The notes below the pieces were generated by a model. It was not told the DNA's origin. It made no database searches and saw nothing but the letters and a program-made list of their open reading frames with translations. Shown piece after piece: positions 1 through 39,470 of a stretch of 39,470 bases of DNA. Each line of letters opens with the position of its first letter. Positions within the stretch are counted from its first letter, which is position 1. A program made the position numbers and the translations under genes. This stretch comes from Rhizobiaceae bacterium (lineage in GTDB: Bacteria; Pseudomonadota; Alphaproteobacteria; Rhizobiales; Rhizobiaceae). The stretch lies in contig JAHBYY010000042.1 of the NCBI GenBank assembly GCA_019635715.1, positions 1 through 39,470 on the forward strand, written 5' to 3'.

Positions 1-81
1 GCCCGCTTCGGCCGGGATGCCTTGATGCAGCCGCGATGAGCGTGCGAGTTTGGTGACGCCGGAACTTGTCCAGGAGGAACC

Positions 82-1203
82 GTGCTGCGACGCTGCCTGC
101 TTGCCCTGCCGTTCGCGCTGCCGCTGCCGGCAGCCGCCAATGATTCCGTTGCCGGGCTCGGCGCCGGCGGCGTCATCCTCGGCCGTACCGACGCGATCGA
201 GATGCAGCGCGAGGACCTCTCGATCTCCATGGACGAGGTGGCGGTCGACTACGAGTTCAAGAACAACAAGAGCGAGGACATCCAGACGATCGTCGCCTTC
301 CCGATGCCCGATCTCGACATGGGCCCGTATTCGATGCCCAACCTTCCGGATACCGAATCGGACAATTTCCTCGATTTCACCGTCAGATTCGACGGCAAGG
401 ACATCCGGCCGGAACTGGAGCAGCGCGCCTTCGCGGTGGGCGTCGACATCACGGCCGAGCTTGCCGCGCAAGGAATTCCGGCCGCTCCCTATCTCGACGA
501 CACCTATGACAGGCTGGCCGCCATTCCGCAGGCCGTCGCCGACGACTGGATCGATCGCGGCCTGATCTTCATCGACCGGTACGACGACGGCGGCGGGTGG
601 AAGGACGTGCGCACGCCGCTGTGGTCGCTGAAGTCGACCTACTGGTGGAAGGCGACGTTCCCCGCGAACAGGACCATCAAGGTGTCGCATCGCTACAAGC
701 CGAGCGTCGCCTCGTCGGTGGCGGTGAGCTTCTATGCCGACAAGGCCTTCCGCGAGCCGTATGACGACTACAAGAGCCGCTTCTGCTTCGACCAGAGCTT
801 CGAGACCGCCGTGAAGAAGGCGGGCAACGCCAATCCCGACGGCTATCCCGAATATTCGGAGAACATCGTCCAGTACGTGCTGACGAGCGGCGGCAACTGG
901 GCGACGGGCACCATCGGCGCGTTCAGGCTGACGATCGACAAGGGCGATCCGCGCAACATCGTCAGCTTCTGCGGCACGGGCGTGCGCAAGACCGGACCGA
1001 CGACCTTCGAAATGTCGGCGACCGATTTTTCGCCCTCCAACGACATCGAAGTGCTGATCCTGCAGCCGTGGAGCGAGGAGGAGCGCGGCGCCTCGATCGA
1101 GCCGCTCGGCGAGCAGGCGCCGCCGAAATCGGAGGCGCAGCCCCCGGCTTCCGAACCGCCAGCAGCGCCGGCCGCGCCGGCCGCGCCGGCGGTGCAACCC
1201 TGA
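82..1203 (+). CDS. DUF4424 family exported protein
   Basis: Protein of 373 residues matching the DUF4424 family, whose function is unknown. Residues 1-19 form a short signal peptide (two Arg, a Leu/Ala/Pro core, Ala-Ala before Asn), so the protein is probably periplasmic. The middle holds the family's beta-rich body with aromatic strands around residues 180-245. The last 30 residues are a Pro/Ala tail, low complexity and probably disordered. The GTG start is chosen because AGGAGG at 72-77 lies just upstream and the signal peptide begins there. The TGA stop overlaps the ATG of the next gene (TGATG), so folA is probably translationally coupled to it. Family assignment is by recognition of the conserved N-terminal region; no reaction can be given. 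Confidence 0.85.
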   Translation: MLRRCLLALPFALPLPAAANDSVAGLGAGGVILGRTDAIEMQREDLSISMDEVAVDYEFKNNKSEDIQTIVAFPMPDLDMGPYSMPNLPDTESDNFLDFTVRFDGKDIRPELEQRAFAVGVDITAELAAQGIPAAPYLDDTYDRLAAIPQAVADDWIDRGLIFIDRYDDGGGWKDVRTPLWSLKSTYWWKATFPANRTIKVSHRYKPSVASSVAVSFYADKAFREPYDDYKSRFCFDQSFETAVKKAGNANPDGYPEYSENIVQYVLTSGGNWATGTIGAFRLTIDKGDPRNIVSFCGTGVRKTGPTTFEMSATDFSPSNDIEVLILQPWSEEERGASIEPLGEQAPPKSEAQPPASEPPAAPAAPAAPAVQP

Positions 1204-1724
1204 TGCGCGTCACGATCTACGCGGCAGTCGCCGGGAACGGGGTGATCGGGCGCGACGGCGGCCTGCCCTGGCGGCTGTCGGCCGACCTGAAGCGGTTCAA
1301 GGCCGACACGATGGGCAAGCCGATCATCATGGGGCGCAAGACCTGGGAAGGGCTCGGCAGGGCGCTTCCGGGACGCCTGAACATCGTGGTGACACGCGAC
1401 GCGGCTTTGCGTGCCGACGGTGCCGAGATCGTCCGATCGCTCGACGAGGCGATCGTGCTGGCCAGGACGAGGGGCCGCTGCATGGCAGGCCCGCCCGATG
1501 AAATCTGCGTGATCGGCGGCGGCGAGGTCTATCGCCAGGCGATTCCGGTCGCCGACCGGCTGCACATCACCCATGTGCTCGCGGCACCGGACGGTGACAC
1601 GCGATTCCCGGAGATCGATCCGGGAATCTGGGCCGTCCTGAGCCGTGAGCCCCATCCGGCGGGCGAAAAGGACAGCCATGCGACCGTCTATACCGTTTAC
1701 GGACGGCGCTCCGCCGTGCATTGA
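1203..1724 (+). CDS. folA: Dihydrofolate reductase
   Basis: Reduces dihydrofolate to tetrahydrofolate with NADPH in the cytoplasm, feeding thymidylate, purine and methionine synthesis. The 173-residue length is normal for chromosomal DHFR. Visible family signatures are the N-terminal strand followed by AGNGVIGRDGGLPWRL (Met20-loop region with the LPW motif, about residues 9-24), DLKRFK (substrate-binding helix), GRKTWEGLG (NADPH-binding segment) and the later IGGGEVY motif. The start is the ATG that overlaps the stop of the DUF4424 gene. An in-frame upstream extension exists but is low-complexity and lies inside that gene. hflK follows after a 157-bp gap that may hold its own promoter. Confidence 0.96.
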   Translation: MRVTIYAAVAGNGVIGRDGGLPWRLSADLKRFKADTMGKPIIMGRKTWEGLGRALPGRLNIVVTRDAALRADGAEIVRSLDEAIVLARTRGRCMAGPPDEICVIGGGEVYRQAIPVADRLHITHVLAAPDGDTRFPEIDPGIWAVLSREPHPAGEKDSHATVYTVYGRRSAVH

Positions 1725-1836
1725 GGAGCGCGCGGCGGGGCTGTAGTCTGCCGTCGCCATGCGGGAGGTCGCCGGCGCGTTGAAAGCGCGACGCGCCATC
1801 CCTATACAAAGAGCAACGATCGCATACGGCGGCGCC

Positions 1837-1850
1837 TAGGACCGGTCCTA
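1837..1850. promoter_or_regulatory. 14-bp perfect palindrome upstream of hflK
   Basis: TAGGACCGGTCCTA is its own reverse complement and lies 31 bp before the hflK start, in the gap between folA and hflK. It could be a protein-binding site for control of the hflK-hflC-degP operon. This is seen directly, but its role is only inferred; no regulator is linked, and a 14-bp palindrome can occur by chance in GC-rich DNA. Confidence 0.3.
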
Positions 1851-1881
1851 AGCCCCTTCGCCACCGGACGAAAGGAATTCG

Positions 1882-3000
1882 ATGCCCTGGAAGAATCAGA
1901 GCGGCGGCGGCGGCCCTTGGGGCGGCGGCGGTGGCGGCGGGAACGGCAATGGCGGCGGAGGAGGCCCGTGGGGCCAGGGGCCGCGCGGTCCCAATCGTCC
2001 GCAGGGAAATCCCCCGGACCTCGAGGACATCATCCGCCGCGGCCAGGATCGGCTGAAGAACGCGCTTCCGGGCGGCGGAACGACCAACCCGGCGCTGTTC
2101 GCCGTCGTCGGCATCATCCTGATCGCGCTGTGGCTGTTCCAGTGCATCTACACCGTGCAGCCGGACGAGCTCGCCGTCGAACTGCGCTTCGGCAAGCCGA
2201 AGCAGGAGCTTTCGGAACCGGGACTGCACTTCCACTGGTGGCCGGTGGAGACGGTCGAGAAGGCCAACACGGCCGAGAAGCTGATCAACATCGGCGAGGG
2301 TCGCGGCGGCACGTCCTCCGGATTGATGCTGTCGGGCGACCAGAACATCGTCGACGTGAAATTTTCCGTCGCCTACCAGGTCTCCAACCCGCAGGAATAT
2401 CTCTTCAACGTCGCCGAGCCGGACGAGACGCTGCGCCAGGTCGCCGAAAGCGCGATGCGCGAGGCGGTGGGGCGCCGTCCGGCGCAGGATATCTTCCGCG
2501 ACGACCGCCAGGGCATCGCCGACGCGGTGCGCGGCATCATCCAGCAGACGATGGACGAGTACAAGGCAGGCCTGAACATCAACGCGATCTCGATCGAGGA
2601 CGCCGCGCCGCCGCGGGAAGTGGCCGACGCGTTCGACGAGGTGCAGCGCGCCGAGCAGGACGAGGATCGCTTCGTCGAGGAATCGAACCAGTATTCGAAC
2701 CAGAAGCTCGGCCAGGCACGCGGTGAAGCCGCGCAGATCCGCGAAGAAGCCGCCGCCTACAAGAACAGGATCGTGCAGGAAGCCGAAGGCGAGGCGCAGC
2801 GCTTCATCTCCGTCTACGACGAATATGCCAAGGCCCCGGACGTGACCCGCAAGCGCCTCTATCTCGAGACCATGGAGAAGGTGCTGCAGGGCGCCAACAA
2901 GGTGATCGTCGAGCAGAACGGCGGATCCGGCGTCGTGCCCTATCTCCCGCTGCCGGAACTGCAGCGGCGCCAGCCCGCCGCGACGGGAGGAAGCAACTGA
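1882..3000 (+). CDS. hflK: HflK, FtsH protease modulator subunit
   Basis: Forms, with HflC, the SPFH-domain complex that surrounds the inner-membrane AAA protease FtsH and controls its access to membrane substrates. The 372-residue protein opens with a glycine-rich cytoplasmic segment (residues 8-34, poly-Gly with Trp and Asn), has one membrane helix at about 71-91, and continues into the periplasmic SPFH/Band-7 domain starting at TVQPDELAVELRFGKP. A long charged Glu/Ala/Arg coiled region follows (about 245-320). The Gly-rich start is typical of HflK and absent from HflC. AAAGGAATTC lies just before the ATG. The stop overlaps the hflC start (TGATG), as expected for subunits made in equal amounts. 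Confidence 0.97.
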   Translation: MPWKNQSGGGGPWGGGGGGGNGNGGGGGPWGQGPRGPNRPQGNPPDLEDIIRRGQDRLKNALPGGGTTNPALFAVVGIILIALWLFQCIYTVQPDELAVELRFGKPKQELSEPGLHFHWWPVETVEKANTAEKLINIGEGRGGTSSGLMLSGDQNIVDVKFSVAYQVSNPQEYLFNVAEPDETLRQVAESAMREAVGRRPAQDIFRDDRQGIADAVRGIIQQTMDEYKAGLNINAISIEDAAPPREVADAFDEVQRAEQDEDRFVEESNQYSNQKLGQARGEAAQIREEAAAYKNRIVQEAEGEAQRFISVYDEYAKAPDVTRKRLYLETMEKVLQGANKVIVEQNGGSGVVPYLPLPELQRRQPAATGGSN

Positions 3001-3968
3001 TGTCCAACCGTCTCGCAGCCATCCTCGTCGTCCTGGCGGTGATCGCCTTCCTCGTCTATTCGTCCGTCTTCGTGGTCAACGAGCGCCAGCAGGCGATCGT
3101 GCTGCGCTTCGGCGAGATCGTCGACGTGAAGACCGAGCCCGGCATCTACGTGAAGGCGCCGTTCGGCTTCCTCGACGCCGACAATGTGCAGATCCTCGAA
3201 GACCGCGTCCTGCGCTTCGACCTGGACAATATCCGCGTCCAGGTCTCGGGCGGCAAGTTCTACGAGGTCGATGCCTTCATCGCCTACCGGATCAGCGACC
3301 CCCGTGTCTTCCGCTCCGCCGTGTCGGGCAGCGTGCCGCTCGCCGAGCAGCGGCTGCGCACCCGCCTCGACGCCGCGCTGCGCCGCGTCTACGGCCTGCG
3401 CGGCTTCGAGGCGGCGCTCTCCGAAGAGCGCGCTTCGATGATGCGCGAGGTGCGCGACCAGCTCCGGCCCGACGCGACCTCGCTCGGGCTGCAGATCGAG
3501 GACGTCCGCATCCGCCGCACCGACCTGACGGCCGAAGTGTCGCAGCAGACCTTCGACCGCATGAAGGCCGAGCGCCTGGCGGAAGCCGAGCGCCTGCGCG
3601 CCCGCGGCCGCGAGGCGGCGCAGCGCATCCGGGCAAGGGCGGACCGCGAGGTCGTCGAGACGGTCGCGGCGGCGCGCAAGGATTCGGAAATCCTGCGCGG
3701 CGAGGGCGAGGCGACGCGCAGCGCCGCCTTCGCGGAGGCGTTCCAGCGCGACCCCAACTTCTTCGAGTTCTATCGCTCGATGAGCGCCTACATTTCCGGG
3801 TTGAACAGCAATGGCACCACGATGGTGCTGACGCCCGATTCGGAATTCTTCCGCTACTTCAACGATGCGATGGGCGCGGCGCGTCCGGTGGCCCCGCCTG
3901 CCGCCGCGCCGGCGGGTGCACCGGCGGCGCCCGCATCGCCCGACAGCAGCACCGGCGCGATCCAGTAG
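3000..3968 (+). CDS. hflC: HflC, FtsH protease modulator subunit
   Basis: Partner of HflK in the membrane-anchored SPFH complex that regulates FtsH. The 322-residue protein has a short cytoplasmic start, a membrane helix at about 5-25, the SPFH domain beginning NERQQAIVLRFGEIV, and an alanine/arginine-rich coiled coil at about 180-240 with the MKAERLAEAERLRARGREAA pattern characteristic of HflC. The C-terminal 25 residues are a Pro/Ala tail, longer than in enterobacterial HflC. The ATG shares bases with the hflK stop. A DUF2065 gene begins 7 bp after the stop, then degP, the arrangement known from rhizobia. Confidence 0.97.
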   Translation: MSNRLAAILVVLAVIAFLVYSSVFVVNERQQAIVLRFGEIVDVKTEPGIYVKAPFGFLDADNVQILEDRVLRFDLDNIRVQVSGGKFYEVDAFIAYRISDPRVFRSAVSGSVPLAEQRLRTRLDAALRRVYGLRGFEAALSEERASMMREVRDQLRPDATSLGLQIEDVRIRRTDLTAEVSQQTFDRMKAERLAEAERLRARGREAAQRIRARADREVVETVAAARKDSEILRGEGEATRSAAFAEAFQRDPNFFEFYRSMSAYISGLNSNGTTMVLTPDSEFFRYFNDAMGAARPVAPPAAAPAGAPAAPASPDSSTGAIQ

Positions 3969-3975
3969 GCGCGGC

Positions 3976-4161
3976 ATGGGGGACTTCCTCGCCGCCATGG
4001 GCCTCGTGCTGGTGGTCGAGGGAATCGTCTATGGCGGTTTTCCGGGGCTGGCCAAGAAACTGGCAACGGAAGTGCTGGCGACGCCCGAGCAGACGCTGCG
4101 TGTGCTCGGGCTGTGTTCGATCGCCGCCGGCGTCGGCGTCGTCTGGCTGGTGCGCGGATAA
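3976..4161 (+). CDS. DUF2065 small membrane protein
   Basis: 61-residue protein of the DUF2065 family (YjeT-like), found next to hflKC in many proteobacteria. Two hydrophobic helices are visible, about residues 3-20 and 43-60, joined by a short loop with Lys and Gln, so it is an inner-membrane hairpin protein. Its biochemical role is unknown; repeated linkage to hflKC suggests a part in membrane protein quality control, which is inference. The ATG at 3976 follows the hflC stop by only 7 bp; a longer in-frame start inside hflC gives only an Arg/Pro-rich shadow and is not used. Confidence 0.88.
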   Translation: MGDFLAAMGLVLVVEGIVYGGFPGLAKKLATEVLATPEQTLRVLGLCSIAAGVGVVWLVRG

Positions 4162-4264
4162 CGCATCTTTGTGCCGCGGCCGATAGGCAAGGCCGCAAAC
4201 ACGCCCTATTTCTTGGCCAGCGTCCGCCGCATCGACGCGGCCCCGACTTCCGGAGACTTCTCAC

Positions 4265-5806
4265 ATGATCGTCACGCGCGCATCCTCGGCAGCCGGCAAG
4301 CGTCTTCGCGCGGCGACCTGCCTGGCCTTGGCAAGTGCCCTCGCAATGCCGTCCTTCGCACCTGCCGCGTTGGCTCAGGAGCAGGCGGCGCCGCCGGCCG
4401 TGGTGGCGCCCGCCGGACCCGCCTCGGTCGCCGACCTGGCCGAGCGGCTGCAGGGCGCGGTGGTCAACATCTCGACCTCGCAGAACGTGAAGGGCACCGA
4501 GGCGCCGAACGCCGTGCCGATGCCGCAACTGCCGGAAGGTTCGCCGTTCCAGGATTTCTTCGACGAGTTCTTCAAGAACCGCGAGGGCGAAGGCGGCGGC
4601 AACAGTTCCCGCAAGGTGCAGTCGCTGGGATCGGGCTTCGTGGTCGACGCCGAGCAGGGCTTCGTGGTCACCAACAACCATGTGATCGCCGACGCCGACG
4701 AGATCGAGGTCAATTTCTCCGACGGCTCGAAGCTCAAGGCCGAGCTGGTCGGCACCGATACCAAAACGGATATCGCGGTCCTCAAGGTCGATCCCAAGCT
4801 GAAGAAGCTGACGGCCGTGAAATTCGGCGATTCCAACAAGATCCGCATCGGCGACTGGGTGATGGCGATCGGCAACCCGTTCGGGCTCGGCGGCACCGTG
4901 ACGGTCGGCATCGTCTCGGCCCGCAACCGCGACATCAATTCCGGACCCTATGACGACTTCATCCAGACGGACGCCGCGATCAATCGCGGCAATTCCGGCG
5001 GCCCGCTCTTCAACATGGAGGGCGATGTCGTGGGCATCAACACGGCGATCATCTCGCCCTCCGGCGGTTCGATCGGCATCGGCTTCTCGATCCCGTCCGA
5101 ACTGGCGGCCGGCGTCGTGGCGCAACTGCGCGAGTTCGGTGAAACGCGTCGCGGCTGGCTCGGCGTGCGCATCCAGCCGGTGACCGACGAGATCGCCGAG
5201 AGCCTCGGCATGGCGACGGCCAAGGGCGCGCTGGTGGCCGGCGTCATCAAGGGCGGGCCGGTCGACAACGGGACGATCCTGGCCGGCGACGTCATCGTCA
5301 AGTTCGACGGCAAGGACGTGCGCGAGATGCGCGATCTGCCGCGCATCGTGGCGGAAAGCCCGGTCGGCAAGGCCGTCGACGTGGTGATCGTGCGCAAGGG
5401 CGTCGAGCAGACGGTGAAGGTGACGCTCGGCCGGCTCGAGGATGGCGAGAAGCAGGCCGCCGCCGAGGACGAGAACGGGCCGGACCAGGAGGAGGAGGCG
5501 GTGGCGACCGCCAATGTGCTCGGCATGACGGTCAGCGAACTGAACGACGAGGCACGCAGCAAGTTCGGGATCACCAAGGACGTATCCGGCGTGGTGATCA
5601 CCGAGGTCGCCAAGGGGTCGCTGGCAGCCGAACGCGGCGTGCTCGCCGGCGAGGTGATCACCGAGATCGCCCAGGAATCCGTGTCGTCGCCCAAGGAGGT
5701 GATGGACCGGATCGGCGCGCTCAAGGAACAGGGGCGCAAGAATGCGCTGCTCATGCTGTCGTCGAAGACGGGCGAGCTGCGCTTCGTGACGCTGCGCATG
5801 GACTGA
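4265..5806 (+). CDS. degP: DegP/DegQ-type periplasmic serine protease (Do family)
   Basis: ATP-independent protease-chaperone that degrades misfolded periplasmic proteins. The 513-residue protein begins with a signal peptide ending near LAQ (residue 38). The trypsin-like domain carries the catalytic triad His139 (in TNNHV), Asp169 (in KTDIAVLK) and Ser244 (in GNSGGPL). Two PDZ domains follow, at about 280-380 and 415-510, with an acidic linker (about 395-410). GGAG lies 8 bp before the ATG. The gene is fourth in the hflK-hflC-DUF2065-degP run, but a 103-bp gap separates it from DUF2065, so it may also have its own promoter. Do family membership is certain; DegP versus DegQ/MucD naming is a matter of convention. 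Confidence 0.96.
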   Translation: MIVTRASSAAGKRLRAATCLALASALAMPSFAPAALAQEQAAPPAVVAPAGPASVADLAERLQGAVVNISTSQNVKGTEAPNAVPMPQLPEGSPFQDFFDEFFKNREGEGGGNSSRKVQSLGSGFVVDAEQGFVVTNNHVIADADEIEVNFSDGSKLKAELVGTDTKTDIAVLKVDPKLKKLTAVKFGDSNKIRIGDWVMAIGNPFGLGGTVTVGIVSARNRDINSGPYDDFIQTDAAINRGNSGGPLFNMEGDVVGINTAIISPSGGSIGIGFSIPSELAAGVVAQLREFGETRRGWLGVRIQPVTDEIAESLGMATAKGALVAGVIKGGPVDNGTILAGDVIVKFDGKDVREMRDLPRIVAESPVGKAVDVVIVRKGVEQTVKVTLGRLEDGEKQAAAEDENGPDQEEEAVATANVLGMTVSELNDEARSKFGITKDVSGVVITEVAKGSLAAERGVLAGEVITEIAQESVSSPKEVMDRIGALKEQGRKNALLMLSSKTGELRFVTLRMD

Positions 5807-5894
5807 GTTCGGAAGGGTCGAGATTGACCGTCGCCTTGTCCTGGCGAGTTGTCGGATTCATTGATCGACTGCGGAATAAGGGCCGGCGCCGCCA

Positions 5895-5929
5895 CCTCCC
5901 TCTCCCCGTGAAGGACGGGGAGAAGAGGG
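5895..5929. repeat. GC-rich hairpin repeat between convergent genes
   Basis: TCTCCCCGT (5901-5909) and ACGGGGAGA (5915-5923) form a perfect 9-bp stem with a 5-base loop, flanked by CTCCC and AGAGGG that extend it imperfectly. It lies between the converging degP and acetyltransferase genes. Near-identical hairpins occur at 17995-18021 and 18076-18104. There is no U-run, so it is better called a REP-like repeat, possibly helping transcription stop or RNA protection on both strands. Confidence 0.7.
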
Positions 5930-6010
5930 CTGGGCGGAGCGGCCTCATACTCTCGCCAATGAAACCAGAGCTTTGCGCCAACCTGCTGGCACAACACGGC
6001 TTTCCGTCTG

Positions 6011-6574
6011 TCAGCGCGCTACGCTTCGCCCCTGCCAGTCTGCCTTGCGGAGCGTGTAGAGGGCGTGGCGTTTGAGCTGCGGATGGGTGGGCGGCACGCG
6101 GGGATGGCTGAAGTCCCGGCCGCGCTTCATTCCCAGCCGCTCCATCACCGCCGTCGAACGGGTGTTGGCGAGCACGGCGAAGCTGACGATCTCCTGGCGC
6201 CCGAGCGGACCGAAGGCCAGGTCGAGCAGCGCGCAGGCCGCCTCGTTGACATAGCCGTGGCCCCAGAATTCCGGCAGGAGCCGCCAGCCGATCTCCATCG
6301 AGCCGGCCGGGACGATCGGCACGATCTCGGCGTCATGGATGCCGACGAAGCCGATGCACTTTCCGGTCGCGGCGATTTCCGCGGCGGCCCAGCCATAGCC
6401 CTTCTCGGCGTTCTCGGCGCTCAACTGGTCCATGAAGGCGTCGCTTTCGGCGCGGCCGCGGCGGAACGGAAAGAACTCCATGACGCGCTCGTCGGAGTTC
6501 AGGCGATGGAACAGGTCGCGATCGCGCTCCTGCCAGTTGCGCAGCACCAGGCGTTCGGTGCGCAGCGGCCTCAT
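6011..6574 (-). CDS. GNAT family N-acetyltransferase (RimJ/RimL-like)
   Basis: Acetyl-CoA-dependent acetyltransferase of 187 residues; the substrate is unknown. It opens with MRPLRTERLVLRNW, the usual start of the RimJ/RimL/SpeG-like group, and has the central GNAT strand-helix region GSMEIGWRLLPEFWGHGYVNEA (about 91-112), where the GHGY segment corresponds to the pyrophosphate-binding loop. A later VLANTRSTAVMERLGM segment (about 134-149) matches the acetyl-CoA-contacting helix. Its ATG overlaps the serB stop by 4 bp (ATGA), so it is translated as the second gene of a serB operon. Longer upstream reading in this frame would lie inside serB and is rejected. Confidence 0.9.
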   Translation of the reverse strand: MRPLRTERLVLRNWQERDRDLFHRLNSDERVMEFFPFRRGRAESDAFMDQLSAENAEKGYGWAAAEIAATGKCIGFVGIHDAEIVPIVPAGSMEIGWRLLPEFWGHGYVNEAACALLDLAFGPLGRQEIVSFAVLANTRSTAVMERLGMKRGRDFSHPRVPPTHPQLKRHALYTLRKADWQGRSVAR

Positions 6575-7458
6575 GCGACGATGTCCGACTGCCGGTAGCC
6601 CTGCAGGAACAGCAGCGACGTCAGGTCGCCATGGTCGATCCGCACGCGCGCCTGGGCGGCGACCGCCGGCTTGGCATGCAGGGCGACCCCGGTGCCGGCG
6701 ACCGCCAGCATGTCGAGATCGTTCGCGCCGTCGCCGACGGCGATGGCGTCCGACGGCGAGACCTTCAGGCGACCGGCGATGTCGCGAAGCGCGGCTGCCT
6801 TGGCTTCGCGGCCGAGGATGGGATCGGCGACGGACCCGGTCAGGCGACCGCCTTCGACCAGCAGCGTGTTGGCGCGGTCCTCGTCGAAGCCGAGCATGGC
6901 GCCGATGCGCGAGGTGAACACCGTGAAGCCGCCGGAGACGAGCGCCGTCCAGGCGCCGTTGGCACGCATCGTCGCGACGAGTTCGCGTCCGCCGGCGGCA
7001 AGCGTCAGGCGCCGCGCGACGATCCGGTCGATCACCGCCTCGTCCAGTCCCCTCAGCAGGGCTACGCGTTCGCGCAGCGCCGGCTCGAAAGCGATCTCGC
7101 CGTTCATCGAGCGCGCCGTGATCGCGGCGACGCGGTCCTTGACGCCGACCTCGTCGGCGAGCTCGTCGATGCACTCCTGGTCGATCATGGTCGAATCCAT
7201 GTCGGCGATCAGGATCGACTTGCGGCGGCCCGCCGCCTGCTGGACCGCGACATCGACGGGCGCGCCCCGCAGGGCGTCGCGCAGCCGCCGTTCCGCCTCG
7301 TCGCGGCCGATGTCCGGTGACGGCACGAGATCGCAGGCGATGCCGGGCGCGAGCATGTCGATGCCGGTTGCGTTCACCGCCCGGCGTGCCATATCCAGCA
7401 GCGGCGCGGCGAGGGCGTGGCCCTTCGGATTGGCAATCAGCGTGGCGACGAGCGACAT
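6571..7458 (-). CDS. serB: Phosphoserine phosphatase SerB
   Basis: Hydrolyses phosphoserine to serine, the last step of serine synthesis. The 295-residue protein has an N-terminal regulatory-type region (about 1-78), then the HAD phosphatase domain with catalytic DMDST at 86-90 (Asp86 the nucleophile, Asp88 the acid/base), ECIDELADE in the cap, SGGFTVF (motif II) and GDGANDLDML (motif III, Mg-binding). The ATG at 7458 gives the usual N-terminus (MSLVATLIANP); a further upstream in-frame ATG would run into miaA. The miaA start lies on the opposite strand over the same bases, so the promoters of both genes must lie inside the other's coding region. The acetyltransferase gene overlaps downstream. 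Confidence 0.96.
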   Translation of the reverse strand: MSLVATLIANPKGHALAAPLLDMARRAVNATGIDMLAPGIACDLVPSPDIGRDEAERRLRDALRGAPVDVAVQQAAGRRKSILIADMDSTMIDQECIDELADEVGVKDRVAAITARSMNGEIAFEPALRERVALLRGLDEAVIDRIVARRLTLAAGGRELVATMRANGAWTALVSGGFTVFTSRIGAMLGFDEDRANTLLVEGGRLTGSVADPILGREAKAAALRDIAGRLKVSPSDAIAVGDGANDLDMLAVAGTGVALHAKPAVAAQARVRIDHGDLTSLLFLQGYRQSDIVA

Positions 7459-8383
7459 GGAGACTTCATCCGTGGGGGAGGGGCGGCTGTTCAATGCGGT
7501 CCTGATAGCCGGGCCCACCGCCAGCGGCAAGTCGGCCCTGGCCCTGGAGACCGCCGAGCGGACCGGCGGCGTGATCATCAACACGGATTCGATGCAGGGA
7601 TACGCCGTGCTCGACGTGCTGACCGCCCGGCCGGGTCCGGCCGATCTCGCAAGGGCGCCGCACGCTCTCTACGGCCACGTGCCACCGGCGACGCCCTATT
7701 CGACCGGCGCCTGGCTTCGCGACGTGATGCGGCTGATCGATGACGGCACCCTACGCGATCGCGTAGGTATCTTCGTCGGCGGGACCGGACTGTATTTTCG
7801 TGCCCTGCTCGGAGGCATCGCCGAGATGCCGGAGATTCCCGCACATATCCGCGACCGATGGCGCTATCACCTGCTGGAGGACGGCAGCTCCAAGTTGCAT
7901 TCCATTCTGCAACGCGAGGACCCCGAGACCGCGGCGACGCTCAAGCCGAGCGACGGGCAGCGCATTGCGCGTGCGCTCGAAGTGCTGGAAGGCTCCGGAA
8001 GGTCGATCCGCTACTGGCAGTCGGTGCGCGGCAAACCGCTGGTCGACGCCGGCTCGGCGCGGAAATCGATCCTCGAAGTGCCGCGCCCGGCGCTGGTGAC
8101 CCGCATCGGACGCCGGCTGGACGCCATGGTGGCGCAGGGGGCGCTCGACGAGGTCGCCTCCTTGCTCAGGCTGAACCTGGATCCCGGCCTGCCGGCGATG
8201 AAGGCGATCGGGGTTCGCGAGTTCTCGGCGGTGCTCCGCGGCGAGATTGAAATCTCCGAGGCGCTCATGCTCGCAAAGGTTGCAACCGCCCAATATGCAA
8301 AGCGACAGGTCACCTGGTTCCGCCACCAGATGGACGAGTCGTGGCAACGACATGTCGCGGTCGATAAGCCGTTCGAACGCTGA
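7457..8383 (+). CDS. miaA: tRNA dimethylallyltransferase MiaA
   Basis: Transfers a dimethylallyl group to N6 of adenosine-37 in tRNAs reading codons that start with U. The 308-residue protein has the P-loop GPTASGKS at 19-26, INTDSMQ (DSxQ motif) near 38, GGTGLYFRALLGG near 105, and the later VGVREF-type segment IGVREFSAVLRGE. It is of normal length. The ATG at 7457 is listed, but GTG at 7472 is an attractive alternative: GGAG at 7459-7462 lies 9 bp before it and the first five codons would be lost, leaving the conserved core intact. The gene is divergent from serB with no space between them. A diguanylate cyclase gene follows after 126 bp. Confidence 0.95.
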   Translation: METSSVGEGRLFNAVLIAGPTASGKSALALETAERTGGVIINTDSMQGYAVLDVLTARPGPADLARAPHALYGHVPPATPYSTGAWLRDVMRLIDDGTLRDRVGIFVGGTGLYFRALLGGIAEMPEIPAHIRDRWRYHLLEDGSSKLHSILQREDPETAATLKPSDGQRIARALEVLEGSGRSIRYWQSVRGKPLVDAGSARKSILEVPRPALVTRIGRRLDAMVAQGALDEVASLLRLNLDPGLPAMKAIGVREFSAVLRGEIEISEALMLAKVATAQYAKRQVTWFRHQMDESWQRHVAVDKPFER

Positions 8384-8509
8384 GTCAGGTCTGGTTTTTC
8401 TGCGCCGATTCCCGGTCTTGACGTATCGCCGAATTCTCCCAGTGGTTGTGCGGCTTAATGGTCCGTAAGGGTGTTGGTGGCATAAGGGGCGCAGGTCTTC
8501 GGGGGAACA

Positions 8510-9298
8510 ATGCGGTTCCACAAGTCTGAATCCGCCTTCTTCGTCTTCATCGTCGTCATCCTGGCGGCGGGGGTGGTGGATTTGTTGGCCTATGATCTGG
8601 CGCAGACCTTCCTCGAAACATCCTCCGGGGAAGTCGCGCGGGCGCTTCGCGCGATCGGCGGCTATCTGTTCGCGAGCCTGGTGCTGATCGCCACGGCGCT
8701 GTTCTTCGGCATATTCTTCATCTATCCGCAGATCCGCATCCAGGTGCGCGAGGAGGGCAAGCTGCGCGCCATGACGCGCTCGCTCAGCGCCCGCTCGGAG
8801 ACATTGGAGCAGGCGGCGCTGACCGATGCGCTGACGGGGATGCAGAATCGACGCTATTTCGATGAGGCGCTGAGCGAATATCTCGAGGAGTTCCAGCGCA
8901 TCGGCAAGCCGGTCGGGCTGATGATCTTCGACCTCGACCATTTCAAGCAGGTCAACGATACGCATGGTCATGACGTCGGCGACGAGGTGTTGCGCGCCGT
9001 GGCCGGATGCCTGAAGGACATGACCCGCTATCACGACGTGGTGGCGCGCCTCGGCGGCGAGGAGTTCGCGATCGTCGCGCCGAACATGGACATCACCATG
9101 CTGACCCGCCTCGCGGAACGCATCCGCACGGCGATCGCGGCAATGCCGGTGATGTCCGGAAACGTTCGCCTGCGCGTCACGTCGAGCGTCGGTCTCGCGG
9201 TCTGGGACGGCAAGGAAACCGCCGACAGCCTGTTCCGGCGGGCCGACCAGCAGCTCTATCAGGCGAAGAAGCTCGGCCGGAACCGCGTTTCCGCCTGA
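8510..9298 (+). CDS. Membrane-bound diguanylate cyclase (GGDEF domain)
   Basis: Makes the second messenger cyclic di-GMP from two GTP. The 262-residue protein has two N-terminal membrane helices (about 9-28 and 49-73) enclosing a short periplasmic loop, a short linking coil (75-102), and one GGDEF domain beginning ALTDALTGMQNRRYF. The active-site motif is GGEEF at 182-186, a form known in active cyclases, and an inhibitory-site RxxD (Arg173 to Asp176) precedes it, so product inhibition is likely. There is no PAS, receiver or EAL domain, so the input is presumably the small membrane part. The ATG follows GGGGGAACA. It stands alone, with a repeat-filled gap and a convergent gene after it. Confidence 0.94.
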   Translation: MRFHKSESAFFVFIVVILAAGVVDLLAYDLAQTFLETSSGEVARALRAIGGYLFASLVLIATALFFGIFFIYPQIRIQVREEGKLRAMTRSLSARSETLEQAALTDALTGMQNRRYFDEALSEYLEEFQRIGKPVGLMIFDLDHFKQVNDTHGHDVGDEVLRAVAGCLKDMTRYHDVVARLGGEEFAIVAPNMDITMLTRLAERIRTAIAAMPVMSGNVRLRVTSSVGLAVWDGKETADSLFRRADQQLYQAKKLGRNRVSA

Positions 9299-9403
9299 GA
9301 CGCCCCGCGACACAGCCTGTCCCGGGGCATGCGAGCCGGGGCGCTCCGTCACATCCGCAGGGTGATCGCGCATGGCGGCAGGCAGTCAGGTCTGCGGCTG
9401 AAT

Positions 9404-9540
9404 ACCCCCACCCCTAACCCCTCCCCACAAGGGGGAGGGGGACGTCGCGACCGTCGAGGATGACGGCGTCACGGCGGATTGCCATACCCGCCATAGGCGA
9501 TTGCCCTGCCGCAAGTGGGGAGGGGCCGGGGGTGGCGTAG
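9404..9540. repeat. GC-rich inverted intergenic repeat
   Basis: The 310-bp gap between the convergent cyclase and HerA-like genes (9299-9608) has no gene. It contains CCCCACCCCTAACCCCTCC followed by a CCCCACAAGGGGGAGGGG stem near 9405-9440, and an imperfect reverse-complement arm GTGGGGAGGGGCCGGGGGTG at 9516-9535. A direct repeat GATTGCC appears at about 9477, 9499 and 9550. This is the kind of dispersed palindromic element common between rhizobial genes and may act as a two-way terminator; that role is inferred. Confidence 0.6.
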
Positions 9541-9608
9541 CCTCAAATCCGATTGCCCTGCCCACATCCGCGAGATGGTCGCATAGGCCATCCGGCCCGC
9601 CGAGAGGC

Positions 9609-11528
9609 CTATCCGCGGGTGCGCAGGCCGAAGCCGGCGCCGCGCTCGGCGCTCGCCGGGCGATGCTCGAAGCGATGGTCGAAGCGCGGCTCGGCGCGGC
9701 GCTCGATGCGTGGCTCGGGCCGCGGATCGGGCAGCGGTCGCTGTTCCTCGACCTCAGCCTGCGCCGGCCTTTCGGGCCGGACATAGCCCTCGTCGCCGGG
9801 CTGGCGGGCGTTGTCGACGGTTCCGCCGGCAAGCGCAGGCTGCGACTTGCCGCTGTTGCGCAGGCGCTCGACGATGCTGCCGAGATCGACCTCGCCGCCT
9901 TCTCCCTCGATGACGTCGGCCGCGTGGTGCTTGCCCGAGCCGGGAATGCGCTCCGGCGGCAGCTTCTCGAATTTCAGGCGCATCGTCGCGGCGACGCCTT
10001 CGCCGAAGGCGACGGCCTCGCGCTGGCCCATGGAGGACAGGAACGACAGCGTCGAGGCGGAGGAGTCGCCGATGGCCGAGCGGATGATCGCCTGGTCCTG
10101 CTCGTTGGAGAGGCGCATGGCGAAGACGGTGGAGCATTGCGACAGGATCGTCGGATCGAGTTCGCCGGGCCGCTGCGTCACCACGCCCAGGAAGCAGCCA
10201 TATTTGCGGCCCTCCTTGGCGATGCGCGACAATGCGTGCCGGGTCGGTGCGAAGCCCTGGCGCGAATCCGCGGGCATGTAGCGATGGGCTTCCTCGCACA
10301 TCAGCAGCAGCCGCATCTGGCCGTCGCTGAGCAAGGCCAGGTCGAAGGCCAGGCGCGCCAGGACCGAACAGACCGAGTTGACGACCTCGGACGGAACGCC
10401 GGCCATCTCGAAGCAGGTGACCGGGCGGCCGCCATGCGGGATGCGGAAGATGCGGCCGAGCACCTCGTGCAGCGAATCCTCGATGAGGCGGGAGGCGAAC
10501 ATGAACCGGAAGCGCGGGTCGGCGATGGCCGACTCAAGCCTTGCCCTCAAAGCCTTGCAGGCCGGGCGGTCGACCTTGGCGTCGAGCTGGCCCATGCGAT
10601 CGTCGATCAGCCGGATCAGGTCGGCCATGCGGTAGGGGACGGGCAGGTCCGAGGTCAGGCTGTCCTGGCCGCGGCGCACCATGCCGACGGCGCCGGTGTT
10701 CCTGTAGATCGACTTGGCGACAGGGATGAGGTCGCGCAGGATGTCGAGCTCTTCCGGGGCGACCTCGCGCCCGCGGAACACGACCTCGGCGAGTTCCTCG
10801 AGCCGGAACAGCCAGAACGGCAGTTCCAGCGTGTTGGTGTCCAGCTTCAGGCACTGGTCCGGAAAGGCGGAGGCATATTCATTGTGCGGGTCGAGGATCA
10901 GCACGCGCAGGTCGGGCCTGGCCTCCAGCGTCTTGTGCAGCAACAGCGCGACGGCGGTCGATTTGCCGACACCGGTCGTGCCGACGACGGCGAAATGCCG
11001 TGAAAGAGCGTCGTCGATGGCTATGTTGGCGTCGACCTCCTCGTCCTGCGACAGGCTGCCGATCGTCACGGCGCGACGTCCCGCGAGATCGTAGACGGCC
11101 TTCAGATCGCGTCCGCGGATGCGATGGGCGATCGCGCCGATATGCGGATACTGGGTGATGCCGCGGTCGAAGAACGGCGCGGCCGGGGCTTCGCGGTCGC
11201 GCACCTCGCCGATCAGCTCGATGCTGACCTCGATGGCGTTGCGGTCGGCAAGGTTCCAGACGAGGTTCTGCTTGGCGATGGCGTAGACGAGCCCGACCGT
11301 GCGGATCGACCCGAGATTGATCGAGATCATCTTGCCGACGCTCCACTGGCCGGTGACCTCGCCCTCCTCGGTATCCGCATAGGCGGCGATGGTGGCGCGC
11401 GAGCCGTCGCACTGGACGACATGGCCAAGGATGCGCTTGTCGCTCTGCGCCGCGTCGCGCCGTTCCAGCGTCACCATTGCCGTGGCGGGTTGCATCCGCG
11501 CGTCTGCCATTTCCGGAATCTGCCCCAT
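9609..11528 (-). CDS. HerA-like hexameric ATPase (DUF87)
   Basis: DNA-translocating ATPase of the HerA/FtsK superfamily, 639 residues. An N-terminal HAS-barrel covers about 30-110 (KRILGHVVQC through IELIGEV). The motor domain has Walker A GTTGVGKST at 183-191, Walker B RLLLMCEEAH at 406-415, and the conserved TQRPGELDPTILSQC segment at 451-465 where HerA proteins carry the arginine finger region. The last 80 residues are a Pro/Glu/Arg-rich tail with repeated PRxE and HR units, probably disordered. HerA usually works with the nuclease NurA in end resection, but no NurA, SIR2 or other partner is adjacent, so the role here is open. Internal ATGs at residues 7 and 12 are alternative starts; the ribosome site at the first is weak. 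Confidence 0.88.
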   Translation of the reverse strand: MGQIPEMADARMQPATAMVTLERRDAAQSDKRILGHVVQCDGSRATIAAYADTEEGEVTGQWSVGKMISINLGSIRTVGLVYAIAKQNLVWNLADRNAIEVSIELIGEVRDREAPAAPFFDRGITQYPHIGAIAHRIRGRDLKAVYDLAGRRAVTIGSLSQDEEVDANIAIDDALSRHFAVVGTTGVGKSTAVALLLHKTLEARPDLRVLILDPHNEYASAFPDQCLKLDTNTLELPFWLFRLEELAEVVFRGREVAPEELDILRDLIPVAKSIYRNTGAVGMVRRGQDSLTSDLPVPYRMADLIRLIDDRMGQLDAKVDRPACKALRARLESAIADPRFRFMFASRLIEDSLHEVLGRIFRIPHGGRPVTCFEMAGVPSEVVNSVCSVLARLAFDLALLSDGQMRLLLMCEEAHRYMPADSRQGFAPTRHALSRIAKEGRKYGCFLGVVTQRPGELDPTILSQCSTVFAMRLSNEQDQAIIRSAIGDSSASTLSFLSSMGQREAVAFGEGVAATMRLKFEKLPPERIPGSGKHHAADVIEGEGGEVDLGSIVERLRNSGKSQPALAGGTVDNARQPGDEGYVRPERPAQAEVEEQRPLPDPRPEPRIERRAEPRFDHRFEHRPASAERGAGFGLRTRG

Positions 11529-11597
11529 CGTCCGCCCGGTGCAACCCTATCCGTGCGCGGTTAAGGCGGGGTGTTACCAAGTGGTATACGGAGCCTT

Positions 11598-11743
11598 AAG
11601 AGCCGCTTTGGAAATTGCGCGAGGCTTGGCTGCAAGCGGCGATTTCTGCGCTTCCGGTGCTCACCTACCCAAATGTACGCTGCGCTCCGGGTCTCGAAGT
11701 CGCCCCTTTCGCTCCGCCCTGACGCTTTTCCAAACAGTCTCTA
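11598..11743. repeat. Dispersed ~150-bp element with terminal inverted repeats, copy A
   Basis: Positions 11631-11730 align without gaps to 27141-27240; I count 81 of 100 identical bases apart from the variable ends. The copy is bounded by imperfect inverted ends, AAGAGCCGCTTTGGAAA (11598-11614) and TTTCCAAACAGTCTCTA (11727-11743), matching at 13 of 17 positions when one is reverse-complemented. The right end contains the stop codon of the lysR gene (minus strand). No reading frame is evident inside, so it resembles a MITE or large REP-type sequence. Confidence 0.65.
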
Positions 11744-12631
11744 TGCGGCGATGCCGGACGATCGGGTGAAGTCGGCCAGCCATTGCCGGAACTCGGCCTC
11801 CGCCCGGCCGGGAACCCGCCCGGCCGGCGCGGTGAGGAAATGGCCGTGGCCCTGATGCAGGGCGACGTTTGACAGGGCGACGAGCGAGCCCTGCGCAAGC
11901 GCGGCGTCGACCAGCGGCCGCGAGCCGAGCAATATGCCGGCCCCCGCCCTGGCCGCCTCGAAGGCCGCCACGAAGGTGTCGAAGCGGTGCGCCGTGCGGA
12001 GCGGAGGCACCAGCCCGGCCGCCGCGAACCAGTCGCGCCACATGCCGCGTGCGCCGACCACCCCCAGCAGCGGCAACGCGGTCCAGTCGGATGCCGCGGC
12101 AAGGTCGGGGGCGGCGACCGGCAGCAAGCTCTCCGTGGTCAGCCGCAGGGCGGTGCGGCCGGCGAATGCCCCGTCGCCGAAGCGGATGTCGAGGCCGTCG
12201 AAGCCGTCGGCATAGTCCGCCGGCCGGTGGATCGTTTCGATCTGCAGTTGCAGGAAGGGCAGGTCGCGCGACAGCGCCGGCAGGCAGCGCGACAGGACGA
12301 GCGTGGCGAAGGACACCGGAGACCGCAGGACGACGCGTTCCACGGTCCGCGTTTCGAACAGTTCCTGGGTCGAATTGGCGATCGCGGCGAAGGCGGCCTG
12401 GATGTGCGGCAGATAGGCGGCACCCTCGGGGGTGATCGTCACGCCGCGCGGCCGGCGCTCGAACAGGCGGCGCTCCAGGCGGTGCTCGAGCAGCCGGATG
12501 TGCTGGCTCACCGCCGCCTGCGTCAGCCCGAGTTCGTCCGCGCCGGCGGTAAAGCTCGCATGGCGGGCCGCGGCCTCGAAGCTGCGCAGCCAGTCGAGGG
12601 GTGGCAGCCGGCTGGTCGTGGTGTCCGACAT
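11741..12631 (-). CDS. LysR family transcriptional regulator
   Basis: DNA-binding regulator of 296 residues in the GcvA-like branch of the LysR family. The winged helix-turn-helix occupies about 10-70 (LDWLRSFEAAARHASFTAGADELGLTQAAVSQHIRLLE pattern, shown here only by its key residues Phe-Glu-Ala-Ala and the SQHIR recognition helix), followed by the linker and a periplasmic-binding-like effector domain (about 95-290). It is divergent from the tmpA-like gene with 94 bp between the two starts, the classic layout for a LysR activator of its neighbour, so phosphonate or its breakdown products are candidate effectors (inference). Its TAG stop lies inside the end of a repeat element. Confidence 0.92.
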   Translation of the reverse strand: MSDTTTSRLPPLDWLRSFEAAARHASFTAGADELGLTQAAVSQHIRLLEHRLERRLFERRPRGVTITPEGAAYLPHIQAAFAAIANSTQELFETRTVERVVLRSPVSFATLVLSRCLPALSRDLPFLQLQIETIHRPADYADGFDGLDIRFGDGAFAGRTALRLTTESLLPVAAPDLAAASDWTALPLLGVVGARGMWRDWFAAAGLVPPLRTAHRFDTFVAAFEAARAGAGILLGSRPLVDAALAQGSLVALSNVALHQGHGHFLTAPAGRVPGRAEAEFRQWLADFTRSSGIAA

Positions 12632-12725
12632 AATTGAGATCGGGCCTCAGGCGCGGAATTGATAATTTGTGTGAAGCCATCTTGCCGATCAGAGTGCCGT
12701 CCAGCAAGCAGGAGGCCAGCATTCG
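12632..12725. promoter_or_regulatory. Divergent control region of lysR and tmpA-like gene
   Basis: A 94-bp gap between divergent starts, with an AT-rich patch unlike the surrounding DNA. AATT-GAT-AATT at 12657-12667 is a small inverted repeat, and TGAG/CTCA arms flank 12636-12650. These are plausible LysR contacts and a shared promoter zone, but no clear -35/-10 pair is seen. GGAGG at 12711-12715 is the ribosome site of the oxygenase gene. Confidence 0.5.
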
Positions 12726-13877
12726 ATGATCGAAGGTGCAGAACTCTCACCGGACGGACGGGTCGTCTCGGTGGCCTGGGCGGGAGCGCGAACCGCGCGC
12801 TTCCACGCCCTGTGGCTTCGCGACAACGCGCTCGACGACAAGACCCGCAGCGCGGGCAACGGCCAGCGGTTGATCACCATCCTCGACATTCCCTCCCAGA
12901 CGCGGATCGCCGAAGCCGCGGTGCGAGGCGGCGGTCTGGCGGTACGCTTCATGCCCGAAGACAAATGGACGGAGTTTCCCTCCGCCTGGCTGGAAGACCA
13001 CGCCTATGACCGGCCGGGGGCCGCGGAGACGGGCTGGACCGGCGAGCGGGTGGTGCGCTGGACGAAGGCGACGATGCAGGGCCGCGTGCCGCGTGTCGGC
13101 TACGGCGCCGCGTCGACCGGCAAGGCGGCGCTGCGCGACTGGCTCGGCGCGGTCAGCGCCTACGGATTCGGCGTGATGGATGGCCTGCCTGCCGAATCCG
13201 GGGCGCTGTGCAAGGTCTCCGACCTGTTCGGCTATATCCGCGAAACCAATTACGGACGCTGGTTCGAGGTGCGGGCCGAGGTCAATCCCAGCAATCTCGC
13301 CTATACCAATCTCGGACTTCAGGCCCATACCGACAACCCCTATCGCGACCCGGTGCCGACGCTGCAGATCCTGTCCTGCGTCGAAAACACGGTCGAGGGC
13401 GGCGAATCGAGCGTGGTCGACGGCTTCGCCGTCGTCGCGGCGCTCAAGCAGGAAGATCCGGAGGCGTTCCGCCTGCTCTCGACCCATGCGGCGCGGTTCG
13501 AATATGCCGGATCGTCGGGGGTGCGGCTGCGCGCCAAGCGGCCGATGATCGAACTCGGGCCGGACGGCGAATTGCTGGCGATCCGCTTCAACAACCGGTC
13601 GCTGGCGCCGGTGGTCGACGTGCCGTTCGACGAGATGGACGCCTACTATGCCGCCTATCGCCGCTTCGCCGAACTGATCGAGGACGAGCGCTTCGAGGTG
13701 ACGTTCAAGCTCAAGCCCGGCGAGGCCTTCATCGTCGACAACACGCGGGTGATGCATGCCCGCAAGGCGTTTTCCGGCAGCGGCAAGCGCTGGCTGCAGG
13801 GCTGCTACGCCGACAAGGACGGGCTGCTGTCGACGCTCGCATCGCTCGAGGCGACCACCAGGGAGGCGGCGGAATGA
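12726..13877 (+). CDS. tmpA: TmpA-like Fe(II)/2-oxoglutarate dioxygenase (trimethylaminoethylphosphonate hydroxylase candidate)
   Basis: TauD/TfdA-family oxygenase of 383 residues with the overall build of gamma-butyrobetaine hydroxylase: a DUF971-like N-terminal domain (about 5-95) and a catalytic jelly roll (about 120-370). Iron ligands are His201 and Asp203 (in AHTDNP) and His344 (in VMHARKAF). The cysteines that bind zinc in the N-terminal domain of true gamma-butyrobetaine hydroxylases are missing: the segment after LWLRDN reads ALDDKTRS. The next gene, overlapping by 4 bp, is a PhnZ/TmpB-like diiron oxygenase. In the known TmpA-TmpB pathway TmpA hydroxylates 2-trimethylaminoethylphosphonate and TmpB cleaves the product to glycine betaine and phosphate. 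The pairing, rather than the sequence alone, decides this call; butyrobetaine hydroxylase is the alternative. Confidence 0.78.
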
Positions 13878-14473
13878 AGGCGCCCCAGCCGACGACGGAG
13901 ACGATCGTCGAGTTCATCGCCGACATTTTCGAACGGCGCGGCGCCGAATCCTATCTCGGCGAGCCGGTCACCATGTCGGAGCACATGCTGCAGGGCGCCT
14001 GGCTCGCCGAGCAGGAGGGCGCTTCCGACGAGCTGGTCGCGGCGGCGCTGCTGCACGACATCGGCCACTATACCAGCGAGTTCGGCACCTATTCGCCGGA
14101 CGATACCGAGGACAAGCACCACGACGAGGCGGGCGGCGAGGTTCTGGCGCCGTTCTTCCCGCCGGTGATCGTCGAGTGCGTGCGGCAGCACGTGGCGGCG
14201 AAACGCTATCTCTGCGCGACCGATCCGAGCTATTTCGGCAAGCTTTCCGAGGCGTCCGTGCACACGCTGTCGCTGCAGGGCGGGCCGATGAGCGCCGAGG
14301 AGGTGGCGGAATTCCGCCGCAACCCGTTCCACGACGAGGCGGTGCGCGTCAGGATCTGGGACGAGGGCGGCAAGGTGGCCGGGATGCAGACGCGCCGCTT
14401 TCGCGACTATGTCCCGCTGCTGGAGCGGGTGGTGGAGCGGTTTGCGGCGGGGAAGGCGGAGACGGCCAGGTAG
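13874..14473 (+). CDS. tmpB: TmpB/PhnZ-like HD-domain mixed-valence diiron oxygenase
   Basis: HD-domain protein of 199 residues, small and single-domain like PhnZ and TmpB, which cleave the C-P bond of 1-hydroxyphosphonates. Expected residues are present with nearly constant offset from PhnZ: Tyr27 and Glu30 (YLGE, the substrate-gating pair), His37, His61-Asp62, His83, His106 and Asp163 (in IWDEGGK) as iron ligands, and Lys110 in the AAKRYL motif for phosphonate binding. Typical HD phosphohydrolases lack the YxxE pair. The ATG overlaps the stop of the tmpA-like gene (ATGA), indicating coupled translation. Reaction expected: hydroxy-trimethylaminoethylphosphonate plus O2 to glycine betaine plus phosphate. 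No phosphonate transporter is adjacent, so uptake must be encoded elsewhere. Confidence 0.8.
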
Positions 14474-14566
14474 CCGAGGCTGAGCTGGAGGCGGCCCGAC
14501 GCATTCGTCACGCATCGCCTGGGGGCAGGGCGGTCGTCGGCAGCAGGTGTTGAAAGGTCGCATTGC

Positions 14567-14732
14567 GTCGCGCCCCCCTCTGTCCTGCCGGACATCTCCC
14601 CCTCAAGGGGGGGAGATTGGCGGCGGCTTTGCCGGCGCTCATCCTGGAATGTCGAAGGGTCGCGAAGCCGGCGATGACGACTGATCTCCCCCCTTGAGGG
14701 GGAGATGTCCGGCAGGACAGAGGGGGCGCGAC
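14567..14732. repeat. Near-perfect ~50-bp inverted repeat with 67-bp loop
   Basis: The 311-bp gap 14474-14784 between convergent genes has no gene. Its arms run 14567-14617 and 14684-14732; reverse-complementing one gives the other except for two single-base length differences in C/G runs. Recognisable parts of each arm are CTGTCCTGCCGGACATC and CCCCCTCAAGGGGG. The transcript on either strand could fold into a very long stem, so it may stop transcription of both genes. It may also be a mobile palindromic element of the rhizobial RIME/REP kind. Confidence 0.75.
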
Positions 14733-14784
14733 AGGAACAGCCTGGACAAGGCCTTCAAGCGATCGCCCTCGCGCCCTTATGTCC

Positions 14785-16590
14785 TCAGCGCTTGTGGTAG
14801 CTCGGCTGCAGGCCGTAGACCGGGGTCGGGATGCCTTCGAGGCGTGCCTTCAACTGCAGCGCCAGCAGCAGCGAGTGGCGGCGCGACTGGGCGAGATTGC
14901 CGCCCTGGAACCACAGCGCTTCCTGCTGGGTCGGCTTCCACATGTTGCGCGGCTCGCCTTCCCACGGGCCCGGATCGTTGGTGGTGCCGGAGCCGAGGCC
15001 CCAGACCTTGCCCACCTTGTCGGCGGTCTCCTGGTCGACGATGTCGGCCACCCAGCCGTTCATCGAGCCGAAGCCGGTGGCGTAGACGACGAGGTCGGCA
15101 TCGAGATGCGTGCCGTCGGAGAGGACGACGCCGGTCTCGTCGAGCCGCTCGACCTGCCCGTATTTGTGCTTGATCTTGCCGTCGATCAGCAACTGGCTGG
15201 CGCCGATGTCGATGTAGTAGCCGGAGCCGCGGCGCATGTACTTCATGTGCAGGCCGGTCTCGTCGTCGCCCCAGTCGAGCACGAAGCCGGCACCCTGGAG
15301 CCTGGTGTAGAAGTCCGCGTCCAGCTTGCGGATCTTGTCATAGATCGGCTTGTGGTCGGCGCCCATCAGCCCATAGGGCATGGTGTCGCCGCGATAGTCC
15401 GCCTTGATGACGTCGATGCCTTCGGCGACGGCGCGCTCCGAATAGTTGATGCCGGTGGCATGCTCATGCAGCGAGTCGATGTTGACCACCATGGTCGGCG
15501 AGCGCTGCACCATGGTGACGTCGCCGCCGAGCTCGGCCAGCGCTCCGGTGATGTCATGCGCCGAGGTGTTCGAGCCGATGACGACGGTCTTCTTGCCGAC
15601 ATAGGCATCCGGGCCCGGATGCTGCGAGGAGTGCTGCTGCTCGCCCTTGAAGACGTCGTGGCCGGGGAATTTCGGCACGATGGCGCGGCTGGCCTGCCCG
15701 GTCGCGAAGACCAGATGATGCGGCTTCAGCACGATCTCCTTGCCCTCGCGCTCGACGACGACGTTCCACAGCCTGGTCTTCTCGTCGAACTTGGCGCTCT
15801 TGCAGAGCGTCGAGCCCCAGAAGTTGAGCTCCATCACCTTGGCGTACATTTCCAGCCAGTCGCCGAGCTTGTCCTTCGGCGAATAGACCGGCCAGTTCGG
15901 CGGGAAGGGGATGTATGGCATATGGTCGTACCAGACGGGATCATGCAGGCAGAGCGACTTGTAGCGCACGCGCCAGCTATCGCCGGCCTTCGGGTTCTTC
16001 TCGACGATGACGGTCGGCACGTTCAACTGGCGCAGCCGCGCCCCGAGCGCCAGCGCACCCTGGCCGCCGCCGATGATGACGACATAAGGCTGTTCGGTAT
16101 AGCCGAGGGTGGCATCCTCCTCGGCACGCTTCTCGGTCCAGGTCTTCGGGGTGCGGCCGCTCGGCTCCGGGTCCGGGTGGCCGTTCGGGCGGCGCACGCC
16201 GGACGGCTCCTCGAAGCCGATGAGCTCGTCCATGATGGTGGTCAGCGTGTAGATGCGCCCGTTGCGCGCCCGGATATGGCCGCGGCAGCGCGCGACGTTC
16301 GTCTCGAAGAGGAACCAGCCCTGGAGGATGCCGTCCTGCTCCTTGGGATCCTCCATGTAGGAGACCGAGAACTTGCCCGGCTTGGTGGCGGCGAGCTGGC
16401 TCGCCAGCATGTCGCGGATGGCGTCGCGGCCTTCGAGGGTCTTGATGTTCCAGGTGAAGGCGACGAGATCGCGCCAATAGCAGTCGTCCTGGAAGAACCC
16501 GACGGCGGCATCGATGTCGCCCGTCTCGAGGGTCTTGCTGAAGCTGTCGAGCAGTTCGACGAATTTCGTATTGGGTGCCTTGTCGAGCAT
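14785..16590 (-). CDS. NTF2-like domain fused to flavin-dependent monooxygenase
   Basis: 601-residue protein of two parts. Residues 1-125 form an NTF2/SnoaL-like fold (LLDSFSKTLETGDIDAAVGFF and later DELIGFEE). Residues 168-601 form a class B-type flavin monooxygenase with the FAD motif GGGQGA at 174-179, an NADPH-binding motif GSNTSA at 339-344 (Asn replacing the usual Gly), and ATGFG near 525. It probably uses NAD(P)H and O2 to oxidise a small organic compound; substrate unknown. The start is the ATG preceded by AGGGAGGAG 5-13 bp upstream, not the longer in-frame ATG at 16704. Divergent from the cysteine hydrolase gene with 233 bp between. Homologues with this fusion are often labelled simply NAD(P)/FAD-dependent oxidoreductase. 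Confidence 0.88.
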   Translation of the reverse strand: MLDKAPNTKFVELLDSFSKTLETGDIDAAVGFFQDDCYWRDLVAFTWNIKTLEGRDAIRDMLASQLAATKPGKFSVSYMEDPKEQDGILQGWFLFETNVARCRGHIRARNGRIYTLTTIMDELIGFEEPSGVRRPNGHPDPEPSGRTPKTWTEKRAEEDATLGYTEQPYVVIIGGGQGALALGARLRQLNVPTVIVEKNPKAGDSWRVRYKSLCLHDPVWYDHMPYIPFPPNWPVYSPKDKLGDWLEMYAKVMELNFWGSTLCKSAKFDEKTRLWNVVVEREGKEIVLKPHHLVFATGQASRAIVPKFPGHDVFKGEQQHSSQHPGPDAYVGKKTVVIGSNTSAHDITGALAELGGDVTMVQRSPTMVVNIDSLHEHATGINYSERAVAEGIDVIKADYRGDTMPYGLMGADHKPIYDKIRKLDADFYTRLQGAGFVLDWGDDETGLHMKYMRRGSGYYIDIGASQLLIDGKIKHKYGQVERLDETGVVLSDGTHLDADLVVYATGFGSMNGWVADIVDQETADKVGKVWGLGSGTTNDPGPWEGEPRNMWKPTQQEALWFQGGNLAQSRRHSLLLALQLKARLEGIPTPVYGLQPSYHKR

Positions 16591-16823
16591 ACCCGGTCTC
16601 CTCCCTGATTCAGTCTCGGCGCCGTTGCGCCTTCGTCGCGAACGGGCCGCACTATGGTCGAAACCGATGCGGCACGTCACGCAAAAAGTTGCGTGTGCAA
16701 ACAAATTATTTTACCCGATGAAGGCTACCGCGATTGGTGCTGGACCAAGGCGTCCTGCTTGGCGGGGTCGCGCCGGCCCTGCTACCCTCTCCGGAACGGA
16801 CTTTTTGGCATTCGAGGGGCATA

Positions 16824-17495
16824 ATGATCGCGGCCAGACCATTCGACTATCCTTATGACGGGAACCTGCAGCCATCCGCGACGGCGCTGGTGGTGATCGA
16901 CCTGCAGGAGGATTTTCTCTCGCATGACGGTTATTTCGCCCGCAGCGGCTACGACCCCGCGCCGCTCAGGGCGATCATCCCGACGGTCAACAGGCTGATC
17001 GCCGCGGCGCGGTCGGTCGGGATAAGGGTGATCCATACCCGCCAGGGCTATCGCGGCGACCTCGCCGACATGACGCCCTACGAGAAGTGGCGGCGCAAGC
17101 GCGCCGGGCTGGAGGGCACGCAGGTGCTGCTGCGCTCCAGCCCCGGTTTCCAGATCTCGAGCGAGATCGACGTGGCCGAGCACGACACCATCGTCGACAA
17201 GACGTGCAACGGCGCCTTCACCTACACCGATTTCGAGCATGTGCTGCGCGCCCAGGGCATCACCCATCTGATGATGAGCGGCTGCACGACCGACGTCTGC
17301 GTCCACACCACGCTGCGCGAGGCCTGCGACCGCAACTTCCAGTGCCTGACGATCGGCGATGCCTGCGCCAGCGGCGACCAGTATGCGCACGAGGCGGCGC
17401 TGCACATGGTGACCGTCGAGAACGGCATCTGGGGCGCGCTGACCGAGGCCGATGCCGTCCTGACGGCGCTGGCCAAGCTTCCCAGGGTCGGGTGA
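16824..17495 (+). CDS. Isochorismatase-like cysteine hydrolase
   Basis: Amidohydrolase of the isochorismatase/cysteine hydrolase family, 223 residues. The catalytic triad is visible: Asp26 (in VVIDLQEDF), Lys126 (in IVDKTCNGAF) and Cys159 (in TTDVCVHTT). Members hydrolyse amide or carbamoyl bonds, for example biuret, ureidoacrylate, N-carbamoylsarcosine and nicotinamide; residues such as HTRQGYRGD near 71-79 and the longer lid fit the biuret/ureidoacrylate-type group, but the substrate cannot be decided. AGGGG precedes the ATG at 16824. A longer in-frame start at 16734 lacks support. A GYD-domain gene begins 3 bp after the stop, so the two are co-transcribed. Confidence 0.9.
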   Translation: MIAARPFDYPYDGNLQPSATALVVIDLQEDFLSHDGYFARSGYDPAPLRAIIPTVNRLIAAARSVGIRVIHTRQGYRGDLADMTPYEKWRRKRAGLEGTQVLLRSSPGFQISSEIDVAEHDTIVDKTCNGAFTYTDFEHVLRAQGITHLMMSGCTTDVCVHTTLREACDRNFQCLTIGDACASGDQYAHEAALHMVTVENGIWGALTEADAVLTALAKLPRVG

Positions 17496-17498
17496 GGA

Positions 17499-17819
17499 AT
17501 GTCGGACGTGACGGAAATCGCGAAGCCGCTGCTCTTCGTGTCGTTGATGAAGCTGACGGCGAAGGGGCTGGCGGAGCTTCCGGACAGCCCTTCACGGCGC
17601 AAGCGCAGCGAAGACAGGGTGGCGGCGCTCGGCGGCCGGTCGGTCGCCTTTTGGGCGACGCTCGGACCCTACGATTTCGTGCAGGTGTTCGAGATGCCGT
17701 CGAACGAGGCGATGATGCAATATGTGCTGACCGCGCGGCGCGACGGCCATGTCGAGCCGCTGATCATGCCGGGCTTCGACCCGGCGAGTTTCGGGGAGAT
17801 TATCGGGCGGGTGGGCTGA
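17499..17819 (+). CDS. GYD domain protein
   Basis: Small 106-residue protein of the GYD family, dimeric alpha/beta barrel type. Recognisable features are LLFVSLMKLTAKGLAEL at the front and the family's GPYDFVQVFEMPS (about 56-68), where the usual G-x-YD signature is GPYD, followed by GHVEPLIMPGF. Function is unknown; GYD proteins often sit beside catabolic oxidoreductase or hydrolase genes, as here directly after the cysteine hydrolase. The ATG lies 3 bp after the previous stop. Confidence 0.87.
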   Translation: MSDVTEIAKPLLFVSLMKLTAKGLAELPDSPSRRKRSEDRVAALGGRSVAFWATLGPYDFVQVFEMPSNEAMMQYVLTARRDGHVEPLIMPGFDPASFGEIIGRVG

Positions 17820-17874
17820 GGCTTCGCCGCACAGGGGCACGGCGGGAACGGGAGGTCGTTTGCGTGTAGCGGCT

Positions 17875-18118
17875 TCCCCCCTCTGCGTCGCCGCTTCGCG
17901 GCGCCACCTTACCGGGGTGAGCCACTTGTCTCACCCGTCCTTCGGACCTCCCTCCGGAGGGAGAGGAAAGGCACACGACATCGCGGCCGGCGATCTTCTC
18001 CCCGTCGTTCACGGGGAGAAGTGCCCGGCAGGGCGATGAGGGGCGATGGCGCCTCGAAAATGCCCCTCACCCTTACCCTCTCCCCGTGAAGTACGGGGAG
18101 AGGGGACGGCTCCGCAGC
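17875..18118. repeat. Cluster of four GC-rich hairpins between convergent genes
   Basis: The 342-bp gap 17820-18161 has no gene and is mostly palindromic. Stems seen: GGGTGAG/CTCACCC (about 17915-17935), the palindrome CTCCCTCCGGAGGGAG (17948-17963), CTTCTCCCCGT/ACGGGGAGAAG (17995-18021, perfect 11 bp, 5-base loop) and CCCTCTCCCCGT/ACGGGGAGAGGG (18076-18104, perfect 12 bp, 5-base loop). The CTCCGGAGGGAGAGGAA block is repeated at 31442-31458. Likely a composite of REP-like elements; a terminator role for the converging GYD and GMC genes is inferred. Confidence 0.75.
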
Positions 18119-18161
18119 GCTTCAAAGCGAGATCTGCATGCCGAGCTCCGCCAGAACCGGA

Positions 18162-19733
18162 TCAGATGTTCTTCGCCCCCATCTGCTCGGCGATGTAGTC
18201 CGCCTGGCGGATCGCCAGCGTCACGATGGTCAGCGTCGGGTTCTCCGCCGCCCCCGTCGTGAACTGGCTGCCGTCCGACACGAACAGGTTCTTGATGTCG
18301 TGCGTCTGGCCGTGCTTGTTGACCACGCCGTCCGCCGCCTTCTCGCTCATCCGGTTGGTGCCGAGATTGTGGGTTGAAGGGTAGGGGGGCGTCGGGAAGG
18401 TGCGGGTCGCGCCGACCGCGTCGTAGAGCGCCATGCCCTGCCGGTAGGCGTGATCGCGCATCGCCGTGTCGTTGGGATGGTCGGTGAAGGCGACGTCCGG
18501 GATCGGCATGCCGTGCGCATCCTTCTCGTCCTTGTGCAGGGTCACGCGGTTCTGTTCCTGCGGCATGTCCTCGCCGACGATCCACATGCCGGCCATCCTG
18601 TCGTAATGGTCGAGCGCGGTGGTGAAGCCGCGGCCCCAGCCGCCGGGGTTGAGGAAGGCCGCCATGAAGGGCAGGCCCAGCGCCAGGGTCTCCAGCTCAT
18701 AGCCGCCGACGAAGCCGCGCGACGGATCGTGCCTGGCCTCGTCGCGGATGATGCCCGCCATGGTGGTGCCGCGCCAGAAATGCACCGGCTTGTCGAAGAT
18801 GGCGTAGACCGAGCCGGTGGTATGGCGCATGTAGTTCTTGCCGACCTGCCCGGAGGAGTTGGCCATGCCGTCCGGATATTTGGACGATGCCGAATTCAGC
18901 AGGAGGCGCGGGCTCTCGATCGAGTTGCAGGCGACGCAGACGACGCGCGCCTTCTGCGTCTGCAGCTTGCCGTCCTTGTCGGCATAGGTGACGCCGGTGA
19001 CCTTGCCGCTGTCGTCGTGCTCGATCTTGATCGCCGTCGACTGCGGCCTCACCTCCAGCTTGCCGGTCGCCTCGCCCTTGGGGATCTCGGTATAGAGCGT
19101 CGACCATTTGGCGCCCCATTTGCAGCCCTGGAAGCAGAAGCCGGTCTGCTGGCAGCCCATGCGGTCGTCGCGGTCGGCGGAATTGATGGCCATGTTGCCG
19201 GTGTGGCATTCCTTGTAGCCGAGCTTGTCGGCGCCGGCCTTGAGGATCTTGAAGTTGTTGTTGCCGGGCAGGCCCTCGATGCCCGTGGTGCGGGTCACGC
19301 CCATCTTGTCCTCGGCCTTGGCGTAGTAGGGTTCGAGGTCGGCCAGCGTGATCGGCCAGTCGAGCAGGTTGGCGCCGTCGACCTTGCCGTAGTTGGTGAG
19401 CGTCTTGAATTCATGCTCCTGGAAGCGCAGCGAGGCGCCGGCCCAGTGCGTGGTGGTGCCGCCGACCGCCTTGACGATCCAGGCCGGCAGGTTGGGAAAA
19501 TCCTTCGAGACCCGCCAGCCGCCCGAGGTGGTGCGCTTGTCGAGCCAGGCGAGCTGGGAGAAGGAGTCCCATTCGTCGTTGATGAAATCCTCGTATTCGA
19601 TGCGCGGGCCGGCTTCGAGAATGACGACGTCGATGCCCTTCTGGGCGAGCTCGTTGCCGAGCGTGCCGCCGCCGGCGCCCGAGCCGATGATGACGACGAC
19701 GCCGTCGTCGGTGAGTTCATAGGGTGCAGCCAT
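18162..19733 (-). CDS. GMC family FAD-dependent dehydrogenase, large subunit
   Basis: 523-residue flavoprotein of the glucose-methanol-choline oxidoreductase family, close to gluconate/sugar dehydrogenase large subunits. The FAD-binding GSGAGGG lies at 17-23, the THWAGASLRF and QTGFCFQGCKWGAKW segments are typical of the gluconate dehydrogenase branch, and the C-terminal block has HNLGTNRM and ENPTLTIVTLAIRQADY. It has no signal peptide of its own; in this family it is co-exported by the twin-arginine signal of the small subunit, encoded just upstream. GGGAGG precedes the ATG. The substrate, a sugar acid, sugar or alcohol, cannot be told. A cytochrome c subunit, often third in such operons, is missing here. 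Confidence 0.9.
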   Translation of the reverse strand: MAAPYELTDDGVVVIIGSGAGGGTLGNELAQKGIDVVILEAGPRIEYEDFINDEWDSFSQLAWLDKRTTSGGWRVSKDFPNLPAWIVKAVGGTTTHWAGASLRFQEHEFKTLTNYGKVDGANLLDWPITLADLEPYYAKAEDKMGVTRTTGIEGLPGNNNFKILKAGADKLGYKECHTGNMAINSADRDDRMGCQQTGFCFQGCKWGAKWSTLYTEIPKGEATGKLEVRPQSTAIKIEHDDSGKVTGVTYADKDGKLQTQKARVVCVACNSIESPRLLLNSASSKYPDGMANSSGQVGKNYMRHTTGSVYAIFDKPVHFWRGTTMAGIIRDEARHDPSRGFVGGYELETLALGLPFMAAFLNPGGWGRGFTTALDHYDRMAGMWIVGEDMPQEQNRVTLHKDEKDAHGMPIPDVAFTDHPNDTAMRDHAYRQGMALYDAVGATRTFPTPPYPSTHNLGTNRMSEKAADGVVNKHGQTHDIKNLFVSDGSQFTTGAAENPTLTIVTLAIRQADYIAEQMGAKNI

Positions 19734-19802
19734 GGTTTCCTCCCAAAGGCGCGGAATTGGTTGATGGGCTGGAGATCGCGATGCGGCGGCCGGGCCGCCG
19801 GC

Positions 19803-20333
19803 TCACAGCCATTCGATGTCGTCGAAGCCGCGGGCGATGTAGCCGCCCTTGGAGTAGGATTCGCCCTCGTAGCCGAAGATCGGCCAGACCTCCTTCTGGT
19901 TGTAGAGGCCGACGACCAGCCCGCCGCGGACCGCCTGGAAGAACGGCGTCTCCTCGATCGCCTGCAGAAGCTTGACGCGCTGCTCTTCCCAGCCGAGGCC
20001 GAGATAGCCGCCGGGGCCGGCGCGCTGGTCGAGGTCTGCGATGCCCGTCTCGATCAGCTCCTTGTGGGCGGGATCCTTGCCGGCGCCGTCCTCATGCGCC
20101 TTCACGGCGATCGCGTAATATTTGTCGGGCACCTGGTCGTGCGGGTAGACGTCGCGCGCCATCTGGATGAGCGTCGCCATCGTCTCTGGCTTGAGGGCCG
20201 TGGTTTCCATGCCCCAGGCTTCCTGGGTGCTGAGCACGGCGGAGCCGCTGACGACGAGCAGGGCGCCCGCCGCCGTGCCGCGCCGCAACAGCTCGCGCCG
20301 CGAAATCGGTGTGCGGTTGTAGATTGTGACCAT
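19803..20333 (-). CDS. Gluconate 2-dehydrogenase subunit 3-like protein with Tat signal
   Basis: 176-residue small subunit of a membrane/periplasmic GMC dehydrogenase (gluconate 2-dehydrogenase subunit 3 family). The N-terminus carries a twin-arginine signal, SRRELLRRG at 11-19, followed by an Ala/Leu/Val core to about residue 36. It probably carries the folded large subunit across the inner membrane and stabilises it. The mature part has the family's VYPHDQVPDKYYA region (about 71-84) and QKEVWPIFGYEGESYSKGG near the end. GGGAGGA lies before the ATG. The large subunit gene follows after 69 bp and a VOC protein gene precedes it by 84 bp on the same strand. Confidence 0.9.
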   Translation of the reverse strand: MVTIYNRTPISRRELLRRGTAAGALLVVSGSAVLSTQEAWGMETTALKPETMATLIQMARDVYPHDQVPDKYYAIAVKAHEDGAGKDPAHKELIETGIADLDQRAGPGGYLGLGWEEQRVKLLQAIEETPFFQAVRGGLVVGLYNQKEVWPIFGYEGESYSKGGYIARGFDDIEWL

Positions 20334-20417
20334 GTCTTCCTCCCTTGCTTGCTTTCGGCGCCGACAAGCGCCTGGCTGGCTGGGTGAAGCGGCCGCCTCC
20401 CCGCGGCCGCCGGACCC

Positions 20418-20813
20418 TTACCGGTAGCGGCCGTGCGACTGCAGGACCTCGATCTTGTAGCCGTCCGGATCCTCGACGAAGAAGAAGCGGGCGAGCAGCG
20501 CGCCGTCGCGGTTGAACTCGACGATCTTGCGAGGGTTGAAGCCCGCCGCCTCGAAGCGCGCGTGCTCGGCATCGAGATCCTGAACGGCAAAGGCGATATG
20601 GCCGTAGCCGTCGCCCAGCGCGTAGGGCTCGGTTCGCCCCTTGTTGATCGTCAGCTCGACCTCGAAATCGGCCTCGGCGTTGCGCAGATAGACGAGCGTG
20701 AAGCTGTCGAAGTCGTAACGGTCGGCGATCTCCAGTCCGAACGCCGAACGATAGAAGGAAACCGAGCGCGCCTCTTCGAGCACTCGGATCATGCTGTGGA
20801 TCGCCTTGGCCAA
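20418..20813 (-). CDS. VOC family protein (glyoxalase I-like)
   Basis: 131-residue vicinal-oxygen-chelate protein resembling lactoylglutathione lyase, which converts the methylglyoxal-glutathione adduct. Paired beta-alpha-beta modules show the four metal ligands His6, Glu53, His72 (in YGHIAF) and Glu122 (in DGYKIEVLQ). I place the start at TTG 20813, because it gives the family's common beginning (MAKAIHSMIRV) and GGGGG lies 6 bp or more upstream; ATG at 20831 would add six atypical residues. It is the first gene of a minus-strand set leading into the GMC dehydrogenase genes, though a detoxification role independent of them is equally possible. Confidence 0.85.
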   Translation of the reverse strand: MAKAIHSMIRVLEEARSVSFYRSAFGLEIADRYDFDSFTLVYLRNAEADFEVELTINKGRTEPYALGDGYGHIAFAVQDLDAEHARFEAAGFNPRKIVEFNRDGALLARFFFVEDPDGYKIEVLQSHGRYR

Positions 20814-21013
20814 ACGGCACCCCCGTCTCATGCAAATCGGATGCAAGCAGATTAGGAAGGCGGGCGTGGATGTGGTGGCAGCCCGTTACCACGCCCGGCG
20901 CGCCATCAAATTCCCGCATCGACGCTTGCACGGCATGGCGATTGCGCAGACACTGCGGTTCATGAAATCCGCGTGCGGGAGGGCGCGCTGCGGGGAGGAT
21001 CAAGGAGGAAGCG

Positions 21014-21319
21014 ATGTGCCGGGTCTTCGCCGGTCAGGACCCTGACGGCTATCGTCAGGTGAACAGGTCCATCCGCATTGGCGGGCATTCGACCAGCATC
21101 CAGCTCGAGGCGGCGTTCTGGAGCCTGCTCGACGAGATCGCCGACGGGCAGGGTCTGTCGACGCCGAAATTCATCTCCAAGCTCTACGATGAGGCGCTGG
21201 AGATCAACGGCGAGATCCCCAATTTCGCATCGATGCTGCGCACCACCTGCCTGCTGCACATGCGCGGCCACAGGCCGACGCAGCGGGAACTCGTGGAACT
21301 CGGCTATGCGGCCGCCTGA
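21014..21319 (+). CDS. Ribbon-helix-helix domain protein (RHH_4 family)
   Basis: 101-residue protein with a ribbon-helix-helix fold of the RHH_4 type, found widely in alphaproteobacteria. The pattern is a strand RSIRIGGHSTSIQLE (about 19-33) followed by two helices (FWSLLDEIADGQGLSTPKFISKLYDEAL). It probably binds DNA as a dimer; no target is known. Strong ribosome site AAGGAGGA lies 5 bp before the ATG. It is divergent from the VOC gene and precedes the ilvB leader by about 115 bp; whether it acts on either is unknown. Confidence 0.82.
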   Translation: MCRVFAGQDPDGYRQVNRSIRIGGHSTSIQLEAAFWSLLDEIADGQGLSTPKFISKLYDEALEINGEIPNFASMLRTTCLLHMRGHRPTQRELVELGYAAA

Positions 21320-21397
21320 GCGGCGGCGTTTGGTGAAGGCTGCCCCGGCGGCGGCCGGGATCGGGCGCTTCGCACGGATCCGGCACGAGAATCCCGG

Positions 21398-21426
21398 TTG
21401 ACGCCTGTGGACGGCGTCACTAAGGT
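21398..21426 (+). promoter_or_regulatory. Probable promoter of the ilvB leader
   Basis: TTGACG (21398-21403) and TAAGGT (21421-21426) are separated by 17 bp, a good -35 and a modest -10. An inverted repeat TGACGCC (21399-21405) / GGCGTCA (21413-21419) lies over the -35 and spacer, a possible operator. Transcription would begin near 21432-21434, right at the leader ATG. Inferred from spacing only. Confidence 0.55.
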
Positions 21427-21434
21427 GCGCGCCC

Positions 21435-21488
21435 ATGAACGCGAAGCGAATTCTCGTGGTAGGGGTGCGCATGGGCAAGGCGGTGTAA
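21435..21488 (+). CDS. Branched-chain leader peptide of ilvB (attenuation)
   Basis: A 17-codon frame encoding MNAKRILVVGVRMGKAV, with six isoleucine, leucine or valine residues and a control run I-L-V-V-x-V at codons 6-11 (ATT CTC GTG GTA GGG GTG, including codons rare in this GC-rich DNA). It lies between a probable promoter and an intrinsic terminator, all directly ahead of acetolactate synthase, the first enzyme of branched-chain synthesis. Ribosome stalling for lack of charged Ile, Leu or Val tRNA is the expected sensor. No convincing Shine-Dalgarno is seen (AAGG lies 9 bp before the ATG) and the predicted transcript start is within 3 bases of it, so the leader may be leaderless, as known for rhizobial trpL. 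Confidence 0.75.
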   Translation: MNAKRILVVGVRMGKAV

Positions 21489-21516
21489 CCGCCGGGCGAA
21501 ATCCTCCCATGCGCAC
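21465..21516 (+). promoter_or_regulatory. Leader hairpins upstream of ilvB
   Basis: GTGCGCATGGG (21465-21475) and CCCATGCGCAC (21506-21516) are perfect 11-bp complements. Nested in the loop is GGCGGT/ACCGCC (21479-21484/21488-21493), whose loop holds the leader stop codon. GCCCAT (21431-21436, including the leader start) can pair instead with ATGGGC (21471-21476). A ribosome stalled on I-L-V-V would cover the 21465 arm. The arms do not share bases with the terminator stem, so the switching scheme is not the textbook one and is unresolved. Confidence 0.65.
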
Positions 21517-21521
21517 TGAGC

Positions 21522-21546
21522 AGGCTCCCTCCCGGGGGCCTTTTTT
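21522..21546 (+). terminator. Intrinsic terminator (attenuator) before ilvB
   Basis: AGGCTCCC (21522-21529) pairs with GGGGGCCT (21534-21541), one G-U pair, loop TCCC, directly followed by a T run (21541-21546). It lies between the leader peptide and ilvB, 63 bp before the ilvB ATG, so it must be read through for enzyme synthesis. Confidence 0.85.
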
Positions 21547-21608
21547 ATTGCCTTCGATACGCCTAAACGACAGCAGCCCCGCAAGGGGTCGACAACGGGA
21601 CCAGACAG

Positions 21609-23399
21609 ATGAACATCCGAACGAAGAGTGACGGCGGGCCGCGTGAAATGACCGGCGCCGAGATGATCGTCCAGGCGCTGAAGGACAACGGCGTCACGCA
21701 CCTCTTCGGCTATCCCGGCGGAGCCGTCCTGCCGATCTACGACGAACTGTTCCAGCAGGATGAGATCCAGCACATTCTCGTTCGCCACGAGCAGGGCGCC
21801 GGACATGCCGCCGAAGGCTATGCCCGCTCGACCGGCAAGGCCGGCGTCATGCTGGTCACCTCCGGTCCCGGCGCGACCAACGCGGTGACGCCGCTGCAGG
21901 ACGCGCTGATGGATTCCGTCCCGCTCGTCTGCATCACCGGCCAGGTTCCGACCTCGCTGATCGGCTCCGACGCCTTCCAGGAGTGCGACACGGTCGGCAT
22001 CACGCGGCCCTGCACCAAGCACAACTGGCTGGTGAAGGACGTCAACGATCTGTCGCGGATCATCCACGAGGCGTTCCATGTCGCCACCACCGGGCGCCCG
22101 GGGCCGGTCGTCGTCGACGTGCCGAAGGACGTGCAGTTCGCCAGGGGCACCTACACCCCGCCGCAGACCGCGCCGCGCACCAGCTACCAGCCGCGCATGC
22201 AGGGCGATCTGGAGAAGATCCGCGCCGCGATCGCGCTGATGGCCGGGGCGAAGCGCCCGATCATCTATTCGGGCGGCGGCGTCGTCAATTCCGGCCCCGA
22301 GGCCAGCCAGTTGCTGCGCGAACTCGTCGACCTGACCGGCTTCCCGATCACGTCCACCTTGATGGGGCTCGGCGCCTATCCGGCAAGCGGCAAGAACTGG
22401 CTCGGCATGCTCGGCATGCACGGAACCTACGAAGCCAACATGGCGATGCACGACTGCGACGTCATGCTGTGCGTCGGCGCGCGCTTCGACGACCGCATCA
22501 CCGGGCGGCTCACCGCCTTCTCGCCGAACTCGAAGAAGATCCACATCGACATCGATCCGTCGTCGATCAACAAGAACGTGCACGCCGATATCGGCATCCT
22601 CGGCGATGTCGGCCGGGTCCTCGAAGACATGGTCAGGCTGTGGCGCTCCGGCGCCAAGGCCGACAAGAAGGCGCTCTACCCGTGGTGGGAGCAGATCGAG
22701 CGCTGGCGGGCGCGCGACTCGCTCGCCTACAAGCCGAACGCCGACGTGATCATGCCGCAATATGCGATCCAGCGGCTCTACGAGCTGACCAAGGACCGCA
22801 ACACCTACATCACGACCGAGGTCGGCCAGCACCAGATGTGGGCCGCACAGCACTACCATTTCGACAAGCCGAACCGCTGGATGACGTCCGGTGGCCTCGG
22901 CACCATGGGCTACGGCCTGCCGGCGGCGCTCGGCGTGCAGATCGCCCATCCGGACGCGCTGGTCATCGACATCGCCGGCGATGCCTCCGTGCAGATGACC
23001 ATCCAGGAGATGAGCTGCGCCGTGCAGTACGAGGCGCCGATCAAGATCTTCATCCTCAACAACCAGTATATGGGCATGGTCAGGCAGTGGCAGCAGTTGC
23101 TGCACGGCAACCGCCTGTCGCATTCCTACACGGAGGCGATGCCCGACTTCGTGCTGATGGCGCAGGCCTACGGGGCTCACGGCATCCGCTGCGAGAAGCC
23201 GGGCGACCTCGACGACGCGATCAAGGAAATGATCGACGTGAAGAAGCCGGTGCTGTTCGACTGCCGCGTCGCGACGCTGGCCAACTGCTTCCCGATGATC
23301 CCGTCCGGCAAGGCGCACAACGAGATGCTGCTGCCGGACGAGGCGACCGACGAGGCGGTGGCCAACGCCATCGACGCGAAGGGCCGGCAATTGGTGTAG
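21609..23399 (+). CDS. ilvB: Acetolactate synthase large (catalytic) subunit
   Basis: Condenses two pyruvates to acetolactate, or pyruvate with 2-oxobutyrate, the first common step to valine, leucine and isoleucine; ThDP, FAD and Mg dependent. The 596-residue protein has the N-terminal ThDP domain with FGYPGGAVLPIYDEL (33-47) and catalytic Glu61 (in VRHEQGAGH), a central FAD-binding domain, and the C-terminal ThDP/Mg motif from GDASVQM to NNQYMGM (about 457-487). The C-terminal lid region is complete. It is usually written ilvI or ilvB in rhizobia. Expression is probably controlled by the leader peptide and terminator upstream. The small subunit gene ilvH does not follow directly: a toxin-antitoxin pair lies between. 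Confidence 0.97.
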   Translation: MNIRTKSDGGPREMTGAEMIVQALKDNGVTHLFGYPGGAVLPIYDELFQQDEIQHILVRHEQGAGHAAEGYARSTGKAGVMLVTSGPGATNAVTPLQDALMDSVPLVCITGQVPTSLIGSDAFQECDTVGITRPCTKHNWLVKDVNDLSRIIHEAFHVATTGRPGPVVVDVPKDVQFARGTYTPPQTAPRTSYQPRMQGDLEKIRAAIALMAGAKRPIIYSGGGVVNSGPEASQLLRELVDLTGFPITSTLMGLGAYPASGKNWLGMLGMHGTYEANMAMHDCDVMLCVGARFDDRITGRLTAFSPNSKKIHIDIDPSSINKNVHADIGILGDVGRVLEDMVRLWRSGAKADKKALYPWWEQIERWRARDSLAYKPNADVIMPQYAIQRLYELTKDRNTYITTEVGQHQMWAAQHYHFDKPNRWMTSGGLGTMGYGLPAALGVQIAHPDALVIDIAGDASVQMTIQEMSCAVQYEAPIKIFILNNQYMGMVRQWQQLLHGNRLSHSYTEAMPDFVLMAQAYGAHGIRCEKPGDLDDAIKEMIDVKKPVLFDCRVATLANCFPMIPSGKAHNEMLLPDEATDEAVANAIDAKGRQLV

Positions 23400-23405
23400 C
23401 TTGAA

Positions 23406-23446
23406 GTAAGACGCGGTAAGACGTACCTTCTTACTGCGTCTTACCG
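23406..23446. promoter_or_regulatory. Operator-like repeats before the AbrB/PIN pair
   Basis: In the 58 bp between ilvB and the antitoxin gene, GTAAGACG occurs twice in tandem (23406-23413 and 23416-23423) and once inverted as CGTCTTAC (23437-23444). CGGTAAGACG (23414-23423) and CGTCTTACCG (23437-23446) are perfect 10-bp inverted repeats with 13 bp between. This is the layout of an autoregulated toxin-antitoxin operator. The arms could also form an RNA stem at the end of ilvB; there is no U-run. Confidence 0.7.
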
Positions 23447-23457
23447 AGGATTGTCCA

Positions 23458-23742
23458 ATGAATGCGCGGGCCAGGATTTCGAGCAAGGGGCAGTTGGTCG
23501 TACCGAAGGCCGTGCGAGATGCGCATGGCTGGAGTGAAGGTACGGAACTCGAATTCGTCGACAACGGAGACGAAGTCTTCCTCCAACTCGTCAAGAAGGC
23601 TGCGCCGCGATTTCCCAAAACCGATTGGAGCGAGTTCCGCGCATTGAGGATCAAACATGATGGCCCGCCGGTGACCATCGAGGAGATGGATGCGGCGGTC
23701 CTGGAGGAAGCAAGGCGGCGGTGGGATGCGCAAAGCGATTGA
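23458..23742 (+). CDS. AbrB/MazE/SpoVT-type antitoxin
   Basis: 94-residue antitoxin with a swapped-hairpin AbrB DNA-binding domain at residues 3-45: ARISSKGQLVVPKAVRDAHGW then GTELEFV and EVFLQL, the standard order. The C-terminal half (about 55-94) is acidic and helical and should bind and silence the PIN toxin. It likely represses its own transcription through the GTAAGACG repeats just upstream. GAGGA lies 7 bp before the ATG. The last 17 bp overlap the toxin gene, so translation is coupled. By eye its codons are less GC-rich than those of ilvB and ilvH, suggesting later arrival. Confidence 0.88.
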   Translation: MNARARISSKGQLVVPKAVRDAHGWSEGTELEFVDNGDEVFLQLVKKAAPRFPKTDWSEFRALRIKHDGPPVTIEEMDAAVLEEARRRWDAQSD

Positions 23743-24157
23743 TACGAACATCCTGATCCGGGCGATGGTTGACGAAGGTATCGAAGAGAACAAGGTTGCT
23801 TTCGAGGTTCTTTCCACTCAGCCGCTGGCGATATCCGTAACGGTGCTGCTGGAGGCCGAGTGGGTACTTCGAAGTAAATACAAGACTTCCCGAGGCCGTG
23901 TCGCGAATCTGTTCGCTAAGCTGCTCGGAGCGGACAACCTCGACATCGAAGACTATGACGCCGTCGCCGAAGCCTTGGCCGCCCACTCGGAGGGGATGGA
24001 TTTTGCCGATGCCCTGCACGTTTTCAGGTCGCCGCCGAATTGTGATGCCTTTCTGACGTTCGATGGACCATTTCTAAGCTCAGCCCGTCGAATTCCAACA
24101 CCACTGCCGGTCGTGCGACCGTCTTTGCAACTCTCGAAAGATCAGGTTTTCGAATGA
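23726..24157 (+). CDS. PIN-domain toxin (VapC-like ribonuclease)
   Basis: 143-residue PIN-domain protein, expected to be a Mg-dependent endoribonuclease that stops translation by cutting tRNA or other RNA. Acidic active-site residues are visible: Asp6 (in IDTNILIRA), Glu43 (in LLEAEWVLRS), Asp92/Asp95 (in GMDFADALH) and Asp113 (in TFDGPF). All are intact, so it should be active. It overlaps the antitoxin gene by 17 bp. Its TGA stop overlaps the ilvH ATG (ATGA), so ilvH translation depends in part on ribosomes leaving the toxin gene. The C-terminal 25 residues after SSARRI look unrelated to the PIN fold and may derive from the old ilvB-ilvH spacer (inference). Confidence 0.88.
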   Translation: MRKAIDTNILIRAMVDEGIEENKVAFEVLSTQPLAISVTVLLEAEWVLRSKYKTSRGRVANLFAKLLGADNLDIEDYDAVAEALAAHSEGMDFADALHVFRSPPNCDAFLTFDGPFLSSARRIPTPLPVVRPSLQLSKDQVFE

Positions 24158-24726
24158 ACGCCCAGCTTCAGCCGACCGGCTCCGCCTACTTCATCGCCAA
24201 GGAAACCGAACTGCCGATCAGCCACACGCTCTCCGTGCTGGTCGACAACGAGCCGGGTGTGCTGGCGCGCGTCATCGGCCTGTTCTCGGGCCGCGGCTAC
24301 AACATCGAGAGCCTCACCGTCTCCGAGACCGAGCATGAGCGCCACCTGTCGCGCATCACCATCGTGACGCGCGGCACGCCGCATGTCCTGGAGCAGATCA
24401 AGCACCAGCTCGAGCGCATCGTGCCGGTGCATCGCGTGGTCGACCTGTCGGTGCGTGCCAATGAGCTTGGCCAGGAAAAGCCGCTGGCGCGGGAACTGGC
24501 GCTGGTGAAGGTGGCAGGCGCCGGCGAAGCCCGCGTCGAGGCGCTGCGACTGGCCGAGGCATTCCGCGCCAAGGTGATCGACGCCAACACCGAGCATTTC
24601 ATCTTCGAGATCACCGGCGCGGTCGCCAAGATCGAGCAGTTCATCGGCATCATGAAGCCGCTCGGCCTGGTCGAGGTCTGCCGGACCGGCGTCGCCGCGA
24701 TGAATCGCGGCCCGCAGGGGATGTAG
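24154..24726 (+). CDS. ilvH: Acetolactate synthase small (regulatory) subunit
   Basis: Activates the large subunit and gives valine feedback inhibition. The 190-residue protein has the N-terminal ACT domain at about 24-98 (HTLSVLVDNEPGVLARVIGLF with the glycine-rich turn SGRGYNIESLTV) and the ilvH C-terminal domain (ALVKVAGAGEARVEALRLAEAFRAKVIDAN onwards). An N-terminal extension of about 20 residues before the ACT domain is common in alphaproteobacteria. The ATG lies inside the toxin stop, and no separate ribosome site is visible at its expected place, so translation is probably coupled to the toxin gene. The protein itself appears intact. Confidence 0.96.
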   Translation: MNAQLQPTGSAYFIAKETELPISHTLSVLVDNEPGVLARVIGLFSGRGYNIESLTVSETEHERHLSRITIVTRGTPHVLEQIKHQLERIVPVHRVVDLSVRANELGQEKPLARELALVKVAGAGEARVEALRLAEAFRAKVIDANTEHFIFEITGAVAKIEQFIGIMKPLGLVEVCRTGVAAMNRGPQGM

Positions 24727-24812
24727 CGCCGTCGCGTCGATCGCTGCCGGCCGCGGAAATCTTGTCACCGGCACAATCGCGGCAATGACAAGGCGGGCCA
24801 TATAGGTCAACA

Positions 24813-24840
24813 TTCCTGACATAATAACAAATGTCAGGAA
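24813..24840. promoter_or_regulatory. Perfect 10-bp-arm palindrome before the LysE/nitrile hydratase genes
   Basis: TTCCTGACAT (24813-24822) and ATGTCAGGAA (24831-24840) are exact inverted repeats with an AT-rich 8-bp spacer. CATAAT at 24820-24825 inside it is a good -10 candidate, and AGGAA in the right arm is the ribosome site of the gene starting at 24847. A repressor bound here would block transcription. CTTGTCA/TGACAAG (24761-24767/24786-24792) forms a second, shorter inverted repeat upstream. No regulator gene is linked. Confidence 0.7.
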
Positions 24841-24846
24841 ACGCCG

Positions 24847-25443
24847 ATGTCGGCCGACGCGATCCTCGCCCTGCTGGTCTATGCCTTTGTCACCTCGATC
24901 ACGCCGGGGCCGAACAATTTCATGCTGCTGGCATCGGGCGTGAATTTCGGCTTCGTGCGGACCATCCCGCACATGTGCGGGATCGGCGTCGGCTTCTTCA
25001 CGCTGCTGCTCGGCGTCGGCCTCGGGCTCGGCGCCGTGCTGACGGCGTTTCCGGCGCTGCACCTGACGCTGAAGATGCTCGGCGGCGCCTACCTGCTCTA
25101 CCTCGCCTGGCGGATCGCCATGTCGCGTTCGCTGGGACAGGGCGCCGCGGCCGGCGCGAAGCCGCTGACCTTCCTCGAAGCGGCGGCCTTCCAGTGGGTC
25201 AATCCAAAGGCATGGGTGATGGCGATCACCGCCATGGCGGTCTACACCGACGCCAGGGCGCCGTTCTTCTCGGTGCTGGCCGTCGGAGCGGCGTTTGCGC
25301 TGGTGAATTTCCCGAGCGTCTCGACCTGGGCCGGCTTCGGCACGGCGCTGCGCGGCTTCCTGTCCGATCCCGTCCGGCTGAAATGGTTCAACATCGCCAT
25401 GGGACTGCTGCTGGCGGCGACGATCTGGCCGATGCTGCGCTGA
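24847..25443 (+). CDS. LysE/RhtB family exporter
   Basis: Inner-membrane amino acid exporter of the LysE/RhtB family, 198 residues with about six hydrophobic helices. The family signature ITPGPNNFMLLASGVNFG (about 18-35) is clear, followed by GIGVGFF and GGAYLLYLAWR (about 79-89) and the FQWVNPKAWVMA motif (about 117-128). Exact substrate unknown. It begins right after a palindromic operator and is followed after 39 bp by nitrile hydratase genes, so it may be the first gene of that operon and export an amino acid or amide product (inference). Confidence 0.9.
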   Translation: MSADAILALLVYAFVTSITPGPNNFMLLASGVNFGFVRTIPHMCGIGVGFFTLLLGVGLGLGAVLTAFPALHLTLKMLGGAYLLYLAWRIAMSRSLGQGAAAGAKPLTFLEAAAFQWVNPKAWVMAITAMAVYTDARAPFFSVLAVGAAFALVNFPSVSTWAGFGTALRGFLSDPVRLKWFNIAMGLLLAATIWPMLR

Positions 25444-25482
25444 CGGATTGTCGCATTACCCGCCAGGATCTATGGTTCCGGC

Positions 25483-26088
25483 ATGTCAGCAGATCATCAC
25501 CATGACAATGAACTCGACCCGTTCGCGGCGCGGGTGCGGGCGCTCGAGACGATCCTGACGCGGAAGGGTCTGATCGACCCGGCGGCGATCGATGCCATCG
25601 TCGAGACCTACGAGACCAAGGTCGGGCCGCGCAACGGCGCGCAGGTGGTGGCGAAGGCATGGACGGACGCCGCCTTCGCCGACTGGCTGAAGCGCGACGC
25701 CACCGCGGCGATCGCCTCGCTCGGCTATACCGGCCGGCAGGGCGAGCACATGCAGGCCGTGTTCAACACGCCCGACACCCACAACCTCGTCGTCTGCACG
25801 CTGTGCTCCTGCTATCCGTGGAGCGTGCTGGGCCTGCCGCCGGTCTGGTACAAGGCGCCGCCCTACCGCGCCAGGGCGGTGATCGATCCGCGCGGCGTGC
25901 TGGCCGAGTTCGGCCTGGAACTGCCCGCGCGGCAGGGCATCCGCGTCTGGGATTCGACGGCAGAGCTTCGCTACCTGGTCGTGCCCCTCCGCCCCGAGGG
26001 CACGGAGGGGCTCGACGAGGCCGGACTTGCGGCCCTGGTCACGCGCGATTCGATGATCGGCACCGGCCTGCCGAGGCTGCCGGCATGA
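25483..26088 (+). CDS. nthA: Nitrile hydratase alpha subunit, cobalt type
   Basis: Hydrates nitriles to amides. The 201-residue alpha subunit has the metal-binding motif VCTLCSC with Cys105, Cys108, Ser109 and Cys110; Thr at the second position indicates a non-corrin cobalt enzyme, where iron enzymes have Ser. Cys108 and Cys110 would be oxidised to sulfinic and sulfenic acid in the mature site. [23 protein letters not shown] and [14 protein letters not shown] follow as in the family. The His-rich start (HHHD at 5-8) is a small oddity. The stop overlaps the beta gene ATG (ATGA). Confidence 0.95.
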
Positions 26089-26744
26089 ACGGTCCGCACG
26101 ATCTCGGCGGCCAGATGGGGTTCGGGCCGGTGGCGCCCGAGCGCGACGAACCGGTCTTCCACGCCGAATGGGAGAAGCGCGCGCTGGGCGTCACGCTGTG
26201 TTCCGGGGCGCTGGGGGCGTGGAGCATCGACGAGAGCCGCCATATGCGCGAAAGCCTGCATCCGGCCGATTATTACGCGTCGAGCTACTACCAGATCTGG
26301 ATCAAGGCGCTGGAGCGCCTGCTGGTGCGCCATGGTTTTGTCGACGAGGCCGAACTGCGGGCAGGCGAGGCCATGTCGCCGGGCGCGGTGCCCAAGCGCG
26401 TCCTGCGGGCGGCCGACGTGGCCGCCGTGCTGGCGAGAGGCGGTCCGTGCAACCGCCCGGTCGAGGCGCTGCCGCGCTTCGCGCCGGGCGACAGGGTGCG
26501 GACGCGCAATTTTCATCCGACCGGCCACACGCGGCTGCCGCGCTATGCGCGCGGCAAGACCGGCAGGGTCGAGGCGGTGCGCGAAGGTTTTGTCCTCCCG
26601 GACACCAACGCGCACGGACATGGCGAGCAGCCCGAGCATGTCTATACGGTCGTCTTCGATGCCGGCGAGATCTGGGGCGAGGGCGCCGATCCGTCGCTGA
26701 CGATCTCGATCGACGCCTGGGAGCGCTATCTTGAGCCGGCCTGA
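26085..26744 (+). CDS. nthB: Nitrile hydratase beta subunit
   Basis: 219-residue partner of the alpha subunit. The start [16 protein letters not shown] is the hallmark of the family. The N-terminal helical domain ([21 protein letters not shown], about 61-81) wraps around alpha, and the C-terminal SH3-like barrel contains [11 protein letters not shown] (about 137-147), [11 protein letters not shown] and [16 protein letters not shown]. The conserved arginines that contact the oxidised cysteines lie in these segments. It overlaps nthA by 4 bp and the accessory gene follows at once, so the three genes are one unit. Confidence 0.95.
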
Positions 26745-26745
26745 C

Positions 26746-27105
26746 ATGGCGTCAGGAGCGGGGATGCCACCGGGCGTCGAAGAACCCGTGTTCGCCGAGC
26801 CCTGGCAGGCGCAGGCCTTCGCCATGGTCGTCGCGCTGCATCGGCGAGGTGCGTTCACCTGGACGGAATGGGCCGATGCGCTCTCGGCGGAAGTGCACGG
26901 CCGTGGCGCGGCCCCGGACGGCCACGACTACTACGAGCACTGGCTGCACGCGCTGGAGGCGCTGCTCGTCGCGAAAAACGTGTCGACCGGCGCCGAGATC
27001 GACGATCTCGCCGCCGCGTGGGAGCGTGCGGCGCGCGCCACGCCGCACGGACAGGCGATCGTGCTCGAGAACGATCCGCAGCGTGAAGGTGCGATCGCAA
27101 CCTGA
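26746..27105 (+). CDS. Nitrile hydratase accessory protein
   Basis: About 119 residues, belonging to the nitrile hydratase accessory (activator) family that is related to the beta subunit N-terminal domain and helps insert cobalt into alpha and exchange it into the enzyme. The family core FAEPWQAQAFAMVVALHRRGAFTWTEWADAL and DYYEHWLHALEALL is plain. Three starts are possible in frame: TTG 26731 overlapping nthB, ATG 26746 just after its stop, and ATG 26764, which has the best ribosome site (AGGAG at 26754-26758). All keep the core. The protein is complete; a repeat element begins 2 bp after its stop. Confidence 0.88.
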   Translation: MASGAGMPPGVEEPVFAEPWQAQAFAMVVALHRRGAFTWTEWADALSAEVHGRGAAPDGHDYYEHWLHALEALLVAKNVSTGAEIDDLAAAWERAARATPHGQAIVLENDPQREGAIAT

Positions 27106-27106
27106 T

Positions 27107-27255
27107 CTCAGTGTCTGATCCAACAGGCGCCATGCCGGGCTGCAAATGGCAATTTCTGCGCTTCCGGTGCTCGCGTACCCGAATGTGCGCTGTGCTCCGG
27201 TTCTCGAAATCACCATTTTCGCCACGGCCTGTCGCCTTTTGATTCAGACACTAAG
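27107..27255. repeat. Dispersed ~150-bp element with terminal inverted repeats, copy B
   Basis: Homologous to 11598-11743 over its central 100 bp at a constant offset (81 of 100 identical by hand count, the first 70 bp being the most similar). Its ends are inverted repeats: CTCAGTGTCTGATC (27107-27120) and GATTCAGACACTAAG (27241-27255), differing by one substitution and one inserted base. The 307-bp gap 27106-27412 holds this element, then a fragment of GC-rich repeat (GGGGGAGAGGTGGCC near 27260), then the AT-rich control region of vapB; no gene is seen. Confidence 0.7.
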
Positions 27256-27360
27256 AATGGGGGAGAGGTGGCCGCAGGGCCGGTGAGGGGATGTCGGGAA
27301 ACAATTTGCCGACCTGAGTTCGCTGCCCTGAACCTGATATTGTTCCTGTTGTGTTCCGAA

Positions 27361-27412
27361 TTTATATATGCAACGCTGGGCACGTATATAACTGTTACAC
27401 GTTGTAGGGATA
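27361..27412. promoter_or_regulatory. AT-rich control region of vapBC
   Basis: TTATATA (27362-27368) and TATATAA (27385-27391) form an inverted repeat in a strongly AT-rich patch. TACA-CGT-TGTA (27396-27406) is a smaller one, and TACACGTT occurs at 27396-27403 and again at 27420-27427 inside the antitoxin gene. These fit an autoregulated VapB operator and promoter. GTAGGGATA supplies a weak ribosome site. Confidence 0.5.
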
Positions 27413-27706
27413 ATGGTCATACACGTTAAAGATGCAGAGACCGACGTGCTGGTCAGAGAACTCGCGCGAATGCGCGGAATTGGCATCACCGATGCCATAA
27501 AGGAAGCGGTTCAGGCGGCAATCGATAGCGACCGAAGGCAGGCGGAGCGGGATCTGGATGCGTCGCTCGAGGAAAGACTCAAGCCGCTGTTCGAAAGGCT
27601 CGATCGACTGCCGCGTCCGCCGTTGAGTACTGATCGCCAATTCTTCGATTCGCTCTGGGCGGATGAAGGATCCAGCTCGAACATGAATGACGGCAATGTT
27701 TCTTGA
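27413..27706 (+). CDS. vapB: VapB-type antitoxin (Rv0623/PSK family)
   Basis: 97-residue antitoxin of the VapB group with the short ribbon-helix-helix N-terminus: VIHVKDAETDVLVRELARMRGIGITDAIKEAVQAAI (strand, then two helices, residues 2-38, key pattern V-K-D...L...T-x-A-x). The remainder is charged and helical, then a loose tail that should wrap the toxin. It overlaps the vapC gene by 20 bp. An AT-rich palindromic region upstream is its likely own operator. The module follows directly on a repeat element and interrupts nothing visible. Confidence 0.88.
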   Translation: MVIHVKDAETDVLVRELARMRGIGITDAIKEAVQAAIDSDRRQAERDLDASLEERLKPLFERLDRLPRPPLSTDRQFFDSLWADEGSSSNMNDGNVS

Positions 27707-28091
27707 TGCTTCGGCGCTTGTCGCCATTTTGGCCAATGAGCCGGAAAGGGGTGCGTTCCTGCGCAAGCTGCAATCGAGCGACAGACGGACGACGTCGGTC
27801 GTTGCCGTGTTCGAGGCTGCCTTGGCGCTCAGTCGGGCGACAGGGAGCTGCGCCGCCGCGCATAGCGAGGTCCAGCGCTTCATGGACATCGCCGGTATCG
27901 TGATCGAGGAAACGCCTGCGTCACTCCTGCCCGAGCTGGCGATTGCCTGGGACCGATATGGAAAGACCAGCGAAAGCGCGGCCAGGTTGAATATGGGAGA
28001 CTGCGTCTCCTACGCCTTCGCGAAGCTGCTCGGGGTTCCTCTGTTGTTCAAGGGCAACGATTTCATTCACACCGATCTCGTCGCGGCGTAG
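27687..28091 (+). CDS. vapC: VapC-type PIN-domain ribonuclease toxin
   Basis: 134-residue PIN-domain toxin. Active-site acids are Asp7 (in FLDASALVAIL), Glu43 (in VAVFEAALAL), Asp105 (in NMGDCVSYAFAK) and Asp125 (in FKGNDFIHTDL), all intact, so an active endoribonuclease is expected, held in check by VapB. ATG 27687 is listed; ATG 27696, three codons in, is equally possible. It resembles the common rhizobial VapC group and differs clearly from the PIN protein at 23726. The RecD-like helicase gene begins 46 bp later. Confidence 0.92.
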   Translation: MTAMFLDASALVAILANEPERGAFLRKLQSSDRRTTSVVAVFEAALALSRATGSCAAAHSEVQRFMDIAGIVIEETPASLLPELAIAWDRYGKTSESAARLNMGDCVSYAFAKLLGVPLLFKGNDFIHTDLVAA

Positions 28092-28137
28092 CGCGGACGC
28101 CCTTGCCCATCCACCGCGAATCCTGTCTCACCGCCTG

Positions 28138-29265
28138 ATGGAATTCTCTCCGCAACAGGACGATGCGCTGAAGGCTGTCGACCGCTGGCTGAAAGCCGGG
28201 CGCTCGCCGCTGTTCCGGCTGTTCGGCTATGCGGGGACCGGCAAGACCACCCTGGCCAGGCACTTCGCCGCCGACATCGAAGGACAGGTGCAGTTCGCCG
28301 CCTTCACCGGCAAGGCGGCGCAGGTGCTGCGTTCGAAGGGAGCGACGAATGCCCGGACCATCCACTCGCTGATCTACCGCCCGCGCGGCGAGGAGGCCGT
28401 CGAGGACGAGACGACCGGCAAGACGTCGATCAATCCGACCTTCGCGATCAACCGCCAGAGCCCGATCAGCCGGGCGAAGCTGATCGTCGTCGACGAATGC
28501 TCGATGGTCGACGAGCAGCTCGGCCGCGACCTGATGAGTTTCGGCACGCCGATCCTCGTGCTCGGCGACCCCGGACAGTTGCCGCCGATTTCGGGAGGCG
28601 GCTTCTTCACCGATGCCGAGCCGGATTTCCTGCTGACCGAAATCCACAGGCAGGCGCGCGACAACCCGATCATCCGGCTGGCGCTCGACGTGCGCGAGGG
28701 CCGCGAGTTCATGCATGGCGACTACGGCACGGCGCAGGTGATCGGGCGCGAAGCGGTGACGCAGGACATGGTGCTGCAGGCGGATCAGGTCCTGGTCGGG
28801 ACCAATCGCACGCGGCGACGCTACAATATGCGGCTGCGCGAGCTGAAGGGCTTCACCGCCGACTATCCGCAGGCCGGCGACAAGCTGGTCTGCCTGCGCA
28901 ACGACCCCGCGAAGGGACTGCTCAACGGCTCGCTGTGGAAGGTGATGACGGCCTCCCGCGAGACAGTGAAGCCCGGCATCAACCTGCTCGTTTCGCCCGA
29001 GGAGGACGACCCGGACCGCGGCGTCGCCAAGATCAAGCTGATGAAGGCGGCCTTCGAGGATCCGGATGCGGATATTCCCTGGCAGCAGAAGAAGCGCTTC
29101 GACGATTTCGACTTCGGCTATGCGCTGACGGTCCACAAGGCGCAGGGCTCGCAATGGGACGAGATCGTGCTGTTCGACGAAAGCTGGGCGTTCAAGGAGA
29201 CGCGCCAGCGCTGGCTGTACACGGCGATCACACGGGCGGCGCAGAGACTGACGATCGTCCGCTGA
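28138..29265 (+). CDS. RecD-like superfamily 1 DNA helicase
   Basis: 375-residue ATP-dependent DNA helicase similar to RecD2/Dda-type enzymes. Walker [10 protein letters not shown] lies at 30-38, motif Ia-like [15 protein letters not shown] at 54-68, Walker [12 protein letters not shown] at 115-125, [10 protein letters not shown] (motif III) near 142-151, and the C-terminal UvrD-like [20 protein letters not shown] with [11 protein letters not shown] (motifs V and VI). It is much shorter than RecD of RecBCD and stands alone, so it is probably a stand-alone 5'-3' helicase in repair or replication restart; polarity is inferred from the family. The start lacks a strong ribosome site but the SPQQDDAL beginning is typical. 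Confidence 0.92.
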
Positions 29266-29425
29266 TCTGTTTCGGCGGATTTTTGCCGGCGCGTCGGCCC
29301 GCCGCTTTCGAATCCCAAGCCATGCGCCCTTGGCATATGGGCCCTGCGAGCTAACTACTTTCAAACAGTTGCTATTGCACCGCAGCAGGCGTAGAGGACC
29401 GCGCGTTTTGCCGGAGGCAGCGGGA

Positions 29426-31336
29426 ATGGACGTGCAGGGCGAGGTCGAGGGTGCGGTGGCGCCGTCGGCCCATGTTGCTGGTGCGCATGACACCAAGATC
29501 CTGATGCTCGGCGCGCTGGGCGTCGTCTACGGCGATATCGGGACCAGCCCGATCTATGCGCTGCGGGAGGCGCTGACCGCGTCGGCGGGCGGGGCGGTGG
29601 CGGAGCGCGGCGACGTGCTCGGGGTTCTTTCGCTCATCGTCTGGGCGCTGACCATCATCGTCACCATCAAATATATCAGCTTCGTGCTGCGGGCCGACAA
29701 CAGGGGCGAGGGCGGCACGCTTTCGCTGATGGCTCTGGCGCGCTCGAGCTTCACCAACAGGTCCGGCATCGTGCTGGTGATCGGCATCCTCGGCGCCGGG
29801 CTCTTCTACGGCGACGCGGTGATCACTCCGGCGATCTCGGTGCTGTCGGCGGTGGAGGGCACGAGCGTCGTCACGCCGGCCTTCGATCCCTACATCGTGC
29901 CGCTGACGCTGCTGATCCTGGCGATCGTCTTCTCGGTGCAGCGCTTCGGCACAGGACAGGTGGCGAATGTGTTCGGGCCGATCACCGCGATCTGGTTCCT
30001 GGCGATCGGCGCCTCGGGTCTGATGCACATCCTCCACGACCCGGAGATTCTCTACGCGCTCAATCCGTTGCAGGGCGTGCTGTTCCTGGTGCATTCGCCC
30101 GACGTCGCCTTCGTCACGATCGGCGCGATCTTTCTCGCCGTGACCGGGGCCGAGGCGCTCTACGCCGATCTCGGCCATTTCGGCCGCCGGCCGATCGTGC
30201 TGGCATGGATGGTCATCGTCTTCCCCTGCCTGCTGCTCAACTATTTCGGACAGGGCGCCTTCGTGCTGTCGAAAGGCGGCGTGATCGGCCATCCGTTCTT
30301 CGAGATGAATCAGGGCTGGCCGCTGATACCGATGGTGGTCCTGGCCACGGCGGCGACGGTGATCGCCAGCCAGGCGGTGATCTCGGGGGCGTTCTCGCTG
30401 ACCCGGCAGGCCGTACAACTCAACCTCCTGCCGCGGTTCGAGATCCTGCACACCTCGGAGACGCAATCCGGCCAGATCTATCTGCCGCGCGTCAACCTCC
30501 TGCTGGCGGTCGTCGTCATGATGCTGGTCGTCGGCTTCGGCGAATCCAGCGATCTGGCCTCGGCCTATGGCATTTCGGTCACCGGCAACATGCTGATGAC
30601 GACGATCCTGCTCTATGTGGTGATGACCCGCATCTGGAAATGGCGCCTGGCCGTGGCGATCGCCATGACGACCGTCTTCGCCATCATCGACATCGGTTTC
30701 TTCATGTCGAACATCGTCAAGGTCTTTGACGGCGGCTGGGCGTCGCTGCTGGTGGCCGGGGCGGTGGTCCTGGTGATGACGACCTGGGTGCGCGGGTCGC
30801 GCCAATTGTTCGAGAAGACCCGAAAGAACGAGATCCCGCTGGACTTCCTCGCCGGGAACATGGCGCGGAAGCCCCCGACGCTGGTGCCCGGAACCGCCGT
30901 TTTCCTGACCAGCGATCCGGCCAGCGCCCCGACCGCGATGATGCACAGCCTCAAGCACTACAAGGTGCTGCACGAGAAGAACGTGATCCTGACCGTGGTG
31001 ACCGCGCCGCGCCCGGTGGTTCCCGACAGCGAGCGGGCGAGGCTGGAGCCCGTCAACGACCTGTTCATGCGGGTGACGCTGACCTTCGGCTATATGGAGC
31101 GCCCCAACATCCCCAAGGCGCTCGCCGTCTGCCGCAAGCTCGGCTGGAAGTTCGACATCATGACGACGTCGTTCTTCCTGTCGCGCCGATCGCTGCGGCA
31201 ATCGCCGAACTCCGAGATGCCGGGCTGGCAGGACAAGCTGTTCATCGGCCTGGCGCGAACCGCAGCCGACGCCACCGAGTATTTCCAGATCCCGACCGGG
31301 CGGGTCGTCGAGATCGGCACGCAGGTGGCGGTATGA
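29426..31336 (+). CDS. kup: Kup family potassium transporter
   Basis: Proton-coupled potassium uptake protein, 636 residues, with about twelve membrane helices in the first 460 residues and a cytoplasmic C-terminal domain. Signature segments are [21 protein letters not shown] (GDIGTSP at 36-42), [12 protein letters not shown] (about 93-104) and [19 protein letters not shown] (about 128-146). GGAGG at 29412-29416 lies before the ATG; a longer in-frame start at 29330 is less likely. Rhizobia often carry several kup copies. After the stop, 166 bp of mainly repeat sequence separate it from a convergent gene. Confidence 0.96.
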
Positions 31337-31398
31337 GGGGGGCGGTAGGCACAGGATTCTGGAGTCTGCTGCTCACACGCTCCCGCATTTCATCAGCG

Positions 31399-31462
31399 CC
31401 TTCCCCCTCTCCGCCTCGCTTTGCTCGGCACCTCTCCCCCCCTCCGGAGGGAGAGGAAGGGC
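31399..31462. repeat. GC-rich hairpin repeat between convergent genes
   Basis: CCTTCCCCCTCTCC at its start and GGAGAGGAAGG at its end are near complements, with an inner palindrome CCCTCCGGAGGG (31440-31451). The block CTCCGGAGGGAGAGGAA is shared exactly with 17952-17968. It lies between kup and the convergent oxidoreductase gene and could act as a two-way terminator. Confidence 0.7.
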
Positions 31463-31502
31463 CCTGGGCATTGAGCCGTTTCAAGCGTGCGGAAGGCTGA
31501 GA

Positions 31503-32390
31503 TCAGCCGGCGAGAGCCGCCTTGTTTTCCTCGAGGAACGCCTTCAGCGGCTTCGACTTGCGCTTCGACAGCGTTTCGACATCGCCCGTGACGGCGGCGA
31601 GGTTGCCGGCGCGGGCCGCGGTATCGAAGGAGACGAGCGTCGGGATGATCGCCTCGGGAAGGCCGGCCGCCTTGATGCCGCCGGCCAGTTGCTCGTCCGT
31701 CAGATGGACGACCTGCAGCGGCTTGCCGGTGACCTCGCGCACCAGTGCCGCCACCTCGTCGTTTGTATAGGCCTGCGTTCCCGTCAAGGTGTAGGTGGTG
31801 CTCGCGGCGGGCGGGTTGGCAAGTGCCGCCGCGATCGCCGCGGCGATGTCGTCTCGCGCGACGAAGGCCGTGCCGCCCTGGCCGGCGGACGTGTACCACT
31901 GGCCGCCCTTCAGCGCGTTCGGCAAAGAGTGGAAGAGGTTTTCCTGGTACCAACTGTTGCGGAAGATCAGGTGGGGCAGCCCGGTCGCCTTCACCGCCTC
32001 CTCGGACTTCAGATGGTCGGGCGCGAAGGTGACCTTGGAGGCCGCCGGGTCGGGGAGCGAGGTGTAGGCGATGCGCTTGGCGCCGGCATCCCTGGCCGCC
32101 GCGATTGCGGCGCGGTGCTGGCGCAGGCGGGTGCCCGCGCCGTCGAGCGCGTCGGTGGAGATCACCAGCACCGTATCGGCGCCCGCGAAGGCCTCGGCGA
32201 GGCCCTGCTGGTCGTCGAAATCCGCCTTGCGGACCGCGACGCCCCTGGCCGACAGATCGGCCAGCGTCTCGGGATGGCGGGTGCCGGCGATGATGCGCGA
32301 CGGCGCGATCGACTGGCTGGCCAGCAGATGCTCGATGACGCCGCGGCCGAGCTTGCCGGAGGCGCCTGTGACGAAGATCGTATCGCTCAC
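31503..32390 (-). CDS. NAD(P)H-binding quinone reductase-like protein (QorB/NmrA-type)
   Basis: 295-residue atypical short-chain dehydrogenase of the NmrA/QorB type. The Rossmann motif TGASGKLG at 8-15 is complete, GTRHPETLADLSARGVAVRKADFDD matches the dinucleotide-discriminating loop, and the catalytic Tyr-x-x-x-Lys of classical SDRs is absent, as usual for this group. It likely reduces quinones with NADPH to protect against electrophiles. It is divergent from an HxlR regulator across 122 bp, the same arrangement as the quinone-responsive HxlR/quinone reductase pairs known in other bacteria, which supports the call. Confidence 0.88.
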   Translation of the reverse strand: MSDTIFVTGASGKLGRGVIEHLLASQSIAPSRIIAGTRHPETLADLSARGVAVRKADFDDQQGLAEAFAGADTVLVISTDALDGAGTRLRQHRAAIAAARDAGAKRIAYTSLPDPAASKVTFAPDHLKSEEAVKATGLPHLIFRNSWYQENLFHSLPNALKGGQWYTSAGQGGTAFVARDDIAAAIAAALANPPAASTTYTLTGTQAYTNDEVAALVREVTGKPLQVVHLTDEQLAGGIKAAGLPEAIIPTLVSFDTAARAGNLAAVTGDVETLSKRKSKPLKAFLEENKAALAG

Positions 32391-32512
32391 GAGTGTGTTT
32401 CCTGTGCTGTTGAAGGCGCTCTAGAAAAGAGACCAGCACTAAAATATGAATTGCATGTCTGCCGTAAAGAAGGCAGCTTTTCTGCCAGTGGTAACATGGA
32501 GGGAACCACCTC
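32391..32512. promoter_or_regulatory. Divergent control region with CTGCC/GGCAG repeats
   Basis: Between the reductase and the HxlR regulator, CTGCC (32459-32463), GGCAG (32472-32476) and CTGCC (32482-32486) lie in alternating orientation, about 5-9 bp apart, next to an AT-rich patch (CACTAAAATATGAATTG, 32438-32454). These are candidate HxlR half-sites and promoter DNA. GGAGGG at 32498-32503 is the ribosome site of the regulator. Confidence 0.5.
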
Positions 32513-32926
32513 GTGGATTCTCGAATCGTCGACGCCCGCACCAAGATCGAGATCTACGGCGCCCTGTCGGAGGGGCAGGGCGGCCTTGGCGATTGCCCGA
32601 TCCGCAACGTCGTGCAAAGCATATTCGGCAAGTGGAGTTCGCTGCTGATGATGGCGCTGGCGGAACGGCCCTATCGCTTCGGCGAACTGCGGCGGCTGGT
32701 GCCGGACATCTCGCAGCGCATGCTGACGCAGACGCTGCGCGACCTGCAACGCGACGGCTACGTGCATCGCGAGGTGTTTCCGACCAAGCCGCCGAGCGTC
32801 GAATACAGCCTGACCGATCTCGGGCGCTCGATGTTCGCCTCGCTGCACCACATCCTGCTGTGGGCCGAGACGAATTTCGAGGCGGTGCGCGCCGCGCGCA
32901 CGCGCTTCGACGCCAGCGAAGGCTGA
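32513..32926 (+). CDS. HxlR family transcriptional regulator
   Basis: 137-residue winged-helix regulator of the HxlR (DUF24) family. The typical block CPIRNVVQSIFGKWSSLLMM begins at Cys28, the cysteine that in YodB/HypR/QorR-type members senses quinones or oxidants, then RFGELRRLVPDISQRMLTQTLRDLQRDGYVHREV holds the recognition helix and wing, ending with EYSLTDLGRS. GTG 32513 is used because GGAGGG precedes it. It probably represses the divergent reductase gene and the flavin monooxygenase gene 7 bp downstream, releasing both on electrophile stress (inference from the family). Confidence 0.92.
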   Translation: MDSRIVDARTKIEIYGALSEGQGGLGDCPIRNVVQSIFGKWSSLLMMALAERPYRFGELRRLVPDISQRMLTQTLRDLQRDGYVHREVFPTKPPSVEYSLTDLGRSMFASLHHILLWAETNFEAVRAARTRFDASEG

Positions 32927-32933
32927 GCGTGCC

Positions 32934-34196
32934 GTGAGGCGGCTCGACGTCGCCATCGTCGGCGCCGGCCCGGCGGGCCTGGCGGCCGCGCTGCTGCTGC
33001 ATCGCGCCGGCCATCGCGTCACCGTCCTGGAGCGTTTCGATGCGCCGAAGCCCGTCGGCTCCGGCCTGATCCTGCAGCCGACGGGACTCACCGTCCTGAA
33101 GGCGCTCGGGCTGCTCGACCAGATCCTCATGCTCGGCGCGCGCATCGACCGCCTCTACGGTGCCGATGCCGACAGCGGCCGCACCGTGCTCGACGTGCGC
33201 TACGATGCGCGGCGCGGCGGCCGGTTCGGCGTGGCGGTGCATCGCGCCGCGCTGTTCAACGTGCTGTTCCGGGCCGCGCAGGCGGAGGGCATCGCCGTCG
33301 AGACAGGCCGCGAGATCGTCGGGCTCGACATTGCCGCCGCCGGGGCGAGGCTGGCCGGTCCGAACGGTCCGCAAGGCGGGCCGTTCGACCTGGTCGTCGA
33401 CGCCTCCGGCGCGCGTTCGCGCCTGCGCCGGCTCGCCCGGGGCGCCGTCGAGCCGGTGCCGCTCGCCTACGGCGCGTTCTGGGCATCGCTGCCCTGGCAG
33501 CCCAAGGGATTCGACGCGCATGCCCTGTTGCAACGCTACCAACGCGCCAGCGTGATGATCGGCGTCCTGCCGATCGGGCGCCCGGAGGAGGCGGCGCCGG
33601 AGATGGCGGCGTTCTTCTGGAGCCTGAAGCCGGACGAGGCCGAAAGGGTGAAGGCCGCCGGCATCGGCGCGTGGCGCGACCGCGTCGTCGCGCTGTGGCC
33701 GGACTGCGCCGCCTACATGGCGCATGTCGGCGATTTCGACGCGCTGTCGCTGGCGCGCTACGGCCATCACACGCTGCCGTTCCCGGCAGGCCCCAGGCTC
33801 GCGGTGATCGGCGACGCGGCGCACTCGACCAGCCCGCAACTGGGGCAGGGGGCCAATATGGCGCTGCTCGATGCTGCCGGACTGGCTTTCGCCCTCGATG
33901 CCGCCCGCACCGTCGAGGACGCGCTCACCGCCTATTGCGCGGCGCGGCGCCGCCATGTCCGGGTCTTCCAGTGGCTGTCCCGTGCCTTCACGCCGTTCTA
34001 CCAGTCGGACTCGGCGATGCTCTCCTTGCTCCGCGACCGGCTTGTCGCGACGGTGGCGCGCGTTCCGCCGGCGCCGGCCATCCTGGCGGAGATGGTGGCC
34101 GGCACGCTGGTCGATCCGTTCGCCGGGATCGGGCTGCGCGAGGCCGATTGGGCGCCGGATGTCCCCGGTGGCCTGCGGGCTCGGCCGGTCGTCTGA
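32934..34196 (+). CDS. FAD-dependent aromatic monooxygenase (UbiH/PHBH fold)
   Basis: 420-residue flavin monooxygenase of the p-hydroxybenzoate hydroxylase/UbiH type. FAD motif GAGPAG lies at 10-15, a DG-like motif in VVDASGARSRLRR (Ala for Gly) near 153-165, and the second FAD motif GDAAHSTSPQLGQGANMALLDA begins at Gly293. It likely hydroxylates an aromatic or quinone-like compound with NAD(P)H and O2; substrate unknown. GTG 32934 lies 7 bp after the HxlR stop, so the two are co-transcribed and the enzyme is probably under that regulator. Confidence 0.9.
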   Translation: MRRLDVAIVGAGPAGLAAALLLHRAGHRVTVLERFDAPKPVGSGLILQPTGLTVLKALGLLDQILMLGARIDRLYGADADSGRTVLDVRYDARRGGRFGVAVHRAALFNVLFRAAQAEGIAVETGREIVGLDIAAAGARLAGPNGPQGGPFDLVVDASGARSRLRRLARGAVEPVPLAYGAFWASLPWQPKGFDAHALLQRYQRASVMIGVLPIGRPEEAAPEMAAFFWSLKPDEAERVKAAGIGAWRDRVVALWPDCAAYMAHVGDFDALSLARYGHHTLPFPAGPRLAVIGDAAHSTSPQLGQGANMALLDAAGLAFALDAARTVEDALTAYCAARRRHVRVFQWLSRAFTPFYQSDSAMLSLLRDRLVATVARVPPAPAILAEMVAGTLVDPFAGIGLREADWAPDVPGGLRARPVV

Positions 34197-34287
34197 AACC
34201 ATGCTTCCTGCCTTCGTCGGCGCGTCCGGCATGGAGCGGTTACCTTCGGGTGCCATAACGCGACCGGAAGAGGCGTGAACAACGGGG

Positions 34288-35142
34288 GTGTCGTTGACGG
34301 TTCTGTTTCGCAATCTCACGATCGAAGGATCGCTCGTCTATCGGTTTCCGCTCCACACGCGCGACCAGCCGACGGTCGTGCGGCACAACACGGATGCGGC
34401 GGCGCGCCAGTACGAGACCGGGGTGCTTGCCCGTCTCGTCGCGATGGGCGGCCGGGCCACCGGACAGGTCGTGCTGGGCGCCTTGTCGCGCGTCAGCCGG
34501 CCGATCTTCCTGGTGCCCTCGTCGAGCGACGAGAATGCCGGCGCCATCCCGGTGAACGTGCAGGCCTCGCGGCCGGCCGGCGCGCCGGTCTACAGCAACG
34601 ATCGCGGCGACCGCTTCCTGCAGAACGGACGGCCCGTCATCGGGACAGGCGGCGGCAGTCCCGTGGTGGTGCTGTTCAACCCGCATGACCTCCAGGTCGG
34701 CGATCGCCGGCACCGCAGGACCGTGGTCGGCGGAAGCGCCGAGGAGGTGCTGCTGCATGAGCTCGTGCATGCCTACCGCATGGGGTGCGGCACGATGACG
34801 TCGGCGCCCGGCCCGCGATTTGGCGGCGAGGTGTTCGGCAACGACGACGAGTTCCTCGCCATTCTCGTCGCCAATATCTTCAGTTCCGAGAGCGGCTCGA
34901 CGGCGCTGCGCGGCAGCCATGGCGGCGGCATGTGGCGTGGCGCGCTCGGGGCGGCGGTGAGCCTGATGATGGACGCCGCGCTGCCGTTCGGCGCCGATGC
35001 GAGGACGCTGTCGCAGCGCTTCGCCGAAGAGTACCGCAACCGGCTCGTCCCGCTCAGGACCAGCGAGGCGGCGCTGTTCGCCGGCCTGGCGCGCATCAAC
35101 GCGCATTTCAACCCGGTGCGGGATCTCGCCGCCCCGCGGTGA
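34288..35142 (+). CDS. M91-type zinc metallopeptidase, effector-like
   Basis: 284-residue protein with a zinc peptidase site LLHELVHAYRMGCG: His157, Glu158 and His161 (HExxH), with Glu188 in NDDEFLAILVANIF as a likely third ligand. The arrangement matches the M91 family, known from the secreted effector NleD and relatives, in which HExxH is followed by the E-x-x-A-x-x-x-x-N segment. There is no N-terminal signal peptide, so if exported it would need a dedicated system (type III, IV or VI), none of which is in the window. The GTG start is the best in frame, but its ribosome site is weak. Function in this organism is not known. Confidence 0.72.
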   Translation: MSLTVLFRNLTIEGSLVYRFPLHTRDQPTVVRHNTDAAARQYETGVLARLVAMGGRATGQVVLGALSRVSRPIFLVPSSSDENAGAIPVNVQASRPAGAPVYSNDRGDRFLQNGRPVIGTGGGSPVVVLFNPHDLQVGDRRHRRTVVGGSAEEVLLHELVHAYRMGCGTMTSAPGPRFGGEVFGNDDEFLAILVANIFSSESGSTALRGSHGGGMWRGALGAAVSLMMDAALPFGADARTLSQRFAEEYRNRLVPLRTSEAALFAGLARINAHFNPVRDLAAPR

Positions 35143-35299
35143 CGTCGCCGGGGCGAACCCGCCGGGATGAACACGCCGGGCGGCGCACCGCCCGGCGTGC
35201 CGGCGGTCGGTGGGTTCGCGCCTGGGGATGATCCGCGGCGATCGCGTCGATTCTTTCCGCCTTCGCCATCTTGCCAACCGCCGGACGATAGGATAGCCA

Positions 35300-35324
35300 G
35301 CCGTACCGTAACTTACGGTACGGC
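35300..35324. promoter_or_regulatory. Perfect 25-bp palindrome before the TetR gene
   Basis: Arms GCCGTACCGTAA (35300-35311) and TTACGGTACGGC (35313-35324) are exact inverted repeats around a single central C, 29 bp before the regulator's start. The length and symmetry are those of a TetR-dimer operator, so autorepression is likely. No other copy was seen in the window. Confidence 0.85.
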
Positions 35325-35353
35325 GCCGCGGCGCCCAGGGATCACGTCTGTCA

Positions 35354-35989
35354 GTGCAAGCCGAAACGCACATCGCCGATGGAGAAGGCCTCACGGAGCG
35401 GCAGAAGCACGTTCTGGACGCCGTGCTGTCGCTGCTGGTCGAGGAGGGCGACCGGCTGACCATGACGACCGTGGCGCGGCGTGCGAGCTGTTCGAAGGAG
35501 ACGCTCTACAAATGGTTCGGCGACCGTGACGGCCTGCTGACCGCGACGGTGCGCTGGCAGGCGTCGAAGGTGAGGGCGGGCCACTACGACATCCAGGCGC
35601 TCGACACGACCGCCCTGCGCGAAAGCCTCGAGGGTTTTGCCGCGGCCTGGCTGGCCGTGATCTCCTCGCAGACGTCGATCGCGCTCAACCGCGTGGCGGT
35701 CAGCGATGCGCTGTCGCGCAAAGGCAATCTCGGTGCCATCGTGCTTGCCAACGGGCGCTTCGCGATCGGCGAGCGTCTGAAGCCGCTGCTGGAGGCCGCC
35801 CGCGCGGCGGGGCTGCTGGCGTTCGACGATGCGGAGATCGCCTTCCGGACGTTCTTCGGGCTGGTCGGCCGCGACGTCCAGATCCGCCTGCTGCTGGGGG
35901 ATGTGCTGACGCTGAGCAAGGCCGAGATCACGCGGGATGCGGCGCGGGCAACGGAGCAATTCCTGAGATTGTATGGGGTGAAGCGGTGA
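35354..35989 (+). CDS. TetR/AcrR family transcriptional regulator
   Basis: 211-residue regulator with the TetR helix-turn-helix at about 18-64: VLDAVLSLLVEEG, then MTTVARRASCSKETLYKWFGDRDGLL, where the recognition helix SKETLYKWF is typical. The C-terminal ligand domain (AefR-like) covers the rest. GTG 35354 is the only reasonable start; the ribosome site is weak. A perfect palindrome lies 29 bp upstream. No efflux pump or enzyme gene is divergent or directly downstream, so the regulated genes beyond itself are not evident; the M91 peptidase gene upstream is on the same strand and ends 211 bp before. Confidence 0.93.
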   Translation: MQAETHIADGEGLTERQKHVLDAVLSLLVEEGDRLTMTTVARRASCSKETLYKWFGDRDGLLTATVRWQASKVRAGHYDIQALDTTALRESLEGFAAAWLAVISSQTSIALNRVAVSDALSRKGNLGAIVLANGRFAIGERLKPLLEAARAAGLLAFDDAEIAFRTFFGLVGRDVQIRLLLGDVLTLSKAEITRDAARATEQFLRLYGVKR

Positions 35990-36086
35990 CAAGCGTTTGC
36001 GCTGCCCCTCATGTGAGCCGCCTCACACGCGGATGCGGGATTTCGCGGCAAGAATGGCGGAGGAAATCTGCACCGGAGTTGCGAAC

Positions 36087-36335
36087 ATGACCGTCACTCC
36101 CCGAAACCACCCACGCATAATCCCTGTTGCCGGCACCGCCATTGCCATCGTCGTCGCCACCTTCCTCACCAATCGCCTGATGGCAACGCCGGGCGAAGCG
36201 CGGCCGCAACTGGCCTCGCAGACCACCGTTGGCGTCGCTCCGGAAAGATCGGCGCCAACGCCGAAGCAGCGGGTCAGGTATCAGGCCACGATCGAGAACT
36301 GGCGGCGCTACCGGGCAACCAGCGTCCCCGACTAG
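36087..36335 (+). CDS. Small single-helix membrane protein, unknown function
   Basis: 82 residues with a basic start (MTVTPRNHPR), one hydrophobic helix at about 11-28, and a soluble tail rich in Pro, Arg and Thr ending TSVPD. The orientation would be N-in, tail in the periplasm. GGAG at 36074-36077 lies 9 bp before the ATG, better than the longer in-frame start at 35997. I do not recognise the family. Codon use is like that of neighbours, so it is probably real. Confidence 0.6.
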   Translation: MTVTPRNHPRIIPVAGTAIAIVVATFLTNRLMATPGEARPQLASQTTVGVAPERSAPTPKQRVRYQATIENWRRYRATSVPD

Positions 36336-36378
36336 CTTTTGCTTGGCTGACCCGGCATCCCTCGTCTAGAACGGCGGC

Positions 36379-36885
36379 ATGTCTGAAATCTCGACGTATG
36401 ACGGGCAGCCGCTGCCCTTTGAGCAAGTTGCCAAAGCAATCGCGGAGCGCCGGTCGACCTATGGCCGCGCCAGCGGACTCAGGATCGATCGCGCCGAACG
36501 CGGCGAAGCCTGGACCAGCCTGCCCTACCAGTTCGTCTTCATCGGCGACATGGAATCGGGCGTGATCCATGGCGGCGTGGTCACCGCGATGCTGGACGAG
36601 AGCTGCGGCATGGCCGTTCAGCTCGCGCTCGACGGCAGCCGCTCGATCGCGACGCTCGACCTGCGCATCGACTATGTGCATCCGGCGACGCCGGGGCAGC
36701 CGGTGCTGGCCGACGCCGAGTGCGTGCGCCTGACCAGCAACGTCGCCTTCACCCGCGCCGTGGCGCATCACGGCGATCCCGCCGATCCGATCGCCTCGTC
36801 GGCCGGCACCTTCATGATGGGCACCAAGGGTTCGGTGATCCAGGCCCAGACCCTGGGCGCGCGTTTCGCCGGGGGCCCGTCGTGA
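36379..36885 (+). CDS. PaaI-type hotdog thioesterase (first of pair)
   Basis: 168-residue hotdog-fold protein of the PaaI thioesterase group, hydrolysing acyl- or aryl-CoA. The central helix begins with the conserved GVIHGGVVTAMLDESCGMAV (HGG at 64-66, Asp73 as the likely catalytic acid), and the strand ATLDLRIDYVHPATPGQPV follows. Its last 4 bp overlap the GTG of a second, different hotdog gene, so the two are made together and could form a mixed oligomer. Substrate unknown. Confidence 0.9.
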   Translation: MSEISTYDGQPLPFEQVAKAIAERRSTYGRASGLRIDRAERGEAWTSLPYQFVFIGDMESGVIHGGVVTAMLDESCGMAVQLALDGSRSIATLDLRIDYVHPATPGQPVLADAECVRLTSNVAFTRAVAHHGDPADPIASSAGTFMMGTKGSVIQAQTLGARFAGGPS

Positions 36886-37325
36886 GCCTCCACCTCGAAC
36901 GCCTGCGCAAGGCCCGCGACGAGGGCAATCTCGCGGCGCTGGCCGAGGCGATTCCCTATGCGCAGTGGATGGGCATGGCGCCGGAGAACTCGACCGGCGA
37001 ATTGCTCACCCGCTTGCGCTACAGGCCCGACCTGATCGGCAACACGCACCTGCCGGCGCTGCACGGCGGCACGATCGGCGCGCTGATGGAGATGGCGGCG
37101 ATCTTCCACCTGCTGTGGGAGCTCGACAACGAGACCCTGCCCAAGATCGTCAACATCACCGTCGACTATCTGCGCTCCGGCCGGCCGGTCGACACCATCG
37201 CCAAGGCCACGGTGACCAAGCAGGGCCGCCGCGTGGTCAACGTATCGGTCGAGGCCTGGCAGGAGGATCGCGCGCGGCCGGTGGCCGCGGCGCAGATCCA
37301 TTTCCTGGTGAACGCCCCGACCTGA
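36882..37325 (+). CDS. PaaI-type hotdog thioesterase (second of pair)
   Basis: 147-residue hotdog-fold thioesterase. The helix has LHGGTIGALMEMAAIFHLL (HGG at 61-63, Glu70 where the partner has Asp), then KIVNITVDYLRSGRPVDTIAKATV. GTG 36882 overlaps the stop of the first thioesterase (GTGA). The two proteins share only the fold signature and so are old paralogues rather than a recent duplication. A strong hairpin follows immediately after the stop. Confidence 0.9.
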   Translation: MSLHLERLRKARDEGNLAALAEAIPYAQWMGMAPENSTGELLTRLRYRPDLIGNTHLPALHGGTIGALMEMAAIFHLLWELDNETLPKIVNITVDYLRSGRPVDTIAKATVTKQGRRVVNVSVEAWQEDRARPVAAAQIHFLVNAPT

Positions 37326-37392
37326 CTGTCATCCCGAGCGCAGCGAGGGATCTCGGACCGCCCTGGATCCCTCGCTGTGCTCGGGATGACAG
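37326..37392. repeat. 27-bp-arm hairpin repeat, two-way terminator candidate
   Basis: Arms 37326-37352 and 37366-37392 are inverted repeats with one mismatch and a 13-base loop; each contains CTGTCATCCCGAGC and CAGCGAGGGATC or its complement. It starts directly at the thioesterase stop and ends 7 bp before the stop of the convergent gene. The GTCATCCCGAGCG...CGAGGGATC motif is a dispersed repeat seen in many bacterial genomes. Confidence 0.85.
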
Positions 37393-37399
37393 GGAGGGT

Positions 37400-38560
37400 T
37401 CAGCTCCACAGCCGCTTGCTCGCGATATCCGCACCTTCGCGTGCGGCGGCGAGCTTGGCCCAGACCACGTCCTCGGCGACGTAGGCCGAGCCGGCGAAGG
37501 TGCCGAAGCCGCAATCGGTGCTGGCGATCACCCGCTCGCGATCGCCGATCGCGGCCGCCGCCTCGCACAGCCGGTTGGCGATCAGCTCGGGGTGCTCAAC
37601 GAAATTGGTCGTGGTGTCGAGCACGCCGGCCATCAGCGACATGTCCGCGGGCAGGGGGAAGCGCTTGAACGCCGGGTACTCGTGGGCGTGGCGCGGGTTG
37701 GCGAACTCCAGGCTGAGCGCGCCGGCGTTGGCGGCGTAGAGCAGCGGCAGGATGTCGGAAAGCGGCACGTCGTGGATGTGCGGGCCCTCCCAATTGCCCC
37801 AGCAGCAATGCAGTCGGACCTTCTCGCGCGGGATGTCGCCCAGCGCCACGTTGATCGCCGCGACGTGCAGCTCGACGATGGCGAGGAACTCGGCCAGCGA
37901 CTTGTCCTGGAACAGCATGGTGCGTTCCATCGCCAGGTCGGGCGCGTCGATCTGCAGGGTGAAGCCCTGGTCGACGACGAAGCGGTACTCGCGGACCAGC
38001 TCGCGCGCCAGGGCCATGACATAGGCCTCGTGGCTGTCGTAGTGCGCGTTGAGCATCGTCGTGGCGATGATGCCGGGCGAGGGCGCGGTCATGAAGGTCT
38101 CGAGCGGCTGCGTCTTCTGCGCCTTGAGCGCCTCTTTCATCATCGTCGCCTCGGCCTGCGCCTCCTCGAGCGTGCCGTAGCGCACGTCGGCGATGGCCTG
38201 TGGAGCATTTGCAACCTTCGGCCGGCGCGACAGGCGCTGGGCGAGCTGGCGGGCGTAGATGCGGAACTCCTGCATGTCCTTGGCGCGGGGGCGCTTGGAC
38301 TCGCCGCCGAAGCCCGACATGCGGCGCACGATGTAGGTCTGGAAGCCGACGCGCGGCTGCTCGCCGTCGTTGACGATGTCGATGCCGGCCTCGATCTGCC
38401 GTGCCACGACGTTGCGCACCGCCTCGGCCGCCTCGCGCGCCAGCAGCGACTCGTCGACCGCCTCGCCGGCCTCCTGACGGATCAGCAGGTCGTCGAGCAC
38501 GGCGGGGCGCGGCAGGCTGCCGACATGGGTGACCAGGATTCGATCGGTGCTGAGCTTCAT
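37400..38560 (-). CDS. MetE-like zinc methyltransferase (cobalamin-independent methionine synthase II family)
   Basis: 386-residue protein related to the C-terminal catalytic half of MetE. Zinc ligands are placed as in MetE: His251 and Cys253 (in LHCCWGNWEGPH), Glu285 (in LSLEFAN) and Cys350 (in ASTDCGFGT). The barrel starts with ILVTHVGSLPRP. It lacks the N-terminal MetE half and the folate-binding part, so it probably transfers methyl groups from a small donor to a thiol; a full MetE role is unlikely. GGAGGA precedes the ATG at 38560; a longer start at 38608 is not supported. Divergent from the transglutaminase-like gene by 89 bp. Confidence 0.88.
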   Translation of the reverse strand: MKLSTDRILVTHVGSLPRPAVLDDLLIRQEAGEAVDESLLAREAAEAVRNVVARQIEAGIDIVNDGEQPRVGFQTYIVRRMSGFGGESKRPRAKDMQEFRIYARQLAQRLSRRPKVANAPQAIADVRYGTLEEAQAEATMMKEALKAQKTQPLETFMTAPSPGIIATTMLNAHYDSHEAYVMALARELVREYRFVVDQGFTLQIDAPDLAMERTMLFQDKSLAEFLAIVELHVAAINVALGDIPREKVRLHCCWGNWEGPHIHDVPLSDILPLLYAANAGALSLEFANPRHAHEYPAFKRFPLPADMSLMAGVLDTTTNFVEHPELIANRLCEAAAAIGDRERVIASTDCGFGTFAGSAYVAEDVVWAKLAAAREGADIASKRLWS

Positions 38561-38649
38561 GGACGGTCCTCCAATCCCCACTTTCGGGCCGCGAGCGGCG
38601 GCGCGCAACTTCAGTTGACGGCGGTGCGTGCGGCGGGCATGGGGCTGCG

Positions 38650-39390
38650 ATGAGCATCGACCTCAGGACCTTTCCGCGCGACGACGTAGTGGTGGACGGC
38701 AGCGGCCCGGCCGACTGGCTGAAGCCGGGCGCGTTGATCGACAGTAACCACCCGGAAATCGCGGCATGGGCGCGCCACGTGGTAGGCGACGCCGGCGAGT
38801 CGCGCGCCAAGGCGCTGCGGCTCTATCACGCCGTGCGCGACGACATTCGCTACGACCCCTACACCACGCCGCTGCGGCCCGACGCCTACAGGGCGAGCGC
38901 GACCCTGGCGGCGGGCCACGGCTACTGCATCAACAAGGCCGGCGTGATGGCCGCGGCGTGCCGCGCCGTCGGCGTGCCGGCACGGGTCGGCTACGCCGAC
39001 GTGCGCAACCACATGACGACCAGGCGCATGACCGAGTTCATGGGCACCGACGTCTTCTACTTCCATGGCTATGTCGATGTCGGCCTCGACGGGCGCTGGA
39101 TCAAGGCGACGCCCGCGTTCAATCGCCAGCTCACCGAGCGTTTCGGCCTGAAGCCGCTGGAATGGGATGGCGAGAGCGACTCGATCTACCATCCCTTCGA
39201 CATGGCCGGCCGGCGGCACATGGAGTACCTCGCCTATCGCGGGGTCTATGCCGACATCCCCTTCGACACCATCGCCGAGTGCTTCCGACGCGAGTATCCC
39301 AGGATGCACGCGGCGATGAGCGGTGGGTCGATCGAAGGCGATTTCGCCGCCGAGGGTGAAGCGGAGACCAAGACGGCGGCCAACGCGTGA
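38650..39390 (+). CDS. Transglutaminase-like cysteine protein
   Basis: 246-residue transglutaminase-like (papain-fold) protein. The nucleophile is Cys93 in GHGYCINKAGVMAAACRAVGVPAR, and His139 in YFHGYVDVGLDGRW is the expected partner; the usual Asp is not evident, the position being ATPAFN. Members act as proteases or amidases or only bind. There is no signal peptide, so it is cytoplasmic. The gene ends with an overlap (GTGA) on the next gene. Function unknown; its divergence from the MetE-like gene may reflect shared control. Confidence 0.87.
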   Translation: MSIDLRTFPRDDVVVDGSGPADWLKPGALIDSNHPEIAAWARHVVGDAGESRAKALRLYHAVRDDIRYDPYTTPLRPDAYRASATLAAGHGYCINKAGVMAAACRAVGVPARVGYADVRNHMTTRRMTEFMGTDVFYFHGYVDVGLDGRWIKATPAFNRQLTERFGLKPLEWDGESDSIYHPFDMAGRRHMEYLAYRGVYADIPFDTIAECFRREYPRMHAAMSGGSIEGDFAAEGEAETKTAANA

Positions 39391-39470
39391 GCTTCGCCCT
39401 GGTACCGCGCTCCGCCGGCTATACCGTCCTGCTGGTGGCGCTGGCCTCGTTCGGCCCGCTGTCGATGAGC
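39387..39470 (+). CDS. Partial Bcr/CflA-type MFS transporter, 5' end only
   Basis: The window ends 28 codons into this gene. GTG 39387 overlaps the previous stop. The peptide reads MSFALVPRSAGYTVLLVALASF then GPLSMS, a first membrane helix with the GPLS start of the TDMYLPALP region that marks Bcr/CflA multidrug transporters. Too little is present for certainty. Confidence 0.55.
   Translation, partial: MSFALVPRSAGYTVLLVALASFGPLSMS

Follow-up and report, generated by a model that had tools for sequence, protein, structure and literature searches.

A VapBC-type toxin–antitoxin pair recurs between ilvB and ilvH in Hyphomicrobiales

Two rhizobial systems offer the closest comparison for the locus described here. 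VapBC10 of Sinorhizobium meliloti contains a PIN toxin that passages of its description identify as a tRNA anticodon RNase directed at tRNA-Ser (PMC10945364). The pair at our locus resembles it in having a rhizobial PIN toxin, while the tRNA-Ser target belongs to VapBC10, and the term 'ilv' does not occur in the main text of that paper (PMC10945364). In Rhizobium leguminosarum, excerpts of a second study describe the vapBC genes RL3987/RL3988 as an AbrB/PIN pair directly upstream of ruvA and report a requirement for root attachment (PMC11406972). What is shared is an AbrB/PIN pair adjoining a housekeeping gene, ruvA, in a relative; the locus is a different one, however, and in those excerpts it is not treated as an exchangeable operon slot (PMC11406972).

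With type II VapBC modules that have an AbrB-type antitoxin, the locus shares the overlap of an AbrB/MazE-fold antitoxin gene with a PIN toxin gene, a palindromic operator-like site ahead of the pair and invariant acidic residues. It differs in that this clade was encountered at no site other than the ilvB–ilvH gap, and in having a promoter-like site at the ilvB stop codon. Titles and abstract openings of the openly licensed PMC literature yielded no toxin–antitoxin pair between ilvB and ilvH, an absence that is not proof. Our preferred reading, held with somewhat better than even confidence, is that the ilvB–ilvH gap of Hyphomicrobiales houses a VapBC cassette that can be exchanged and regulates itself, and that resides in a core operon where it is co-transcribed with ilvH.

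A VapBC-type pair in the window

The window, a 39,470-nt stretch of a Rhizobiaceae genome, carries on its forward strand ilvB, encoding the acetolactate synthase large subunit (21609–23399; NF006581/PRK09107, 1211 bits; three TPP enzyme domains), and ilvH, encoding the small subunit (24154–24726; NF008864/PRK11895, 222 bits; ACT domains). Between them, in the same direction, lie a vapB-like antitoxin gene of MazE/AbrB fold (23458–23742; 94 residues; PF04014 MazE_antitoxin, 40.5 bits; TIGR01439 AbrB, 41.9 bits) and a vapC-like PIN-domain toxin gene (23726–24157; 143 residues; PF01850 PIN, 30.3 bits against a cut-off of 23.6). These family matches and coordinates confirm an earlier note, which had read this interval as a complete AbrB antitoxin and PIN toxin, and the overlap it described between the toxin stop (TGA, 24155–24157) and the ilvH start (ATG at 24154), in the form ATGA, is likewise present. 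The antitoxin and toxin genes overlap by 17 nt in the window; among 43 linked loci, 37 have an overlap of 17 or 20 nt, a locus being called linked when an AbrB/PIN pair occupies its ilvB–ilvH gap. A second pair of another type is found further along the same strand of the window (27413–28076), with a PSK_trans_fac/Rv0623-like antitoxin (27413–27706) and a PIN protein (27696–28076).

Four toxin residues, D6, E43, D95 and D113, are invariant across 13 aligned linked homologues (alignment A1), and we take them to be the catalytic acidic residues of a PIN toxin. The AlphaFold model of the toxin has a mean pLDDT of 94.4. Its residues 1–76 superpose well on VapC toxins, and agreement of fold is limited to this part: whole-chain root-mean-square deviation from the VapC chains listed by Foldseek is about 12–14 Å, and just one PDB match reached E ≤ 0.001. 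For residues 3–76 the nearest solved structure is PcrIIC1 (8wmm), a PIN-like partner of CbCas9 that ranks ahead of classical VapC chains; the likeness is confined to the N-terminal half. The antitoxin profile matched 2glw, 7dvc and SpoVT (2ro5) in the PDB. Searches against NCBIfam assigned the toxin to no family at E ≤ 0.01, PADLOC gave none for either protein at the same threshold (a single library, so that a defence role is still compatible), and PHROGs returned only weak antitoxin-like and unknown families.

Across nine sister pairs, dN/dS ranged from 0.05 to 0.22 for the antitoxin and from 0.10 to 0.23 for the toxin, values that point to purifying selection on both. By its genes the pair is assigned to the type II VapBC modules, having a PIN toxin, conserved acidic residues and an overlapping upstream antitoxin gene, and its products are predicted to act as an RNase toxin and its antitoxin. 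One ilv-linked toxin gene (G230, locus L227) contains an internal stop that the copies of its close relatives lack; L227 was left out of the VapBC trees and the 43-locus tallies.

Recurrence at one address

IlvB and IlvH each gave a single match in nearly all relatives (E ≤ 1e-200 and E ≤ 1e-30, respectively). Among 151 relatives surveyed, 139 genomes have ilvB ahead of ilvH on the same contig and strand; these were kept from 146, with five dropped because their ilvB and ilvH hits did not share a contig and strand, and two for want of an ilvB hit. The gap is at most 243 nt long in 97 of the 139 and 732–782 nt in 16. Fifteen of these 16, the window included, hold the AbrB/PIN pair, and the sixteenth holds a glutathione S-transferase (GST) gene. 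One further genome (G089) has the pair together with an EamA-like gene, its ilvB hit being on another contig.

The earlier note proposed searching related genomes for PIN/AbrB inserts between the two genes, and such a search proved positive. A toxin profile built from the 13 linked copies of A1 gave 72 matches in 62 of 394 family genomes at E ≤ 1e-20. Every one of the 30 best falls in the ilvB–ilvH gap, 13 being members of the profile and 17 not. From the other 42 matches, 40 loci were fetched and seven proved linked; linkage of the last two had been established before. In total, 39 of the 394 genomes carry the pair in the gap in the same direction, and 33 matches are unlinked. Among the best 80 of 534 relatives in a named collection, at least ten are linked: Mesorhizobium sp. 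L-8-3, Root554 and J18, Mesorhizobium ephedrae (now Kumtagia ephedrae), Aquibium sp. ELW1220, Rhizobium sp. PP-CC-3A-592, Ferranicluibacter rubi, a Phreatobacter assembly and two Rhizobiales isolates. Order-wide, 18 of 397 genomes match the profile at E ≤ 1e-32; beyond the window, the pair lies between ilvB and ilvH in four genomes of one genus (probably Phreatobacter), is in place with about 690 nt extra before ilvH in one genome of another family, and adjoins ilvB in one genome of a third family, where ilvH falls outside the fetched stretch.

A chance insertion or misassembly peculiar to a single genome could be suspected from the G+C content of the insert (about 57%, against 63–70% in most flanking segments) and from the state of the window's assembly (151 contigs, 85% complete). 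The recurrence of the same arrangement in 38 other family genomes rules this out for practical purposes, as do the linked loci among the best 80 named relatives, one of which, in Mesorhizobium sp. L-8-3, lies in a record titled as a complete chromosome; we regard such an artefact as vanishingly improbable. As to the choice posed earlier between chance and selected linkage, a clade held at the same site argues against chance, physiological benefit being a separate question.

The pair is not the only occupant of the gap. Genes of EamA, GST, PALP-enzyme and DUF559 families were confirmed there by Pfam, one example each, so the gap appears to accept guests in general. Ten of the 28 genomes with other or additional gap content show an ATGA overlap between ilvH and the putative open reading frame selected there by length. 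By eye, EamA-like transporter genes recur in about 12 of these 28 genomes (L090–L110), often as the last gene before ilvH, and their product is possibly an amino acid exporter belonging to the operon.

A comparable address exists at another locus. Some unlinked toxins follow a RuvA-like and precede a RuvB-like gene, an assignment backed by RuvA and RuvB family searches. In 52 family genomes with ruvA and ruvB in order, the spacing is 1395–1531 nt in 18, at most 900 nt in 30 and intermediate in four. Eight of the 18 long gaps were read, the window genome's among them, and all eight contain an antitoxin-like and a PIN-like reading frame; five of the proteins, from three genomes, were confirmed by Pfam. 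In the window genome this AbrB/PIN pair lies on contig C64 at about 113800–115800 (L308). The ilv pair is present in 7 of the 18 genomes with a long ruv gap and in 2 of the 34 others (Fisher p 0.005, with kinship ignored). Still other PIN toxins adjoin different genes (L153, L164, L144, L238, L257, L258 and L261), the neighbours being presumably tldD/pmbA-like (six loci), guaA-like (four, upstream) and clpS-like (three).

Such company suits a purely selfish resident, which would sit in a tolerant gap of an always-needed operon and be kept by addiction or spread with no link to branched-chain synthesis. Both the EamA, GST, PALP and DUF559 guests and the pair between ruvA and ruvB speak for it, while the frequent absence of the pair from close kin argues against strong addiction. 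We give this possibility a little under even chances; it shares its anatomy with the exchangeable cassette, does not exclude it, and differs on benefit alone.

Candidate regulatory sequences around the pair

The ilv operon is preceded by a match to the Rfam family RF02502 (Atu_C8) on the forward strand at 21434–21557 (cmscan, 95.1 bits; gathering threshold 50). Within it, at 21435–21488 on the same strand ahead of ilvB, is a leader reading frame of 17 residues, MNAKRILVVGVRMGKAV, with consecutive Ile-Leu-Val-Val codons. A leader with branched-chain codons upstream of the operon, as the earlier note supposed, is thus borne out, and the element fits an attenuator, attenuation being suggested by the codons and the family match. 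Of 11 relatives' loci searched, nine have the Atu_C8 leader, and two of these nine (L111 and L112) have no toxin–antitoxin pair; the two exceptions, L116 and L117, have the pair yet no Atu_C8 match. A literature search for the Atu_C8 leader found nothing. On the forward strand, no terminator-like site was detected in 23300–24250, which includes the interval between ilvB and the antitoxin gene, and read-through from the ilv promoter into the pair is therefore possible.

Directly after the ilvB stop lies a promoter-like pair, TTGAAG-N17-TACCTT (23401–23429, forward strand), whose −10 element is weak and which a simple promoter scan did not list. It is overlapped by an inverted repeat between ilvB and the antitoxin gene, GTAAGACGCGGTAAGA / TCTTACTGCGTCTTAC (23406–23444), with 16-nt arms that are 94% complementary, a probable, putative operator for the antitoxin. 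We wrote the pattern TTGW-N2-N17-TA-N3-K after looking at the sequences; upstream of the antitoxin gene, 30 of 43 linked loci contain it, where shuffling predicts 0.5, as do 7 of 77 unlinked loci, where 1.2 are predicted. A promoter-like pattern starts between −4 and +9 nt from the ilvB stop in 31 of the 43 linked loci, a count that does not represent independent events because the loci are related; in 16 of these 31 the ilvB stop codon lies inside the −35 box, and in the other 12 linked loci no such pattern is present at the stop. GTAAG/CTTAC repeats precede the antitoxin gene in 25 of 43 linked loci (missing in 18), in 71 of 77 unlinked loci and in none of seven empty spacers. From these counts, the operator-like repeat appears to be a feature of the wider VapBC group, and the position of the promoter to be specific to this locus.

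The promoter-like pair and operator-like palindrome at the ilvB stop, seen in 31 of 43 loci, suggest that the pair has its own autoregulated start. Under the preferred cassette reading, the insert would carry its own promoter overlapped by a palindromic operator; the antitoxin would probably bind the palindrome, so that the pair is probably regulated through its own promoter and keeps its own transcription in check. RNA started at this promoter would run into ilvH, as would read-through from the attenuated ilv promoter.

An alternative account makes toxin production part of the output of the branched-chain operon: the attenuator would be relieved when Ile, Leu or Val runs short, toxin and enzyme would rise together, and ilvH would need translation of the toxin gene. 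The Atu_C8 leader with its branched-chain codons, the lack of a terminator-like site on the forward strand in 23300–24250, and the ATGA overlap in the window and three other linked loci are all in keeping with it. Against it stand the promoter- and operator-like sequences that follow the ilvB stop codon in 31 of 43 loci, which leave the claim that toxin level is tied to the ilv attenuator without support as it was worded, and the missing ATGA overlap in 39 of 43. The antitoxin, moreover, is in one unit with the toxin, so that read-through would raise both. We consider this account unlikely, as is control by the ilv attenuator alone, with starvation-coupled toxin production possible as a minor input.

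The same tally divides the idea that ilvH translation is tied to the toxin. It holds in the window, where the ATGA overlap makes it probable that ilvH is also translated by coupling to the toxin gene; it does not carry across the clade. The distance from toxin stop to ilvH start is −4 nt (ATGA) in just 4 of 43 linked loci and 11–48 nt in 37. Of the other two, one has 4 nt, its start being uncertain, and one has 963 nt and another gene between. Translational coupling therefore appears to be the exception. An independent ilvH promoter inside the toxin gene had been named as evidence against such coupling; the promoter-like site found lies ahead of the antitoxin gene and not within the toxin.

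Clade, patchy presence and allele disagreement

The relationships of the pairs were examined in a quick tree from joined VapB and VapC alignments of 43 linked and 77 unlinked loci, built without duplicate loci of one genome; unlinked hits with low scores or no detectable antitoxin match were left out of all VapBC trees. Forty-one linked pairs form one clade (SH-aLRT 98), and two Phreatobacter copies fall elsewhere. A separate second capture in Phreatobacter was considered and not upheld (p-AU 0.345), the single-clade tree scoring higher with more loci. With five linked loci added from across the order, giving 48 linked and 88 unlinked rows (L161 and L319 in this set being probably one genome), the free tree needs five label changes, with weak support around the new rows; a tree holding all 48 linked pairs together has a likelihood 11.1 log units above the free search (p-AU 0.647). 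The 48 pairs span four families of the order, and a single origin of all of them is compatible with these trees, not proven.

Presence is patchy on the host phylogeny. On an IlvB+IlvH tree of 99 genomes (40 carriers and 59 non-carriers, the latter drawn from many available), the presence of the pair takes 24 changes to explain, of which well-supported branches force 15, and is slightly clustered (3 or 4 of 500 shuffles as low). This pattern does not support the suggestion that the position makes the module hard to lose.

The alleles in part disagree with their hosts. The correlation between VapBC and IlvBH distances across 38 linked genomes is weak (Spearman 0.33; none of 2000 permutations reached this value), and the history thus appears vertical in part. 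The sister species G088 and G286 differ by 0.02 in IlvBH and by 2.08 in VapBC; G156 and G289 differ by 0.018 and 1.45, and the window genome and G003, of one genus, by 0.20 and 2.18. The reverse case is G003 and G233, with an IlvBH distance of 0.36 and a VapBC distance of 0.19. Since sister species with near-identical IlvBH carry very different pairs, the slot seems to have been emptied, filled and swapped.

The cassette is proposed to replace the spacer that otherwise runs from the stop codon of ilvB to the start codon of ilvH. In eight of nine carrier/empty pairs compared by eye, no spacer of the empty sister could be recognised at the insert ends; G355 and G023 have about 17 nt of spacer next to ilvH in common, so not every cassette replaces the whole spacer. 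A profile search of 86 pair-free spacer loci (some genomes represented twice) for vapBC remnants gave one chance-level hit (E 0.5). In 16 pairs and six same-allele controls, a search of ilvB and ilvH for donor tracts revealed neither a recombination breakpoint nor a consistent fall in identity toward the insert. Over the final 100 nt of ilvB, identity between G088 and G286 drops to 83%; that between the window and its congeners is 77–83% in the first 100 nt of ilvH, other pairs being unremarkable. Many pairs, the controls among them, have low identity in the fourth 100-nt block of ilvH.

These data bear on a strictly vertical history, in which one ancient insertion was followed by many losses and very fast divergence, with no horizontal exchange. 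The compatibility of all linked copies with one origin, the weak but significant distance correlation and the lack of a consistent donor tract in the flanks agree with such a course. VapBC distances of 1.45 to 2.08 at an IlvBH distance of 0.02 are nevertheless hard to reach by mutation alone, some copies are nearer to each other than their hosts are (G003/G233), and the 86 pair-free spacers yielded no decaying remnants. We judge a purely vertical history improbable. In the preferred cassette reading, insert alleles would be gained, lost and swapped among relatives by recombination in the conserved 3′ end of ilvB and 5′ end of ilvH. Homologous recombination through these gene ends is the simplest account we can infer, and it would explain how one clade keeps a constant place yet disagrees with the host tree.

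A more far-reaching synthesis is doubtful as a whole. The gap would be a dedicated allele-exchange slot in Hyphomicrobiales, with an obligately resident VapBC clade swapped like an immunity cassette, and the self-repressed promoter would give a second, stress-responsive supply of IlvH. Were the toxins to cleave tRNAs for Ile, Leu or Val, feedback on the leader would tie growth arrest to branched-chain synthesis, and the ruvA–ruvB gap would be a second such slot.

The module is of a known kind at an unusually fixed, exchangeable address, and the arrangement is real and recurrent. Toxin–antitoxin pairs are usually portrayed as mobile elements of patchy distribution (PMC2701414). Here, one clade holds a single address in a core-enzyme operon across four families of an order, with its alleles turning over fast. 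Sister species with the pair, without it and with different alleles at a near-identical locus are already in sequence collections, and this fixed address with fast allele turnover makes the persistence of chromosomal modules directly testable.
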